A stretch of 64,000 nucleotides of DNA from Spirochaeta thermophila DSM 6578 (GTDB taxonomy: Bacteria > Spirochaetota > Spirochaetia > Winmispirales > Winmispiraceae), in assembly GCF_000184345.1 (NCBI RefSeq), contig NC_017583.1, forward strand, positions 1,860,001 through 1,924,000. The letters are read 5' to 3'. Below the pieces are notes generated by a model. It did no database searches. It saw only the letters and a program-made list of their open reading frames with translations, and was not told the DNA's origin. Positions 1 through 64,000 of the stretch are shown here, one piece after another. A program made the translations under genes and the position numbers. The first letter of the stretch is position 1; each line of letters starts with the position of its first letter.

Positions 1-584
1 TCCTGAGCAAGCGCACAATTGATCGTAATGCGGACCTTGTGGCCTGTGGGAATATCACCGAAGTCGAGGAAGAAGTTGCCGTCCTTCCCCTCCTTTGCGT
101 CATCCCAACACCCGACCTTCCTGTCCCAGGTGCCGGCCTCGAACACAGCGAAGGAGACATCGACATCGGCGGTGACCCAGGATCCCCTCCCCCAGTTCTC
201 GAACCCGGAGGAGGGCATCACCGCAAAGGTGTAGGTGGCCGTACCTCCACTCAGGGTGAAGGTGAGGTTGTCTCTCGAGGTTCCCCACATGTCCCCGGAA
301 TCATAGTAGGTGGCGGCCCCATTCTCGATCTTTCCCAGGATCTGACCTGCGAGCGCGAGCTCGGTCTCTCCGGGCCAGAGGGCGTTCTCGATCACCAATT
401 CCACCTCGTAGCCGCCCTGGAGATCGACGCTGCTGGGACCCAAGTCCTCTATGGTGGCCTGGACCTCACTGTTGGGGATCCAGTAGACGTCCGCGGTGAG
501 CAGATTGTGCAGGTCGCCCTCACAGGAGGCGAGGATGGCTATACTCATAGTCACGGCACATAGTATTCCTATTGTCCGTTTCAT
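1..584 (-). CDS. Putative lipoprotein of unknown function, partial (3' end beyond window)
   Basis: The reading frame opens at an ATG preceded by GAGGGGG and runs off the left edge with no stop, so the C-terminus is missing. The product starts with a short basic and hydrophobic stretch ending in the lipobox ILASC, which predicts lipidation at about Cys21. The rest is beta-rich and acidic with many aromatic and Gly residues (for example SGGTATYTFAV), suggesting a beta-sandwich. I do not recognise the family. It lies 18 bp after the stop of the CBM48/barrel gene, so the two are probably co-transcribed. Confidence 0.75.
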   Translation of the reverse strand, partial: MKRTIGILCAVTMSIAILASCEGDLHNLLTADVYWIPNSEVQATIEDLGPSSVDLQGGYEVELVIENALWPGETELALAGQILGKIENGAATYYDSGDMWGTSRDNLTFTLSGGTATYTFAVMPSSGFENWGRGSWVTADVDVSFAVFEAGTWDRKVGCWDDAKEGKDGNFFLDFGDIPTGHKVRITINCALAQ

Positions 585-602
585 GGTTACCCCCTCATGA
601 CA

Positions 603-2606
603 TTAGAAATCCCATCTCAGTCCACACACAAACCTGGCGCTTCCCCCGGTTGCCAGGTTGGAGGGACGATACTCGTCAAGATTGAAGACCTCATCCTTTC
701 CATCCTTCCCATAAGGATGGAAGTTGTATTCTATGTTGGCGAAAATCACAGGATTTTTGAGAGAAGAGGACGGGACGGCCCAACTCGCTCCCATGGTCAT
801 GCCGAAGGGTACGAGCGTGGGATCGTCCTCTTCCTTGAGATTGGTGCGCAAGATGAGACCTGTGGTAAGCCCCACCTGCCGGGAAAGTGATGCATCGATG
901 AGGAGACTGTTGTAGAGCACCTCGGCAGGGTACTTCTTTTCGAGTATGTCATACTCGCCGTATTCCAGGGCCAGGGCATAGTAGACATCCAATCCAGGAA
1001 GGAACTCAGCGAGATTCCTGAGTGAGGTCTTGGTTCCCACATCCATGAGCTTGAAGCCGAGATCGTTGTCCTCACCAATGAAGTCCGTCTGCATCCGTGT
1101 GTAAAGCGAGGTCGTGAAGGGCATACCTGCCCACCGGGAGAGATCAGCATCGATCTGTGGCTTGTAGTAGAAGGACTTGTTCTCTTCACCGATCTTATCG
1201 AACTCGTGTGCGAAGGTAGCGTTCGCAGTGAGTGAAAACTTTACGGGCTGTATCTGCACCCACGGAGAGAGCTCGAGAAACAGATTTCCCGGCTTCACGG
1301 TATCGTCATCTCCATAGATGGTGGTTGCCTGAGGACCTGCGATTTTCGTGGTGAGGCTCACCCCGAAGGTATCGCGCTGGTACGATCCTTCAAGCCCCCA
1401 TGCCATACTGTCATCGGTCAGGTCCTGGAATTCCTTGTCCAGCACCTGGTAGGAGAGGAGGTATGCTGCCTTGAGGGAGAGGCCTTCGAGAGGCTCGGCC
1501 CCTATTCCCATCGAGAACATACCCCTGTGGTTCCTGGTGTAATTGAAGAGACGCTCCTCCTCCGTCACGGAGTTGAAGGCGAGATCGAGTGTGTAAGCAT
1601 CGTCGTAGGTGGTGGTGAACCAACTGTACACCCCATCCGTCCCCAGACGCTTATTGGGAGCCACCACGACATCGAGGCTCACCCGATCTCCGATCGATGA
1701 GAGCTTCTCACCGAGAGAGAGCTCGGTGAACCCGGCGTTCGCATCGTTGTCGTCGGCATTGGAGGTATTGAAGAGAAAGACGTGTTCCGTCCCCTTCGAC
1801 CACTTGTAGCCCGTATAGATGTTCACATAGGGATTGGTGATGCGGACTTTGAAATGACCGAGCACCGGCGAGGTGTCATTGAGCCATGCGTCAGCAGGAT
1901 GGAAGGCCGACTCCAGCACATCCTCCAGGCCCTCTTTGAAAGGCACCTCGGGTTCTTCCCCTTTCACCGTACTCGCCTTGTAGAGATACTTGCTCGCTTC
2001 GGCCACCTGCAGCTCGGCATAGATGTTCCATCCGGGCAGGATGTCGCCCTGGAGCTTCCAGTAGGAGCTCGCATAGAGCAGGGAGTAGTCGAGCTCGAAC
2101 CCGCTCTTCTCTCCGGTGGCGAGATCCCTCGTGAGGAAACCCGTGTCGCTTCGCAGAATCGTCCAGGTACCGAAGGTCACAGGCGACATGGTGGGCAGCT
2201 TCACCTTGGGGGCAGCCCCACCCTCTTCAGTCTGGGCTTCCTGGCTGATGAGGAGCATGAGGTTGAGGTAACTGTTCTTTCCCCCGAAACCGTCGTCCTT
2301 AAAATCGGGGGCAGTCTCATCGGTGACCCACGTTCCGTCCACCACGAACTTGTACTGGATCGTGTCGTTGATGGAGAACTGACGCGTATACGTCCACCGT
2401 CCTCCATCCTCCTTTGTCATGAGGGTGGCCTGAGGATCCCAGGAGTTGAACGTACCCGCGATATACACCTCCTGGGCATCGGGGTCTTCATAGACCCAGG
2501 TGACGGTGACCGTCTGTCCATCCTCCTCCAGTGTCCAGGAGACCTCTGCCGCAAGAGGTAGGACCAGTACGGCAAGAAGAAAGGTTGTCAAGACGACTCT
2601 TCTCAT
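603..2606 (-). CDS. Outer-membrane barrel-like protein with N-terminal CBM48/AMPK-type glycan-binding domain
   Basis: The start chosen is the ATG after TGAGGAGGTCGTT, seven codons inside the longest frame, because it has the only good ribosome site. A signal peptide (MRRVVLTTFLLAVLVLPLAA) precedes a domain at about residues 22-115 with the hallmarks of CBM48/glycogen-binding modules: VYIAGTFNSWDP, YKFVVDGTW and NSYLNL near its end. The remaining ~550 residues alternate polar and aromatic residues and end in ...CGLRWDF, a C-terminal Phe pattern typical of outer-membrane barrels. Inference: a surface maltodextrin/starch-binding porin partnering the divergent amylase. A periplasmic all-beta protein is the alternative. 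Confidence 0.75.
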   Translation of the reverse strand: MRRVVLTTFLLAVLVLPLAAEVSWTLEEDGQTVTVTWVYEDPDAQEVYIAGTFNSWDPQATLMTKEDGGRWTYTRQFSINDTIQYKFVVDGTWVTDETAPDFKDDGFGGKNSYLNLMLLISQEAQTEEGGAAPKVKLPTMSPVTFGTWTILRSDTGFLTRDLATGEKSGFELDYSLLYASSYWKLQGDILPGWNIYAELQVAEASKYLYKASTVKGEEPEVPFKEGLEDVLESAFHPADAWLNDTSPVLGHFKVRITNPYVNIYTGYKWSKGTEHVFLFNTSNADDNDANAGFTELSLGEKLSSIGDRVSLDVVVAPNKRLGTDGVYSWFTTTYDDAYTLDLAFNSVTEEERLFNYTRNHRGMFSMGIGAEPLEGLSLKAAYLLSYQVLDKEFQDLTDDSMAWGLEGSYQRDTFGVSLTTKIAGPQATTIYGDDDTVKPGNLFLELSPWVQIQPVKFSLTANATFAHEFDKIGEENKSFYYKPQIDADLSRWAGMPFTTSLYTRMQTDFIGEDNDLGFKLMDVGTKTSLRNLAEFLPGLDVYYALALEYGEYDILEKKYPAEVLYNSLLIDASLSRQVGLTTGLILRTNLKEEDDPTLVPFGMTMGASWAVPSSSLKNPVIFANIEYNFHPYGKDGKDEVFNLDEYRPSNLATGGSARFVCGLRWDF

Positions 2607-2710
2607 AACGACCTCCTCATAGGTCATATATCGCCCTCACCGAGGGCATCGTTTTCACTATAAAGGCAAAATGATAGTAAACGATTTTTATAGTTATTTG
2701 TTTTTAAAAA

Positions 2711-2725
2711 AACGATATAATCGTT
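2711..2725. promoter_or_regulatory. Perfect inverted repeat AACGAT-ATA-ATCGTT
   Basis: Two 6-bp arms around a 3-bp centre form a perfect palindrome in the divergent intergenic region. The half-site ATCGTT recurs close to both transcription starts, so a dimeric repressor is plausible. The regulator is not encoded in this window as far as I can tell. Confidence 0.4.
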
Positions 2726-2786
2726 CATCATATCTTCATCCGCTCCCAAATTGGAAGAAAATCAGTCGATATTGGCCACCATGCTG

Positions 2787-2800
2787 TGCAATCGCTTGCA
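2787..2800. promoter_or_regulatory. LacI-family-type operator TGCAATCGCTTGCA
   Basis: The site is a near-perfect palindrome with the central CG and GCAA/TTGC arms typical of LacI/MalR-family operators. A partial copy, GCAAACGATTT (2950-2960), overlaps the predicted start of the amylase transcript, the classic position for repression. The binding protein is unknown. Confidence 0.5.
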
Positions 2801-2914
2801 TTATTATACCACCACCCCGCTGTGAGCGCAAGAAAAATTTTAAGAATTTTATTTGCTTTAAAAACAAGAGGTTATATAGAAGGCCATCCTTCAGTACTTT
2901 CTAAAGTAATAAAT

Positions 2915-2943
2915 TTGACAGAAGCGAAAACAGGGTGTACCAT
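2915..2943 (+). promoter_or_regulatory. Sigma70-type promoter of the alpha-amylase gene
   Basis: A consensus TTGACA (2915-2920) is followed after exactly 17 bases by TACCAT (2938-2943). The predicted start is near 2950, about 25 bases before the ATG, and overlaps the operator-like GCAAACGATTT. Confidence 0.6.
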
Positions 2944-2974
2944 TGCTTTGCAAACGATTTAACAGGAGGATGCC

Positions 2975-4288
2975 ATGAGACGAGACAGACGCGATCTCCG
3001 GCTCCCTCTCCTCTTCCTCATCATACTCATCACGGGGTGCCCCACCCACTACGATGAAGAGGGAGGAGAGGTGTCCCGCGCGGCCTACTTCGGTTCGCGT
3101 GCCGACGTCATGCTCCAGGGATTCCACTGGGAATCCCATCAAAGCTCCATTCCCTGGTGGGATGTGATAGCCCAGAACGCCGATACCATCGCCTCGGCAG
3201 GCTTCACGGTAGTCTGGCTTCCCCCTCCCTCCGATGCGGCATCGGATGAGGGCTACCTTCCCAGGGAGTGGTACAACCTCTCTTCCTCTTATGGGGAGCA
3301 GTCTCAACTCACCTCGGCAATCAGCGCCCTCCACGACAGGGGGGTGAAGGTACTCGCCGACGTCGTGGTGAACCACCGTGTCGGGACCTACGACTGGGCC
3401 GATTTTTCCGACCCCGCTTTCGATGACAACGCCCGGGCAGTCACCAGTGACGACGAGTGGGGATACGGAACCGGAAACCCCGACACCGGAGACGGCTACT
3501 CGGCGGCAAGGGATCTCGACCACACCTACTACGACGTACAGGATGAGATCATCTACTGGCTCTCCTGGCTCAAGGCCGGCATGGGATTCGACGGGTGGCG
3601 CTACGACTACGTGCGGGGATACGCCGGGTACTACGTGGGAATCTACAACGACGCCACCAGCCCCTACCTTTCGGTGGGGGAACTCTGGCCCGATATCACG
3701 GGCGACTACTATGCCTCGGGAGATGCGGTGAACTACCACCGGCAGAGGCTCATGGACTGGATCGACGCCACAGGCGGGAAGTCCATGGCCTTCGATTTCA
3801 CCACCAAGTGGCAACTCCAGCTCGCCGTGGAGCGGAGCGAGTACTGGCGCCTCGTCGACTCCCAGGGGAAGCCCATAGGTGCGATCGGATGGTGGCCCCA
3901 GATGTCGGTCACGTTTATCGATAATCACGATACCGGTCCCTCTCCCGGCGGTGGGCAGAACCACTGGCCCTTCCCGTCCGACAAGGTGGAAGAGGGATAC
4001 GCCTACATCCTCACCCATCCCGGTGTTCCCTGCGTGTACTGGCCCCACTTCTTCGACTGGGGGAGCGATCTCAGGAACAAGATCAGCACCCTCATCCGGA
4101 TAAGGCGTGAAAAGGGTATCACTTCCACGAGTTCGATCGACGTGCTCGCCGCCGACTCGGGGAAGTACGTGGCCCGTATAGACGATGTACTCATCGTGAA
4201 GATAGGGCCGGATCTGTCCTACAACCCCTCTTCGGAGTGGACCCTCACCGCCTACGGGAACGACTGGGCCGTGTGGACAAAAGAGTAG
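2975..4288 (+). CDS. Alpha-amylase, plant-type GH13, lipoprotein
   Basis: The product is an extracytoplasmic endo-acting starch hydrolase. The lipobox LITGC puts the lipid on Cys22. The four GH13 regions are intact: DVVVNH (129-134), GWRYDY with nucleophile Asp211, VGELW with acid/base Glu236, and FIDNHD with Asp319. The order of motifs and the C-terminal part (WPFPSDK, GYAYILTHPG, and the closing YGNDWAVW) closely resemble cereal alpha-amylases (GH13 subfamily 6) as I recall them. At 437 residues it is complete for that family. AGGAGG precedes the ATG. It is divergent from the CBM48/barrel gene and probably co-regulated with it. Confidence 0.93.
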   Translation: MRRDRRDLRLPLLFLIILITGCPTHYDEEGGEVSRAAYFGSRADVMLQGFHWESHQSSIPWWDVIAQNADTIASAGFTVVWLPPPSDAASDEGYLPREWYNLSSSYGEQSQLTSAISALHDRGVKVLADVVVNHRVGTYDWADFSDPAFDDNARAVTSDDEWGYGTGNPDTGDGYSAARDLDHTYYDVQDEIIYWLSWLKAGMGFDGWRYDYVRGYAGYYVGIYNDATSPYLSVGELWPDITGDYYASGDAVNYHRQRLMDWIDATGGKSMAFDFTTKWQLQLAVERSEYWRLVDSQGKPIGAIGWWPQMSVTFIDNHDTGPSPGGGQNHWPFPSDKVEEGYAYILTHPGVPCVYWPHFFDWGSDLRNKISTLIRIRREKGITSTSSIDVLAADSGKYVARIDDVLIVKIGPDLSYNPSSEWTLTAYGNDWAVWTKE

Positions 4289-4349
4289 AGAATCATTAGA
4301 TTTATAAGCAACTTGCGATATAGTAAGGGATACGACACAGTTGTCACTC

Positions 4350-4375
4350 CCCGGGCCCTATGGCCCGGGTTTGTT
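4350..4375 (+). terminator. GC-rich hairpin with short T-run between amylase and chemoreceptor genes
   Basis: CCCGGGCC (4350-4357) pairs perfectly with GGCCCGGG (4362-4369) over a CTAT loop and is followed by TTTGTT. It can act as the amylase terminator. It lies immediately upstream of the ribosome site (CGGAGGAC) of the next gene, so it would also sit in that gene's leader if its promoter lies upstream. Confidence 0.55.
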
Positions 4376-4385
4376 CGGAGGACAC

Positions 4386-6278
4386 ATGAAATTGCGAACC
4401 CGTCTGTTCCTCGTGGTGCTCGCCACGGGATTCCTCCTCCTCCTGGGGATGGGATCCCTCCTGGTGCAGAATCACCTCTCGACACAGCTCGAGGATGTGC
4501 AGCTCAAGACACATCACCTTCTCCTCGCCGCAGGTGACTTCATCTCGGCCTCGAAGGACCTCATCGCCTACGACACCGCCCGCAGATCCACGGAATACCT
4601 CGAGGACATCCTCGCCCGGTGGAAGGAGTCGATCGCCACGGTGGAAGAGAGGATAGAGGGCCTCTCCACCCATCGCGGGGTCCGGTATCTTCCGCCATCC
4701 CTGAGAGAGGACATCCTCGCGATCCCCGACCTCTGGCGGCTCAACAAGCGCTTCTTCTACCAGACCGAGCAGCAGGTGAACGCGCTCCTCACCGATGTCC
4801 AGATCCCGCAACGATTCCGCCGGGGCCTCCTCCAGATACAGGTGGACCTGCTCACGAATCAGGGCGAGTCAGGCATGGCGGGATACTACATCACCCAGGC
4901 CATGGGATACCTCTATACCACCATCAATGTGGCCGAGGAGTTCTTCTCCTCACAACTCATGCAGCTTTCCTCGGAAGTACAGACGCACGTCAGACGAACG
5001 AAACAGCTGATCCAGACAGGAGTGATCTCTCTTCTCGTTCTCTCGATTCTTCTCTCCGCCCTCCTCGTCATACGGATCACCCGGAGCCTCTCTCGGCGGA
5101 TCCGGGTGATCAACACCCTCATCGGCGAGATCAAGACACAGAGGATCACACCCTCCATCATCAGGGAACTCGACACCCTGGGAGGCCGGAGAGATGAACT
5201 CGGTGAGATTGCGCTCCACACCTCCCAGGTGATGGACGTGCTGCGGTCCTTCCTCCTCTCGGTCCAGCAGGCGGCAGTGGAGGTGGAGACGCTCAAGAAC
5301 GCCCTCGCAGCAGGGCTTTCGGAATCGGCGGCGTCCGTGGAGGAGATCACCAGGAACATAGGATCATTCCGAGAAATGGTGGAGCATCTCGAACAGGCGA
5401 TCGATGTGACCGGAGGGGCCATCTCTTCCATCGCAGGGAGGATAGAGGAGATCCACCGGGACATACAGCGGCAGGCCTCACACATCGCAGAGAGTTCGTC
5501 GGCCATAGAGGAGATGAATGCCGCCATCCAGCAGGCCTCCGGCCTCGCCCGGGAGAGAAGGGAAGGGCTCCAGCATCTCATGGAGCTCATCAGGGAGAAC
5601 GGGGAGAAGATCGCCGGCACCCAGGAGGTCATCTCCACCGTCTCGCGGGAGATCACCAACATCCAGGAAATCATCGAGATCATCGATTCCATCGCGGAAC
5701 AGACCAACATCCTCTCGATGAACGCAGCGATCGAGAGCGCACATGCGGGGGAAGCCGGCAAGGGATTCGCGGTCGTCGCCGAAGAGATACGGAAGCTGGC
5801 GGAATCCACCGAGCAGCACGCAGGAGGTATCACTCGAGCGCTCAAAGGCATGACGGCACAGGTCACGAAGGCCCTCCGGACGAGCAACGAGAGCGCAGAG
5901 TCCTTCGAGCACATCAGGGAGGAGATGAAGAAATTCACCTACAGCCTCGAGGAGATCGCTTCCATCATGACGCAACTCTCCACGGCGAGCACCCAGATCC
6001 TCGAACACATCCATACCATCACCCGGATCACGGGAAAGATCAAAGGGGAATCGGACGAAATCGCGGGAAGGATCTCCGAGATCCACCAGGCAGCGGAGAG
6101 CACGCAAAGCACGTCGCTGATGGTGAAACAGAGCATAGAAGAGATCGAACGAGGGATCGGGGAGATCAGCAAGGCCATGCACGAGGTGGACAGCCTCGCC
6201 CAGGAAACGAAGCTGCGGATGGACGAACTCAAGGGGAGAGTCCACGAGTTCGAACTGGAAGAGGCGGGGAAGCCGTAG
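4386..6278 (+). CDS. Methyl-accepting chemotaxis protein
   Basis: This is a transmembrane chemoreceptor feeding a CheA/CheW array. The start is the ATG after CGGAGGACAC, not the upstream codon of the longer frame. A first membrane segment (about residues 9-28) is followed by a ~180-residue periplasmic helical sensor, a second membrane segment at ~208-232, a HAMP-like linker and a long coiled coil. The conserved signalling tip reads [20 protein letters not shown] and continues with [18 protein letters not shown] (about 433-475). The flanking heptad-rich helices hold Glu/Gln pairs suitable for methylation. The ligand is not predictable; the amylase neighbour only hints at a sugar-related role. 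Confidence 0.95.
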
Positions 6279-6283
6279 GGGGC

Positions 6284-6577
6284 CTATCCCCCTCCCATGC
6301 GACGGAGGAGACCGGGGAGGGCGGCCGGCAACCTGTGGCGGAAATAGTGGTAGAGCACCCGGTAGCCCTCTCGATACTTTCTCTGGAGGAGTCGTTGGAG
6401 GGCGGAGTCCCTCTCGCTCCGTGAGGGGAACGAGTAGTGGCGCTCCCTCGAAGAGGCCCCTTCCCTCCACCACCTCACGGTGAACCCGTAGTTCGAGAAG
6501 AGATGGAGTTGCCGGTCGTTTATCTCGTAGTAGTGGGTGTGTGTATCCTTCGCCTTCTTGTAGAGTACTATCTGCAT
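6284..6577 (-). CDS. Small WGR-like protein
   Basis: A 97-residue basic protein with no signal or membrane segment. The layout resembles a WGR domain: an N-terminal strand with YYEIN, a central VRWWREG in place of the YGRIG stretch, a FPSRSERDSALQRL helix and the closing QRKYREGY, a common WGR ending. WGR domains are usually nucleic-acid binding modules, so this may be a small DNA-associated protein, but the match is by eye. It lies 17 bp downstream of a membrane-protein gene and converges on the chemoreceptor gene with a 5-bp gap. Confidence 0.6.
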   Translation of the reverse strand: MQIVLYKKAKDTHTHYYEINDRQLHLFSNYGFTVRWWREGASSRERHYSFPSRSERDSALQRLLQRKYREGYRVLYHYFRHRLPAALPGLLRRMGGG

Positions 6578-6594
6578 GGGACCCGCCAGTGTCC

Positions 6595-7281
6595 TTATCG
6601 GTCTCTCACGAGGAGGAGTTGACCACCTTTTTCCCGCAACACATAGGTGACAAAGAGCTCGAAATCAGCGGGAGTCTCCACCTCCATCTCCCGGACAAGG
6701 AAGGAGGCCGGGTTCTCCCCGGTTGCGCCCGGTCGCCACCAGACCCGGGCCGGAAGGAGGCACATACCCGGAGGGAGGGACACGAGGGAAACCGTGAGCT
6801 TACCCCGCCCCACGGTGAGGTACGTGGTGTCCGCCCCACGGAAGCGGGGGGAAAGGAGTTCCAGCCGCACTCGATCGTCCTCGACGCGTACGGGAGTGAG
6901 GAAGGCGAGGGTGCCCGAAGGAGCGGCGGGATACCATCCGGGCAGGAACACGAGAAGGGTCCATATCTGCAAGAGCAGGAATCCGAGGGAGAGCCCCACA
7001 CCCACGGGAAGGAACACCCTCCATAGGAAGATGATGGCGCCCCAGAGCACCACCCCCAGGATGAACGCACGGCTGGTGAGCACCTCCGGTTCGGTCACGA
7101 AGATCCCTAAGAGCCACAGGAGCACGGCAAAGGAGAGAAGGAAGAAGCCCCACTCAAGGCGGGGCCTCTTCTTCCGGGTACGCCACAGCACGAGTGCGAG
7201 CCCCAGACCCGTCGGTGCTCCTACGAGCAACGACCAGAAGGAGGGTGATGCGAGGAGGGCCTCAAGATAGGCCGTAGACAT
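6595..7281 (-). CDS. Conserved-looking membrane protein of unknown function
   Basis: The 228-residue product has four or five hydrophobic segments in its first ~120 residues (around 15-33, 45-62, 70-88, 90-117), then a soluble beta-rich domain of about 110 residues with no recognised motif. The gene overlaps the 3' end of the M32 carboxypeptidase gene by 20 bp, so it is translated from the same message. I do not recognise the family; a membrane-anchored sensor or envelope protein are equally possible. Confidence 0.7.
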   Translation of the reverse strand: MSTAYLEALLASPSFWSLLVGAPTGLGLALVLWRTRKKRPRLEWGFFLLSFAVLLWLLGIFVTEPEVLTSRAFILGVVLWGAIIFLWRVFLPVGVGLSLGFLLLQIWTLLVFLPGWYPAAPSGTLAFLTPVRVEDDRVRLELLSPRFRGADTTYLTVGRGKLTVSLVSLPPGMCLLPARVWWRPGATGENPASFLVREMEVETPADFELFVTYVLREKGGQLLLVRDR

Positions 7282-8782
7282 CGGAGTACTTCCCTCTGAG
7301 ATACGAAAGGAAGTAGTCTGGGTTCAGCGTCTCACCGGTGGCCCGGAGGCACAGCTCATGGGCAGGATAGGTCCTGCCGTGACGGTGGATCTTTTCCCGC
7401 AGCCAGGCGAGGATGGCGTCGAACCGTGCCTCGGCGATGAGGGAGGAGAGGTCTCCCAGATCGCGCTCCATCGCATGGGCCAGCTGGGCGCTGTAGAGGT
7501 TCCCCAGGGTGTAGGTGGGAAAGTAGCCGATCCCCCCGAACGACCAGTGGATGTCCTGGAGGACGCCCTCGGCATCCCGTTCCGGTACTATGCCGAGGAG
7601 CCGCCTGCTCTCCTCCCGCCAGGCCTCAGGCAGATCCTTCACGGCGAGGCGACCCTCTACCAGGGCGAGCTCGAGCCTGAACCTGAGAAGTATGTGGAGG
7701 TTGTAGGTGACCTCATCCGCCTCCACCCTGATGTGCGAGGGCTTCACCTTGTTTATGGCCCGATAGAAGGTCTCGAAATCCACATCCGAGAGGGACGAGA
7801 ACGTTTCCTCGAGGAGCGGGAAGTACTTCTCCCAGAAGGCTCGGCTTCTCCCCACCACGTTCTCCCAGAACCTGGACTGGGATTCGTGGATCCCCAGGGA
7901 CGTGCCGTCCGCGAGGATGGTCCCCGCCAGCTCCTCGGCTATACCCTGCTCATAGAGGGCATGCCCCCCCTCGTGGATGGAACCGAAGAGGGAGGAGGGA
8001 AGGAAGTCCTCCATGTAGCGGGTGGTGATCCTGATGTCCCCCTCACCGAGGGTCGTGGTGAAGGGGTGGGCCGAGACATCGAGGCGGCCCCTCTTCCAGT
8101 CGAATCCCATGTCGGTGAGGATACGACGCCCCACGTGCTCCTGTCCTTCCCGCGGGAAGTGCCGATGGAGAGGGGAGTCGTCCACCTCGCCTGCCTCCAT
8201 GATCGCCTCGAGGAGCTGCACCAGCGGACCTTCGAGTCGATCGAAGACCGCCCGCACCTGGGAGGCCTTCATGTACGGCTCGTACTCGTCGAGGAGGGCA
8301 TCGTAGGGGTGCTCCTCGTACCCGAGCCGGTCTGCGATCTCCCTCACAAGGGAGAGGATCTCCTCGAGATGGGGGGCGAACATCCCAAATTCGTCCTCTG
8401 CCCTCGCCCGCTGCCAGACCACCTGGGCCCTGCTGGTCGTCTCCGCGAAACGGCGCACGAGGTCCTCCGGCAGCTTCGTGGCCCTCCGCCACTCCCGGTA
8501 GGTCTCCCGCACCAAGGCCCGCTCCACCTCGCCCAGCTCCTCCGCCCCCTCCGGCCGCTCCTCACCCGCCCCCGCGGCCGCGAGCAGTTCCCCCACCTCG
8601 AGCGCGGTCTTGCGCCGGTGGATGAGCCCCTGGAGCAGGGCCTGCTGCGCCGCCCGCTCCTCCACAGCACCCTCGGGCATGTAGGTCTCCTGGTCCCAGC
8701 CCAGAAGGGCCTGGACATGGGAGAGAAGCACCACCTCCCGCCAGTAGTCCTTGAGTCGTCTCACCGCATCGTCCGGGCGCAT
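7262..8782 (-). CDS. Metallocarboxypeptidase, M32 family (Taq-type)
   Basis: A cytosolic zinc carboxypeptidase that trims C-terminal residues from peptides. The 506-residue length is normal for the family. The zinc motif HEGGH occurs in GSIHEGGHALYEQG, with further family blocks DMGFDWKRGRLDVSAHPFTT (just upstream), GTSLGIHESQSRFWEN and the C-terminal IHWSFGGIGYFPTYTLGN. GAGGAGG lies seven bases before the ATG. It heads a short minus-strand operon with the membrane protein and the WGR-like protein. Confidence 0.95.
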   Translation of the reverse strand: MRPDDAVRRLKDYWREVVLLSHVQALLGWDQETYMPEGAVEERAAQQALLQGLIHRRKTALEVGELLAAAGAGEERPEGAEELGEVERALVRETYREWRRATKLPEDLVRRFAETTSRAQVVWQRARAEDEFGMFAPHLEEILSLVREIADRLGYEEHPYDALLDEYEPYMKASQVRAVFDRLEGPLVQLLEAIMEAGEVDDSPLHRHFPREGQEHVGRRILTDMGFDWKRGRLDVSAHPFTTTLGEGDIRITTRYMEDFLPSSLFGSIHEGGHALYEQGIAEELAGTILADGTSLGIHESQSRFWENVVGRSRAFWEKYFPLLEETFSSLSDVDFETFYRAINKVKPSHIRVEADEVTYNLHILLRFRLELALVEGRLAVKDLPEAWREESRRLLGIVPERDAEGVLQDIHWSFGGIGYFPTYTLGNLYSAQLAHAMERDLGDLSSLIAEARFDAILAWLREKIHRHGRTYPAHELCLRATGETLNPDYFLSYLRGKYSDVYGLS

Positions 8783-8817
8783 GTATCCTCCTCTTTCTCA
8801 CAATCTCGTGTGGGACT

Positions 8818-10554
8818 TCACAGTTCCAGACTCCTCTCGTGCACCCTGCGCGCCACATCCTCCACGAAATCCCCCAGCGCCACCCCGTTCCTCTGCTCCC
8901 CTCCCCTCACCCGCACCGAGACCGTCCGCCCCTCCTGCTCCCGCTGCCCCACGATCACCGCGTAGGGGATCTTCTCCTGCTGGGCCTTGCGGATCTTGGC
9001 GTTCATGCGGTCCGCCGAGAGGTCCGCCTCCGCCCGCACCCCCGCCTCCCGCAGCGCCCTCACCACCTCCTGCGCATACCCGGCGAACACATCCGAGACC
9101 GGGATCACCACCACCTGCACAGGGGCGAGCCACACCGGGAACGCCCCTCCGTAGTGCTCGACGAGGATCCCGAAGAACCGCTCGAGCGAACCCAGGAGCG
9201 CCCGGTGCACCATGTAGGGCCGCTTCTCCCTCCCGTCGGCATCCACGTAGGTGATATCGAACCGCTCCGGGAGGTTGAAGTCGAACTGGATCGTGGAGGT
9301 CTGCCACTCCCTCCCCAGCGCGTCCCTCACCTTGATATCGATCTTCGGGCCGTAGAAGGCACCGCCCCCCTCGTCCACCTCGTAGTCGAGCCCCTCGCGC
9401 TCGATCGCCTTTCTCAGCGACTCGGTGGCCTGCTCCCACCGCTCAGGCTCGCCCACGCTCTTATCCGGTCGGGTGGAGAGGTAGGCCTTCACATCGGAGA
9501 AGCCGAAGGTCTTCCACATGAAGAGCGAGAACCTGAGGGTCTCCAGGATCTCGTCCTCTATCTGTTCGGGTGTACAGAAGATGTGCGCATCGTCCTGGGT
9601 GAACCCCCTCACCCGCAGGAGCCCGTGGAGCACACCCGATCGCTCATACCGGTAGACCGTGCCGAGCTCCGCCCACCTGAGGGGGAGCTCCCTGTACGAC
9701 CTGAGCCTGGTCTTGTAGATCATGATGTGGAAGGGACAGTTCATGGGCTTGATGTAGTAGTCGCTCTTGTCCACCTCCATGGGGGCGTACATGTTCTCCT
9801 TGTAGAACGAAAGGTGCCCCGAGGTCTCCCAGAGCCACGCCTTGCCGATGTGGGGGGTGTAGAGGACCTCGTAGCCCCGCGCAAGGTGCTGCTCCCTCCA
9901 GAAGTTCTCTATCTCGAGGCGGATCCGGGCCCCCTTGGGGTGCCAATAGATGAGGCCGGGACCCGCCTCCTCGTGCACCGAGAAGAGATCGAGTTCCTTG
10001 CCGAGCCTGCGGTGGTCGCGCTTCTCCACCTCCTTGAGGTGTTCGAGGTACTGACGGAGCTCCTTGGGCGTGTGCCATGCCGTCCCGTAGATCCGCTGGA
10101 GCATGGGCCGTCGTTCATCCCCACGCCAGTAGGCACCGGCGATGGAGAGGAGCTTCACCGCATCGGGGTTGATCTGGCCGGTCCGCTCCACATGCGGGCC
10201 CCGGCACAGATCCACGAAGGTACCGTGCCGGTAGATGGAGACCTCTTCCCCTTCGGGGATCTCCTCCAGGATCTCGAGCTTGTACGGCTGATCCTTGAAG
10301 AGCTCGCGCGCCTCCTCTCTGGAGATCACCTCGCGCTTGAAAGGAAGGTCCTCCTCGATGGTCTTGCGCATGAGCTCCTCGATCTTCTCCAGATCCTCGG
10401 GCGTGAGCGAACGGGGAAGATCGAAATCGTAGTAGAACCCGGTATCGATCGCAGGCCCTATGGCGAACTTTGCCTCCGGGAAGAGCCTGAGCACCGCATC
10501 GGCCATGATGTGCGCGGCAGAGTGACGAATCCTCTCTATATCGGGTGCGCCCAT
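8818..10554 (-). CDS. thrS: Threonyl-tRNA synthetase lacking the TGS domain
   Basis: The enzyme charges tRNA-Thr. The start taken is the second ATG of the frame, because GGAGGG lies seven bases before it. The protein begins directly with the editing (N2) domain ([20 protein letters not shown]; zinc-site residues also in [13 protein letters not shown]), followed by the class II core ([52 protein letters not shown]) and the anticodon-binding domain. At 578 residues it is about 60 shorter than the E. coli enzyme, because the N-terminal TGS domain is absent, as in Borrelia. Confidence 0.97.
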
Positions 10555-10658
10555 GAGTCCCTCCATGCAGGTATGTCTTCACAATATGAAAAGATTTACC
10601 ACGACTGTCAAGAAAGGGAGGTGTCCCCCGAGCGCTCACTCCACGGGAAGAGGACTGG

Positions 10659-11510
10659 TCACCTCACCACCTTCCACACGGCGCAGAAGTCCTCGTGCGC
10701 GCACCCGCGTGTGAAGGTCTGGGCGAAGAGCTCCTTCGCCGCCGCGGCGGTGGGCACGCTCTTCTTGAGCTCGTACGCGAGGTCCTCGAGGCAGTGCAGG
10801 TCTTTGTAGATGAGCGCGTTGGAGAAGTGGGGGGAAAAATCCTCCTTCACGAGCCGATCCTTCTTCGCCCGGAGTACGAGCGATTCACCACCTCCTACCG
10901 ACAGGATGTCGAGGACCGTCTGCCGGGAGATACCCGCAGCCTCTCCCACGGCCAAGGCCTCGGCAATGGCCGCCATGAACACCCCCAGGGTGAGGTTGTT
11001 CACCACCTTCATCTTGCTCGCAAGACCGGGTTCACCGAGATAGAAGATGTGCCTGCCTATACAGGAGAGGAGGGGAGCCTCCACCCGTTTGAAGGCATCC
11101 TCATTTCCGCTCACCACCACGGTGAGCTCCCCCTTGGAGGCCGGTACCACCGAGCCAAGGACCGGAGACTCCAGGTATTCCCCACCACGGGCACGACAGA
11201 GGTCGTAGAAGGAGGTCACCTCCTTGTAGTGGTTGGTGGTGAAGTCCACGACCACCTTGCCCGAGAGATCGACGCTGCAGATCCCGTCCTCCCTCGACAA
11301 CACATCCCTCACCGCCGTGCTGTCGAAGAGGCAGAGGCACACCACCTCGCTCCGCGAGACGAGGTCCGCAGGGGAATCAGCGACCGGGAATCCGGAGGCC
11401 TCGGCCTTCTCCCTGGTACGGTTCCACACGAGGAGCTCGTGACCGCACGAGGCGAGCCTCCCGGCGATGGCGGAGCCCAGTGAGCCGAGCCCGATGAATC
11501 CTATCTTCAT
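10659..11510 (-). CDS. NAD(P)-dependent beta-hydroxyacid dehydrogenase family oxidoreductase
   Basis: The start is the ATG after AAGGAGGGACC; the longer frame upstream runs over an older gene fragment. The Rossmann motif GFIGLGSLGSAIAGRL opens the protein. The family substrate loop appears as SPVLGSVVPASKGELT and the catalytic lysine region as KVVNNLTLGV, with Lys in the expected place, then the C-terminal helical domain. Members reduce or oxidise 3-hydroxyisobutyrate, tartronate semialdehyde, succinic semialdehyde and similar; the substrate here cannot be assigned. 283 residues is normal. Confidence 0.9.
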   Translation of the reverse strand: MKIGFIGLGSLGSAIAGRLASCGHELLVWNRTREKAEASGFPVADSPADLVSRSEVVCLCLFDSTAVRDVLSREDGICSVDLSGKVVVDFTTNHYKEVTSFYDLCRARGGEYLESPVLGSVVPASKGELTVVVSGNEDAFKRVEAPLLSCIGRHIFYLGEPGLASKMKVVNNLTLGVFMAAIAEALAVGEAAGISRQTVLDILSVGGGESLVLRAKKDRLVKEDFSPHFSNALIYKDLHCLEDLAYELKKSVPTAAAAKELFAQTFTRGCAHEDFCAVWKVVR

Positions 11511-11584
11511 GGTCCCTCCTTGAAACACATCGCGTGTGCTATATAGCTTTGTCTCTATTATCCTGAGGCATGAACGACGGGAAG

Positions 11585-11725
11585 TCAAGGAGCGGAGAGG
11601 GGTGCGAGGAGCCTTTCCCTGTAATGCACCGACAGGAGGTCCCGCCTCCGCTCCGTCCACCGGCACCCCAGGCGCACCACGAGCGCCGGGTCCATGTCGG
11701 CGCCGTAGGCGAAGTACCAGACCAC
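11585..11725 (-). pseudogene. N-terminal fragment of a gamma-glutamylcyclotransferase-like (GGCT/AIG2) protein
   Basis: Directly after the rtcB stop codon a GTG opens a 46-codon frame whose product begins VVWYFAYGADMDPALVVRLG. This matches the YFAYGSNM start and nucleotide-fold loop of the GGCT family, whose members are usually 130-200 residues. The frame then stops at a TGA, and no continuation of the fold is seen in other frames before the next gene at 11510. It looks like a truncated remnant, though a translated micropeptide is possible since it is coupled to rtcB. Confidence 0.5.
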
Positions 11726-11728
11726 GCC

Positions 11729-13162
11729 CTACCCCTTGATCACCAGGAGGGGCCGGGTGCGGACCACCGGCACCGCGAGACCCTCCCCCACGAGGGGCTT
11801 CACCACCGCATCCACGTCCTTGTAGGCCCCCGGTGCCTCCTCCTGGGCCCGCCTTCTGTCCACCGCATAGAGGCGGATCTCCTCGCGGGCGAGGTCCTCC
11901 TGCATCTCCTTGAAGCCAAACGCCTTCTTGGCCGCATGGCGGCTCATCTGCCGGCCCGCACCGTGGGCCACGCTCCCGAAGCTCTCCTTGAGCGCCCGAT
12001 CTGTGCCGAGCAGGACGTACGACCCCCGCTTCATATCCCCGGGAAGGAGGATCGGCTGCCCCACCTCGCGGAAGATGCCCCTGAGGGCGGGATGACCTGC
12101 GGGGAAGGCCCTGGTGGCGCCCTTGCGGTGCACGAGGAACATCCGTTCGGCACCGTCCACCTCGTACACCTCGTACTTGGCGATGTTGTGGGCCACGTCG
12201 TAGAGGAGGAAGAGGCCCAGCTCATCCCACGGCCTGCGGAAGACCCGGGAGAAGGCCTCCCGCACCCGGTGAGTGATGAGCTGCCGGTTCACCCAGGCGA
12301 AGTTGGCGGCCGCTGCCATGGCGCCGAGGTAGGCCTGGGACTGGGGGGCCTTCACCGGAAGGCTCACGAAGTCGCGCTCGAAGAGGGGGATCCCGTAGGA
12401 CTCCATCCTGGGCCGCATCTTCTCCATGTAGTCCATGGCGATCTGGTGACCGAGGCCCCGCGAGCCGGTGTGGATCCAGATGACCACCTGCCCCTCGAAG
12501 AGCCCAAGCGCCTTCGCCTTCTGGGGATCGAAGACCTTCTCCACCACGTCGATCTCGAGGAAGTGATTGCCGCTCCCCAGGGTGCCGAACTCCTCCCGGC
12601 CCCTGTCGAGGGCCTCGTCGCTCACCAGCTGGGGATCGGCGTCCCTGAGGCACCCCTCCTCCTCGGTGGCCTCGAGGTCCTCCTCGACCGCCATGCCCTT
12701 CTCCAGGGCCCATCCGAGCCCCTTCTTCATGGCACGCCGGGCCTCCTTGTGCGAGAACTTCTCGAGCCCCCGGGACCCAAGGCCTGCAGGGACGGTGGCG
12801 AAGAGGATGTTCCCGATCTCCTCGAGGACCCGCTTCACCTCGGGGGCGGTGAGGGAGGTGCGGATGACCCTCACCCCACAGTTGATGTCGAACCCTACCC
12901 CGCCGGGTGAGACCACGCCCTCCTCTATGTCGAAGGCCGCCACCGTGCCGATGGGGAAGGCGTACCCCTGGTGCATGTCGGGCATGCCCACGGCACACCG
13001 CACCACCCCGGGGAGCCGCGCCACATTGGCAAGCTGCCTCAGGGCCTCGTCCTTCGTGAGGAGGGGGAGAAGGTCCTCGGTGGTATACACCACGGCCGGC
13101 ACCCGCATCTCCTCATGAGGGGGGATCACGTAGCGATAGGTGCTCTCGCGCACGAGCTCCAT
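11729..13162 (-). CDS. rtcB: RNA-splicing ligase RtcB
   Basis: This manganese/GTP-dependent ligase joins RNA 3'-phosphate (or 2',3'-cyclic phosphate) to 5'-OH ends in RNA repair. Family motifs are present in order: GMPDMHQGYAFPIG, GGVGFDINCGVR, LGSGNHFLEI, HTGSRGLGHQ, YDVAHN, HRKGATRAFPAGHP and VAHGAGRQMSR, the last containing the histidine that is guanylylated. The 477-residue length is normal. No archease gene is next to it. It lies 12 bp downstream of the MEMO-like gene, probably in one operon. Confidence 0.97.
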   Translation of the reverse strand: MELVRESTYRYVIPPHEEMRVPAVVYTTEDLLPLLTKDEALRQLANVARLPGVVRCAVGMPDMHQGYAFPIGTVAAFDIEEGVVSPGGVGFDINCGVRVIRTSLTAPEVKRVLEEIGNILFATVPAGLGSRGLEKFSHKEARRAMKKGLGWALEKGMAVEEDLEATEEEGCLRDADPQLVSDEALDRGREEFGTLGSGNHFLEIDVVEKVFDPQKAKALGLFEGQVVIWIHTGSRGLGHQIAMDYMEKMRPRMESYGIPLFERDFVSLPVKAPQSQAYLGAMAAAANFAWVNRQLITHRVREAFSRVFRRPWDELGLFLLYDVAHNIAKYEVYEVDGAERMFLVHRKGATRAFPAGHPALRGIFREVGQPILLPGDMKRGSYVLLGTDRALKESFGSVAHGAGRQMSRHAAKKAFGFKEMQEDLAREEIRLYAVDRRRAQEEAPGAYKDVDAVVKPLVGEGLAVPVVRTRPLLVIKG

Positions 13163-13174
13163 GGCCGCCTTCCC

Positions 13175-14002
13175 CTAGAACGCCACCGCCGCGTATCCTA
13201 CGAAGGAGCGGGAGGGATGCTTCTCCGAGCTCTGCATGTAGGCGAGGAGGGTGCCCTTCTCCCTCCCGCACAGCCGGGCGTACTCCATGGCCACCGCCGC
13301 ACCGCCGCACGAACAGGCCGCCGAGCGGGTGAGGGCGAGATCGAGGGCGCGCGCGGTGTCGAGCGAGATGAAGGCCTCGATGATGGCCTGGTCGTTGGAG
13401 AACCGCACCCACTCCTCGGCCTGCCTTCCCACCCCCACCGGGGTGAACCCGTACTGGGGGCCGTAGTGGGTGAGGTCGGTGGAACCTATGACCACAAGCT
13501 TCTTCCCCGTCTCCTTGCCGTAGTCGTAGAGGACCCGGGCGGTGCGCTCGGCCACCTCGAGGAGGGGCGGACACCGGAGGCCCACCACACTCGCGTGGGG
13601 GAAGCAGTACTTCACGAGGGGAAGCTGGATCTCCACCGTGTTGTCGGGGTACACATCGGGCTCGGTGGGCACGTGCTCCCGGAGGGCCTCCACGAGCGGC
13701 CGTTCCACCGGGAGGTCACCCAACGGAGTGGAGAGTCCGTCCTCGGGCATGTAGAGTAGAGGCGAACGTTCCGAGAGATGTCCCCCCACCACGGCCACCA
13801 CCTCCGCCTCGGGATCGAGGCTCCGTATCCCCATGAAGGCGAGCTCTCCCGAGAAGTACCACCCCGCGTGTGGTACGATACAGGCCACTGCAGGGGTAGG
13901 AAGACGCCGCTCGAGACGCTTCCACCCCGCGATCTCCTCCAGCACTTCCTCCTTTTCGTCGGGGTACCAGCCCGGAGGAAGCATCCTCTCCCTCACTTTC
14001 AT
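13175..14002 (-). CDS. MEMO1 / AmmeMemoRadiSam-B family protein
   Basis: The start is the ATG after GAGGAGGATCCC, 24 codons inside the longest frame. The MEMO fold is recognisable from IVPHAGWYFSG, GGHLSE, the mid-protein NTVEIQLPLV, the STDLTHYGPQYG block and SAACSCGGAAVAMEY. These supply the His and Cys residues that bind metal in MEMO1. Bacterial members often sit with radical-SAM and AMMECR1 genes, which are absent here. The molecular role is unsettled. Confidence 0.9.
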   Translation of the reverse strand: MKVRERMLPPGWYPDEKEEVLEEIAGWKRLERRLPTPAVACIVPHAGWYFSGELAFMGIRSLDPEAEVVAVVGGHLSERSPLLYMPEDGLSTPLGDLPVERPLVEALREHVPTEPDVYPDNTVEIQLPLVKYCFPHASVVGLRCPPLLEVAERTARVLYDYGKETGKKLVVIGSTDLTHYGPQYGFTPVGVGRQAEEWVRFSNDQAIIEAFISLDTARALDLALTRSAACSCGGAAVAMEYARLCGREKGTLLAYMQSSEKHPSRSFVGYAAVAF

Positions 14003-14023
14003 GGGATCCTCCTCGAAAAAACG

Positions 14024-14052
14024 TTCACATTCCTGAATTTTTGTTCCATAAT
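14024..14052 (+). promoter_or_regulatory. Promoter reading into the degenerate-GGDEF gene, possibly leaderless
   Basis: TTCACA (14024-14029) and CATAAT (14047-14052) are separated by 17 bases. The expected start point, about seven bases after the -10, falls on the ATGATG of the gene at 14058/14061. No ribosome site is visible upstream, so a leaderless message is possible. Confidence 0.45.
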
Positions 14053-14057
14053 ACATT

Positions 14058-15266
14058 ATGATGAAAAAACTCATGCTCGCCTACACCTGGATGGCGCTCC
14101 TCGCACTGGGAGGTCTGCTCGGCTATACGGGCTACCTGCTGAGGGAAGAGGCGCGGGAAGAGGCCCTCGAAGCCGAGCGGCTCGCATTTCGGGTGAGGGA
14201 CACGGTGGCGGCCATCATGAGTTCCGCGGACAGGGAAAAGGCCGTCTCCGCGGTCCGCAGTTTCTTCGACTCGCTCCTCAGAGAGGAAGACCGGGTGCTC
14301 GCGCTCCTCATAACCGACGAGCACGGCCCCCTCCTGGTACGGGCCCGCTCCACCTCGTTCCTCGAGGGATCGCCCGAACAGGGGACCGCGGCCCTGGTGC
14401 GCACTCATTTCCTCCAGGGCGTCCACGATCTGCGGATCCAGGAGGCCGGCATAGGGCTCTCGGTCCTCACGTGGGAGGTGCGGCCCGAGGCGGTCGCCTC
14501 GATCCTCCGGCGCTCGTTCCTCTGGCTCGCCGCGTATGCTGTGGTCCACACCCTCGTCACCCTGCTCTTCGCCCTCATAGGCCGGCACCGCCCCACGAGG
14601 CCCGCCCCCAACCGTGAGGAGGTGAGGAGGGAACCCTCCCCTCCGGATGAGGTGGGGAGGGAATCCCTCGGGAGGACCGAGGGAAAGGAGAGGAAGCCGG
14701 CGGAAGGCCGGGAGACCGAGAGGAAGGAGGGCCACAGGGACGAAGCCGGGGAGCCCGCCGCCCCTGTGACGGAGGTGGCGGAGGAGTTCATACTCGCCCG
14801 GATACAACACGATCTGGACGAGGCCGCGAGGGAGGCCGAGGATCTCACCCTCGTCCTGGGGACGATCAGCCCGTCCGCGGGCGCCACCCTCGACGAGGAG
14901 GCGGTGGAACGACTCTTCGGTCCCGAACGTACCCCAGCGAAGCTCGACGAGCAGACATTCCTGTGGGTCCTGCCCGCCACGAGCATCCAGGAGGGGCTCT
15001 CCCTGGTGAAACAGGCCTACCCCAGGCTCAAGGAAGCGAGCGGAGCCGACTACCCCATGTACTTCGGTCTCTCGAGCAGGAGTGGAAGGCTTCTCGGGGC
15101 CGAGGTGCTCCTGAAGGAGACGCGCAGCGCCCTCAAGCGGGCCGTGCGCTCACGACATACGCCCATCTTCGGGTTCTACGCCGATCCGCAGCGCTACTGG
15201 GAGTACCTCTCCAGGAATCAGGGCCCCTCGAGCAGCTTGGAGAACGAGGCGGGCGGAGCGAGGTAG
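14058..15266 (+). CDS. Membrane protein with degenerate GGDEF-like domain
   Basis: The 402-residue protein has an N-terminal membrane segment (about 5-27), a ~120-residue extracytoplasmic region, a second segment (about 154-172), a highly charged Glu/Arg/Pro-rich linker (~175-240) and a C-terminal domain that resembles a diguanylate-cyclase fold: KLDEQTFLWVLPAT in place of GGDEF, then MYFGLSSRSG and LLKETRSALKRAVR. The catalytic GG(D/E)EF residues are missing, so it should not make c-di-GMP. Its 3' end overlaps the convergent DUF4340 gene by 49 bp. Confidence 0.75.
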   Translation: MMKKLMLAYTWMALLALGGLLGYTGYLLREEAREEALEAERLAFRVRDTVAAIMSSADREKAVSAVRSFFDSLLREEDRVLALLITDEHGPLLVRARSTSFLEGSPEQGTAALVRTHFLQGVHDLRIQEAGIGLSVLTWEVRPEAVASILRRSFLWLAAYAVVHTLVTLLFALIGRHRPTRPAPNREEVRREPSPPDEVGRESLGRTEGKERKPAEGRETERKEGHRDEAGEPAAPVTEVAEEFILARIQHDLDEAAREAEDLTLVLGTISPSAGATLDEEAVERLFGPERTPAKLDEQTFLWVLPATSIQEGLSLVKQAYPRLKEASGADYPMYFGLSSRSGRLLGAEVLLKETRSALKRAVRSRHTPIFGFYADPQRYWEYLSRNQGPSSSLENEAGGAR

Positions 15267-16093
15267 GCGTAGGCGGCCCCCTCCGGCCACACGACCACCC
15301 TCCCCCCCTCCTCCCCCACCACCCACCGCCGCACCCTGCCGTCCTCCCACTCCACCACCACCTGCCCGTCTCCCTCCACCCCGTCCCACGCCGCCACGTC
15401 CTCCGCCTCCCACTCAGTGAGCGCCGCGAGGTAGGCGACGGCACCCTCGCGCCCCACCCTCTCCATCCGATCCCCCCTCCGCACCACCCACACCTCATCC
15501 CCTCCCTGCTCGCTGCGTGCGAGGAAGAGGAGCCCTCCCTTCCACTCGATGCGCACCGAGAGGACCTCATCCGGCGCCACCCCTCCCCACGGCCGCACCT
15601 CCCTCCAGAACCGCGGCCCCCGCGTGGCGTAGAACCCGGCCGAGGCGTCCACCCGGTAGACCACGCGCTCCTCCTCGCGGCGCACGTACTGGGTTCGCGG
15701 CACCTCGCCCACCGCCCCGAACACGAGCCCCACGCGCCCGACGCCCTCGACTCCCACCACCACCCTGAGCCCCGGCTCGAGCCCCAGCTCCCGGTAGGCC
15801 GCAGGGTCCTCCGTGACCACATCGCTCCGGAGAAAGCCGTACACGAACGAGAGGAAGCGCGCCACCTTGGCGGCATCCGCCGGCACCATGCCCCCCTCCC
15901 CCTCGAGCCACCACCTCCCCTCCTCCCGCACGAGCGCGACGGGCGAGGGACCCTCGATCTCTATACGCTCCACCTCCTCCGGCGTACCCGGGAGGAGACG
16001 GGGGGCCTTGTCCTGACCACCCATGACGAGGCGCACGAAGAGGAGTACGGCGAGCACGGCGTTCGTGATCCACAGGACCCTAGTCCTCTGCAT
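15218..16093 (-). CDS. DUF4340 protein of a Gld-like ABC system
   Basis: A 291-residue protein with one N-terminal membrane anchor (about residues 7-24) and a large extracytoplasmic beta-rich domain. The pattern VERIEIEGPSPVALVREEGRWWL, then repeated strands and YRVDASAGFY, matches DUF4340 proteins, which often accompany GldA/GldF/GldG-type ABC genes. It overlaps the upstream permease gene by 14 bp and is the last gene of the rnz-ABC operon. Its exact function is unknown. Confidence 0.8.
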   Translation of the reverse strand: MQRTRVLWITNAVLAVLLFVRLVMGGQDKAPRLLPGTPEEVERIEIEGPSPVALVREEGRWWLEGEGGMVPADAAKVARFLSFVYGFLRSDVVTEDPAAYRELGLEPGLRVVVGVEGVGRVGLVFGAVGEVPRTQYVRREEERVVYRVDASAGFYATRGPRFWREVRPWGGVAPDEVLSVRIEWKGGLLFLARSEQGGDEVWVVRRGDRMERVGREGAVAYLAALTEWEAEDVAAWDGVEGDGQVVVEWEDGRVRRWVVGEEGGRVVVWPEGAAYAYLAPPASFSKLLEGP

Positions 16094-18245
16094 GGGGCCT
16101 CCTCAGAGCGAGGACGAAGGAGAGGAGGAGGAGCAGGCCCGGTACCACGCCCACGGCGAGGGCATCGAGCACATAGAGCACGGTGCGGGCCCTGTCCGGC
16201 TCCTCGGGCAGGTCGAGGAGCGGGACAGTACGGGTGCGCGTCACCAGGGTGAGCATATCCTCCTGTCCGAGAAGCCAGTGGAACGAGGCGAGGAAGAAGT
16301 CGAGGTTCCCCACAGCGTGGGTGAACTCCACCAGGTCCGATCCTGCCTCGGCATCGCCGAGGACGAGGATGCGCGGCGGGCCCTCCGTCACGGCGGCCAG
16401 CACGAAGGGGCCCCGACGTGCATCGGATGGGGGAGAGGTCACCCTGCCCAAGGTGGGGGATGCGGTCAGGGGATCGGTGACGAGCCAGGCCTCGGGTGTG
16501 GAGAGGAGGAGGGGCCTCCAGGCATCCGTGAGGGTGAGGGGCGAGGCCCAGTAGAGGTGGAGGGACCTCAGCACCGAGGTGAGGGGGTGCGGCACCCCGG
16601 GGAGGGGGACCTCCCACCAGAGGGGGTAGGGGTGGAGGGTGTGGACCGAGGACGCATCGCCCTCTTCCACCACGGGGAGGAGGAGACCGGGCCGCTGCGC
16701 AACGAGGGCCGGCTCCAGCTCCACGCCCCATGCCTCGAGGAGGCTGAGGAGGGGGCTCTCCTCCACACGGCCGGCCCGGAAGCCGTCATCGGGATCGACA
16801 TGGACCGCATCGACGCAGAGCATGAGCGGAATCCCTGCCTCCTTTGCCGTGAGGACGAACCTGAGGTCGTCATCGGTGAGTCTCCCGTCGTCGATGACCA
16901 GCAGCAGGTCGATCTCGTCCAGGCCGGTGGAGGCCGGGTCGACGGCGCGTACACCGAAGGTGCGGGCCGCCACCCCCACGAGGTTGCGGTAGGTGGTCTG
17001 GTAGGAGTCTCCGGTGGTCCGGGCGAGGATGCCCACCACCGGCCGCCGGTCTTCGAGCAGGGCGCGCAGGCCGCAGGCGAGCTCGTACTCGAGCCTGTCG
17101 ACGCTGTAGACCACGGGGAGGGTCCAGACCCGATCGAGATAGGTGAGGGAGAGCCCGGAGTAGACCGTGAGATAGCGGACCTCGCCGGCCTCCGTGATCT
17201 GGATCTGTTGAGGGACGATGCCCAGATCCTCGACCTCCATGCGTCGCTCGTCCACGGTCTCGATCTTCACCCGGATCCGCGGATTCCCGCGGGTGTAGAG
17301 GCGGAGGAGGTCCTCCACCTCGGAGGGGGTGGGGCTCACGGCGGCGAGCCTCCGCGAGGTGTAGTAGGTGATGGTGAGGGGATAGGCGATGCGTGAGAGG
17401 AGGGTGCGGGTGGTGGGGCCGAGGGTGTGCCTGCGGTCGACGGTGAGGTCGAGAGAGAGGGGGGTGAGGAGCCCGTGGAGGGTGAGGAGCAGGGCGAGTA
17501 CGGCGAGGGGGAGGAGGCGGGGGGGGCGGACCGGGCCGCGCAGGCGGGCGAAGGTGTGCACGGCCCAGAGCAGGCCGAGGGCAGAACCGCCGAGAAAGTA
17601 GGCGAGGTCCCGGAGGTCGAGGAGCCCGCTGGTGAGGCGCAGGAGGTGGGCGGCGGGCGAGAGGGAGGTGAGGAAGGCGGCGAGGCCGGAAGGGAGCGGC
17701 AGGGGGGAGAGGAGTACGGGCAGGAGGAGGGCGAGGTAGGAGAGGAGGAGGGATGCGAGGAGGCCGCCGGGGAGGGTGCGGGCTCGGAGGAGGAGGGGGG
17801 TGCTCCAGGAGAGGAGGAGCAGGGCGAAGAGGAGGAGGCCGAGGAGACCGGCGGCGAGCCGGCCGGGATCGGGGGGGGCGAGAGGGGCGAAGAGGAGGGG
17901 AAGGTGGAGGGAGAGGAGGAGGGTGGCGGCGAGGAAGAGGAGGCCGGCTGTGGTGCGGGCGAGGACGGGTTCGTGGTCGCGGAGGGGGAGGGTGAGGAGG
18001 ATGGGGAGGAGGGCGCGGGAGCCGGGGGTGCGCCAGAGGGCCACGGCGGTGAGGGCGGCGAGGAGGGGGAGGAGGTAGGCGAGGGTCTGGAGAAAGGGGG
18101 TGTGGGGGGCGAGGCCGCGGGCGAGGGTGCCGGAGAGGAGGAGGGTCCAGGCCGAGGCGGCGGCGAGGAAGAGCCCGGCCCAGGCGGGAGGGCCGGGGGA
18201 GCGGAGGAGGCGGGCGGCTTCGGTGAGGGCGAGGCGGCGGGTCAT
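16080..18245 (-). CDS. ABC-2 permease fused to a GldG-like substrate domain
   Basis: The ATG used overlaps the ATPase stop codon (ATGA). Residues ~1-250 hold about six hydrophobic helices and match ABC-2 permeases (GldF-like). After a further helix at ~245-265, the region from ~280 to 690 is extracytoplasmic and GldG-like: SLDLTVDRRHTLGPTTRTLL near its start, a DLGIVPQQIQ stretch, VDRLEYELACGLRALL and a RPVVGILART repeat. A C-terminal helix (about 690-712) closes the 721-residue protein. In Bacteroidetes GldF and GldG are separate gliding genes; here they are fused. The cargo is unknown. Confidence 0.85.
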   Translation of the reverse strand: MTRRLALTEAARLLRSPGPPAWAGLFLAAASAWTLLLSGTLARGLAPHTPFLQTLAYLLPLLAALTAVALWRTPGSRALLPILLTLPLRDHEPVLARTTAGLLFLAATLLLSLHLPLLFAPLAPPDPGRLAAGLLGLLLFALLLLSWSTPLLLRARTLPGGLLASLLLSYLALLLPVLLSPLPLPSGLAAFLTSLSPAAHLLRLTSGLLDLRDLAYFLGGSALGLLWAVHTFARLRGPVRPPRLLPLAVLALLLTLHGLLTPLSLDLTVDRRHTLGPTTRTLLSRIAYPLTITYYTSRRLAAVSPTPSEVEDLLRLYTRGNPRIRVKIETVDERRMEVEDLGIVPQQIQITEAGEVRYLTVYSGLSLTYLDRVWTLPVVYSVDRLEYELACGLRALLEDRRPVVGILARTTGDSYQTTYRNLVGVAARTFGVRAVDPASTGLDEIDLLLVIDDGRLTDDDLRFVLTAKEAGIPLMLCVDAVHVDPDDGFRAGRVEESPLLSLLEAWGVELEPALVAQRPGLLLPVVEEGDASSVHTLHPYPLWWEVPLPGVPHPLTSVLRSLHLYWASPLTLTDAWRPLLLSTPEAWLVTDPLTASPTLGRVTSPPSDARRGPFVLAAVTEGPPRILVLGDAEAGSDLVEFTHAVGNLDFFLASFHWLLGQEDMLTLVTRTRTVPLLDLPEEPDRARTVLYVLDALAVGVVPGLLLLLSFVLALRRPHAED

Positions 18246-19168
18246 GGGGCGGCCTCCGGGGGGGTGGTGAGGGCGAGGAAGGCTTCCTCCAGGTCGGGTT
18301 CCCGCTCCTCCATACCGACCGGCTCGGCCCCGCGGGCGCGGCACCAGGCGAGCAGGTCCTCGGGGCGGGCCTCCGGCACCTCCCTCACGGCGCGCACCAC
18401 CTGGAGCCCGCCCTCGCCCTCAACCCCCAGCACCCTGAACCCCGCCACCACACCCCTCACCTGTCCCACACCCCCTGCACACCGCACCACCACCAGCCTC
18501 CCGGGAAGCAGCCTGCGCACCTCCTCCACCGTCCCCTCCCCCACCAGCCTCCCCCGGTGCAGGAGGAGCACCCTCTCACAGATCCGCTCCACCTCGGAGA
18601 GCCTGTGCGACGAGAGAAGCACCAGCCGGTCCTGCGCGAGCTCCCTGAGCAGGCCACGCAGCCCTGCCTGCGCCGGCGGGTCGAACCCCGTCCCCGGCTC
18701 GTCGAGCACCACCACCCGTGGACCCCCCACCAAGGCCGCCGCGAGCCCCACCCGCTGCCTGAACCCCCGCGAGAGCCCTCCCAGCATCCTCCCCCACACC
18801 TCACCCACCCCCACCCGCTCCGCCACCCTCCGCACACTCCCCTCCTCCACCCTCCCCCGCACCCTGCACGAGGCCACCCACACCAAGAACTCCCCCACCC
18901 TCCACTCGGCGGGGAAGACACACTCCTCCGGCATGAACCCCACCATCATCTGGGCCCGCACCCGATCCTCGTCCATCCGCAGCCCCCCCACCACCACCTC
19001 CCCCTCATCCGGCACGAGCGCCCCGGTGATGATACGCAGCAGGGTGGACTTCCCGGCCCCGTTCGGACCGATGAGCCCCACACACCCCCGCTCCCCACAC
19101 ACGAACCCCACCCCACGAAGGGCCTCCACCTCGCCGTACGCCTTCTTTACTCCCCTCACCTCGAGCAT
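18242..19168 (-). CDS. ABC transporter ATPase, GldA-like
   Basis: A 308-residue nucleotide-binding subunit with Walker A GPNGAGKST (about 34-42), signature LSRGFRQR, Walker B VVVLDEPGTGFDP and switch SSHRLSEVE. The ~85-residue C-terminal extension is typical of ATPases paired with ABC-2 permeases. It is two bases downstream of rnz and overlaps the permease start by four bases, so the subunits are translationally coupled. Confidence 0.92.
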   Translation of the reverse strand: MLEVRGVKKAYGEVEALRGVGFVCGERGCVGLIGPNGAGKSTLLRIITGALVPDEGEVVVGGLRMDEDRVRAQMMVGFMPEECVFPAEWRVGEFLVWVASCRVRGRVEEGSVRRVAERVGVGEVWGRMLGGLSRGFRQRVGLAAALVGGPRVVVLDEPGTGFDPPAQAGLRGLLRELAQDRLVLLSSHRLSEVERICERVLLLHRGRLVGEGTVEEVRRLLPGRLVVVRCAGGVGQVRGVVAGFRVLGVEGEGGLQVVRAVREVPEARPEDLLAWCRARGAEPVGMEEREPDLEEAFLALTTPPEAAP

Positions 19169-19170
19169 GG

Positions 19171-20106
19171 CTAGTCCCTGTACGGTATGGGGATCGTCTG
19201 CCTGTCCCGGCAGAGAAAGGCCTCCGGGAACTCCTCCTTCGCCTCCTCGAGGAGCACCTGGAGATCCCGATTCGTGTAGCGCGGGCTGTAGTGTATGAGC
19301 CCCAGCTTTCCCACCCCCTCCGCTTCCCGCGCGATCCTCCCCGCCTCCCTCGCCGTGAGGTGCCGCTTTTCAGCCGCCGTCTCGGCGAGCTCATGGGAGA
19401 ACATCCCCTCGCAGATAAAGAGATCCGCCCCCTTCACGTAGTCCTTGATGTGGGGCAGGTAGAGCGTATCCGTCACAAACGCCACCTTCCTCCCCGCACG
19501 AGGAGGACCCAGCACCATCTCAGGCCGCACCTCCTCTCCCCGCACGTTCTTCACCACCTCGCCCCGCTGAAGGCGCGACCACAGCGGCCCCATCGGCACC
19601 CCGAGCTCCCGCGCCCGCTCCGGATGAAAGACCCCGGGCCGGGGATCCTCCTCCAACACGTAGCCCACACAGGGCTTGGTATGCCGAAGCGGAATCGTCC
19701 GCACCGAAAACCCCTCCCCCCTGTAGCACACCACCGACTCCCCCCACGGCACCTCCTCGACCACGATCTCGTAGTTTATGTACATGTCGAGGACCTGCCT
19801 GCTCATCTCCACGTACTCCCTGATCTTGGGAGGCCCGTAGATGTAGAGCGGCTCGGACCGATCCACCTGAGAGGAGAGCATGAGGATCCCCGGCAGCCCG
19901 GTCACATGATCGGCGTGCGTATGTGAGATGAAGATCGCCGAGATCTTCTTCCACCTGAGGTTCAGGGAACGGAGCGAGACCTGGGTTCCCTCCCCGCAGT
20001 CGAAGAGGAAGAGCTCCCCCTCCCTCCGGACGAGGACGGACGTAAGATATCTGTACGGGAGCGGCATCATCCCGCCGGTACCGAGGACAAACACTTCCAT
20101 GTTCAT
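19171..20106 (-). CDS. rnz: Ribonuclease Z (tRNase Z)
   Basis: The metallo-beta-lactamase-fold endonuclease matures tRNA 3' ends. It opens with VFVLGTGGMMPLPYRYLTS and carries the metal motif HTHADH, then GYVLEEDPRPG, AFVTDT and SPRYT near the end. The 311-residue length fits the short bacterial form. Another ATG lies two codons in (20100); neither has a strong ribosome site. It is the first gene before the ABC genes, with a two-base gap. Confidence 0.93.
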   Translation of the reverse strand: MNMEVFVLGTGGMMPLPYRYLTSVLVRREGELFLFDCGEGTQVSLRSLNLRWKKISAIFISHTHADHVTGLPGILMLSSQVDRSEPLYIYGPPKIREYVEMSRQVLDMYINYEIVVEEVPWGESVVCYRGEGFSVRTIPLRHTKPCVGYVLEEDPRPGVFHPERARELGVPMGPLWSRLQRGEVVKNVRGEEVRPEMVLGPPRAGRKVAFVTDTLYLPHIKDYVKGADLFICEGMFSHELAETAAEKRHLTAREAGRIAREAEGVGKLGLIHYSPRYTNRDLQVLLEEAKEEFPEAFLCRDRQTIPIPYRD

Positions 20107-20159
20107 AGGTAGGCTTACCCTAGCAGATTATCCTGTTTTTCGAAACCCACGAGGCCCCC

Positions 20160-21419
20160 TCATCCCCTCCGTGCCTCTTCCACCTCCTCCCTGATCGTCC
20201 GTGCTGCCTCCTCCAGGAGGGCCTCGTCCATGGCGGTATTGAGGAACCAGGCCTCATAGGCCGAGGGAGGAGCGAGGATGCCCCGGGATCTCAGTACGGC
20301 ATGGAACCGGGCGAATGCGGCACTATCCTGGCGCTGCACCTCCTGGAAGTCGAGGGGAGCCCCTCCTTCCAGGAAGAAGAGCGACCACATGCCGCCACAC
20401 CTCACGTAGGAGACCCCTTCGAGGGAGGAGAGGTGTCGGTCCAGAACCCTCCCCAACCGCTCGAGGAGAGCCCAGACATCCTCCTCGTCGCACACCCTGA
20501 GGGTGACATTCCCTGCGGCGCACACCACGGGTCCGCCCGCAAAGGTTCCAGCCTGGTAGACAGGACCTGCGGGGGAAAGGAGGTCCATAATCTCCGCAGG
20601 CCCCGCCACTGCCCCTATGGGAAGCCCCCCGCCTATGATCTTTCCGAGACAGAGAAGGTCGGGCCACACGCCGAAACGTCCTGCAGCCCCGTCTCTGGAG
20701 ACCCGAAATCCCGTCATCACCTCGTCGAAGATGAGGAGGGCCCCCCACCGTCGGGTCTCCTCCCTCAATGTCTCGAGGAACCCCGGACGAGGAGGGACCA
20801 CCCCCATGTTCCCCGCCACCGGTTCCACGATCACGGCGGCGATCTCCTCGCCCTGTTCCGCGAAGAGACGCCTCACCATCCCCTCATCGTTGTAGGGGAG
20901 CACCACCGTAGTCCCGGCGATCTCCGAAGGGACCCCCTGCGAGGAGGGAAGTCCCAAGGTCGCCCCTCCTGAACCCATCTTCACCAGAAACCCATCAGCA
21001 TGGCCGTGATAGCATCCCTCGAACTTCACGCACAGGGTCCTTCCAGTTACAGCCCTCGCGAGCCGCACGGCGGTCATGCAGGCCTCGGTCCCCGAGTTCA
21101 CGAGCCGCACCCTATCTATCCAGGGGAATGCTGCTGCGATCCTCTCCGCAAGCTCCTCCTCTCCAGGATGAGAAAGGCCGAAACAGATACCCCGGGATGC
21201 TGCGTTCTCCACCGCCTCCACCACCGCAGGGTGGGCGTGCCCCAGGATGAGGGCACCCCATCCTCCGATGAAGTCGAGATAGCGGCGGCCCTCTTCATCG
21301 TAGACAAAGGGCCCTTCCGCCCGCGCCACCACGAGCGGTTCCTCATCCACAGCTCTGAAGGCACGTACGGGTGAGTTCACCCCACCTACCAGATAGGATT
21401 GAACCTGGTCTCTACGCAT
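20160..21419 (-). CDS. hemL: Glutamate-1-semialdehyde 2,1-aminomutase
   Basis: The PLP enzyme converts glutamate-1-semialdehyde to 5-aminolevulinate in the C5 pathway. The start is the ATG that overlaps the end of hemB by 8 bp. Landmarks are LVGGVNSPVRAFRAV, NSGTEACMTAVRLAR, the catalytic Lys in CLGKIIGGGLPIGA and GTFAGGPVVCAAG. 419 residues is close to the family norm. It is the last gene of the sulfur/siroheme operon. No later haem gene (hemE, hemN, hemH) is present, so the tetrapyrrole is most likely siroheme. Confidence 0.96.
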   Translation of the reverse strand: MRRDQVQSYLVGGVNSPVRAFRAVDEEPLVVARAEGPFVYDEEGRRYLDFIGGWGALILGHAHPAVVEAVENAASRGICFGLSHPGEEELAERIAAAFPWIDRVRLVNSGTEACMTAVRLARAVTGRTLCVKFEGCYHGHADGFLVKMGSGGATLGLPSSQGVPSEIAGTTVVLPYNDEGMVRRLFAEQGEEIAAVIVEPVAGNMGVVPPRPGFLETLREETRRWGALLIFDEVMTGFRVSRDGAAGRFGVWPDLLCLGKIIGGGLPIGAVAGPAEIMDLLSPAGPVYQAGTFAGGPVVCAAGNVTLRVCDEEDVWALLERLGRVLDRHLSSLEGVSYVRCGGMWSLFFLEGGAPLDFQEVQRQDSAAFARFHAVLRSRGILAPPSAYEAWFLNTAMDEALLEEAARTIREEVEEARRG

Positions 21420-22383
21420 GGTCTCCTCCCCATGAGGCGATACGGCGTGTGTCGTAGGTGATGAGAAGATCGGCCCCTGCACGGAAGATCGCGGTCACCG
21501 CCTCCCTGAAGGCCCCGGGAGCACTCCCCTCCTCCTCTGCCCGCACGAGCATGGCGTACTCCCCTGAGACGAGGTAGGCCGCAAGCCTCACGCGGGGAAA
21601 GGCCGCCCGCACCCTCTGTATGACGTCCAGATAGAAGAGGGCCGGCTTCACCATGACCGCATCGGCCCCCTCCGCCAGGTCGGCCCACACCTCCACCAGG
21701 GCCTCGGCCCCGTTGCGCACGTCCATCTGGTAGGAACGCCTATTCCCAAAGGCCGGAGCTGATCCGGCCGCATCCCTGAAGGGGCCGTAGAGCCTGGAGG
21801 CGTACTTCGCCGCATAGGAGAGGATCCTCACCCCGGACAGGCCTCTCCCGTCGAGGGCCCTGCGTATCGCCTCGACCTGACCGTCCATCATGGCAGACGG
21901 CGCCACCCAGTCCGCCCCCGCCTCACCATGGACCACGGCCATCCGGGCGAGGAGGAGCACGCTCTCGTCATTGCTCACCTCCTCCCCACGCACGAGGCCA
22001 CAGTGGCCGTGCGAGGTGTAGCCACATACGCAGACGTCGGTGAAGACCTCCAGCTCGGGGAATCGCCGCTTGAGCTCGCGCACCGCTGTCGGGACAGGTC
22101 CATCCGCCCGAAGGGCCCACGAGGCCGCCTCGTCCTTGTACGAGGGGGGAACCACGCCGAAGAGGAGCACCTTTCGGATCCCGGCAGTCAGCAGGGCCTC
22201 TACCTCGTGGAGGAGGCTCTCGAGGCCATGACGGCAGACCCCCGGGAAGCCGGGAACGGGCTCCTTCCCCTTGCTCTCAGTGGTCACGAAGAGCGCCTGG
22301 ATGAGCTGCTCACTTGACCATGTGGTTTCTGCGTGCCGATCTCTGGTGGCCTCGTCCTTTCTGAAGTGCCTAAGCGGTAACAT
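21412..22383 (-). CDS. hemB: Delta-aminolevulinic acid dehydratase (porphobilinogen synthase)
   Basis: HemB condenses two 5-aminolevulinate molecules to porphobilinogen. The start ATG overlaps the end of the HemC-CobA-HemD gene by 14 bp. Schiff-base lysines lie in SYAAKYAS and MVKPALFYLD. The DVCVCGYTSHGHCG stretch shows the Cys-rich zinc site, so this is the zinc-dependent type. The 323-residue length is typical. Confidence 0.96.
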   Translation of the reverse strand: MLPLRHFRKDEATRDRHAETTWSSEQLIQALFVTTESKGKEPVPGFPGVCRHGLESLLHEVEALLTAGIRKVLLFGVVPPSYKDEAASWALRADGPVPTAVRELKRRFPELEVFTDVCVCGYTSHGHCGLVRGEEVSNDESVLLLARMAVVHGEAGADWVAPSAMMDGQVEAIRRALDGRGLSGVRILSYAAKYASRLYGPFRDAAGSAPAFGNRRSYQMDVRNGAEALVEVWADLAEGADAVMVKPALFYLDVIQRVRAAFPRVRLAAYLVSGEYAMLVRAEEEGSAPGAFREAVTAIFRAGADLLITYDTRRIASWGGDHA

Positions 22384-24388
22384 CGCCCAGTGCCCTCCTT
22401 GTAGTGACTCCTGGGGTATGGATGCGGATCCCCGGTGGAAGGGCGCCAAAGCGCTCCCTGAAGACCCTCACGCCGGAGGGTGAGAGAAAGACCACCTCGT
22501 CGAAGGCGCCCACCTCCAGCGGAAGGGCCTCTGGATAGGAAGCAGGGACGGTATCGTAGAAGGGGACCGCATCCACGGTATTCCCACGTCGGGAAAGCTC
22601 CTCCTGCAAAAAGGGATCCGAGAGCGAGGAACAGGGGATGAGGATCTTCTCCCCCCTCCAGTCCTCCTGTGTTGCGAGCGAGATAAGCCCCTCCGCCGAG
22701 TCCTCCTCCGGGATGAGATCCGGAACGAGCCCCCGCTCCCTGAGTGCCTCGGCGGTCACCCTACCTATAGCGACCACGCGCTTGCCCGCAAGGAGGCGGA
22801 GATCACCGTGCTCCAGGAGGCGGTCCACGAAATGGACCACCCCATGGCGAGAGGTGAAGATGAGCATGGTGTATGAGGAGAGGCCTTCCATCACCTCCTG
22901 GACCCTCTTATCGCGTCGGGGGACCGTGGCGATGCACGGGATGTGCACCACCTCCCCCCGCGCCCGCCAGGGGGCAGCGCGCGTCCCGGTCACAAGGATG
23001 TGCGGACGGTCTTCCCACCACGACCGAGAGACGCCGGTGGCCCCCACCAGGAGGAGCGCGGGACGCGGGACGGATCCGGTCCACCGCGCGCCGTCCTCCA
23101 GTGTGAGGGAGAGGTGGGTCTGTTGGGGCCGGGCCGCCGCACTCACCACCACCACAGGGGTGTGAGGATCCCACCCCGCCTCCAGGAACCGGGCGCATAT
23201 CCGGGGGAACTCCTCACCCGCCATGTAGTACACACAGGAAAGTCGCTCATCCGGCGGGGGGATGAGGGCCCGCTCCGGAGGATACCCTGTGGAGATGAGG
23301 AGGGAGGAGGCACCCTTCCTGCGCGTGAGCGGGATCTCTGTGCAGGCGGAGGCGGCCTGAAAGGCGCTTATCCCCGGCACCACTTCGTAGGGTATCCTCG
23401 CCGCCCTCAGCCAGGAGAGCTCCTCCTCGAGCCGCGCGAAGAGAGAGGGATCCCCGCCCTTGAGGCGGACCACCTTCTTTCCCGCATAGGCGGCCTGGAT
23501 CATCAGGTCACACACCTCCTCCACGGTGTACCGGTCCTTTCCCTTACGTCTCCCCACTGCCACGAGCTCGGCCGTCCTCCCTGCGAGAAGCTCAGGGTAG
23601 ACGAGGTCGTCGTAGAGGACGAGATCCGCCTCCCTGAGGAGTCTTTCGGCCCTCAGGGTGAGGAAGTCTGCAGTGCCGGGCCCTGCACCCACGATCGCCA
23701 CCCTGCCCCATCGCCCCCGATCGTCGAGGACGTCACAGAGGCGGTGCGCCTCCTCATCACCCTCCCGCACCACTGCCGCAAGTCTGCCCTGCAGGGGGTG
23801 GGGGACAAAGGGGAGGGGGAGGTGAGGCACCTCTAGTGCCAGCCGGGTGAGGGCCAGCGCGGCCATCACCACCCCGTCTATCTCGCCGGAAGAGACACGT
23901 GCGAGGCGCTCCTCTATGGTGCCCCGTATGTCCACGAGCTCCCAGTCGCTCCGGAGGTGGGAGAGCTGCTCTCTCCTCCTCGCACTGCTAGTGCCGATCC
24001 TCAATCCGGCCGGAAGCTCCTCCACAGAGGAGGCGGACGCCCACCGGGGGTGGAGCACGAGGACATCCTCGCGCGGGCCCTCGAGAGGGGTGATCGCCGC
24101 AAGGGAGAGTCCCTCCCGGAGATCGTCGGGAAGGTCCTTCGCGCTGTGGAGGGCCACGTCGATCCTCCCCACCAGGAGGGCCTCATCGAGGGCATCGGTG
24201 AAGAAGTCCGAGCCCTCTACGAGGTGGAGGGGGGTGCGCTTATCGCGATCACCTCTGGGATGGAGGACCACAGGCTCCCATTTCACCTCCCCCGCCTCAG
24301 GCGAGGCGTCTCTCCACCGTGCGATCCACTCCCTCACCTGGGCGAGGGCGAGCATGCTTCCTCTGGTACCAAGCCTCAAGACGCGCAT
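22370..24388 (-). CDS. Trifunctional fusion: truncated HMB synthase (HemC) - uroporphyrinogen-III methyltransferase (CobA) - uroporphyrinogen-III synthase (HemD)
   Basis: One 672-residue chain carries three steps from porphobilinogen to precorrin-2. Residues ~1-220 are HemC domains 1 and 2: LRLGTRGSMLALAQ, HSAKDLP with the catalytic Asp, GTSSARRREQL and DIRGTIEERL. HemC stops after HPLQGRLAAVVREGD plus about 17 residues, where the cofactor-cysteine domain 3 should begin. CobA starts at once (VAIVGAGPGTADFLTLRAE, VRLKGGDPSLFAR, VVPGISAFQAAS). From ~450 a HemD domain follows (ILVTGTRA, TSRHGVVHF, VAIGRVTAEAL, FLSPSGVRVF). The ATG overlaps hemA by 92 bp and has GAGGAGGG eleven bases upstream; a TTG eight codons earlier is possible. 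Confidence 0.92.
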   Translation of the reverse strand: MRVLRLGTRGSMLALAQVREWIARWRDASPEAGEVKWEPVVLHPRGDRDKRTPLHLVEGSDFFTDALDEALLVGRIDVALHSAKDLPDDLREGLSLAAITPLEGPREDVLVLHPRWASASSVEELPAGLRIGTSSARRREQLSHLRSDWELVDIRGTIEERLARVSSGEIDGVVMAALALTRLALEVPHLPLPFVPHPLQGRLAAVVREGDEEAHRLCDVLDDRGRWGRVAIVGAGPGTADFLTLRAERLLREADLVLYDDLVYPELLAGRTAELVAVGRRKGKDRYTVEEVCDLMIQAAYAGKKVVRLKGGDPSLFARLEEELSWLRAARIPYEVVPGISAFQAASACTEIPLTRRKGASSLLISTGYPPERALIPPPDERLSCVYYMAGEEFPRICARFLEAGWDPHTPVVVVSAAARPQQTHLSLTLEDGARWTGSVPRPALLLVGATGVSRSWWEDRPHILVTGTRAAPWRARGEVVHIPCIATVPRRDKRVQEVMEGLSSYTMLIFTSRHGVVHFVDRLLEHGDLRLLAGKRVVAIGRVTAEALRERGLVPDLIPEEDSAEGLISLATQEDWRGEKILIPCSSLSDPFLQEELSRRGNTVDAVPFYDTVPASYPEALPLEVGAFDEVVFLSPSGVRVFRERFGALPPGIRIHTPGVTTRRALGDVTA

Positions 24389-25334
24389 ACCGAGCCGAAC
24401 CCTCCTCTTCAAGGATCTCTTCAGCCCTCACGAGGGCATCCCTCCTTCGTTCCCACACCTCCTGTCGGCGGCGGCCGAGCTCCACCACGTCCACATACGT
24501 CACCTGGGGGAGGTCCGCAAGACCGGGATCGATATCGTGGGGCACCGCAAGGTCTACCAGGAGGAGAGGCCTCCCCCGTGCAGCGATGAGTGGCGCATGC
24601 TCCTCACGCCGCAGGAGAAGATGCGGAGCTGCGCTCGCCCCCACCACCGCATCCGTGCGCTCCAACACGAGGGGGAGGTCCTCCAGGAGGACCGCCTCCC
24701 CCCCGCACTCCTCCGTCAGGGCACAGGCGGCCTCGTACCGCCTTCCTGCCACCATCGCCGCCGTAAGTCCCATCTGGACCCCGTACCTGAGCACATCCCT
24801 CGCCACACGGCCTGTCCCCAGAACCGCGATCCTCCCTCCCGCCCCGAGCTGCTCCCTCATCCACCACGCAGCCAGGCCCGCCACCGAACGGTATCCCTGC
24901 GAGAGGGTGCAGCAGGTACGAATGCGTTTCGCCACCCCCAGGACCTGCTGACATACATTGAGGAGCACAGGCCCCATAGTCTCTGCCTCCTGAGCCTGCC
25001 GCCAGGCAGTCTTGAACTGAGAGACGATCTCGGTATCGCCCGGCACCACCGAGTCCATGCCCGCAACCACCCGGCAGAGGTGGAAAAAGGCCTCCCTTCC
25101 CCGGTAGATCCTCCCGGGAAAGCCGCCCCTCTCCTCGCACCACGATCCTACCCGTGCCATGGCCCGGGGGGAATCAGGGACCACCAGCTCCCAGCGGTTA
25201 CAGGTCTGGAGGAGCATCGCCTCCCCCACCCCGAGCCCGTGGAGAAAGGGGACCACCCCTGCCGGTGGGAGGTAGAGGCGCGCGATCGCCTCCTCCCCTT
25301 CCCGCTCAATGTGGACTCCCCATAAGCAGATCAT
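24297..25334 (-). CDS. hemA: Glutamyl-tRNA reductase
   Basis: HemA reduces Glu-tRNA to glutamate-1-semialdehyde, the first step of the C5 route. The nucleophile is in the LQTCNRWEL motif. QFKTAWRQA, the NADPH fold IAVLGTGRVARDVL and VDLAVPHDIDP are present. At 345 residues it is shorter than the E. coli enzyme (418), because the C-terminal dimerisation helix region is cut short. The start shown overlaps sirC by 29 bp, and the 3' end overlaps the fusion gene by 92 bp. Confidence 0.94.
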   Translation of the reverse strand: MICLWGVHIEREGEEAIARLYLPPAGVVPFLHGLGVGEAMLLQTCNRWELVVPDSPRAMARVGSWCEERGGFPGRIYRGREAFFHLCRVVAGMDSVVPGDTEIVSQFKTAWRQAQEAETMGPVLLNVCQQVLGVAKRIRTCCTLSQGYRSVAGLAAWWMREQLGAGGRIAVLGTGRVARDVLRYGVQMGLTAAMVAGRRYEAACALTEECGGEAVLLEDLPLVLERTDAVVGASAAPHLLLRREEHAPLIAARGRPLLLVDLAVPHDIDPGLADLPQVTYVDVVELGRRRQEVWERRRDALVRAEEILEEEGSARYARLEAWYQRKHARPRPGEGVDRTVERRLA

Positions 25335-25746
25335 AGAGCATCCTCCTCGCCGTGATGGTCTTCCGCACATCCCCCTCCTCCGATCCCAGGGCCACGACCA
25401 GATCGTTCCACCGGAACGAGGTCATGAACGAGACCACACGCCCCTCCTTTCCCCCTGCGTTGCACGCAAGTATTCCCCGGGCACGCGCCTCCTCGCAGAT
25501 GCGGGCGTTGAGACCTGCATCGGAGGTGGCCGCCACCACGAGGACGACGCCCTCGAGATGGGCCGGGAGGAAGCCCTCGTGCCGCCACTCCCCCCTGAAC
25601 CAGGCCGGGGGCTCTGCCACTGGATCCATCACCCGCACGCGCGCCCCCGCCTCCATGAGGGTCCGCGCCTTCCTAAGCCCCACCTTCCCTGCCCCCACCA
25701 CCGCGACAGGGAGATCCTCACACTCCAGAAGCAACGGAAGCTTCAT
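25306..25746 (-). CDS. Precorrin-2 dehydrogenase (SirC/Met8p-type)
   Basis: A 146-residue NAD-dependent enzyme that oxidises precorrin-2 to sirohydrochlorin. It has the fold and motifs of the CysG N-terminal part: PVAVVGAGKVGLRKA, VVAATSDAGLNARI, and the C-terminal SFMTSFRWNDLVVALGSEG-like block. It lacks the C-terminal helical dimerisation/chelatase part of CysG and Met8p, so it probably does not insert iron. The ATG follows AGGAGGCGGGG, nine bases after cysN. Confidence 0.9.
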   Translation of the reverse strand: MKLPLLLECEDLPVAVVGAGKVGLRKARTLMEAGARVRVMDPVAEPPAWFRGEWRHEGFLPAHLEGVVLVVAATSDAGLNARICEEARARGILACNAGGKEGRVVSFMTSFRWNDLVVALGSEEGDVRKTITARRMLYDLLMGSPH

Positions 25747-25755
25747 CCCCGCCTC

Positions 25756-27570
25756 CTACAGGTGATACTCAAGGAGGATCCTCCGATCCTTGAGGAGCCG
25801 GGCGAGGTCCTCCACCAGATCCTCCTCGCACACCCCCTCCCTGAGCCTCGCCGCGAGCAGCTCATCGGGAAGCATGCTCCCCACCTCCACCACGAGCACC
25901 TCCGCGGGACGGGCCACCTCACACAGGAGGGCCACCTCTTCCTCCTCCATCCCCACCACCGTGGTGACCACCACGAGCCCTGTATCCGTCAGTAGCCTGA
26001 GAACCTCGCCCATACGTCGCAGGTGTTCCTCCCTGTCCTCCACCACCAGGTCGGCCTCAAGCCCTTGCATGAGGTTCTCCGAGGCGAGATAGTAGACGTT
26101 CCACCCCCTCTCGAAGAGGGTCCGCTCGGCCCTCCTCGCGAGGGCATCGAGACACGAGGGCTCATCGCCCGTAACCAGGAGCACATAGGGCCTCTGCCCG
26201 TAGCGCATCGCCCGTTCATCGGCTCCCACCTCTCCCCTCCGCCACCGCTCCTCCCTCGCCCGCACGTAAGAGTCCACACCAGAAACCGGCAGGGCCTCGA
26301 GGATCACTCCACCACCTGCAATCTCATACTCGTCGATGATCACGAACCTCCCTGTGGGAGGAATGCGGTGGTAGAGGTCGAAGGCCACCGGTTTGAGGGT
26401 CGAGAGCACACACTCGGCCACATCGTACTGCTCCACTACCTCTTTGTGACTCTCAGTGGTGAGATCTGAGGAATCCACCACTGCCTTGATCTCCGAGAGG
26501 TAGGCGGCCTCCCTCGCCGCCCCGAGGCGGAGCGTGTAGCGCTTGCCCTTCACCATGGGATGAGGGGAGAGCCAGAAAAGGGTCACCCTGAAGGCAGAGG
26601 CTCCCTCAGGAGGAGGTTCATCCACCCTGGCTGCAAGCTCACCTGGACGTACATACACCTGGGTCTCGAGGGTAAACCCCTTCGACTCCCCTGCCGAGAG
26701 GAGGGAGGGCTCCTCATTGAACGACTCTATTCGCTTCACCCGACTCCTCTTTCCCGAGGGATAGAACACCACCTCATCGCCCACTGAAAGAGTCCCTGTC
26801 ACTACCGTGCCGGCAATGATCCTCCTATCATCTCCGAGTCTGGTGAACTTGTACACCGCCTGAACGGGCATGCGAAATGGCCCTCCCTCGGTTCCTGTCC
26901 GTGGGGAGAATTCCAGGAAGACATCCTTCACCGTGGGCCCGAGATACCACGGCATGCGGGGAGAGAGGCTCACCAGGTTGTCCCCCTCTCTTCCAGAGAC
27001 AGGGATATAGGCTACTGGACGAATCCCGAGTCCCTCGAGGAACTCGCCGAAGCGATCCCGCACCCTGGAAAAGGCTTCCTCCTGCCAGTCTACAAGATCC
27101 ATCTTGTTCACCAGGACCACCACCTGTTCCACGCCGAGGAACGAGAGGAGATACCCGTGGCGTCTGGAGTTCTCCTGCACCCCCTCTCGCACATCGATCA
27201 CCAGAAAGGCGGCATCGGCACGCGAGGCTCCGGTCACCATGTTCTTGATGAACTCCACGTGGCCTGGGGCATCGATCCACACAAAGTCCCGCCCCTCGAG
27301 TGAGAAGAAGACTCGGGCGCTGTCTATGGTGATCCCCTGGGCCTGCTCGTCTTTGAGAGCATCCAGGAGATACGCATATTCGAAGGTCCGCGCATTCCTT
27401 CGACAGTACTCCTGAACCTGCTCGAGCTCCCCCTTGGGCAGAGCCCCTGCCTCGGCGAGGAGCCTCCCCACAATGGTACTCTTTCCGTGGTCCACATGGC
27501 CCACCATGACCACCGCCACTCTCTCTTGATGGGAGAACAGTTCCCTCCTCTCTCCATGTCGATCTCTCAT
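25756..27570 (-). CDS. cysN: Sulfate adenylyltransferase GTPase subunit CysN with inactive-looking APS-kinase-like C-terminal domain
   Basis: CysN drives ATP sulfurylase (with CysD) by GTP hydrolysis. Residues ~1-215 are the GTPase: [21 protein letters not shown] and NKMDLVDW, followed by EF-Tu-like barrels to ~425. The remaining ~170 residues align in layout with an APS kinase, but the P-loop position reads [12 protein letters not shown] instead of GLSGSGKST, so nucleotide binding looks lost. This fits the neighbouring APS-type reductase, which needs no PAPS. GGAGG precedes the ATG. It is nine bases after cysD. Confidence 0.93.
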
Positions 27571-27579
27571 CTGGCCTCC

Positions 27580-28461
27580 CTACATGTAGCCTTCACGCCG
27601 CAGGGTCTCGAGCGTCCCCCCATCCTCCTTGTCCTGTTCCCTCCCTGAGCGCTCCGCCACTCCCTTGAGGGCACCCGAGGAGAGCTCTTCGACAATCTCA
27701 TCCACGGTCCTGGCTCGAGAAAGGATGGGCGAGGTGCACGGCGCGCATCCGGGCGAGCGGTAGCGGCGTCCCTCTCCCCGGTCGAAGTAGAGGGAGACCA
27801 CAGGGATCCGCTCCCTCCGGATGTACTCCCATATGTCGAGCTCGGTGCACTCGAGGATGGGGTGGATCCGCACGTGGGTACCGGGTGCGAAGTCGGTGTT
27901 GTAGTAGTTCCAGAGCTCAGGAGGCTGGTCGCCGATGTTCCAGCTCCCCTCTGCAGAGCGGGGCGAGAAGACCCGCTCCTTGGACCGGGTCCCCTCCTCG
28001 TCCGCACGCACCCCCACGATCACGCCGGTAAACGGCGCGGGATTCGCATCCTCCTCGTACCGTCCCTTCTCGTGATCGAAGCGCCACCGCGGCCAGTCCC
28101 CTGCGATGGTGTGCTTGAGGGCCTCGCTCTTGAGGAGCCGACAGCACTCTATGCGCGAGCACGCACCATCAGGATAGGTGCGACGCTCCCTGAGGGCCTC
28201 CCTGTTCTGACCCACGATCATGTCGAGGTGCCACTCCCTCACCAGCCTATCGCGGTAGGCGATCATCTCGGGGATCTTGAAACCGGTGTCGATGTGCACG
28301 AGGGGGAACGGCACGTGGCCGAAGAAGGCCTTCCGGGCGAGGTGGAGGAGAACGGTGCTGTCCTTCCCGATGGACCACAGCATGCAGAGCGAGGGGAAGC
28401 TCCGGTAGGCCTCCCTGAGGACGTAGATGGCCTGTGATTCGAGACGCTGGAGCCTATCCAT
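27580..28461 (-). CDS. cysD: Sulfate adenylyltransferase subunit CysD
   Basis: This PP-loop ATPase subunit forms APS from sulfate and ATP with CysN. The start is the ATG after GGAGGGACC. The PP-loop reads [14 protein letters not shown], and family blocks include [42 protein letters not shown] and [12 protein letters not shown]. The 293-residue length is typical. It overlaps cysH by 8 bp. Confidence 0.96.
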
Positions 28462-29179
28462 GGTCCCTCCTCGTTCGTTTGGTGTGGAGGCCGCACTCCT
28501 TCTTCCCCTGCTCCCACCACCAGCGGCCGGCCCTGGGGTGTTCGCCCGGGAGGACCGCCCTCGTGCAGGGCTCACACCCGATGCTGGGATAGCCCCTGTC
28601 GTGAAGCACGTTGTAAGGTACCCCATGGCTCTTGAGGTACGACCAGACCTCCTCGTCACTCCAGTCCGCGAGGGGGTTCACCTTGATGAGCCCGTGAAGC
28701 TCATCCCACTCCACCACCTCCACCCCGTCCCGATCAGGACTCTGCGCTTTGCGAAGTCCGGTAATCCAGACCTTCGCCTCTTCGAGCGCCCTCATGAGGG
28801 GCTTCACCTTACGGATATAGCAGCATCGCTTTCTGAGCCCCACACTCCGGTAGAATGCATTGGGACCATAGGTCCGTACAAACTCCTCCACGTCCTCTGC
28901 GGCAGGGGCATACACCCTTAGGTCCAGGTCCCAACGGGTGTGGATGAGATCGAGGAGGGCATAGGTCTCCTCGGGGAGTCGTCCGGTGTCGATCACAAAC
29001 ACCCGGGGTCGGGGGGTGAGGGAGAGGAGCATGTGGGTGATCACCTGGTCCTCGGCCCCAAGGCTCGAGGCCTGCACCACACCCCCTCCCCACTCATCGA
29101 GGACATACGCGAGCACCTTCTGTGGGGTCTTCCCTTTGAGTGCCTCTCTATAGGTCTTCACCCTCTCCTTCAGATCCAC
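28454..29179 (-). CDS. cysH: Adenylyl-sulfate (APS) reductase, [4Fe-4S] type
   Basis: The enzyme reduces APS to sulfite and AMP. The GTG start follows AGGAGGCAGCT. Key residues are [27 protein letters not shown] and [11 protein letters not shown], then the catalytic ECGLH near the C-terminus. The paired CC...CxxC cysteines bind a [4Fe-4S] cluster and mark the APS-using subtype over the E. coli PAPS-using subtype. With no working APS kinase in the operon, the direct APS route is the consistent reading. Confidence 0.94.
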
Positions 29180-29188
29180 AGCTGCCTC

Positions 29189-29416
29189 CTAGATGTAGTA
29201 CTCTGGCTCACGCCGGCCAAAGGGGATGTGCTCCCACACCCGCTCGTGGAGGGTGTACACCACGATCTTCACGAGGGCCTCCCACCCCCCTATGAAGAGG
29301 GCGGTCTCCCACTTCCCGGTCACGAAGTAAGCGATGAGGGTGGTGGTGAGGGTGGCGATCACCCTCCACGAGATGGCCTTACAGACCGATCTGAGGTGCG
29401 TGTCTCTCGCGCTCAT
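29189..29416 (-). CDS. DUF2061 small membrane protein
   Basis: The 75-residue product starts MSARDTHLRSVCKAISWRVI and has two hydrophobic stretches, ATLTTTLIAYFVTG and ALFIGGWEALVKIVVYTL, ending HERVWEHIPFGR. This arrangement is characteristic of DUF2061, often seen beside sulfate-assimilation genes. The ATG overlaps the sulfite reductase stop (ATGA). Its role is unknown. A link to sulfate entry is conceivable because no sulfate permease is present in the operon. Confidence 0.85.
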   Translation of the reverse strand: MSARDTHLRSVCKAISWRVIATLTTTLIAYFVTGKWETALFIGGWEALVKIVVYTLHERVWEHIPFGRREPEYYI

Positions 29417-31626
29417 GAGCCTGCCTTTCGCACGTGGATCCTCCACGAAGCACCCTCCTTCCTCTTCCATACCACCTCATGCCCCTCGCCCTCGAGCGAG
29501 GCGGGGACGTTTTCTATGGGCTGTCCATCGTCGAGGAGGAACTCCACCTCGGTCCCTGAGGGGAGGAGTTCGAGGACCAGCTTGGCCTTCACGAAGTTGA
29601 TCGGACACGGCACCCCCCGGAAATCGTGGAGGGGGACCTCCCCGGCAGGTGAGGGGCGCGTGGGCGCAGAGGAAGCCTCGTGGGCCTCTTCGAGACGGGG
29701 AAGCCGGAGCGAGTCGTCCATCGCGTGGTAGAGCTCCTTCACCGCCTGAACGAGGGCGGCCACCTCCTGGGGCTCTGGACGTCCTCCCCCGCGGACCGCC
29801 TCGAGCACACGGCCGAACCCGGGGTCGAGGTGCACCCCCACGAACTCACGGAGGAATGCATCGAGGACCGCGGCATCCTCCCTGGTCTCGATCCCCTTGG
29901 TGATGAGGAGGGCCCTGCTCGCGGCAGTCACCGCCTGGGCGAGCCTCCCCTCCTTGAGGGCCTCTTCGGCCTGGGAGAGGTCGTACTCGATGAGATCGAA
30001 GAGCCCGGCGGAACACTCCCCCTCCACCTTGCCGAGGAGTGAGAAGGGGAGAGGATCGTACCAGTCGTGATACGGCCGCAGATCCTCCTCCGGCGGCGGC
30101 ACCTCCCCATAGGAGGGTATGAGGGAGGTGAGGAGGGCCCTTCCCTCCCGCTCATAGAACTCGAACCAGGACTCGCCGGATCGTCGCCGTTCGGTCACCT
30201 CATGGAAGAAGGCAGCCACCAGATCCGGGACACGGGCTGCAGGGACCACCCCGAGGCGCTCTGCGAGTCGCGCCCTTCCAGGCCGGAGCGAGGCACCTGC
30301 GTACACCACGTACGCAGGGATGCTCCTCCCGTGGAGGCGGCGGGCGGCTCCCGCAAAGCCGAGGTCTGCCACAGGGGTCTGGCCGCAGGCGTTCGGACAT
30401 CCCGAGATGTTGAGGGTGATGTCCCGCACCTGGGGGTGGGCGCCCAGGGCTCCCACGTGGCGCTGCAACGCCACCAGAAGGTTGCGCGAGAGGCAGATCC
30501 CCAGGCGGCAGGTGTGGGCCCCTGCACAGGCGACCGCCTTATCCCATACCGTCTCAGGTCCCACCTTCAGCCCCAGCTCCCTCATCCGCTGCTCCACCCG
30601 GGCCACCTCCTCCTCCGGGATCTGACGGAGCAGGATGTTCTGCCTGTGCGTGAGGCGAATGGTGTCCTCCCCAAACGGGGCCACAAGCTCGGCGAGGGCC
30701 TGTGCCTGCTCAGGAGTAAGATCACCCAGGGGAAGGACGACCTCCCGCCACACCCCCCTCACCGGAGGAGCGGGGGGAACCTCCAGGGGAGGAAGGGATC
30801 GGGACCTCACCGACTCGAAGCGCTCCTCAAGCCTCGCGAGGAAGACCTCATCACCCCAGACATCCCTCAGAAACCTCAGCCGGGCCCTGTGCCGGTTCCT
30901 CCGATTGCCGTGCGCATCGAAGAGCTCCTTCACCGCCCTCACGACCGCATACACCTCTCCTTCCGGAACCCACTCCTTCCAGAGGATCCCTGTCTTCGAG
31001 TGAGCGCCCATGCCTCCCCCCACATAGACCATGAAGCCCCGCCTCCCCTCCCGCTCGACGGCGATGAGCCCCACATCGGCCACGAGCGCGAGGAAGGGGG
31101 TCTCCACTCCGGGGGCAAAGCAGACCTTGAACTTGCGAGGAAGGGTCCACGAGTCGGACTCTGAGATGAGGCGTTCGGTGAGGGCCTTCGCGTGGGGCAC
31201 CACATCAAAGAGGCCATGATAGCCGCTCAAGGGATCGGCGATGATGTTCCGCACCGTGTTCCCCCCTCCCCCTCGGGCGGTGAGTCCGAGGGGATAGAAG
31301 GCCTCGGAAAGGGCCACCGTGGCCTCCAGGGAGAGGTTGTGTATCTGGAGGTCCTGTCGCGTGGTCACGTGGAGAGGACCCAGGGTGTACCGCGCGGCCT
31401 CACGGGCCACGGCGGCGAGCTGCTGGGGGGTGATGTCTCCTGCAGGGATCCTCAACCGCATCATGTAAGCCCCATCTCTCCGCTGCTCATAGATCCCCAT
31501 GGGCACCCTGACGCTCCTGAACTCACGCGGGTCGAGCTCGCCTCGGAGGAACCGGAAGGCCGCCTCCCGGTAAGAGGCGATGTCCTCACGGAGTCGCTCT
31601 GGCAAGGAGATGTGCACCGCACTCAT
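29413..31626 (-). CDS. Siroheme sulfite reductase with C-terminal TusA-like sulfur-carrier domain
   Basis: The enzyme reduces sulfite to sulfide. The ATG overlaps the JAMM gene stop. Two ferredoxin-like/NiR-SiR repeats fill residues ~1-480. The siroheme-[4Fe-4S] cysteines are CAGAHTC and GCPNAC (CX5C, CX3C), in ACAGAHTCRLGICLSRN and NISGCPNACGQT. After a helical linker of ~140 residues the last ~75 form a TusA fold with active Cys in FRGVPCPINFVKAKL. No flavin subunit is present, so a ferredoxin donor is likely. The TusA tail could take nascent sulfur to the sulfur-carrier proteins encoded next door. Confidence 0.92.
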   Translation of the reverse strand: MSAVHISLPERLREDIASYREAAFRFLRGELDPREFRSVRVPMGIYEQRRDGAYMMRLRIPAGDITPQQLAAVAREAARYTLGPLHVTTRQDLQIHNLSLEATVALSEAFYPLGLTARGGGGNTVRNIIADPLSGYHGLFDVVPHAKALTERLISESDSWTLPRKFKVCFAPGVETPFLALVADVGLIAVEREGRRGFMVYVGGGMGAHSKTGILWKEWVPEGEVYAVVRAVKELFDAHGNRRNRHRARLRFLRDVWGDEVFLARLEERFESVRSRSLPPLEVPPAPPVRGVWREVVLPLGDLTPEQAQALAELVAPFGEDTIRLTHRQNILLRQIPEEEVARVEQRMRELGLKVGPETVWDKAVACAGAHTCRLGICLSRNLLVALQRHVGALGAHPQVRDITLNISGCPNACGQTPVADLGFAGAARRLHGRSIPAYVVYAGASLRPGRARLAERLGVVPAARVPDLVAAFFHEVTERRRSGESWFEFYEREGRALLTSLIPSYGEVPPPEEDLRPYHDWYDPLPFSLLGKVEGECSAGLFDLIEYDLSQAEEALKEGRLAQAVTAASRALLITKGIETREDAAVLDAFLREFVGVHLDPGFGRVLEAVRGGGRPEPQEVAALVQAVKELYHAMDDSLRLPRLEEAHEASSAPTRPSPAGEVPLHDFRGVPCPINFVKAKLVLELLPSGTEVEFLLDDGQPIENVPASLEGEGHEVVWKRKEGASWRIHVRKAGS

Positions 31627-32024
31627 GCTCCCCCTCCTGTCACCTCTATGGGCTCCTCGGTGACGCGCTTTTCCTCGTCCACCCGAAAGCACCGGAGGAC
31701 TCCCTCTGCGACCGAGTAGATGAGGTAGCGCATCTCGGTGTCGTTGGCGAGGCGGATGTCCTCCTCCGACATCCGCGCAGGCGTGGCCGGATGGGAGTGA
31801 TACACCCCTATGAGCGAGAGCCCCTCCTTCCGGGCAGCCTTGAGGGCTACGAACTGTTCCTCGGGGATGAAGGAGAAGTGCTCCGGCGAGGCATCCGCAT
31901 TGGTGAGCCGGAAGATCCTCCGCGTCTCGTCCCCCACCCCGGCCACATACCCGCACGCCTCGATCGGCGCCTCCTCCCGCGCGTGGCGGACGATCTCCTC
32001 GATGAGCGAGGCAAGCATCTTCAT
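31623..32024 (-). CDS. JAMM (Mov34/M67) metalloprotease, HcyD-like
   Basis: A 133-residue zinc protease with the full JAMM set: Glu22, His76-Ser-His78 and Asp89 in HSHPATPARMSEED. In Wolinella a related enzyme (HcyD) trims the residue that blocks the Gly-Gly end of the carrier HcyS. Here the carrier ends MGGGR, so the same job is expected. It overlaps tusA and the sulfite reductase gene by four bases each. The final codons (GGGA) double as the next ribosome site. Confidence 0.88.
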   Translation of the reverse strand: MKMLASLIEEIVRHAREEAPIEACGYVAGVGDETRRIFRLTNADASPEHFSFIPEEQFVALKAARKEGLSLIGVYHSHPATPARMSEEDIRLANDTEMRYLIYSVAEGVLRCFRVDEEKRVTEEPIEVTGGGA

Positions 32025-32254
32025 CCACCACCTCCCGGCTTCCTGATGCGTACGAGGTAGGTGCCGCCCTCCACGTGGGAGATGTCGAGCACCTCATAGC
32101 CCTGCTCACGCGCGGTCTTGGGCACATTGTCGAGGGGCTCACCCTCCGAGAGGTAGACCTCGAGCACCTCACCGGGCTCGAGCTTCTCCAGCTCGAGCTT
32201 GGTCTTCACGAAGGTCATGGGGCAGGTATCACGTGTGATATCGAGCCTTCTCAT
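32021..32254 (-). CDS. TusA-family sulfur-carrier protein
   Basis: A 77-residue protein with the fold and active-site motif of TusA/SirA: DITRDTCPMTFVKTKLELE, then VLEVYLSEGEPLDNVPK and GYEVL. The CPxxF/L cysteine would carry a persulfide. It is a near-paralogue of the C-terminal domain of the sulfite reductase in the same operon. It ends in PGGGG, where the codons also form the ribosome site of the JAMM gene. It probably relays sulfur between the reductase and the thiocarboxylate system. Confidence 0.9.
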   Translation of the reverse strand: MRRLDITRDTCPMTFVKTKLELEKLEPGEVLEVYLSEGEPLDNVPKTAREQGYEVLDISHVEGGTYLVRIRKPGGGG

Positions 32255-32724
32255 ATAAATAGGACCTCCCCTCCCTCAGAGTATTCGAGAAACTTCGCCA
32301 CCCCGAGCACTTCCTTCACCGGGGCGATGAACACACCTCTGTCCATCCCAAGGATGTGCATGGACATCTCACAGGCGTAGAAGTTCACCCCAAGGTCGAT
32401 ACTCGCCTGGATGAGTTCCTCAAGGGTAGCCACGTGCCGCTTCTTCATAAGATGCGTCATGAGCTTGGGACTCACCCCGAGGAAGTTGAGCCTGGTTAAG
32501 GGGAGGTTCTTCCTTCCCCCCATGAGGAAGTTGAAGACCCTCGCGAGGAACCCCTTCCCCACAAAGGCCCTCCCCTGCTTCTTCTTTATGATATTGAGCC
32601 CCCAGAAGGTGAAAAACAGGTTCACCTCGTATCCCACCGCTGCGGCACCGGAGGCAAGGGTGAATGCCGCCACCGCGGTATCAAAGTTCCCGTGGAACAC
32701 CACGAGTGAAAGCTTCTTGCTCAT
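32251..32724 (-). CDS. DsrE/DsrF/DrsH-family protein
   Basis: A 157-residue protein opening KLSLVVFHGNFDTAVAAFTL, with the GYEVNLFFTFWGLNI strand-loop typical of the DrsH-like subgroup of DsrE proteins. Conserved features continue through GVNFYACEMSMHILGM, containing the Cys expected to form persulfides. Partner of TusA in sulfur relay in many organisms. Its start and stop overlap neighbours by four bases each. Confidence 0.88.
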   Translation of the reverse strand: MSKKLSLVVFHGNFDTAVAAFTLASGAAAVGYEVNLFFTFWGLNIIKKKQGRAFVGKGFLARVFNFLMGGRKNLPLTRLNFLGVSPKLMTHLMKKRHVATLEELIQASIDLGVNFYACEMSMHILGMDRGVFIAPVKEVLGVAKFLEYSEGGEVLFI

Positions 32725-33536
32725 ACAGAACTCCTCTCTCTAAGGTCGCATGCGGGCTGCTCGTACTCCCGCAGCTCGGTGATCTCAGGGGAAGTACCGC
32801 ACAGAGGGCACTCCTCCTGACGCCCGATCCGCACCTCTCTGAACCTGGAGGTGAGGGCATCGAAGACGAGAAGCCTGTCCGTGAGCAGATCTCCCACCCC
32901 GAGCAGATACTTCACCGCCTCCGTGGCCTGGATGGTTCCAAGCACCCCCACCACCGCACCCAGAACCCCCGCTTCGGCACAGGTGGGCACGGCTCCCTTG
33001 GGGGGCATATCCCGGAACACGCACCGGTAACACATATGCCCTGGCACGTAGGTGAAGGTCTGGCCCTGAAACCTGAGCACCCCTGCGTGCGAGTAGGGCT
33101 TACCCTCCATGACACAGGCATCGTTTATAAGGAACTTGGCGGGGAAGTTGTCCGTTCCGTCGATGATGAAGTCGTACTCCCGTATGAGGGAGCGGATGTT
33201 CTCCGCCGTCACCCTGTAGGAATAGGTCTCCACTCTCACATCCGGATTGAGTGCAGCGAGCTTCTCGGCCGCCGACTCCACTTTCGGCCGCCCCACGTCA
33301 GGGGTGAAGTGGAGGATCTGGCGCTGAAGGTTGGAGAGTTCGACCACGTCCCCGTCGACCAGGCCTACGGTCCCCACCCCTGCTGCGGCGAGGTAGTAGG
33401 CCACAGGAGAGCCCAGCCCTCCGGCGCCTATCACGAGCACCCTACCCGAGAGCAGCCTCCCCTGTCCCTCCCCTCCCACCTGGTGGAGGAGTATGTGTCT
33501 GCTGTACCTGTAGATCTGATCTTCCCTGAGGTTCAT
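32721..33536 (-). CDS. ThiF/MoeB/HesA-family adenylyltransferase, HcyF-like
   Basis: The enzyme adenylates the Gly-Gly end of a ubiquitin-like sulfur carrier so it can accept sulfur. Features: RYSRHILLHQVG at the start, nucleotide loop GAGGLGSPVA, DVVELSNLQRQILH, GTDNFPAKFLIND and zinc cysteines CYRC and CPLC. The 271-residue length is normal. In context the partner should be the ThiS-like protein at the head of the operon. MoeB or ThiF activity on other carriers cannot be excluded. Confidence 0.92.
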   Translation of the reverse strand: MNLREDQIYRYSRHILLHQVGGEGQGRLLSGRVLVIGAGGLGSPVAYYLAAAGVGTVGLVDGDVVELSNLQRQILHFTPDVGRPKVESAAEKLAALNPDVRVETYSYRVTAENIRSLIREYDFIIDGTDNFPAKFLINDACVMEGKPYSHAGVLRFQGQTFTYVPGHMCYRCVFRDMPPKGAVPTCAEAGVLGAVVGVLGTIQATEAVKYLLGVGDLLTDRLLVFDALTSRFREVRIGRQEECPLCGTSPEITELREYEQPACDLRERSSV

Positions 33537-33539
33537 CGC

Positions 33540-34787
33540 CTACTCCTTTGAGAGCACCTCGAGTGCCCTCGAAAAGTCTTCTATGAGGTCCGCGCTCTCC
33601 TCTATCCCCACCGAGACCCTGAGAAGGCCCTCGTGGACCCCGGCGCCCGCCCGCTCTTCCTCGGTACGCTCGTGATAGATCGTGGAAGCAGGATGGATGA
33701 TGAGCGTGGCGGCATCCCCGAGATTGGCGAGGGTTCGGGGGAGCCTGAGGGCCCGGATGAGCCTGAAGCACTCCTCCCTGTCCGCCAGGCTGAAGGTGAG
33801 GAGGCCTCCGTAGCGCCCTCCCTCGAAGAGCCGGGAGGCCACAGGATAGGAGGGATCGTCCTCGAGCCCCGGGTACCGCACCTCCCTGACCCTGGGATGC
33901 CTGGCGAGGAAGGAGGCGAGGGCCTGCGCGTTCTCGCAGTGCTGGCGCACACGGAGCCCCAGGGTCTCGAGCCCAAGGTAGTGGAAGAGGGCATGGATCG
34001 GGGAAGGACTCATCCCCATATCCTGGACGATCTCCCGTCTGAGCACGTAGAGGAAGGCCGCCTCTCCCGCCTTCCCCACCGCCTCCTGCACCGCCGATCC
34101 TGGAAACGCCGTCCAATCGAACACACCCGTATCCACGACCAGACCCCCCACCACCGTGCCGTTCCCCGTGATGTACTTGGTGAGGGAGTGCACCGCCACA
34201 TCCACGCCCCACCTCCGTGGATCGAACATACCCGGGGGAGCGAGCGTGCAGTCGGCCACAAGGGGAACCCCCTTGGCGTGCGCCAGGTTGGCGAGCAGAG
34301 GGATGTCGGGGACGTCGAGCCTCGGATTTCCTATCACCTCGAGGAAGACGAACCGCACCGCGTCATCCAGAACCGACTCGAGCTGCTCGGGAAGGAGTGG
34401 ATCGAAGAGGCGGACCTCGATCCCACATCGGGCTACAAGGCGGGAAAAGAGCGAGAGCGTACCGCCGAAGAGGCTCGAGGAGACCGCCACCGCATCCCCT
34501 GCCTGAGCAAGGGCAAAGATCACCGCGGTGATGGCCGCCATGCCAGAGGAGGTGGCGACCGCTCCTCGCGCCTCCACGATACGGGTGAAGGCCTGCTCGA
34601 AGAGGGCCACCGTGGGGTTACCGATACGGGAGTAGATGAAGCCAGGCTCCCTTCCCTGGAAGACCCTGGCGAGCGTCTCTGGGTCCACGTACGCAAAGGA
34701 GGCAGAGAGGTACACCGGGGGGATGGTGGCCCCCCAGGCAGGATCAGCCTGGGGGAGTGCGTGTACGGCACGGGTCTGAAGCCTCAC
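33540..34787 (-). CDS. metY: O-acetylhomoserine sulfhydrylase (MetY-like)
   Basis: This PLP enzyme makes homocysteine from O-acetylhomoserine. The GTG start overlaps the carrier gene stop (GTGA) and uses GGAGGTGG inside that gene. Landmarks are YSRIGNPTVALFEQAF, ATSSGMAAI, the PLP lysine in HSLTKYITGNGTVVGG and FSLADREECFRLI. 415 residues is typical. Next to a ThiS-like carrier and a JAMM protease it matches the Wolinella pathway in which sulfur comes from a protein thiocarboxylate and not from free sulfide. Confidence 0.95.
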   Translation of the reverse strand: MRLQTRAVHALPQADPAWGATIPPVYLSASFAYVDPETLARVFQGREPGFIYSRIGNPTVALFEQAFTRIVEARGAVATSSGMAAITAVIFALAQAGDAVAVSSSLFGGTLSLFSRLVARCGIEVRLFDPLLPEQLESVLDDAVRFVFLEVIGNPRLDVPDIPLLANLAHAKGVPLVADCTLAPPGMFDPRRWGVDVAVHSLTKYITGNGTVVGGLVVDTGVFDWTAFPGSAVQEAVGKAGEAAFLYVLRREIVQDMGMSPSPIHALFHYLGLETLGLRVRQHCENAQALASFLARHPRVREVRYPGLEDDPSYPVASRLFEGGRYGGLLTFSLADREECFRLIRALRLPRTLANLGDAATLIIHPASTIYHERTEEERAGAGVHEGLLRVSVGIEESADLIEDFSRALEVLSKE

Positions 34788-34993
34788 CGGCCACCTCCCA
34801 TGAAGTAGAGGAATTCCACCGCATCCCCGTCCTTCACCTTTGTGGATGCGTAGAGGTGACGCCGTATGACCGTGCCGTTGAGCTCCACGGTGACCGTCTC
34901 CGGCATCCTCACCTTCTTCACGCTGAGGAGCTCCTCAACCGTGAGCTCATCGTAGGGGAGCTCTTCCGGGGTCCCATTGATGGTGAGTCGCAT
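34784..34993 (-). CDS. ThiS-like ubiquitin-fold sulfur carrier (HcyS-like) with masked C-terminus
   Basis: A 69-residue beta-grasp protein: MRLTINGTPEELPYDELTVE at the start, VTVELNGTVIRR and KVKDGDAVEFLYF later. It ends MGGGR, so the working Gly-Gly terminus carries extra residue(s) and must be trimmed, the expected job of the JAMM protease encoded downstream. AGGAGG lies six bases before the ATG. It is the first gene of the 16-gene operon. A thiamin role (ThiS) is less likely because no thi genes are near. Confidence 0.88.
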   Translation of the reverse strand: MRLTINGTPEELPYDELTVEELLSVKKVRMPETVTVELNGTVIRRHLYASTKVKDGDAVEFLYFMGGGR

Positions 34994-35006
34994 CTCCGCC
35001 TCCTAA

Positions 35007-35027
35007 ATCCTACTATACATATAGGAT
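35007..35027. promoter_or_regulatory. Inverted repeat in the leader of the sulfur operon
   Basis: On the minus strand ATCCTA and TAGGAT flank nine bases, about 11-31 bases after the predicted start point and just before the ribosome site. It could be a repressor operator (the look is reminiscent of Rrf2-type sites, a guess) or a weak leader hairpin. Confidence 0.45.
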
Positions 35028-35044
35028 ATTATTTCATATCATAA

Positions 35045-35073
35045 AATATACGCCACCATCATCATTTTGTCAA
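35045..35073 (-). promoter_or_regulatory. Strong sigma70-type promoter of the sulfate-to-homocysteine operon
   Basis: Reading the minus strand, TTGACA (complement of 35068-35073) and TATATT (35045-35050) are exactly 17 bases apart. Transcription should begin near 35038, giving a leader of about 45 bases before the carrier gene. It is the only good promoter seen for the sixteen genes. Confidence 0.7.
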
Positions 35074-35153
35074 GCTTTTCTGTCAACTATTTGGAAAAAA
35101 AGAGAAAATAGAACTAATGTAATATTCTAAGTATTGGGGGCCTGTTTGCGGGG

Positions 35154-35182
35154 TTGACGCTCCCTTCACCGAAAAATAGAGA
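35154..35182 (+). promoter_or_regulatory. Candidate promoter reading into the structured element
   Basis: TTGACG (35154-35159), a 17-base spacer and TAGAGA (35177-35182) point rightwards. The expected start near 35189 coincides with the first base-paired part of the structured element. The -10 is weak. Confidence 0.35.
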
Positions 35183-35188
35183 AGGAAG

Positions 35189-35333
35189 GCCCACCACGTG
35201 TGTGCCGGCCGTCTTTCCGAAAGGCTGAGAGGGACGAGGCATCCTGGCAGGTGCGTGGATCACCGCGGAACGGGGAACGGGGAGGCACCCCGTGTCCCCC
35301 TTCCGTACTCAGGAGAACCAGGCGTGGTGCGCG
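35189..35333. ncRNA. Unidentified highly structured GC-rich element, possible ncRNA
   Basis: The 342-base gap between the xylR-like gene and the sulfur operon contains no gene but a block of nested complementarity. CACCACG (35192-35198) pairs with CGTGGTG (35323-35329), CCTGG (35243-35247) with CCAGG (35318-35322), and an extended hairpin spans 35266-35305 (CGGAA/TTCCG, GGGGA/TCCCC, ACGGGG/CCCCGT around loop AGGCA). Smaller hairpins (TGCC...GGCA, GGTG...CACC) fill the rest, giving a multi-branch fold. The strand is not certain. A promoter precedes it on the plus strand, while a T-rich tail follows on the minus strand. It does not match the riboswitch, 6S, SRP, tmRNA or RNase P signatures I know. 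Confidence 0.4.
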
Positions 35334-35335
35334 TC

Positions 35336-36490
35336 TCACCCCGCATACAGAGGGAAACTTTTGAGGGGCAGGAGGGCCGCCCCGAGGAGGGCCGAATCCC
35401 CCCCCAAGGGTGAGAGGAGGATGCTCACGTCGTGGTCCTCACAGAGCGAGGACTCCTCGAGGAGGATTCGGTTGAGGGGATCCATGAGCCGGGAACCGAA
35501 GATCGCGATCTCCCCTCCTATGTAGACGAAACGAGGATCGAACGAGAGGATGACGTTGTGGATACCGTACGAGAGGTACTCAACATACCTGTCCCACACC
35601 GTCATCGCCTCAGGCTCACCACCCTCCAGACCCTCGAGGAGCTCCTCGAGCGTCACTTCCTCTTTCTTCTTCTCGAACGAGTAGTCTTCGAGCAAGGCAG
35701 AGATGGAGGCGTACCGTTCCCAACACCCCTTCTTCCCGCAGTTGCAGAGCCTCCCCTGCGGGAAGATGGTCACGTGTCCCACTTCACCTGCCCGGGCGTT
35801 CGCTCCTCGATAGATGTCGCCCCCTATGATGATCCCCGCACCGATCCCCTCGGTGATGGAGATGTACACCACGGGGTCTTCGCCGTTACAGTGCCCGTTG
35901 AGCATGTGCTCGCCCAGGGCAGAGGCGTTCGCTTCGTTCTCCACCATCACGGGAAAGGGAAAGAGTTTCCCGAACTCCTCGAACGAGACGTTCTGCAGGT
36001 GGAGGTTCGGCGCCACCTCGAGCACCTTCCGCTCCGGATCGGTCACCCCCGGAAGGGCGATCCCCACCCCGAGGATCACCTCCGGAAGCAGGTCCTCCTC
36101 CCTGAGGAGCTCGCGAATCATCCTCTCGATGAGGGCAGAGAGCCCTGCAGGGGAGAGCCGTTCGGGAAGGCGCTCCTCCCGCTTCAGAACCGGTTCGGCG
36201 TAGAGGTTCGTGAGCGCAGCCTTGATCTTTCCGGGCCGCACCTCTATCCCTATGCTGTACCGCGCATCGGGTACGAACTCCACCTGGAGGGGACGCCTCC
36301 CGCCCCGGGACTCCGCCATCCCGGCCTCCCGCACGAATCCGTCGCGGATGAGGTCCTCCAGGTTGCTCGCCACCGTGGGCAGGCTCATGCCGGTCTCGAG
36401 GGCGATCTCCTGCCGGGTGAGGAGCCGCCTCTGAGCGAGGACCTTAAGGATCTTGTTCCGGTTCTGAATCCTTATATTCTTCACAGACAT
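35336..36490 (-). CDS. ROK-family transcriptional regulator, XylR-like
   Basis: A 384-residue repressor-type ROK protein. An N-terminal winged helix-turn-helix (RQEIALETGMSLPTVASNLE) is followed by the sugar-kinase-like fold: GVGIALPG, ITEGIGAGIIIGG, GEVGHVTI and the zinc motif CNCGKKGCWE. The next gene downstream of a common region is xylA, so it is probably the xylose-responsive repressor. It lies after xylA on the same strand with a terminator between them. Confidence 0.9.
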   Translation of the reverse strand: MSVKNIRIQNRNKILKVLAQRRLLTRQEIALETGMSLPTVASNLEDLIRDGFVREAGMAESRGGRRPLQVEFVPDARYSIGIEVRPGKIKAALTNLYAEPVLKREERLPERLSPAGLSALIERMIRELLREEDLLPEVILGVGIALPGVTDPERKVLEVAPNLHLQNVSFEEFGKLFPFPVMVENEANASALGEHMLNGHCNGEDPVVYISITEGIGAGIIIGGDIYRGANARAGEVGHVTIFPQGRLCNCGKKGCWERYASISALLEDYSFEKKKEEVTLEELLEGLEGGEPEAMTVWDRYVEYLSYGIHNVILSFDPRFVYIGGEIAIFGSRLMDPLNRILLEESSLCEDHDVSILLSPLGGDSALLGAALLPLKSFPLYAG

Positions 36491-36572
36491 AGGTATACCA
36501 CACCTTCACTCAAGATACAAGCATCTGCGAAAGTTCATTTAAAAACGCAACCCCCGGCCATCCAAAGCAGAA

Positions 36573-36597
36573 GGGGGGAGGGCCGTCCCCTCCCCCC
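36573..36597 (-). terminator. Terminator-like hairpin after xylA
   Basis: On the minus strand a perfect 10-bp stem (GGGGGGAGGG / CCCTCCCCCC) with a 5-base loop starts seven bases after the xylA stop and is followed by TTCTGCTTT. The stem is very stable but the T-run is poor. Confidence 0.6.
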
Positions 36598-36603
36598 GTG
36601 CCC

Positions 36604-37926
36604 TCAGGCTTCGAGCAGATACCGGTTGAGGACGGCCTCCAGGAGCTCCTGCCTGCCGGAGGCGTTCTTTATCTCTGCCTTGTCGATGATATAGGCTTCG
36701 AGGTCTTCGAATCCCACCTTGCCCTCGACGATCTTCTTGCCGATGCCCTCACGGTAGCTCGCGTACCGCTCCTCCACGTGCTTCTCTATGGCCTTGTCCT
36801 CGAGGAGCTTCCAGGCCACCTTGAACCCCCGTGCAAAGGCATCCATGCCGGCGATGTGGGCGATGAAGATATCCTCGGGCTCGAAGGATCCCCGCCGCAC
36901 CTTGGCGTCGAAGTTGAGCCCACCGGGAGCGATCCCGCCGTTCTTGATCACCTCGTACATCGCGAGGGTGGTCTCGTAGATGTTCGTGGGGAACTGATCG
37001 GTGTCCCATCCGAGGAGGTAGTCACCCTGGTTGACGTCCATGCTCCCCAGGATCCCGTTGATCCGGGCGAAGTGGAGTTCGTGCTGGAAGGTGTGATAGG
37101 CCAGGGTCGCATGATTCATCTCGATGTTCACCTTGAAGTAGGGCAGGAGGTCGTACTTCCTGAGGAACCCGTACACCGCAGCCACGTCGAAATCGTACTG
37201 GTGCTTGGTAGGCTCCTTGGGCTTCGGCTCGATGAGGAACTGCCCCTTGAACCCTATCTTCTTGGCGTAGTCCACCGCCATGTGGAGGAAGCGGGCGAGG
37301 TTGTCGAGCTCGAGCTGCATGTTCGTGTTGAGCAGGGTCTCGTACCCTTCGCGACCGCCCCAGAACACGTAGTTCTGGCCGTCCAGGTACAGGGTCACCT
37401 CGAGCGCCTTCTTGACCTGGGCCGCCGCATAGGCGAAGACCTCGGCGTTGGGCGAGGTGGATGCCCCATGCACGTAACGCGGATGGCTGAAGAGGTTCGC
37501 GGTTCCCCACAGGAGCTTCACAGGGCTGTCCTTCATGAGGTCCTTGGTGTATTCGACCACCTCGTCCAGGAGCTTATTGGTCTCCCTGAGCGTGGTCCCC
37601 TCGGGTGCGATGTCCCTGTCGTGAAAGCAGAAGAAGGGGATCTCCAGCTTCTCCGCGATCTCGAAACAGGCCCGCATCCTGGCCTTGGCCTGCTCCATGG
37701 GATCGGAGATCGAGAGCCATGGACGGATCATGGTGCCCACCCCGAAGGGGTCCTGCCCGCTCCCGTTGAGGGTGTGCCAGTAGGCAAGGGCGAAGCGGAG
37801 GTGCTCCTTGAGCGGCTTGCCACCGATCACCTCATCGGGGTTGTAGTACTTGAACGCGAGGGGATTATCGGATCCCGGTCCCTCGTAAGGGATCTTTGAG
37901 ATGTTCTTGAAAAATTCATTGATCAT
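36604..37926 (-). CDS. xylA: Xylose isomerase
   Basis: The metal-dependent enzyme converts D-xylose to xylulose. The 440-residue length and motifs fit the long (class II) form: [12 protein letters not shown] with catalytic His/Asp, [47 protein letters not shown] and [19 protein letters not shown] lies before the ATG. No xylulokinase or transporter is in the window. Confidence 0.97.
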
Positions 37927-37964
37927 GGCCCTCTCCTTGGTTTATGAGATCTTCTTACTCAATC

Positions 37965-37993
37965 AGTATAGCAGGAGAGGGCCTAAAAGACAA
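37965..37993 (-). promoter_or_regulatory. Promoter of xylA
   Basis: On the minus strand TTGTCT (complement of 37988-37993) and TATACT (37965-37970) are 17 bases apart, with A/T-rich sequence upstream. The predicted start is about 30 bases before the ATG. No convincing XylR palindrome is seen; TGAG-N9-CTCA downstream of the start is weak. Confidence 0.55.
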
Positions 37994-38031
37994 GAACTTT
38001 TATAAAGAAAATTAATAAACCACCCTCTTCC

Positions 38032-39210
38032 CTATCCTTCTCGAGGATCCACCTCTTTTTCGTAGTCGATCTCTTTGAACCCGAACCCGTGGAGATTGAG
38101 GAAGTCCGTGAGGTATCCGTCCACGTCGGCCTCGGTATCCAACGTCTCGGTGGTGATCCGTTCCCACACCTCGGCCACCTCCCTCTGCACATCCTCCCGC
38201 ATCTCCCAGTCGTCCATGCGGATCCGGCCTTCATCGTCCACAGGCACCGGTCCTCCCGCGTAGAGCCGCTCTGCGAGCATGCGGTACATCTGTTCGATAC
38301 AGCCCTCGTGGATGCCTTTGGCCTTCATCACCGTAAAGAGGATCGAGAGGTAGAGGGGCACCGCAGGGATCACCGCGCTCGCACGGGTGACCACCGCCTT
38401 GTTCACCGACACATAGGCCTTCCCGCCCACAGAGGCGAGCGCCTCGTCGAGGGTCTTGGCCGTGGCCTCGAGGTGCTCCTTGGCCTTCCCTATGGTCCCC
38501 TCCCTGTAGATGGGTCGGGTGAGCTCGGGACCGATGTAGGAGTAGGCCACCGTCACCGCTCCCTCCGCGAGCACACCGCCCTCCTTCAAGGCCTCCACCC
38601 AGAGCTGCCAGTCCTCGCCTCCCATCACCTTCACCGTGGCCTCGATCTCTTCCTCGGAGGCCGGCTCAATGGCGGCCTGGACGACTTCCCGCTTGAGGGG
38701 ATCGAGGGCCTTGGAGGTGTAGGTCCGGCCGATGGGTTTGAGCGCCGACCGGTAGGTCACCCCGGAGACCGGGTCCGTCCTCACCCCTGAGGCAAGGCTA
38801 TACACAAAAAGGTCGATCGTGCCGTACTCCTTCTTTATGAGGTCGACCACCTGCGCTTTCACCTCGAAGGAAAAGGCGTCGCCGTTGATGTCGTGGACCT
38901 TGAGACCGGCCGCTTCGGCCCTCTTGAGGAAGTGCCGGGCTGCGTACCACCCCGGCGTGCCGGTGCGTTTCTCGGACGGTTCCTTCTCGAAGTACACCCC
39001 TATGGTGGCGGCTCCTGCCCCGAACCCCGCGGCGATCCGGGTGGCCAGGCCGTATCCTCCCGAGGATCCCACCACCAGGACGTTCTTCGGACCCGACGAG
39101 AGCGGACCTCGCTGTCTCACGTAGTCTATCTGCCTGTCGACGAACAGCCTGCACCCTTCCGGATGGGCGTTCATGCAGATGTTGTTCCGGATCATGGGCT
39201 TTATCACCAT
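38032..39210 (-). CDS. fabV: Trans-2-enoyl-CoA/ACP reductase FabV
   Basis: An NADH-dependent enoyl reductase for the last step of fatty-acid elongation. The start is the ATG before VIKPMIRNNICMNAHPEGC, after AAAGGAGTGAGAGGT. The NAD fold is VLVVGSSGGYGLATRIAAGF with Glu in VYFEKE. The catalytic Tyr-X8-Lys pair is in YSYIGPELTRPIYREGTIGK. 392 residues is normal. It is divergent from hflK and faces a perfect palindrome. Confidence 0.95.
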   Translation of the reverse strand: MVIKPMIRNNICMNAHPEGCRLFVDRQIDYVRQRGPLSSGPKNVLVVGSSGGYGLATRIAAGFGAGAATIGVYFEKEPSEKRTGTPGWYAARHFLKRAEAAGLKVHDINGDAFSFEVKAQVVDLIKKEYGTIDLFVYSLASGVRTDPVSGVTYRSALKPIGRTYTSKALDPLKREVVQAAIEPASEEEIEATVKVMGGEDWQLWVEALKEGGVLAEGAVTVAYSYIGPELTRPIYREGTIGKAKEHLEATAKTLDEALASVGGKAYVSVNKAVVTRASAVIPAVPLYLSILFTVMKAKGIHEGCIEQMYRMLAERLYAGGPVPVDDEGRIRMDDWEMREDVQREVAEVWERITTETLDTEADVDGYLTDFLNLHGFGFKEIDYEKEVDPREG

Positions 39211-39250
39211 ACCTCTCACTCCTTTCGTGCGTAATCGGCGGACGAGTCTC

Positions 39251-39279
39251 ATACTATGTCGAAAAGGAGAGGAGGTCAA
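39251..39279 (-). promoter_or_regulatory. Promoter of fabV
   Basis: On the minus strand TTGACC (complement of 39274-39279) and TAGTAT (39251-39256) are separated by 17 bases. The palindrome 39285-39305 lies directly upstream of the -35 box. Confidence 0.6.
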
Positions 39280-39284
39280 GCGTT

Positions 39285-39305
39285 TATTCGGCCGCCGGCC
39301 GAATA
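39285..39305. promoter_or_regulatory. Perfect 21-bp palindrome between the fabV and hflK promoters
   Basis: Arms TATTCGGCC and GGCCGAATA surround a GCC centre without mismatch. It lies between the -35 boxes of two divergent promoters, the typical place for a dimeric regulator acting on both. No regulator gene adjoins. Confidence 0.6.
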
Positions 39306-39317
39306 TTTCCCCCGTTG

Positions 39318-39346
39318 TTGACGGTAGGGGGTATTGGTAGTACGCT
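39318..39346 (+). promoter_or_regulatory. Promoter of hflK-hflC
   Basis: TTGACG (39318-39323), a 17-base spacer and TACGCT (39341-39346) place the start near 39353, about 30 bases before the hflK ATG. Confidence 0.45.
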
Positions 39347-39382
39347 TTACTGTCAGCACCTGAACGCAAGGGGAGGAACACC

Positions 39383-40372
39383 ATGTATGAACGAGACGTC
39401 ACTCCCAAACCGGTACCGTTCTATCTGAAACCCAGGATACTGCTCCTGGTGGTACTGGTGGTAGTGGGACTCATCCTTTTCTTCACGAGCTTCTTCGTGG
39501 TCGATCAGACCGAGGAGGCCGTGGTACTCCGATTCGGGAGGTACCACCGCACAGTGGGGCCGGGTCTGCACTGGAAACTACCGCTCGGCATAGACCGCAA
39601 CTACAACGTCCCCACCCAGGTCATCCAGAACATGAGTTTCGGCTTCAGGACCGAACGACCCGGCGTGGTCACGGTGTACTCCAGCCGCGACTACCCCGGC
39701 GAATCCATCATGCTCACCGGCGACCTCAACATAGTGGACGTGGAGTGGATCATCCAGTACCGGATCGTCGATCCGAAGGCCTGGCTCTTCAACGTGGAGG
39801 ACAGGACCAAGACCATCCGTGACATATCCCAGTCGGTCATCAACATGCTCGTGGGAGACAGGGCCATCCTCAACGTCATCAGCGTCGACCGGACCATGAT
39901 CGAGAGCGAGGGACAGGAGCTCATGAACCAGCTCTTCAAGCAATACGACCTCGGGATCACCGTGACTGCGGTGAAGCTGCAGAACGTGGTGCCCCCCAAG
40001 GGCGAGGTGCAGGACGCCTTCGAGGACGTGAACAAGGCCATCCAGGACATGAACCGGCTCATCAACGAAGGTAAGGAAGCCTACAACAAGGAGATCCCGA
40101 GGGTGAAGGGCGAGGCGCAGCGGATCATCCAGGAGGCCGAGGGATACAGGGCCGAACGGATCAACCGGGCGGAAGGCGAGGCGAAGCGATTCCTCTCGGT
40201 CCTCGAAGAGTACCGCAAGGCCCCTGAGATCACGCGCACCAGGCTCTACTACGAGATGCTCGAAAAGGTGCTCCAGAACGCCGAGAGCCTCGACCTGGTG
40301 GACAAGACCCTGGAGAACTTCCTCCCACTCAAAGCACTGGGTGGCACCGGTACCACAGGAGGCGCACGATGA
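39383..40372 (+). CDS. hflK: HflK, FtsH-associated SPFH protein
   Basis: A membrane-anchored SPFH/band-7 protein. One N-terminal helix (about residues 19-40) is followed by VDQTEEAVVLRFGRYHRTVGPGLHWKLP split over the SPFH start, then VEWIIQYRI, the RIIQEAEGYRAERINRAEGEA helix and ALGGTGTTGGAR at the end. With HflC it forms a ring around FtsH and tempers membrane-protein turnover. The stop overlaps hflC by four bases. GGGGAGG precedes the ATG. Confidence 0.94.
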   Translation: MYERDVTPKPVPFYLKPRILLLVVLVVVGLILFFTSFFVVDQTEEAVVLRFGRYHRTVGPGLHWKLPLGIDRNYNVPTQVIQNMSFGFRTERPGVVTVYSSRDYPGESIMLTGDLNIVDVEWIIQYRIVDPKAWLFNVEDRTKTIRDISQSVINMLVGDRAILNVISVDRTMIESEGQELMNQLFKQYDLGITVTAVKLQNVVPPKGEVQDAFEDVNKAIQDMNRLINEGKEAYNKEIPRVKGEAQRIIQEAEGYRAERINRAEGEAKRFLSVLEEYRKAPEITRTRLYYEMLEKVLQNAESLDLVDKTLENFLPLKALGGTGTTGGAR

Positions 40373-41358
40373 AAAAGCTCGTAAACACCCTGATCGTCAT
40401 CGCAGTGGTCCTCTTCATCTTCCTCCTCTTCGGGCCGTTCTATGTGCTCTACGAGGGAGAACAGGCTGTGGTCATCCGCTTTGGAAAGATCGTCCGGGTG
40501 GATCAGGAGGCAGGCCTCAAGACCAAGGTCCCGATGGTGGACAATGTGGTGAAATTCTCGAAGAAGATCCTCTCCTGGGATGGAGAACCGCAACGCATCC
40601 CCACTCTCGAACAGCAGTTCATCTGGGTGGACACCACCGCCCGCTGGCGTATCACCGATCCGGCGAAGTTCTACTCCACCCTCACCACCATGGAGCGCGC
40701 CTACTCACGCCTCGACGACATCATCGACAGTGCGGTGCGAACGGTCATCTCCGCCAACCCCCTCCGCGAGGCAGTCCGCAACTCCAACATCATCAACGAA
40801 AGAATGGCCGAAGAGGTGATACCTCTCGAAATAGGCGAGGAACCTGCGCTCACAGAGGAGCTGAAACAATACACCCAGGTATCCACCCAGCAGGAGCTCA
40901 TCAAGAAGGGCCGGAAGGTGCTCTCCGACGAGATGCTCACATTGGTGAAAGAGGTGGTTCCCAACTTCGGCATCGAGGTGATCGACGTGATCATCCGCCA
41001 GATACGCTACTCCGACGACCTCACAGAGAGCGTGTACCAACGCATGATCAAAGAGAGAAACCAGATCGCCCAAGCCTACCGGTCGTTCGGAGAAGGAAAG
41101 AAGCAGGAATGGCTGGGTAAGCTCGAACGTGACAAGAAGACGATCCTCTCCGAGGCCGAGAAGAAGGCGAACGAGGTGAAGGGACAGGCCGACGCCGAAG
41201 CCACGAGGATATACGCCGAGGCCTTCAGCAGAGATCCCGACTTCTTCAGGTTCTGGCGCGCGGTCCAGTCCTATGAGCTCACGCTCCCGGAACTCAAGAA
41301 GATCCTCTCCACCGATATGGACTACTTCGACTTCCTTTACAACCCCAACGCGAGGTGA
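40369..41358 (+). CDS. hflC: HflC, FtsH-associated SPFH protein
   Basis: The second SPFH subunit, 329 residues. A membrane helix at about 6-27 precedes VLYEGEQAVVIRFGKIVRVD, WVDTTARWRITDPAKFY and, near the C-terminus, EAEKKANEVKGQADAEATRI plus AFSRDPDFFRFWRAVQSYE. The ending is the usual HflC helix. It starts inside the hflK stop (ATGA) and is followed by a terminator. Confidence 0.95.
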   Translation: MKKLVNTLIVIAVVLFIFLLFGPFYVLYEGEQAVVIRFGKIVRVDQEAGLKTKVPMVDNVVKFSKKILSWDGEPQRIPTLEQQFIWVDTTARWRITDPAKFYSTLTTMERAYSRLDDIIDSAVRTVISANPLREAVRNSNIINERMAEEVIPLEIGEEPALTEELKQYTQVSTQQELIKKGRKVLSDEMLTLVKEVVPNFGIEVIDVIIRQIRYSDDLTESVYQRMIKERNQIAQAYRSFGEGKKQEWLGKLERDKKTILSEAEKKANEVKGQADAEATRIYAEAFSRDPDFFRFWRAVQSYELTLPELKKILSTDMDYFDFLYNPNAR

Positions 41359-41366
41359 GATTCCAC

Positions 41367-41400
41367 GGGCGCCCGGTATGATCGGGCGCCCTTCTCTTCT
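41367..41400 (+). terminator. Rho-independent-type terminator of hflKC
   Basis: GGGCGCCCG (41367-41375) pairs perfectly with CGGGCGCCC (41383-41391) over a seven-base loop and is followed by TTCTCTTCTCC. Confidence 0.7.
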
Positions 41401-41426
41401 CCGTAACGTAAAAGGGGAGGGAAATC

Positions 41427-41456
41427 GTGACAGGCACTCCCCCTATGTGGTATATT
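41427..41456 (+). promoter_or_regulatory. Promoter of the 978-residue orphan gene
   Basis: GTGACA (41427-41432) and TATATT (41451-41456) with an 18-base spacer put the start about 15 bases before the ATG at 41479. Confidence 0.5.
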
Positions 41457-41478
41457 TTCCTTGAAGAGAGACGCCGGG

Positions 41479-44415
41479 ATGTCCGAACACCTCGATCCTT
41501 CAATCTACGATCTCGAAGCTGAAGAGCTGGATTCGTACCGAAGGGAGGAGGTTTTCCCCTCTCCTCCAGAAGGGGAGAGGAAGTACTGGCGTCTCATCAG
41601 GGAGGCAGGGACCTCTCCGTCCCAGAGCATCCCCTTCCTTTCGGCCGTGCAGCTCGATCAGATCCGCAGACCTGCCGATCGGGTGGGACTCGAGCGATTG
41701 TTCCTCGCCTATCTCACCCATGGCGGGCCCACCTGGCTCAACCCGTACCCTCTCCTCCAGCGCCTCGAACGCTCCCTTGAGAAATACCTCGGCCCGAAGA
41801 AGGCCCTCGCACCGCTCGTGGACCTGCTCGCCCGTCTTGCGGAGAAGGGGATCTCTCCCCATGGATTCCTCCTCTACGTGGTGCTCCCCAGGATGGAAGG
41901 CGACTTCAACTGGCGGGAGTGGGAAGACCATCACTTCCCCGCCTTCCGCACCATCGGGGACCTCCTCGTCTCACTCAGACAGGAGGCGCCCTTCGACAAG
42001 CCGGTACTGGGCGACGAACACCTCCACCTGGCCCGCGACGTGGTACTCATCAAATACCTCGCCCGGCCCCTCGCCCGCCTCCCACGTGCGGAACTGCAAC
42101 GAGACGATCTCATCCTGGAATACCAGAGCGTATGGCGGTCGCTCCACCTGGCCAGCACCACCTTCATCCACTTCCTCAGGACCCACATCCTCGGCCCCCT
42201 CTACACCCTTTCGGGGAAGCTCTCACTGGATCAGATCATCGAGCTCCTCGCCCCCCTCCCCGAACTCGAACCGCTCCTCGCCTCTCTCCCACCGGAGAAA
42301 GGCCTCAGCGTGCACCTCTACCACGCCCTCCCTGAGAGAGAGATCCTCAAGCGGACGACGAAAGACTATCTCCCCTCTCACGTGATCAGAGAACTCTCCG
42401 CCTATACCAGGCTCGTCGCACGTCTCCTCCCTCGGCCCCTGGGGATCCCCGTGCTCAGGCTCATAGCCTATCTCCTCCGCATGCGGATGGAACCCGACCT
42501 CGGCCGCACCATCCTCTCCCTCGTGGAGTCCCTGCCGCCGAAGGGAGGGCTCGTGCTCTACAAGTGGCACCTGAAGAGGCTTTTCTCGATCCCCGTCAAT
42601 CGACGGGAAGCCTTCATCGCTGAAACAGCCGGCCACCAGGGGGTACACCCGGCCTATCCCTTCACCGAGGATCTCTTCCCCGATCCGGAAGAAACACACC
42701 AGCGTCACGCCTTTGCGGAGTACGCGAAGCTCCTCTCCGTGGAGCCCGATCGCATTAAGGGGGCCTCCGACATCGTACACCTCTACCTCCGCCGGCACCC
42801 CGAGCTCGAGCCCGTCTTCTCTCTCATCCGGGAGGACATCCTCGAAGGCCGCGACCGCAGATGGGACCCCGAGCGCATCTCCCTCTACGACAAGGCCACC
42901 GGTCCCATCCACGCCCCCTTCCTCCGCACCATCATCCCCGGCATGGGCTCCCTCTTCTACACCGCTCCCAAGTCCCCCTCCTTCCAGGATCTCGCCTCCC
43001 GCTATCCGGTCTCGCCCACCCTCCCCCCACTCTCCCACACCTTCCCGCTCACCCTCACCACCTCCACCCCCCAGCTCTGGGAAGAGGCGTCCGTGAAGGA
43101 ACGCATTGCCCTCCAACCACTCCTCGCCGTGAGTGCCGTCTTCCGCACCCCCCTCGCCTCCCCCCCTGAACAGGAAGTCTTCCGGGCCATCAGCAGAAAA
43201 CTCCTCTCGCTCAGGGAACCGCTGGAGCGCACCTATCAGGAACTCGCCGCCGCCCCCTCCCCGAGTCCCGAAGCCGCACACCTCCGCCAGCGCTACGAGC
43301 ACCTCCTCGCCCGCCAGCGCGCCCTCCGTACCGCACTCGGCCTCTATCAGGAGGCATCTCCCCACCTGCGATTCCTCATCGCCCTCATGGTAGGGGCACA
43401 CTTCGGCAAATCCGACCCCGAACTCTCCCGACTCGCCCTCTCGTGGACCCTCGCCCGTTACCGGCACGACCCCCTCCTCGCCAAGCAGATCGCCTATCTC
43501 TCCGAGGACCTCGCCGAGGACGACCTCTCCCTCGCGCAGCTCTCCCAGATCACCCTGAGTCTCGAACACCTCTTCAGGCTCGTGGCGGACGATCCCCACA
43601 TCCGGGACGCCCTCGACCACACCTCCACCGAACAGCAGGACGTCCTCGCTCCCTTCCTTCTCACCAGACGGAAGACGCTCACCCTCGACGCCGTGGACGC
43701 CGCCCTCAAACGCCTCTGCCGCTACCACCAGATGCTCGCCGAGCAGGCCAAGTGGCAGGAACTCCTCTCCCGCACCTACCGGCAGGAGGAGCCCCCCCAC
43801 ACCTTCAAGCTCTACCTCTCGAAGACCCCCCTCGACGCCTACTACGGCGACATGGGCGGGATCTGTCTCTCCGAACACCCCGAAGCCATCACGAACCCCG
43901 ACCTCTACGTGGCGAGACTCGCCGACCTCACCTCGGGCACCATCCAAGGGGTGGCCGTGCTCTACCGCAACACCGTCCCCTCTCAGAGCATGGGCGGCAG
44001 GCCCTACTGGTTCGCCTTTGCCATCAACCCCCTCCCCTCCCTCTGCCGCAAACTCTCCAACGCCCAGCTCCTCCAGATGTACCTCAACTACCGCATCCTC
44101 TTCGAGGAGCTCTCGCGCCGCACGGGCATGCCCGTACTCCTTCCCGGCATCTCGAGCTGGGGCATCATCTCCAACAACGACCACCTGCGCCGCATCATCC
44201 TACGGTATGAGCTCATGAGGAAACCGCCCGTCCTCAAGGACGCCACAGGCTTCTCCTTCTACTACCACGAGTACCAGTACGCCCATGCCGCATGCATCAT
44301 CGACCCCGCCCGACCCGACTCCTTCACCGCCCGGCGGGACCTCGAAGCCCTCACCGCCCACCTCGCGTCTGACAGCGCCACAGCACCCGCACCATCAGCT
44401 CCCGTCTCGGCCTGA
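41479..44415 (+). CDS. Large cytoplasmic protein of unknown function
   Basis: A 978-residue protein without signal peptide or clear membrane segments. The start is the ATG after GAGAGACGCCGGG; a TTG six codons earlier is the alternative. Composition is Leu/Arg/Pro-rich with many short helices, so the first ~700 residues resemble a helical-repeat scaffold. The C-terminal ~250 residues (KLYLSKTPLDAYYGDMGGIC, a WFAFAINPLPSL segment and SWGIISNNDHLRR) look more like a globular enzyme or binding domain. I recognise no family. It ends 21 bp inside the convergent EAL gene. Confidence 0.85.
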   Translation: MSEHLDPSIYDLEAEELDSYRREEVFPSPPEGERKYWRLIREAGTSPSQSIPFLSAVQLDQIRRPADRVGLERLFLAYLTHGGPTWLNPYPLLQRLERSLEKYLGPKKALAPLVDLLARLAEKGISPHGFLLYVVLPRMEGDFNWREWEDHHFPAFRTIGDLLVSLRQEAPFDKPVLGDEHLHLARDVVLIKYLARPLARLPRAELQRDDLILEYQSVWRSLHLASTTFIHFLRTHILGPLYTLSGKLSLDQIIELLAPLPELEPLLASLPPEKGLSVHLYHALPEREILKRTTKDYLPSHVIRELSAYTRLVARLLPRPLGIPVLRLIAYLLRMRMEPDLGRTILSLVESLPPKGGLVLYKWHLKRLFSIPVNRREAFIAETAGHQGVHPAYPFTEDLFPDPEETHQRHAFAEYAKLLSVEPDRIKGASDIVHLYLRRHPELEPVFSLIREDILEGRDRRWDPERISLYDKATGPIHAPFLRTIIPGMGSLFYTAPKSPSFQDLASRYPVSPTLPPLSHTFPLTLTTSTPQLWEEASVKERIALQPLLAVSAVFRTPLASPPEQEVFRAISRKLLSLREPLERTYQELAAAPSPSPEAAHLRQRYEHLLARQRALRTALGLYQEASPHLRFLIALMVGAHFGKSDPELSRLALSWTLARYRHDPLLAKQIAYLSEDLAEDDLSLAQLSQITLSLEHLFRLVADDPHIRDALDHTSTEQQDVLAPFLLTRRKTLTLDAVDAALKRLCRYHQMLAEQAKWQELLSRTYRQEEPPHTFKLYLSKTPLDAYYGDMGGICLSEHPEAITNPDLYVARLADLTSGTIQGVAVLYRNTVPSQSMGGRPYWFAFAINPLPSLCRKLSNAQLLQMYLNYRILFEELSRRTGMPVLLPGISSWGIISNNDHLRRIILRYELMRKPPVLKDATGFSFYYHEYQYAHAACIIDPARPDSFTARRDLEALTAHLASDSATAPAPSAPVSA

Positions 44416-46293
44416 GCCCCGCTCCTGCACCACGAGGAGGAACTGCTCCTCGGGCATGGGCCTCGCGTAGTAGAACCCCTGGAACACCTCACACCCCTGT
44501 GCGGAGAGGAACGCCACCTGCTCCCGCCGCTCCACCCCCTCCGCGATCACCACGATTCCCAGATCTCCGGCGAGACGCATCACCGACTGCACGATGGCCA
44601 CATCCTCACGCCGTTCAGGCACCCCTTCCACGAACGAATGGTCCAGCTTGATGGCCCTCACCCAGCAGCGCTTGAGGTAGTTGAAACTCGAATACCCGGT
44701 ACCGAAATCGTCCACACAGAGGCTGATCCCCATACCGCGGAGGGATTCGAAGACCCCCTCCTCCTCGGCGAGCGAGAGGAAACTCCGCTCGGTGAGCTCG
44801 AACATGAGCACATCACGGGGGATATCACACGCGATCATCCTATCTGCACAAAACGAGATGAATTCACCCTCCCTGAGCAGAGGCGGGGCCACGTTCAACG
44901 AGAGGAAGGGGAGGAGGATCCCCTGCTCCCTCATCCTGGCCCACAGGCCGCACACCTCGGCCACCACCCACTTCCCCAGGGGGAGGATGAGACTCTTGTC
45001 CTCCAGGAGCGAGAGGAACTCCCCCGGGGAGAGGATCCCCTCGTCCGGATGGTTCCAACGAAGGAGGGCCTCCGCCCCCACCACCGTCCCCTCCTTGTCC
45101 ACGAACGGCTGGTAGAACAAGACGAGCTCGTTCCGCTCGAGGGCCCTGTGCAGCTCATGACGGCGCATCACGAGCGACCGGAAGCGCTGCTCCCATCCCT
45201 CCTCGTGGAGGGAATACGCCCGCCCCTCCTTGAGTGCGTGCTCGAGGGCCAACTCGGCCACCTCCACCACCCGTGCCGGATACCGGGAGTCCGACGGATA
45301 GACCGCAGCGCCCGCCACCCATGAGACATCGAACCGCCGCCCCTCCACCACGTAGGGCCTGTTGCACGAGGAGAGGATACGCCTGAGGAGTCCCACCACC
45401 TTACCACGCTCCCCCATCCCCCCTGCCACGAGAAGGAACCGATCCTCACCCGTTGTCCACGCCTCGTCCGAAGGCCGCATGAGGCTACGAATCCGCTCCA
45501 TCGCGCGGGCGATGATCTGCTGCTGCACCCCCCTCCCATAGACCCGCCCCACCTCCCAGAGCGAGGAAGAGGCGAGGTGGATCACCGCACACACAGCCCC
45601 CTCCCCGCGCGAGGCAAGGTATTCCTGGAAGCGCACCACGGGCGGCAGTATCCGTTCTTCCTCCTCCCTCCTCTCCTCCCTCTCCACCACGACCACCACA
45701 CACTCCCCGGCCACACATCGCCGCGTACACAACACCCGCCGGTTCCTCCCCCCCACCTCCAACACCGCCTCCTCCTCCCTTCCCTCCAGCATCCCTTTCA
45801 GCTTCTCCACCGATGCTCCCCCGAGGAGCATGGACACGCTCTCGATCGGATACCCCTTCCCCGGCTCGATCCGGAGCATCCACTCCTCACACAGACGCGC
45901 GTTCACCCACACCCTTCCCCCCACCGACACCATGACCGGGTGCGCCGCCCCCTCCATGAGTCCCTCCACCACCCGCAGGAGGAGAGCCCGATCCCTTCTC
46001 AGGCGGATGGCGTACTCCACGAGCGCCGATCCCTCCACACCCCCTATGAGCCACACCCACCCGCCCGGGAGATAGCCCCCGTATCCCCTCCAATCGGCCC
46101 AGAGGAAGAACCCGACCCACACCACCCCCCACACCAACCCCGCGCCGCGAAGCCCGGCCGCGAGCACCCCCCCGAGCGAGAGGAACATGAGAGGGAAGAC
46201 CCACACCCCCAGGAAGGGGAGGGCATACCGGGCCGTCACCCCCACGAGGACGAGCCCCACCACCGCGAACACCCCACGAAGACGAGGAGACAT
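44395..46293 (-). CDS. Membrane-bound EAL-domain (c-di-GMP phosphodiesterase-type) protein
   Basis: A 632-residue signalling protein. Four or so N-terminal helices (residues ~8-90) are followed by a PAS-like segment (~105-210), a degenerate GGDEF domain (TTGEDRFLLVAGG in place of GGDEF) and an EAL domain from ~375. The EAL motifs GAEALLRWNHP, LSLNVAPPLL, FELTERSFL, DDFGTGYSS and KLDHSFV are intact, so c-di-GMP hydrolysis is likely. The GGDEF part is probably regulatory. Confidence 0.92.
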   Translation of the reverse strand: MSPRLRGVFAVVGLVLVGVTARYALPFLGVWVFPLMFLSLGGVLAAGLRGAGLVWGVVWVGFFLWADWRGYGGYLPGGWVWLIGGVEGSALVEYAIRLRRDRALLLRVVEGLMEGAAHPVMVSVGGRVWVNARLCEEWMLRIEPGKGYPIESVSMLLGGASVEKLKGMLEGREEEAVLEVGGRNRRVLCTRRCVAGECVVVVVEREERREEEERILPPVVRFQEYLASRGEGAVCAVIHLASSSLWEVGRVYGRGVQQQIIARAMERIRSLMRPSDEAWTTGEDRFLLVAGGMGERGKVVGLLRRILSSCNRPYVVEGRRFDVSWVAGAAVYPSDSRYPARVVEVAELALEHALKEGRAYSLHEEGWEQRFRSLVMRRHELHRALERNELVLFYQPFVDKEGTVVGAEALLRWNHPDEGILSPGEFLSLLEDKSLILPLGKWVVAEVCGLWARMREQGILLPFLSLNVAPPLLREGEFISFCADRMIACDIPRDVLMFELTERSFLSLAEEEGVFESLRGMGISLCVDDFGTGYSSFNYLKRCWVRAIKLDHSFVEGVPERREDVAIVQSVMRLAGDLGIVVIAEGVERREQVAFLSAQGCEVFQGFYYARPMPEEQFLLVVQERGSGRDGS

Positions 46294-46300
46294 ACGACAC

Positions 46301-48421
46301 TCAGTCCGTGCGTGCGGTCGAAAGCCCCACGTTGCCCAACCGCTCGGCGAGCCGGAGGATGTTCGACACCTCGACCCTCTGGTCCTTGAGAGAGAGCGAC
46401 TCCTCCGCCGTCTGGGTCATCTGCTCCACCGTGGCCGCGATGGTCTGGAAGAGCTCCTCCTGCTGCTTCGTGGAGAACCCCACCTGAGAGAGCAGGCCCA
46501 TACTCTGCTGCACGGTCTGTATGAGATCGCTCAAGGAGAAGAGAAGACGTTCCATCGCGGGGACGACCTCTCCAAGCCGAGAGGCCTCGCGGTTCGAGGC
46601 CTCCTCGAGGAAGGCGATGTCCCCCACCAGTTCCTGGGCCTTCCGGCCGATCCCCTCGGCCGAGGCCATGGTCTCGTCGGCGAGCTTCCTGATCTCGTGG
46701 GCGATCACCCCGAACCCCTTGCCCGCCACCCCCACGTGGGCCGCCTCTATGGAGGCATTGAGTGCGAGCAGGCGCGTCCTGTCGGCCACCTCTGCGATGA
46801 GCGACACCATCTCGGGGATGGTCGCCGACCGCTCCCTGAGGAGCCTCGCCCGCCTACCCACCTCCTCCACGTCCTCCTGGGCCGAGAACACGTGCGTGGA
46901 CGACTCCTCCATGGTGTTGTAGTTCTCCCTCAGGACCTCCTCCATCTTCCTCACCCCGGAGAGGAGCTCCCCGTGCACCTGCTGGAGCTCCCGGGCCGTG
47001 GCGAGCAGGACATCGGCGTTCACACACCCGAGGGCCTTCCTGAACCCGTCGATCACCGAGTAGAGGGCGAGGATGAGCTCCTGCTGGACCAGCCGCTGTT
47101 CCGACACCCTCCGCCGCTGGGCTTCCTCCTCCTTGAGGAGGTAGAGCACGCAGTGCTCCTTCCTAGTGAGCCCGGCGGCGAGGGCGCGGGCCATCCCCTC
47201 GCAGGAGAGATACCCGCACGCCCCGCAGTTCCGCTCGTCGGCAGGAGTGGTCTTCCCGAGCTCCCGGAAGATGCGCGCCTTCACCTCATCGGTGAGCACG
47301 GGCAGGTCAACCATCTGCGACCTGTCCTCATAGGAACGCCTGTAGAGGTGGGGCCTCCAGTACCGGGAGAGAAGCCTGGAGAGAGCCCGCCTTCCGCCTC
47401 CCGGCAGGAGTCCACGCTTCCGGTAGGAGGCCATCATGCGATCGGCCCTGCGGCGCACCGCCTCCTCCAGCACGTCCCGCGGCCCTGTCTGGAAGCGCGT
47501 GCCCGGCCCCCCGTTGCAGCCGAGCTCGCAGTTGAGACAGTCGAGAAGGAGCGGGGCGCTCCCCCGCTCGAGAGCCTGCGGGATCTCCTTGAAGTAGGGG
47601 TAGAGGACCTGAGGCCCCTCGATCTTTCGCGTACGGGAGACCACCTCCGGCATCTCCCGGGCGAGGGTGGCGAGGAGTCCTCCCGGATTCGAGAACCAGA
47701 CGGCCCGCTCAGCCGGATCATTGTCGAACTCCTCCTCGGCATAAGTGGAGAGATCGACCCCTTCCCGCTCGAAGTAGTCCACCAGTCTCCGCATGGTCAC
47801 GTTGTAGGTCCCCACCCCCACGGTGAGAAACTCCCGCTTCTTCGCCACGCACGGGGAGACCACGAGGAACTCGTGATCTCTGTACTCCGGATAGAAGGCC
47901 TTCACCATCTTCATCACGTGCACCATGGGACTGTCCACCGGTGCGAGGTACGGGAGGAGCTCGGGCTGGTAGAGCTCGAGGTAGCTCACCACCGCAGGGC
48001 AGGGCTGGGCGATGAGGAACCCGGGACGTTCTGTCTTGAGGTAGTGGACATACGAGGCGATGGTGAGCTCCGCCCCAAAACTCACATCGAAGACCGCCCT
48101 GGCCCCCATGGCCTTGAGCCACCCGTTGAGCCTGAGGTGGTGCTCCCCGAAATGAGCCGCCGCAGCAGGCGCCACGAAGGCCACCACCTTCTTACCTCCC
48201 CTGAGGGCCTCCAGGGCCTCCTCAAGGTCGTCCACCACCCTGCGCGCACCGTGCGTGCAGGCCTTGAGGCACTCGCCGCACCCGATGCACAGCTCGGGCC
48301 GCACCTCCACTACCTCTCCGGAGCCGTCGTTCGCATACTTCACCGGACAGACCGCGATGCACCGGTGACAGCTCACACAACGCGCGGGATCCACGTCGAT
48401 GAGCGGCTGACTGTAGACCAT
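46301..48421 (-). CDS. Sensory [FeFe]-hydrogenase-like protein fused to a chemoreceptor signalling domain
   Basis: A soluble 706-residue fusion. Eight Cys (15-55) bind two [4Fe-4S] clusters. A hydrogenase large-subunit domain follows, with the H-cluster cubane cysteines Cys141 (QPCP), Cys191 (SPCVAKK), Cys298 and Cys302 ([11 protein letters not shown]). The proton-channel cysteine before Cys141 is replaced by Pro, as in sensory (HydS-like) forms. Cys399/402/407/424 make another Fe-S motif. The rest is a coiled coil with the receptor tip [20 protein letters not shown]. No membrane segment. The ATG follows GGAGGGGGGA. Inference: H2 or redox chemoreceptor. Confidence 0.9.
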
Positions 48422-48490
48422 TCCCCCCTCCTTCGAAGATCTCTTCACCCATCATGACAGGGAATCCACGCCTCCCGATTCAGCCTTTCC

Positions 48491-48519
48491 TTGCACAGGC
48501 CCCCTGATCTCACTACACT
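48491..48519 (+). promoter_or_regulatory. Promoter of the aldo-keto reductase gene
   Basis: TTGCAC (48491-48496) and TACACT (48514-48519) are 17 bases apart, about 30 bases before the ATG. Confidence 0.45.
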
Positions 48520-48547
48520 GGAACTACATCCATACGAGGAGGAACCC

Positions 48548-49519
48548 ATGCAACGAACACTCGGACGATCGGGTATCACAGTGAGCGCCCTCGGCCTCGG
48601 GTGCTGGCCCATGGGAGGCGTGGCCTACCGGGACGAGAAACCCGACGGCTACGCCGGTGCGGACGACAGGGAATCGATCCGCGCGATCCATGCGGCCATC
48701 GACGCCGGCATCACCTTCTTCGACGTGGCAGACTGCTACGGGGCAGGCCACGGCGAGGAGGTCCTCGGCGAGGCCCTCGAGGGAAGACGCCACCGGGTGG
48801 TGATCGCCACCAAGTTCGGCAACCTCTTCAACGAGAGCACCCGCACCCTCCAGGGGGAGAACGTCTCACCCGGCTACATACGAAGGGCGCTCGAGGCCTC
48901 ACTGAGGCGGCTCAAGACCGACTACATCGACGTGTACCAGATACACACCTGGAGCATGAACCTCGCCGACGCAGGGCCGTGCCTCGAGACCCTCGACGCC
49001 CTCGTGGATGAGGGCAAGATCCGTACCTACGGCTGGAGCACCGACCTCCTCGAGGGGGCCATGCTCATCGCCTCCCGGCCGAAGGCGAGCGTGATGCAGT
49101 ACCAGTGCAACATCCTCTTCCACGACGACCGGCTCATCAGGTACTGCGAGGAACACCGGCTCGCAGGCCTCAACCGCAGCCCCCTCGGCATGGGGCTCCT
49201 CTCAGGGAAGTACCGGCCGGGCGACCGCATGCCCGAAGGCGACATCAGGGGACAGAGGATCGAGTGGATGCAGTACTACCGCGACGGAAGGCCCAATGAG
49301 GAACTCCTCAAGAAGCTTGAGGCGGTGCGGGAGATCCTCACCCGCGGAGGTCGAACCCTCGTGCAGGGAGCCATCGCCTGGCTGTGGGCCAAGAGCCCGG
49401 TCAACATCCCCATCCCGGGATTCAAGAACACCCAACAGGCCCTCGAGCTCGCCGGGGCCATGGAGAAGGGCCCCCTCACGCCCGAGGACATGGCCGAAAT
49501 AGAGACACTCCTGGGGTGA
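48548..49519 (+). CDS. Aldo-keto reductase
   Basis: A 323-residue NADPH-dependent oxidoreductase. The start is the ATG after GAGGAGGAACCC. The tetrad is visible: Asp in FFDVADCYG with its Tyr, Lys in VVIATKFGN and His in DVYQIHTW. The cofactor-binding end reads NIPIPGFKNTQQALE. Members reduce aldehydes, sugars or methylglyoxal; the substrate is not predictable. It is divergent from the hydrogenase-chemoreceptor gene. Confidence 0.93.
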   Translation: MQRTLGRSGITVSALGLGCWPMGGVAYRDEKPDGYAGADDRESIRAIHAAIDAGITFFDVADCYGAGHGEEVLGEALEGRRHRVVIATKFGNLFNESTRTLQGENVSPGYIRRALEASLRRLKTDYIDVYQIHTWSMNLADAGPCLETLDALVDEGKIRTYGWSTDLLEGAMLIASRPKASVMQYQCNILFHDDRLIRYCEEHRLAGLNRSPLGMGLLSGKYRPGDRMPEGDIRGQRIEWMQYYRDGRPNEELLKKLEAVREILTRGGRTLVQGAIAWLWAKSPVNIPIPGFKNTQQALELAGAMEKGPLTPEDMAEIETLLG

Positions 49520-49557
49520 GCGTGAAGCACGTGGGCGAACCACCCTGTTCCATATGT

Positions 49558-50442
49558 ATGAGGGAGACCTCCCTCACGATATCAAGAAGTGTCCCTCGAT
49601 CACAAAACGTGGTGTCGGCCTCCTTGCTCACGGTGGTGCTCCTCCTTGCAGGATGTACCACCGTCTCTTTTCACGAGAAGGAGCTCTTCGAAGGTGCAGG
49701 GAGGGTGGAAGAGGATCCCCTCCCGGGTGTGGAGCGCACCTTCATCACCCTCTCGGACGGCACCGGGCTCGAGACATGGGTCGTCCCCGCCCCGACCCCC
49801 CGGGCCGTGCTCCTCTTCTTCAGCGGGAACGGAGGCCTCTCGAAGGCCCACCTCCCCTTCTTCCGGGAGGCGGTGGCCCGGTGGGACCTCACCGTGGTGG
49901 CGGTGCACTACAGGGGGTACGGACGAAGCGGGGGAAGCCCCACCATAGAGACCCTTGCCTCCGACCCACCGGAAGTCCTTCGCCTGGTGAAGGCCCGATA
50001 CGCCCCGGACCTCCCCCTCATCGTGGCCGGCCATTCCCTGGGAGGCTATGCCGCCCTCAGGTGCGCCGGCATGCCTGAAGCCGACGCCTTCCTCATCGTC
50101 GCCACCTTCACCACCTCGGCCGAGCTCGCCGAGGCATGGCGCAAAAATCTCGTCCCCTGGTACGCCGCACCCTTCGTGAGGATCGACGTCGACGAGGAGG
50201 TCCTCACCCTGGACAACTACGAGGCAGTGGCCCGGGTGCGCGTGCCCATCGCCTTCGTCCACGGTACAGAGGACGATGTGATCCCCTCCTGGATGTCCGC
50301 ACGCCTCCACACCACCTGCCCCTCCCCCCACACCCTCCTCCGCACCATACCCGACGCCGACCACAACACCCCCCTCCTCCCCCGCCACCGGCAGCCCACC
50401 CTCGAAGCCCTCGCCTTCCTCCTCAGCCACCTCCCCCGCTGA
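49558..50442 (+). CDS. Alpha/beta-hydrolase lipoprotein
   Basis: A 294-residue serine hydrolase with a lipobox (LLLAGC) after about 31 residues, so it is tethered to a membrane outside the cytoplasm. Catalytic elements are the nucleophile elbow GHSLGG, Asp in HGTEDDVIP and His in DADHNTP, with oxyanion-loop LFFSGNGG. The start shown is the first ATG of the frame; GTG codons downstream are possible and no strong ribosome site is seen. The substrate is unknown. Its end overlaps recO by 20 bp. Confidence 0.85.
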   Translation: MRETSLTISRSVPRSQNVVSASLLTVVLLLAGCTTVSFHEKELFEGAGRVEEDPLPGVERTFITLSDGTGLETWVVPAPTPRAVLLFFSGNGGLSKAHLPFFREAVARWDLTVVAVHYRGYGRSGGSPTIETLASDPPEVLRLVKARYAPDLPLIVAGHSLGGYAALRCAGMPEADAFLIVATFTTSAELAEAWRKNLVPWYAAPFVRIDVDEEVLTLDNYEAVARVRVPIAFVHGTEDDVIPSWMSARLHTTCPSPHTLLRTIPDADHNTPLLPRHRQPTLEALAFLLSHLPR

Positions 50443-51193
50443 CCCCCAACACCTCCCGCACCAGACCCGCACTCGCCAGTCGTCTCCCCACCGCCTCCTC
50501 CCCCCGCTCCAGCACCACCCTCACCAGACCCCTCCTCACCCCCTCCTCCATCCGCACCCGCACCCCCAACCCCAGCCTCCCCTCCGCGAACCCCGCACAC
50601 ACCCCCCGCATCGCCCCGCTCAACCACCACGCCCCCTCCCTTCCCCCCGCACACCCCCTGCACAGGAGCCCCTCCTCCACACTCCCCCACCACGCCCCCT
50701 CCTCACCCAACCCCCTCCCGCACCGCGCGCACCGATCCCACTCCGGCGCCACCCCCAGGAGCCCCAGGAACCTCAGGAGCCACCCCAGGAGCACCCGCTC
50801 CACCTCCTCCACCCCACCCGCCCGCCTGAGCGCATCCCTCCCCTCCAGGAGCAGCCGATACACCTCGGCCTCGTGCCCCGCCCCATGCGTCGCCACCACC
50901 AAGTCGGCCCACAGCTGGAACACCGCGAGCCCCTCGAGCCCGCCTGCGTCCAGCACCTCCACCCGATCCACATCCGAGACCTTCACATGACCCTTCACCG
51001 GATTGACATAGAGGTAGAAGACCGCCCGGGAGCCCACCTGCGCAGCCGCCCCCAACCTGGAAGAAGGCCGCTGGGCGCCGTAGGCCGTCGCCTCAAGGAG
51101 CCCCTCGCGAGAGAGGATCACCACCGCCCTGTCCTGATCCCCCACCGGCCGGGAGCGGACCACCACCCCCTCTGTTCGCTTGTTCCTGCGCAT
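50423..51193 (-). CDS. recO: DNA repair protein RecO
   Basis: RecO helps RecR load RecA onto SSB-coated DNA. The start is the ATG before RRNKRTEGVVVRSRPVGDQD. The N-terminal OB fold (LYVNPVKGHVKVSDVD), the helical domain and the zinc pair CARCG/CRGC match the family. The 256-residue length is normal. It is divergent from lon. Confidence 0.9.
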   Translation of the reverse strand: MRRNKRTEGVVVRSRPVGDQDRAVVILSREGLLEATAYGAQRPSSRLGAAAQVGSRAVFYLYVNPVKGHVKVSDVDRVEVLDAGGLEGLAVFQLWADLVVATHGAGHEAEVYRLLLEGRDALRRAGGVEEVERVLLGWLLRFLGLLGVAPEWDRCARCGRGLGEEGAWWGSVEEGLLCRGCAGGREGAWWLSGAMRGVCAGFAEGRLGLGVRVRMEEGVRRGLVRVVLERGEEAVGRRLASAGLVREVLGVSGGGG

Positions 51194-51264
51194 GATTTTG
51201 TTTACTTTAATAGGGGTATCGCACCCTGGTAAACCCCCACGGAAACCCATGATAAGGAGGCACG

Positions 51265-53633
<2,369 letters not shown>

Positions 53634-53637
<4 letters not shown>

Positions 53638-54461
53638 GAACGCTCTGCGCCATGGTAGTCCTCTCCCTGCTCACAGGAGGATGCGCCCGGGCCAAGGAGA
53701 CCGCACAGGAGGCCGGCCACCCTCTTCACCCACACTTCACCCTCACGCAGGAGACCCTCAGCGGAATGGTGGGGGACCTTCCCTCCTCGATCCAACAGGC
53801 CATCCTCTCACACCCTGAGGAGTTTCTCTCGCTCCTCGAGCAGGTGCTCCCCCTCTGGGAAGAGGACCCTTTCCTCTTCCTCCTCGTCGACAAGGCCCAC
53901 GGTCTTCCGGCTGACTACGAGCCCGACGACCTCATCTCCCTCGAAGGAAGGGGACTCTCTCTTGCAAAGTCCGGCCTCATGCTCAGGGAGAGCGTGCTCC
54001 CCGATCTCATCCGTATGGTAGAGGCCGCCCGCAAAGACGGCGTGGAGCTCGTGGTAGGCTCGTGCTACAGGTCGTACGACCGCCAGGCGACCATCTACCA
54101 GTGGGAAGTGGAGACCTACGGGAAAGAGGCGGCCGACAGGGAGTCCGCCCGACCCGGGCACTCCCAGCACCAGCTCGGCCTCGCAGTGGACTTCTCCCCC
54201 ATCGAGAACCGGTTCGCCGACCTTCCCGCAGGAAAGTGGCTTGCCGAGCACGCCGCAGCGTTCGGATTTTCCCTCTCATATCCAGATGGCTATGAGCACC
54301 TCACGGGCTACCGGTACGAACCCTGGCATTTCCGCTACCTCACCCCCCAGGGCACGGCCCTTCAGGACCGGTTCTTCGACGGTATCCAGCAGTACATGCT
54401 CGAGTTCCTCAATACTCACCGGGCAGCACTGCGGGCTGCATGGAAAGCTTCTGCTCCGTAG
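53634..54461 (+). CDS. VanY-type D-Ala-D-Ala carboxypeptidase lipoprotein
   Basis: The GTG start overlaps the lon stop and uses GGAGGAGG inside lon. The 275-residue product has a short signal with lipobox LLTGGC. The C-terminal half carries the M15B zinc motifs SARPGHSQHQLGLAVDF (His and Asp ligands) and EPWHFRY (Glu base and His ligand). It should trim peptidoglycan stem peptides in the periplasm. An N-terminal ~120-residue helical region is of unknown role. Confidence 0.9.
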
Positions 54462-54464
54462 CCC

Positions 54465-54494
54465 TTGGCGAAGATATCTGTGAAAGGCTATACT
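54465..54494 (+). promoter_or_regulatory. Promoter of the small secreted-protein gene
   Basis: TTGGCG (54465-54470) and TATACT (54489-54494) are separated by 18 bases, just after the VanY-type gene. Confidence 0.45.
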
Positions 54495-54525
54495 GGTTGA
54501 TAACGCTATTTCACAGGAGTATTGC

Positions 54526-55020
54526 ATGTCACATCGATACCTGGTTGCAGCCGCAGCCTTCTTCCTCCTGCTCGCCCTTCCTCTGGTGGGACAGGAGAGC
54601 CTGCTTGTGGAGGGCACCTCGGTCGAGGCAAGGCTCCAGCAACTGTACCTCGATTACTTGAATGACCTCGCTACCCAACCCCACATCGACGAGGACGGGG
54701 ACGTGGAGTTTCGCTACGACGGTGGTATCTACTACATCATCGTGGACGAGGACGACCCCGAGTACTTCAGCATCATCTACCCCAACTTCTGGGAGATAGA
54801 AAGCGAGGAAGAACACGCACAGGCCCTCGTGGCTACAGACTACGCCACCGCCATCTCCAAAGTAGCAAAGATCTACATCGTGGATGCCAATGTATGGGCC
54901 TCGGTGGAGATGGTCCTTCCCCAGCCGGAGGACTTCACCGAGGTCTTCGACCGGGCCATGAGGCTCCTCCAGAACGGCACGTACAACTTCGTCCTCAAGA
55001 TGAAGGAACTCTCCGAGTAG
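54526..55020 (+). CDS. Secreted protein with YbjN-like domain
   Basis: A 164-residue protein with a clear signal peptide (hydrophobic stretch 8-20, cleavage near VGQ-ESL). The mature part reads like the YbjN/sensory-chaperone fold: EDGDVEFRYDGGIYYIIVDE, DPEYFSIIYP, and a helix with ATDYATAISKVAKIYIVD. I cannot name a function. ACAGGAG precedes the ATG. Confidence 0.75.
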   Translation: MSHRYLVAAAAFFLLLALPLVGQESLLVEGTSVEARLQQLYLDYLNDLATQPHIDEDGDVEFRYDGGIYYIIVDEDDPEYFSIIYPNFWEIESEEEHAQALVATDYATAISKVAKIYIVDANVWASVEMVLPQPEDFTEVFDRAMRLLQNGTYNFVLKMKELSE

Positions 55021-55061
55021 GCGGTTTACAATCCGCCCCTGCTCACGTATGCTCCCCACCT

Positions 55062-56306
55062 ATGGAGCTGGTAGCCCCAGCAGGCAATCTCGAAAAGCTT
55101 CTCTATGCCTACCGGTATGGGGCCGATGCAGTGTACATCGGCCTGCCAGGCTTCTCGCTCAGGGCCCGCGCCGACAACTTCGCGGGCGAAGATTACCGGG
55201 AAGTGACACACATCAAGAGGCAGACCGGGAAGCCACTCTACTGTGCGCTCAACGTGTACTTCCACCCCCCTGACATCGACCGCCTCAGGGAAAGCCTGGA
55301 CTACATCGCCCTCTACCCCTTCGATGCCTTCATCATAAGCGATCTCGGGGTACTTCCCATCCTCCAGGAACGATTCCCCCATGTCCACATCCACCTCTCC
55401 ACCCAGGCCAACTGCACCAACCAGGAGGCGGCTCGCCTCTACCACCGTATGGGCATCTCCCGCATCGTGGTGGCCCGCGAGCTCTCCCTCGACGAGATAA
55501 GGCGCATCAAGGACGCCGTACCGGAGCTGGAGATAGAGGCCTTTGCCCACGGTGCCATGTGCCTCGCCTACTCGGGTCGGTGCCTCCTGAGCGCATGGAT
55601 GGCGGACCGCAGGTCGGGCAACCGTGGTGACTGCGCCCACTCGTGCAGGTGGGAGTACCGTCTTCTCGAGGAGCGACTCAGGCCAGGGGAATACTACCCT
55701 GTGATCGAAGGAGAGGGATTCTCGATGATCCTCTCCTCGAAGGATCTGTGCATGTTCGACCATCTTGCCGCCATGAAAGAGGCCGGCATCGATGCCATCA
55801 AGATCGAGGGACGGATGAAATCGGTCTACTACACCGCAGTGGTCACCCGGGCCTACCGCAAGGCCCTCGATGCCCTTGAAGGCATCCCTGTCCCTGACCT
55901 CGAGCGCTATCGGGAAGACCTTTTCCACGTGAGCCACCGGGAATACTCCACGGGGTTCTACTACGACAAAGACCACATATCTTACCCTGCGAGCGAGACG
56001 GTGCGGCCCCGGCACGTATTCCTGGGTATCGTGGGTCCAAAGGTGGGTGAGGGCCTCTTCTCTCTCGACGTGCGCAACCGCATCAGGAGGGGGATGAGCC
56101 TCGAGTACATAGGCCCCCACATCCACGCCCTGAAGGACACGAGCTTCAGGTTGCTCGACGAGGAAGGGAGGGAGGTGGACTCCCTCTCCCACAACCAGAG
56201 GGGCTTCCTCAAGACCGACCTCCCCGTGGAAGAGGGCTTCCTCATCAGGGCCGCTCACCCGAGCTCCAGCACGAACGGCGAGGCGGGCAAGCCCGCCCGG
56301 TTGTAG
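55062..56306 (+). CDS. Peptidase U32 family protein
   Basis: A 414-residue protein with the U32 signature EAFAHGAMCLAYSGRC, then GDCAHSCRWEY, and the N-terminal MELVAPAGNLEKLLYAYRYG. Known U32 members in E. coli (RlhA, TrhP) hydroxylate RNA and probably use an Fe-S cluster, so RNA modification is more likely than proteolysis. It lacks the extra C-terminal domain of longer members. The start has no clear ribosome site. The last 52 bp overlap the convergent esterase gene. Confidence 0.92.
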   Translation: MELVAPAGNLEKLLYAYRYGADAVYIGLPGFSLRARADNFAGEDYREVTHIKRQTGKPLYCALNVYFHPPDIDRLRESLDYIALYPFDAFIISDLGVLPILQERFPHVHIHLSTQANCTNQEAARLYHRMGISRIVVARELSLDEIRRIKDAVPELEIEAFAHGAMCLAYSGRCLLSAWMADRRSGNRGDCAHSCRWEYRLLEERLRPGEYYPVIEGEGFSMILSSKDLCMFDHLAAMKEAGIDAIKIEGRMKSVYYTAVVTRAYRKALDALEGIPVPDLERYREDLFHVSHREYSTGFYYDKDHISYPASETVRPRHVFLGIVGPKVGEGLFSLDVRNRIRRGMSLEYIGPHIHALKDTSFRLLDEEGREVDSLSHNQRGFLKTDLPVEEGFLIRAAHPSSSTNGEAGKPARL

Positions 56307-58135
56307 AGCGAGGCGACGGGGGCGTCGGCCCAGGCGTAGCGCACCGCGGTGGGAGCGGGCACCTCGGGGTGCCGGACCTTCACCGCTCCGTCCACGAGCG
56401 TAGCCTGCGCGGGAACCCACCGCCCGTCGGGTGTGCGGAGCTCGAACCCTTCCAGCACGTCTCCCTTCGCGAGGAGACCGCCGTCCACATGGTCGAAGAC
56501 CACGATGAGGGCATCCCCCTCCTTCACCACCTCCCTGGCGAGGGGCCCCTGATAGGTGATCTCCTCGCCGTACGAGAGGGCCCTCGCACAGAGGGCGAGC
56601 CGCTCCCCCACGGTCTTCTTGTCCTGAGGGTGGAGGTCGTTGGACTCGCCGGCATCGATGGTCACCACCATGGCAGTACGGGGGACGCGGAGGGCCTTCC
56701 GCTGCTCCTCCCTGAGCACGGGCCAGAGCCCCCTCCCCTGCTCCCAGGGGAAGGGCTCGAAGTTCGCGAGCTGGACGTAGAGGAAGGGGAGGTCGTCCCT
56801 CCCCCAGGTGCGCCGCCAGAGGGAGATGAGGTCCGCAAGGAGCGCGGCATACCCATGGGGACGGGCCGTGTTCGACTCTCCCTGGCACCAGAGCACCCCC
56901 CGGATGGGAAACCTCCGGAGCGGGGCGATCATCCCGTTGTAGAGGCCTGCGGGTTTGTACTGGGGGAAGATCTGCTCCTCGCAGGGGGGCATCTCCACCC
57001 CGATCCGCCTCTTCCAGACACCCGAGAGCTCGAGCCTGCCCCCCTCGTACTCGAGGCGGTACGCCTTCCCGGGGACAAACCCACCGTGCCCCCGGTGAAC
57101 CACCACCCGGACCGCGATCAGATTCCTCCCCTTCCTGAGCACCCCCTCGGGTATGGGATAGGTGCGCGGGGGGTAGCGATAGCCGGTGCTCCCTACGGCA
57201 ACACCGTTCACATACACCTCGTCCGCATCGATGATCGTGCCGAGCCTGAGAAGGGCCCCTCCCTCAGGCGAAACGGGGAGCAGCACCTCCCTCCTGAACC
57301 AGATGGACCCGCAGAACCCACCGAGGGGAGGTCCGTCCCACACCCCGGGGATGAGGTGCTCCTCCCACCCGCGGTCATCGTAGTCCTCACTCCACCAGGG
57401 CGGCCGGGAGAGAAGCCCCTCATCCGTGCGGGAGAGTTCGGCATGCCACTGTTCGATCCCCCGGGCATTCTCCGCGAGCAGTGCCCGGAGGAAGGCATCG
57501 TCCTTGCACCTGGCGAGCTCCTCACGGTAGACCCCGTAGGCCTCCAGGACCTCCTCAGCCAGCCAGGCCTCTATGGGCGTGCCGCCTGCCGCAGCACGCA
57601 CCAGGCCGATGGGCACCCCGTACCGCTCGTAGAGATGCCGGGCGAAGAAGTAACCCAGCGCGCCGAACTCGAGCACCGTCTCGGGGGTCACCTCCTTCCA
57701 GGAACCGCCCTCGAGATCGCAGAGAGGACCGTGGAAGTGGTGGCGCAGGGGCACCACGAACTCGCGGATGAAGGGACACCGTGCATCGCGTACCTCCTCG
57801 CCGAAGAGATCCAGGGTACGCCGCACCGGCAGCTCCATGTTCGACTGGCCGCCGAGGAGCCACACGTCCCCCACCAGGACATCCCGCACCACCTGCCGCT
57901 CCTCGCCACACCGCACCTCCAGGGAGAAGGGCCCTCCCGCATCCTGGGGGGGAAGCTCCACCTCCCACTCCCCGGTGGGTGAGGCCCACCCCTCCGCCAC
58001 GTGGCCCCTGAACCGCACCTCCACCCTCTCCCCGGGCAGGGCCCTCCCCCATACCCTGAGGGGCACTCCCCGCTGAAAGACCATCCCGTCGCTCATGAGC
58101 GGCGAACACACGCACTCGGCCACCACATCCTCCAT
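56255..58135 (-). CDS. Sialate O-acetylesterase-like SGNH esterase
   Basis: A 626-residue carbohydrate esterase without a signal peptide, so cytoplasmic. The nucleophile is in WLLGGQSNMELPV, with family blocks RAAAGGTPIEAWL, GVLWCQGESN and the Asp/His pair in ESNDLHPQDKKTVGERLA. A jelly-roll insertion (SIWFRREVLLP ... DADEVYVNG) matches the sialate/xylan acetylesterase group. In a plant-polymer degrader it may deacetylate xylo-oligosaccharides. The start is the ATG before EDVVAECV; an ATG at 58168 is the alternative. Confidence 0.88.
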   Translation of the reverse strand: MEDVVAECVCSPLMSDGMVFQRGVPLRVWGRALPGERVEVRFRGHVAEGWASPTGEWEVELPPQDAGGPFSLEVRCGEERQVVRDVLVGDVWLLGGQSNMELPVRRTLDLFGEEVRDARCPFIREFVVPLRHHFHGPLCDLEGGSWKEVTPETVLEFGALGYFFARHLYERYGVPIGLVRAAAGGTPIEAWLAEEVLEAYGVYREELARCKDDAFLRALLAENARGIEQWHAELSRTDEGLLSRPPWWSEDYDDRGWEEHLIPGVWDGPPLGGFCGSIWFRREVLLPVSPEGGALLRLGTIIDADEVYVNGVAVGSTGYRYPPRTYPIPEGVLRKGRNLIAVRVVVHRGHGGFVPGKAYRLEYEGGRLELSGVWKRRIGVEMPPCEEQIFPQYKPAGLYNGMIAPLRRFPIRGVLWCQGESNTARPHGYAALLADLISLWRRTWGRDDLPFLYVQLANFEPFPWEQGRGLWPVLREEQRKALRVPRTAMVVTIDAGESNDLHPQDKKTVGERLALCARALSYGEEITYQGPLAREVVKEGDALIVVFDHVDGGLLAKGDVLEGFELRTPDGRWVPAQATLVDGAVKVRHPEVPAPTAVRYAWADAPVASLYNRAGLPASPFVLELG

Positions 58136-58222
58136 GCGCCTTTGATCTACGCCCCTACCATACCGCATGTAGGCCCATCCCGACAATTCCTCGCACACGA
58201 CAACGATAAAAGAAGGTAATGT

Positions 58223-58251
58223 TTGACAACCAACCAACCCCGTGGTATACT
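58223..58251 (+). promoter_or_regulatory. Strong promoter of the GH9 cellulase gene
   Basis: TTGACA (58223-58228) and TATACT (58246-58251) are exactly 17 bases apart. The start should fall near 58258, inside the palindrome that follows. Confidence 0.7.
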
Positions 58252-58256
58252 CTGCC

Positions 58257-58268
58257 ATGTTATAACAT
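58257..58268. promoter_or_regulatory. Perfect 12-bp palindrome ATGTTATAACAT at the cellulase start point
   Basis: The palindrome covers the predicted transcription start of the GH9 gene, where a bound repressor would block initiation. No regulator gene adjoins. Confidence 0.45.
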
Positions 58269-58286
58269 TTTTCAGGAGGGATCAGC

Positions 58287-60491
58287 ATGAAAGTCACCGG
58301 TACGCACATACCCCTCTGGGTCGTGCTTCTCGGCCTCATCCTCGGATGTGGCACACCCACCCCCCCACCGGAGAGACGTGGAGAAGCGCCTCCCGAGGAA
58401 GCCGGAGAGACGGCCGCCGAGGAGCTCTTGGAGAACGGCGACTTCTCGGCAGGGACCACCCCCTGGACCCTCTTCACCCAGGATCCGGGAAAGGCGGTCA
58501 TGACCACAGAAGACGGGATGCTCGTCTTTGAGATCTCCTCCATCGGGGAAGACACCTGGCACGTGCAGCCCGGATATCCCGGACTCCACCTCATAGAAGG
58601 ACACACCTACCGCCTCGAGTTCGACATGCGCGCCAGTGAGCCGAGGACCGTGCAGGTCCGGATCCAGAAAGACGGCCCGCCCTGGACAGGGTATCTGGAA
58701 GAGAACTTCCAGGTGGGAAACGAGTTCCAGCACTACACCTTCGAGTTCACCATGCAGGAGACCGACAAGGCGGCGAGGCTCGTCTTCAACCTCGGCACCG
58801 CCGCGGAGGGAACCGCCCCCGCAGGTCCCCACCGGGTCTCCCTCGACAACATCTCGCTCAAGGACCTCACCGGCGGCCCCCCTGAGGAAGAGACCGGCGG
58901 CCTCCGGCCGGCGGTCCATCTCAACCAGCTCGGCTACCTCCCCACCGCACCCAAGGTCTTCGTGACCACGGTGGACTCCTCCTCTTTCAAGGTGCTCGAG
59001 GCCGACTCAGGGAAAGAGGTCTTCTCGGGCACACTCTCCTCCCCCATCCCCGACAGGGACTCGGGAGATACCGTACGAGTCGGGGATTTCACCGCCCTCA
59101 CCACCCCAGGCACCTACGTGGTGGAGGCAGGTGAGACGCGCTCCGTGCCGTTCGAGATACGTGAGGATATCTACGAGGAGCTGCACACCGCACTCTTCAG
59201 ATTCTTCTACCTCCAGCGGTGCGGCACCGAGCTTGCGTCCTCGCTCGCAGGGGCCTGGGCCCACCCCGCCTGCCACACCGCCCCCGCCCTCGTCTACGGC
59301 ACCACCATCACGAAAGAGGTCCGAGGAGGCTGGCACGACGCAGGTGACTACGGCCGCTACGTGGTCCCCGCCGCCAAGGCAGTGGCCGACATCATCCTCG
59401 CCCACCTCTTCTACCCAGACGCCACCTCCTCCGATGCCCTCGAGATCCCTGAGAGCGGCAACGGGGTGCCCGACGTCCTGGACGAGGTGAGGGACGAGCT
59501 CCTCTGGCTCCTCTCGATGCAGGATCCGGAGGGCGGTGGGGTCTACCACAAGGTGACCACCCGGAACTTCGCGGGATTCGACTGGCCTCAGAACACAGGC
59601 GGCGAGCTTGTCCTCTCCCCCATCTCCCCAACCGCCACGGCCGATTTTGCCGCGGTCATGGCCATGGCCTCCAGGGTCTACGCGAGCATCGATCCCGGGC
59701 TCGCAAGACGCGCCCTCGAGGCGGCCCGTCGGGCCTGGTCCTGGCTGGAAGCCCACCCCTCGGCACCCGGGTTCCGCAACCCGCCCGGCATCCAGACAGG
59801 CGAGTACGGCGATGACCACGATGCCGACGAGCGCTACTGGGCGGCCTGCGAGCTCTACGCCGCCACCGGCGAGGAAGACTTCCACGCGGCCCTCGAAGGG
59901 CTCTCTCGAGGCGACCTCCGGGCCGGACTCGGCTGGGCCGACGTGGCCGACTACGGCACCATCACCTACCTCTTCTTCACCCCTCACAAGGACGAGGCCC
60001 TCGCCGCCGAGCTCGCCGCCCACCTCACCGACAAGGCAGAGGCCATCCTCGCCACCATGGAGACCTCCGGCTACCGCACCTCACTCACCGAGTACCCGTG
60101 GGGAAGCAACATGACGGTGGCGAACAACGGGATGTACCTCCTCATCACATCCCGACTCACCGGAGATCCCCGGTACGAGCGCGCGGCGGCCGAACACCTC
60201 GACTACCTCCTGGGGAGGAACCCCCTCTCCCGGTCCTACATCACCGGATTCGGGGAGAAGGTAGCGGAGCATCCCCATCACAGGGTCTCCTCGGCAGCAG
60301 GCATGACCATACCGGGCATGGTGGTGGGAGGCCCGAACAGCGGTCTTCAGGACCCGGTGGCCCAGGGAGCCCTCCGCGGCGAGCCGCCTGCCAAGTGCTA
60401 CATCGACGACGTGGGGAGCTACTCCACCAACGAGGTCACCATCTACTGGAACTCCCCCGTGTACTTCCTGGTGAGCGGCCTCGTCGAGTGA
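58287..60491 (+). CDS. GH9 endoglucanase lipoprotein with CBM4/9-type module
   Basis: A 734-residue secreted cellulase. The lipobox LILGC (Cys ~21) and a Pro/Glu-rich linker precede a carbohydrate-binding module (about 45-200: ELLENGDFSAGTTPWTLF, YRLEFDMRAS, VSLDNISL), an Ig-like CelD-N domain (~210-290: VHLNQLGYLPTAPK) and the GH9 catalytic domain. Catalytic residues are Asp in GGWHDAGDYGRYV and Glu in DDVGSYSTNEVTIYWNSP, with substrate-binding HPHHR. TCAGGAGGGATC precedes the ATG. Confidence 0.95.
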   Translation: MKVTGTHIPLWVVLLGLILGCGTPTPPPERRGEAPPEEAGETAAEELLENGDFSAGTTPWTLFTQDPGKAVMTTEDGMLVFEISSIGEDTWHVQPGYPGLHLIEGHTYRLEFDMRASEPRTVQVRIQKDGPPWTGYLEENFQVGNEFQHYTFEFTMQETDKAARLVFNLGTAAEGTAPAGPHRVSLDNISLKDLTGGPPEEETGGLRPAVHLNQLGYLPTAPKVFVTTVDSSSFKVLEADSGKEVFSGTLSSPIPDRDSGDTVRVGDFTALTTPGTYVVEAGETRSVPFEIREDIYEELHTALFRFFYLQRCGTELASSLAGAWAHPACHTAPALVYGTTITKEVRGGWHDAGDYGRYVVPAAKAVADIILAHLFYPDATSSDALEIPESGNGVPDVLDEVRDELLWLLSMQDPEGGGVYHKVTTRNFAGFDWPQNTGGELVLSPISPTATADFAAVMAMASRVYASIDPGLARRALEAARRAWSWLEAHPSAPGFRNPPGIQTGEYGDDHDADERYWAACELYAATGEEDFHAALEGLSRGDLRAGLGWADVADYGTITYLFFTPHKDEALAAELAAHLTDKAEAILATMETSGYRTSLTEYPWGSNMTVANNGMYLLITSRLTGDPRYERAAAEHLDYLLGRNPLSRSYITGFGEKVAEHPHHRVSSAAGMTIPGMVVGGPNSGLQDPVAQGALRGEPPAKCYIDDVGSYSTNEVTIYWNSPVYFLVSGLVE

Positions 60492-60520
60492 GGCACCACC
60501 TGCTCCATGACGAAGACACG

Positions 60521-60544
60521 CGAGGGGTCGGAACCGACCCCTCG
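60521..60544. terminator. Terminator hairpin between convergent GH9 and ilvY genes
   Basis: CGAGGGGTCG (60521-60530) pairs perfectly with CGACCCCTCG (60535-60544) over GAAC, followed by TTCCCTAT on the plus strand. The stem works in either direction, but the T-run is better for the GH9 transcript. Confidence 0.55.
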
Positions 60545-60548
60545 TTCC

Positions 60549-63029
<2,481 letters not shown>

Positions 63030-63052
63030 GGTGAGCGGTGAACCACGCGGAA

Positions 63053-63078
63053 GGGAGCACGCGGAGTGCTCCCTTTTT
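63053..63078 (+). terminator. Rho-independent terminator of ilvC
   Basis: GGGAGCAC (63053-63060) pairs perfectly with GTGCTCCC (63066-63073) over GCGGA, followed by TTTTTCTTG. Confidence 0.85.
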
Positions 63079-63137
63079 CTTGTCTTTTTGCTCCAAGAGG
63101 AGTACCATGGAGGGGATTCCACCCATAAGGAGGCGTC

Positions 63138-63566
63138 GTGAAACGAACGATACTGCTCCCTGCCCTCCTCTTCGCCCTCTCGGTGGCACTCCCGGCTGAA
63201 GACCTCACCGGTACTTGGAGATTGCAGACCCAGGTCATCCAGGTCATCCGCAACGGCCAGGTACTCGGCTTCGCCAACCCCGAGCAGGAGCGGTCGATCT
63301 CGCGTATACAGATCTCGGGAGACAGCGCGACCATCGTCTTCGGGGAAATATCCTTCTCCTGCGCCTTCAGGCAGGAGGGGCGGTACCTTCTCTTCCGGCT
63401 CCCCGATCAGGAGGCCAACATCGTCATCACCGTCATCCCCTTGAGGAGCGGGGGCTACAAATTCAGTTACTGCCTCGCCCCTCCGAGGGAGGGCACTCCC
63501 GTCTCGGGCGCAGGGAGCTCCACCCTCATCAACTTCATAGGGAACATGGTGGAAGAAGGCTCCTGA
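63138..63566 (+). CDS. Small secreted protein of unknown function
   Basis: A 142-residue protein with a signal peptide (MKRTILLPALLFALSVALPA) and a beta-rich mature part that begins DLTGTWRLQTQVIQV and alternates strands, as in small lipocalin-like barrels. I do not recognise the family. TAAGGAGGCGTC precedes the ATG. It lies downstream of the ilvC terminator and converges on a VOC gene. Confidence 0.75.
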   Translation: MKRTILLPALLFALSVALPAEDLTGTWRLQTQVIQVIRNGQVLGFANPEQERSISRIQISGDSATIVFGEISFSCAFRQEGRYLLFRLPDQEANIVITVIPLRSGGYKFSYCLAPPREGTPVSGAGSSTLINFIGNMVEEGS

Positions 63567-63570
63567 GAGA

Positions 63571-64000
63571 CTAGAAGTTTTCCAGAAGCTCCAGCATCAC
63601 CCCGAGGAGGGAGCGGGTGTCCATGTAGGCATAGCGCCCTCCCGGGTAGTCCCCCTGTTGCACGAGGGGAAAGCCGAGCGCCTCGATCCGTCGGGCCCTC
63701 TGCGGAAGGTCTTTCACGTACACCCCAAGGTGGTGGAGACCCTCGCCCCCCTCATCGAGAAACTCGCGCCAGATACTCGGATGTTCGTCGGGTTCTATGA
63801 GCTCGACAGTGACCTGACCTGCCGGAATGAAGGCGAGCCGCGCCCTCGCGGGTGTGGGGCTTCCCCGGTAGAGGGTGTGGGCCTCTTCCTGCGGCCCGGT
63901 GATCACGGGCTCGGGAGGGTCCACTCCCAGGAGAGCGGCCCACGCACGTGCGCTCTTCTCGATGTCGCGCACGATGAAGGCCACCTGGGCGATCTCGAAC
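63571..64000 (-). CDS. VOC (glyoxalase/bleomycin-resistance) superfamily protein, partial (5' end beyond window)
   Basis: The open frame continues through the right edge (FEIAQVAFIVRDIEKSARAW), so the start codon lies outside. The visible ~143 residues show the VOC fold: paired beta-alpha-beta units, metal-position His and Glu candidates (HHLGVYVKDL and MLELLENF near the end). It resembles methylmalonyl-CoA epimerase and related lyases; the exact activity is not clear. Confidence 0.82.
   Translation of the reverse strand, partial: FEIAQVAFIVRDIEKSARAWAALLGVDPPEPVITGPQEEAHTLYRGSPTPARARLAFIPAGQVTVELIEPDEHPSIWREFLDEGGEGLHHLGVYVKDLPQRARRIEALGFPLVQQGDYPGGRYAYMDTRSLLGVMLELLENF

Follow-up and report, generated by a model that had tools for sequence, protein, structure and literature searches.

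Within the 64,000-nt stretch of Spirochaeta thermophila DSM 6578 DNA that we analysed (the window), a single gene joins an [FeFe]-hydrogenase head to the signalling hairpin of a methyl-accepting chemotaxis protein (MCP); a GGDEF-EAL gene comes next after it (Table 1). The frame is open over 46301..48448 on the minus strand, where an upstream GTG start would give a protein of 715 aa. We prefer the ATG at 48421, also the start chosen in the first-pass annotation, because a strong Shine–Dalgarno sequence (AAGGAGG, 48427-48433) lies directly upstream, five bases 5′ of it. Residue numbers in the text follow the 715-aa form; subtracting 9 gives those of the 706-aa protein. The orthologue from another genome of the genus is 97% identical, and dN/dS between the two Winmispira genomes is 0.13 for the head, 0.22 for the MCP part and, from few sites, 0.16 for the hairpin tip. 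Both halves of the gene are thus held by selection. A chance frame and a pseudogene were both rejected on the identity and these ratios; the frame is undamaged.

Table 1. Features of the fusion gene and its downstream neighbour, in window coordinates
Feature	Position	Strand	Size	Basis or remark
[FeFe]-hydrogenase/MCP fusion gene	46301..48421	-	706 aa	open frame, Shine–Dalgarno sequence, purifying selection
Two ferredoxin-type [4Fe-4S] motifs	48245..48394	-		Pfam Fer4; all cysteines kept in 28 homologues
[FeFe]-hydrogenase H domain, L1 = QPCP	47504..48193	-		Fe_hyd_lg_C 1.6e-29; ligand cysteines invariant
C-terminal [4Fe-4S] motif Cx2Cx4Cx16C (PF04060)	47147..47233	-		Pfam; motif in PMC8163306
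Helical linker, Fe-S domain to hairpin	46907..47140	-		predicted helices 434-474 and 478-541
MCP signalling hairpin	46412..46906	-		MCPsignal 1e-23; match to MCP chain 3g67
Hairpin tip	46679-46768	-	30 residues	within the MCP signalling hairpin
GGDEF-EAL gene	44395..46293	-		7 bases after the fusion stop codon; Pfam EAL 1.5e-61

Pfam placed four domains in the fusion protein in the order ferredoxin Fe-S (Fer4_10, residues 19-64, E 1.6e-8; the two motifs span 19-68), Fe_hyd_lg_C (86-315, 104 bits, cut-off 22), PF04060 (FeS, 406-434, 2.1e-6) and MCPsignal (515-679, 84.5 bits against 34.6), each over its curated cut-off. The hydropathy scan found no transmembrane segment (maximum 1.41), so that the soluble hairpin joined to a HydS-like head in one chain, as proposed in the first-pass annotation, is borne out. 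Sequence matches to known structures followed the same division, with the head matching [FeFe]-hydrogenases and the tail chemoreceptors. The best chemoreceptor match in the PDB was 3g67, which we take to be Tm14 of T. maritima; soluble cytoplasmic receptors of this type likewise carry an MCP hairpin without a membrane part, but the solved chain has neither Fe-S nor hydrogenase head. An AlphaFold2 model built on only 7 sequences reached a mean pLDDT of 65.5, with a good head; among its best 50 Foldseek rows only [FeFe]-hydrogenases appeared. The linker helix was of low confidence from residue 455 on and the hairpin stayed below 70, and we therefore left linker geometry out of the evidence.

The H-cluster ligands of the head are C150 (QPCP), C200 (SPCVAK), and C307 and C311 (CELGC), all four invariant in an alignment of 27 rows. 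The proton-relay cysteine (C299, the leading C in the common TSCCP motif) is replaced by P149, equally invariant in the 27 rows. Alignment by hand to the group A paralogues of the host genome further assigned the two proton-path glutamates of MEExxE to Y133 and Y136, and S319 to A169. Where CpI has M353 and M497, the head has S198 (invariant in 27 rows) and L305. Three additional Fe-S motifs are present: CxxCxxCx3C at 24 and at 54, and an exact Cx2Cx4Cx16C at 408-433, made up of C408, C411, C416 and C433. The first-pass claims of four H-cluster cysteines, three extra Fe-S motifs and a missing proton-channel cysteine were therefore all sustained. We also observed an extra cysteine, C304 (DCLNC; window 47507-47542), three residues before an H-cluster ligand; it is invariant in 27 MCP-fused heads, whereas neither the group A paralogues nor the other sensory hydrogenase of the host genome has it.

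The Cx2Cx4Cx16C motif is common to sensory groups C and D, in which the entire group A proton path is lost (PMC8163306), and Pro at C299 occurs in ∼10% of sensory sequences (PMC10055695). By its ligands, proton-path loss, C-terminal motif and changes at M353 and M497, the head is a group C/D-type sensory [FeFe]-hydrogenase domain. T. maritima HydS (group C, TmHydS) and T. mathranii HydS (group D, TamHydS) share with it two [4Fe-4S] clusters, an H domain without proton relay and the Cx2Cx4Cx16C motif, and both bind the H-cluster with low activity (PMC8163306, PMC10055695). They differ in lacking the Pro at the relay position and the extra invariant cysteine in L3 (DCLNC), and neither carries an MCP hairpin: TmHydS ends in a PAS domain and TamHydS has none, whereas in the fusion protein Pfam found MCPsignal and no PAS domain after the Fe-S domain. 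The changes in the head thus match those of sensory enzymes in which a working H-cluster has been demonstrated, proton-path residues being absent in M2e/M2f as well (PMC8163306). Since two group C/D enzymes bind the H-cluster and turn over H2, the fusion head is expected to do likewise. In TamHydS the C-terminal cluster remains oxidised under H2 (PMC13104023), which casts doubt on electrons simply being relayed on to the hairpin.

At the hairpin tip, N..E..GKGF...E.R is retained. The acidic residue of the turn is V in the fusion protein and A in the sister strain, whereas E or D stands there in 16 of the other 17 MCP tips that the genome encodes; the usual TN is TR. A homologue from the same family (L028) has E at the acidic position, and TK. 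The tip also has a His, at what is presumably the position of Tsr R388; we count it as unremarkable, since it is shared by the majority of the genome's other MCPs. A consensus methylation site, searched for with a strict 10-residue pattern, is absent from the fusion protein; the pattern is present in 13/17 other MCPs of the genome and in 10 of 28 fusion homologues. Past the tip, the C-terminal arm measures 141 aa, compared with 119-163 in other fusions and 160-193 in most full-length (membrane) MCPs of the host. With an arm shorter than theirs, the fusion receptor may belong to an array separate from that of the membrane MCPs. With the acidic residue lost and the methylation consensus absent, neither CheA control nor adaptation should be taken for granted.

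The protein encoded by the adjacent GGDEF-EAL gene has a hydrophobic N-terminus, a degenerate GGDEF motif (TGEDRF) and intact EAL motifs. Such a gene comes next after the fusion in all three genomes of the family, with a spacing of at most 7 bases, and the two are probably co-transcribed. Blastp detected no relatives of the window's EAL protein in the other neighbourhoods examined. Two genomes of a single sister family have the gene order fusion, CheB, CheR and response regulator-SpoIIE, with spacings from a 4-base overlap to a 16-base gap. In these operons (L066:1322-7303 and L068:5340-11327) the hydrogenase-MCP comes with dedicated adaptation enzymes and an output of the PP2C type. Elsewhere in the window, on the strand opposite to the fusion gene, a 984-aa protein (41461-44415) without a Pfam match below E 0.05 adjoins two Band_7 proteins (39383-41358).

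The host genome (2.56 Mb, one contig) supplies candidate partners. It holds five [FeFe]-hydrogenase genes, matches over cut-off to HydF and HydG, five CheW-domain matches with CheA-length frames among them, three CheR matches and 19 MCP-domain genes, the fusion gene included. An ordinary MCP (5592-6026, in a frame of 656 aa) lies in the same window. A second sensory hydrogenase (L063:7024-8748) shows ∼30% identity over the head and has the Fe-S domain and no MCP. It is part of a cluster (L063:3986-9063) of 2Fe-2S ferredoxin, HydS, SpoIIE phosphatase and [FeFe]-hydrogenase, which in our view resembles the hfs cluster of Thermoanaerobacterium. In a group A-like paralogue (L001, 741937-742806 of the same genome), TSCSPGW replaces TSCCPxW, with Ser at the position expected to be a Cys ligand of the H-cluster [4Fe-4S].

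A chain spanning head and hairpin was found in at least ∼70 of the 393 spirochaete genomes searched, a lower bound counted from the matches listed, of which three short ones were confirmed. The architecture is also carried by Lachnospiraceae (L084, L095), and one spirochaete genome has two hydrogenase-MCP fusions in tandem (L175:3455-7597). A small-genome spirochaete family, probably Borrelia, served as a control but was uninformative, having no hydrogenase and a full CheW set. Scanning genome contigs for fusion relatives with a single sequence gave no match; a profile scan was dominated by ordinary MCP tips, with few true head relatives (L083-L086, L095, L098). The same head is fused to histidine kinases in L173, L177, L178, L180 and L083, and to GGDEF-EAL in one chain in L182 (2907-5549, plus strand). 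In the head tree, which contains no named C1, C2 or C3 references, the histidine-kinase heads of L180 and L181 were placed inside the MCP-headed group, the sister-operon heads clustered with the query head (SH-aLRT 96) and L028 formed a long, unstable branch. A head that stays constant while its output varies between MCP, histidine kinase and GGDEF-EAL is what is expected of a sensor module, and these swaps lend comparative support to group C heads as sensors.

Proteins of this kind are already named. Group C2 of the HydDB [FeFe] classification, 'Chemotactic (putative)', pairs an H domain of the sensory type with an MCP and is proposed to sense H2, as a putative role with no mechanism given (PMC5037454). 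The fusion protein has both elements in one chain, as judged from the architecture of its Pfam domains, and the gene is thus a further case of this putative class, the kind being known as a proposal only. The rarity implied in the first-pass annotation consequently does not hold: the architecture is common in spirochaetes and class C2 already covers it. In the passages of the source that were consulted, the C2 description mentions no GGDEF-EAL neighbour, sister CheB-CheR operon or GGDEF-EAL output of the head, and the [FeFe] table lists no GGDEF-EAL-linked class, diguanylate cyclase-linked enzymes appearing only as [NiFe] 2c (PMC5037454). To that extent, the c-di-GMP link and the CheB/CheR operons go beyond C2 as described; the altered tip and missing methylation consensus of this member are a further addition. 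A literature search, with subscription journals mostly outside its scope, returned no precedent for the c-di-GMP link, and no characterised MCP-linked [FeFe]-hydrogenase or experiment on any fusion member was found in the literature searched. H2 sensor/transducer proteins of termite-gut treponemes were reportedly discussed by Ballor et al. in 2012, who put forward H-domain proteins of these gut acetogens or fermenters as sensors that may act in chemotaxis.

Taken together, the protein is most likely a cytoplasmic receptor for H2 or redox state that feeds a Che pathway, and we consider it on balance probable that its head responds to H2 itself. By analogy with the characterised sensory enzymes, we infer that H2 would be the ligand. 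Coupling to a Che pathway is likely, given the CheB/CheR operons of the sister lineage and CheA/CheW in the genome. The head would take its H-cluster from HydEFG and turn over H2 slowly; H2 binding or reduction would change the state of the H-cluster and the N-terminal clusters, and in response the C-terminal Fe-S domain could shift relative to the helix entering the MCP hairpin. The hairpin, dimeric and part of a receptor array, would then alter CheA activity and thereby swimming. In family members, the signal could also be linked to c-di-GMP turnover via the adjacent GGDEF-EAL gene.

The two ferredoxin-type clusters and the lost proton path could also favour electron exchange over turnover, and in the related group D enzyme the N-terminal clusters are indicated as the main electron route (PMC13104023). 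The protein would then be a redox sensor, in electron exchange with the ferredoxin pool through its N-terminal clusters, with the H domain mainly setting potential or structure; it would report over-reduction, with H2 merely a proxy. We regard this reading as unlikely, as it leaves four H-cluster ligands invariant in 27 rows unexplained without H2 chemistry, and related sensory enzymes turn over H2 even though they lack the proton relay (PMC10055695, PMC8163306). Decay of the receptor, with head or tip non-functional in the host species, would account for the losses at the tip and methylation sites; it is highly improbable in view of the undamaged frame, the intact cluster ligands and the low dN/dS between the Winmispira genomes, tip included.

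A different question is where the signal goes. The GGDEF-EAL gene adjoining the fusion throughout the family, the L182 chain, the RR-SpoIIE gene after CheB-CheR in the sister operons and the divergent tip would all suit a Che-like pathway that acts on c-di-GMP or a PP2C phosphatase and not on the flagellar switch, altering attachment or gene expression. Ordinary chemotaxis would account just as well for the CheB/CheR partners and the many MCPs, however, and the EAL protein had no blastp relatives in the other neighbourhoods examined, which leaves us to judge a purely non-flagellar output quite unlikely. Somewhat less doubtful, though still rather unlikely, is a single H2-sensing unit with two outputs, acting on swimming via CheA and on c-di-GMP via the adjacent GGDEF-EAL protein. 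If true, this would parallel, among [FeFe] enzymes, the putative [NiFe] group 2c linked to diguanylate cyclases, and the L182 fusion would be its one-chain form.

Returning to the receptor with an H2-responsive head, it is plausible that an H2-producing fermenter would use it to leave sites at which H2 or reduced ferredoxin accumulates. The thermophilic version is compact and soluble, and another genome of the genus carries an orthologue; it is therefore a good first candidate for biochemistry. If the proposed function is true, the fusion would let bacteria connect H2 to behaviour through one protein, which would bear on how fermenters and syntrophs position themselves in H2 gradients.
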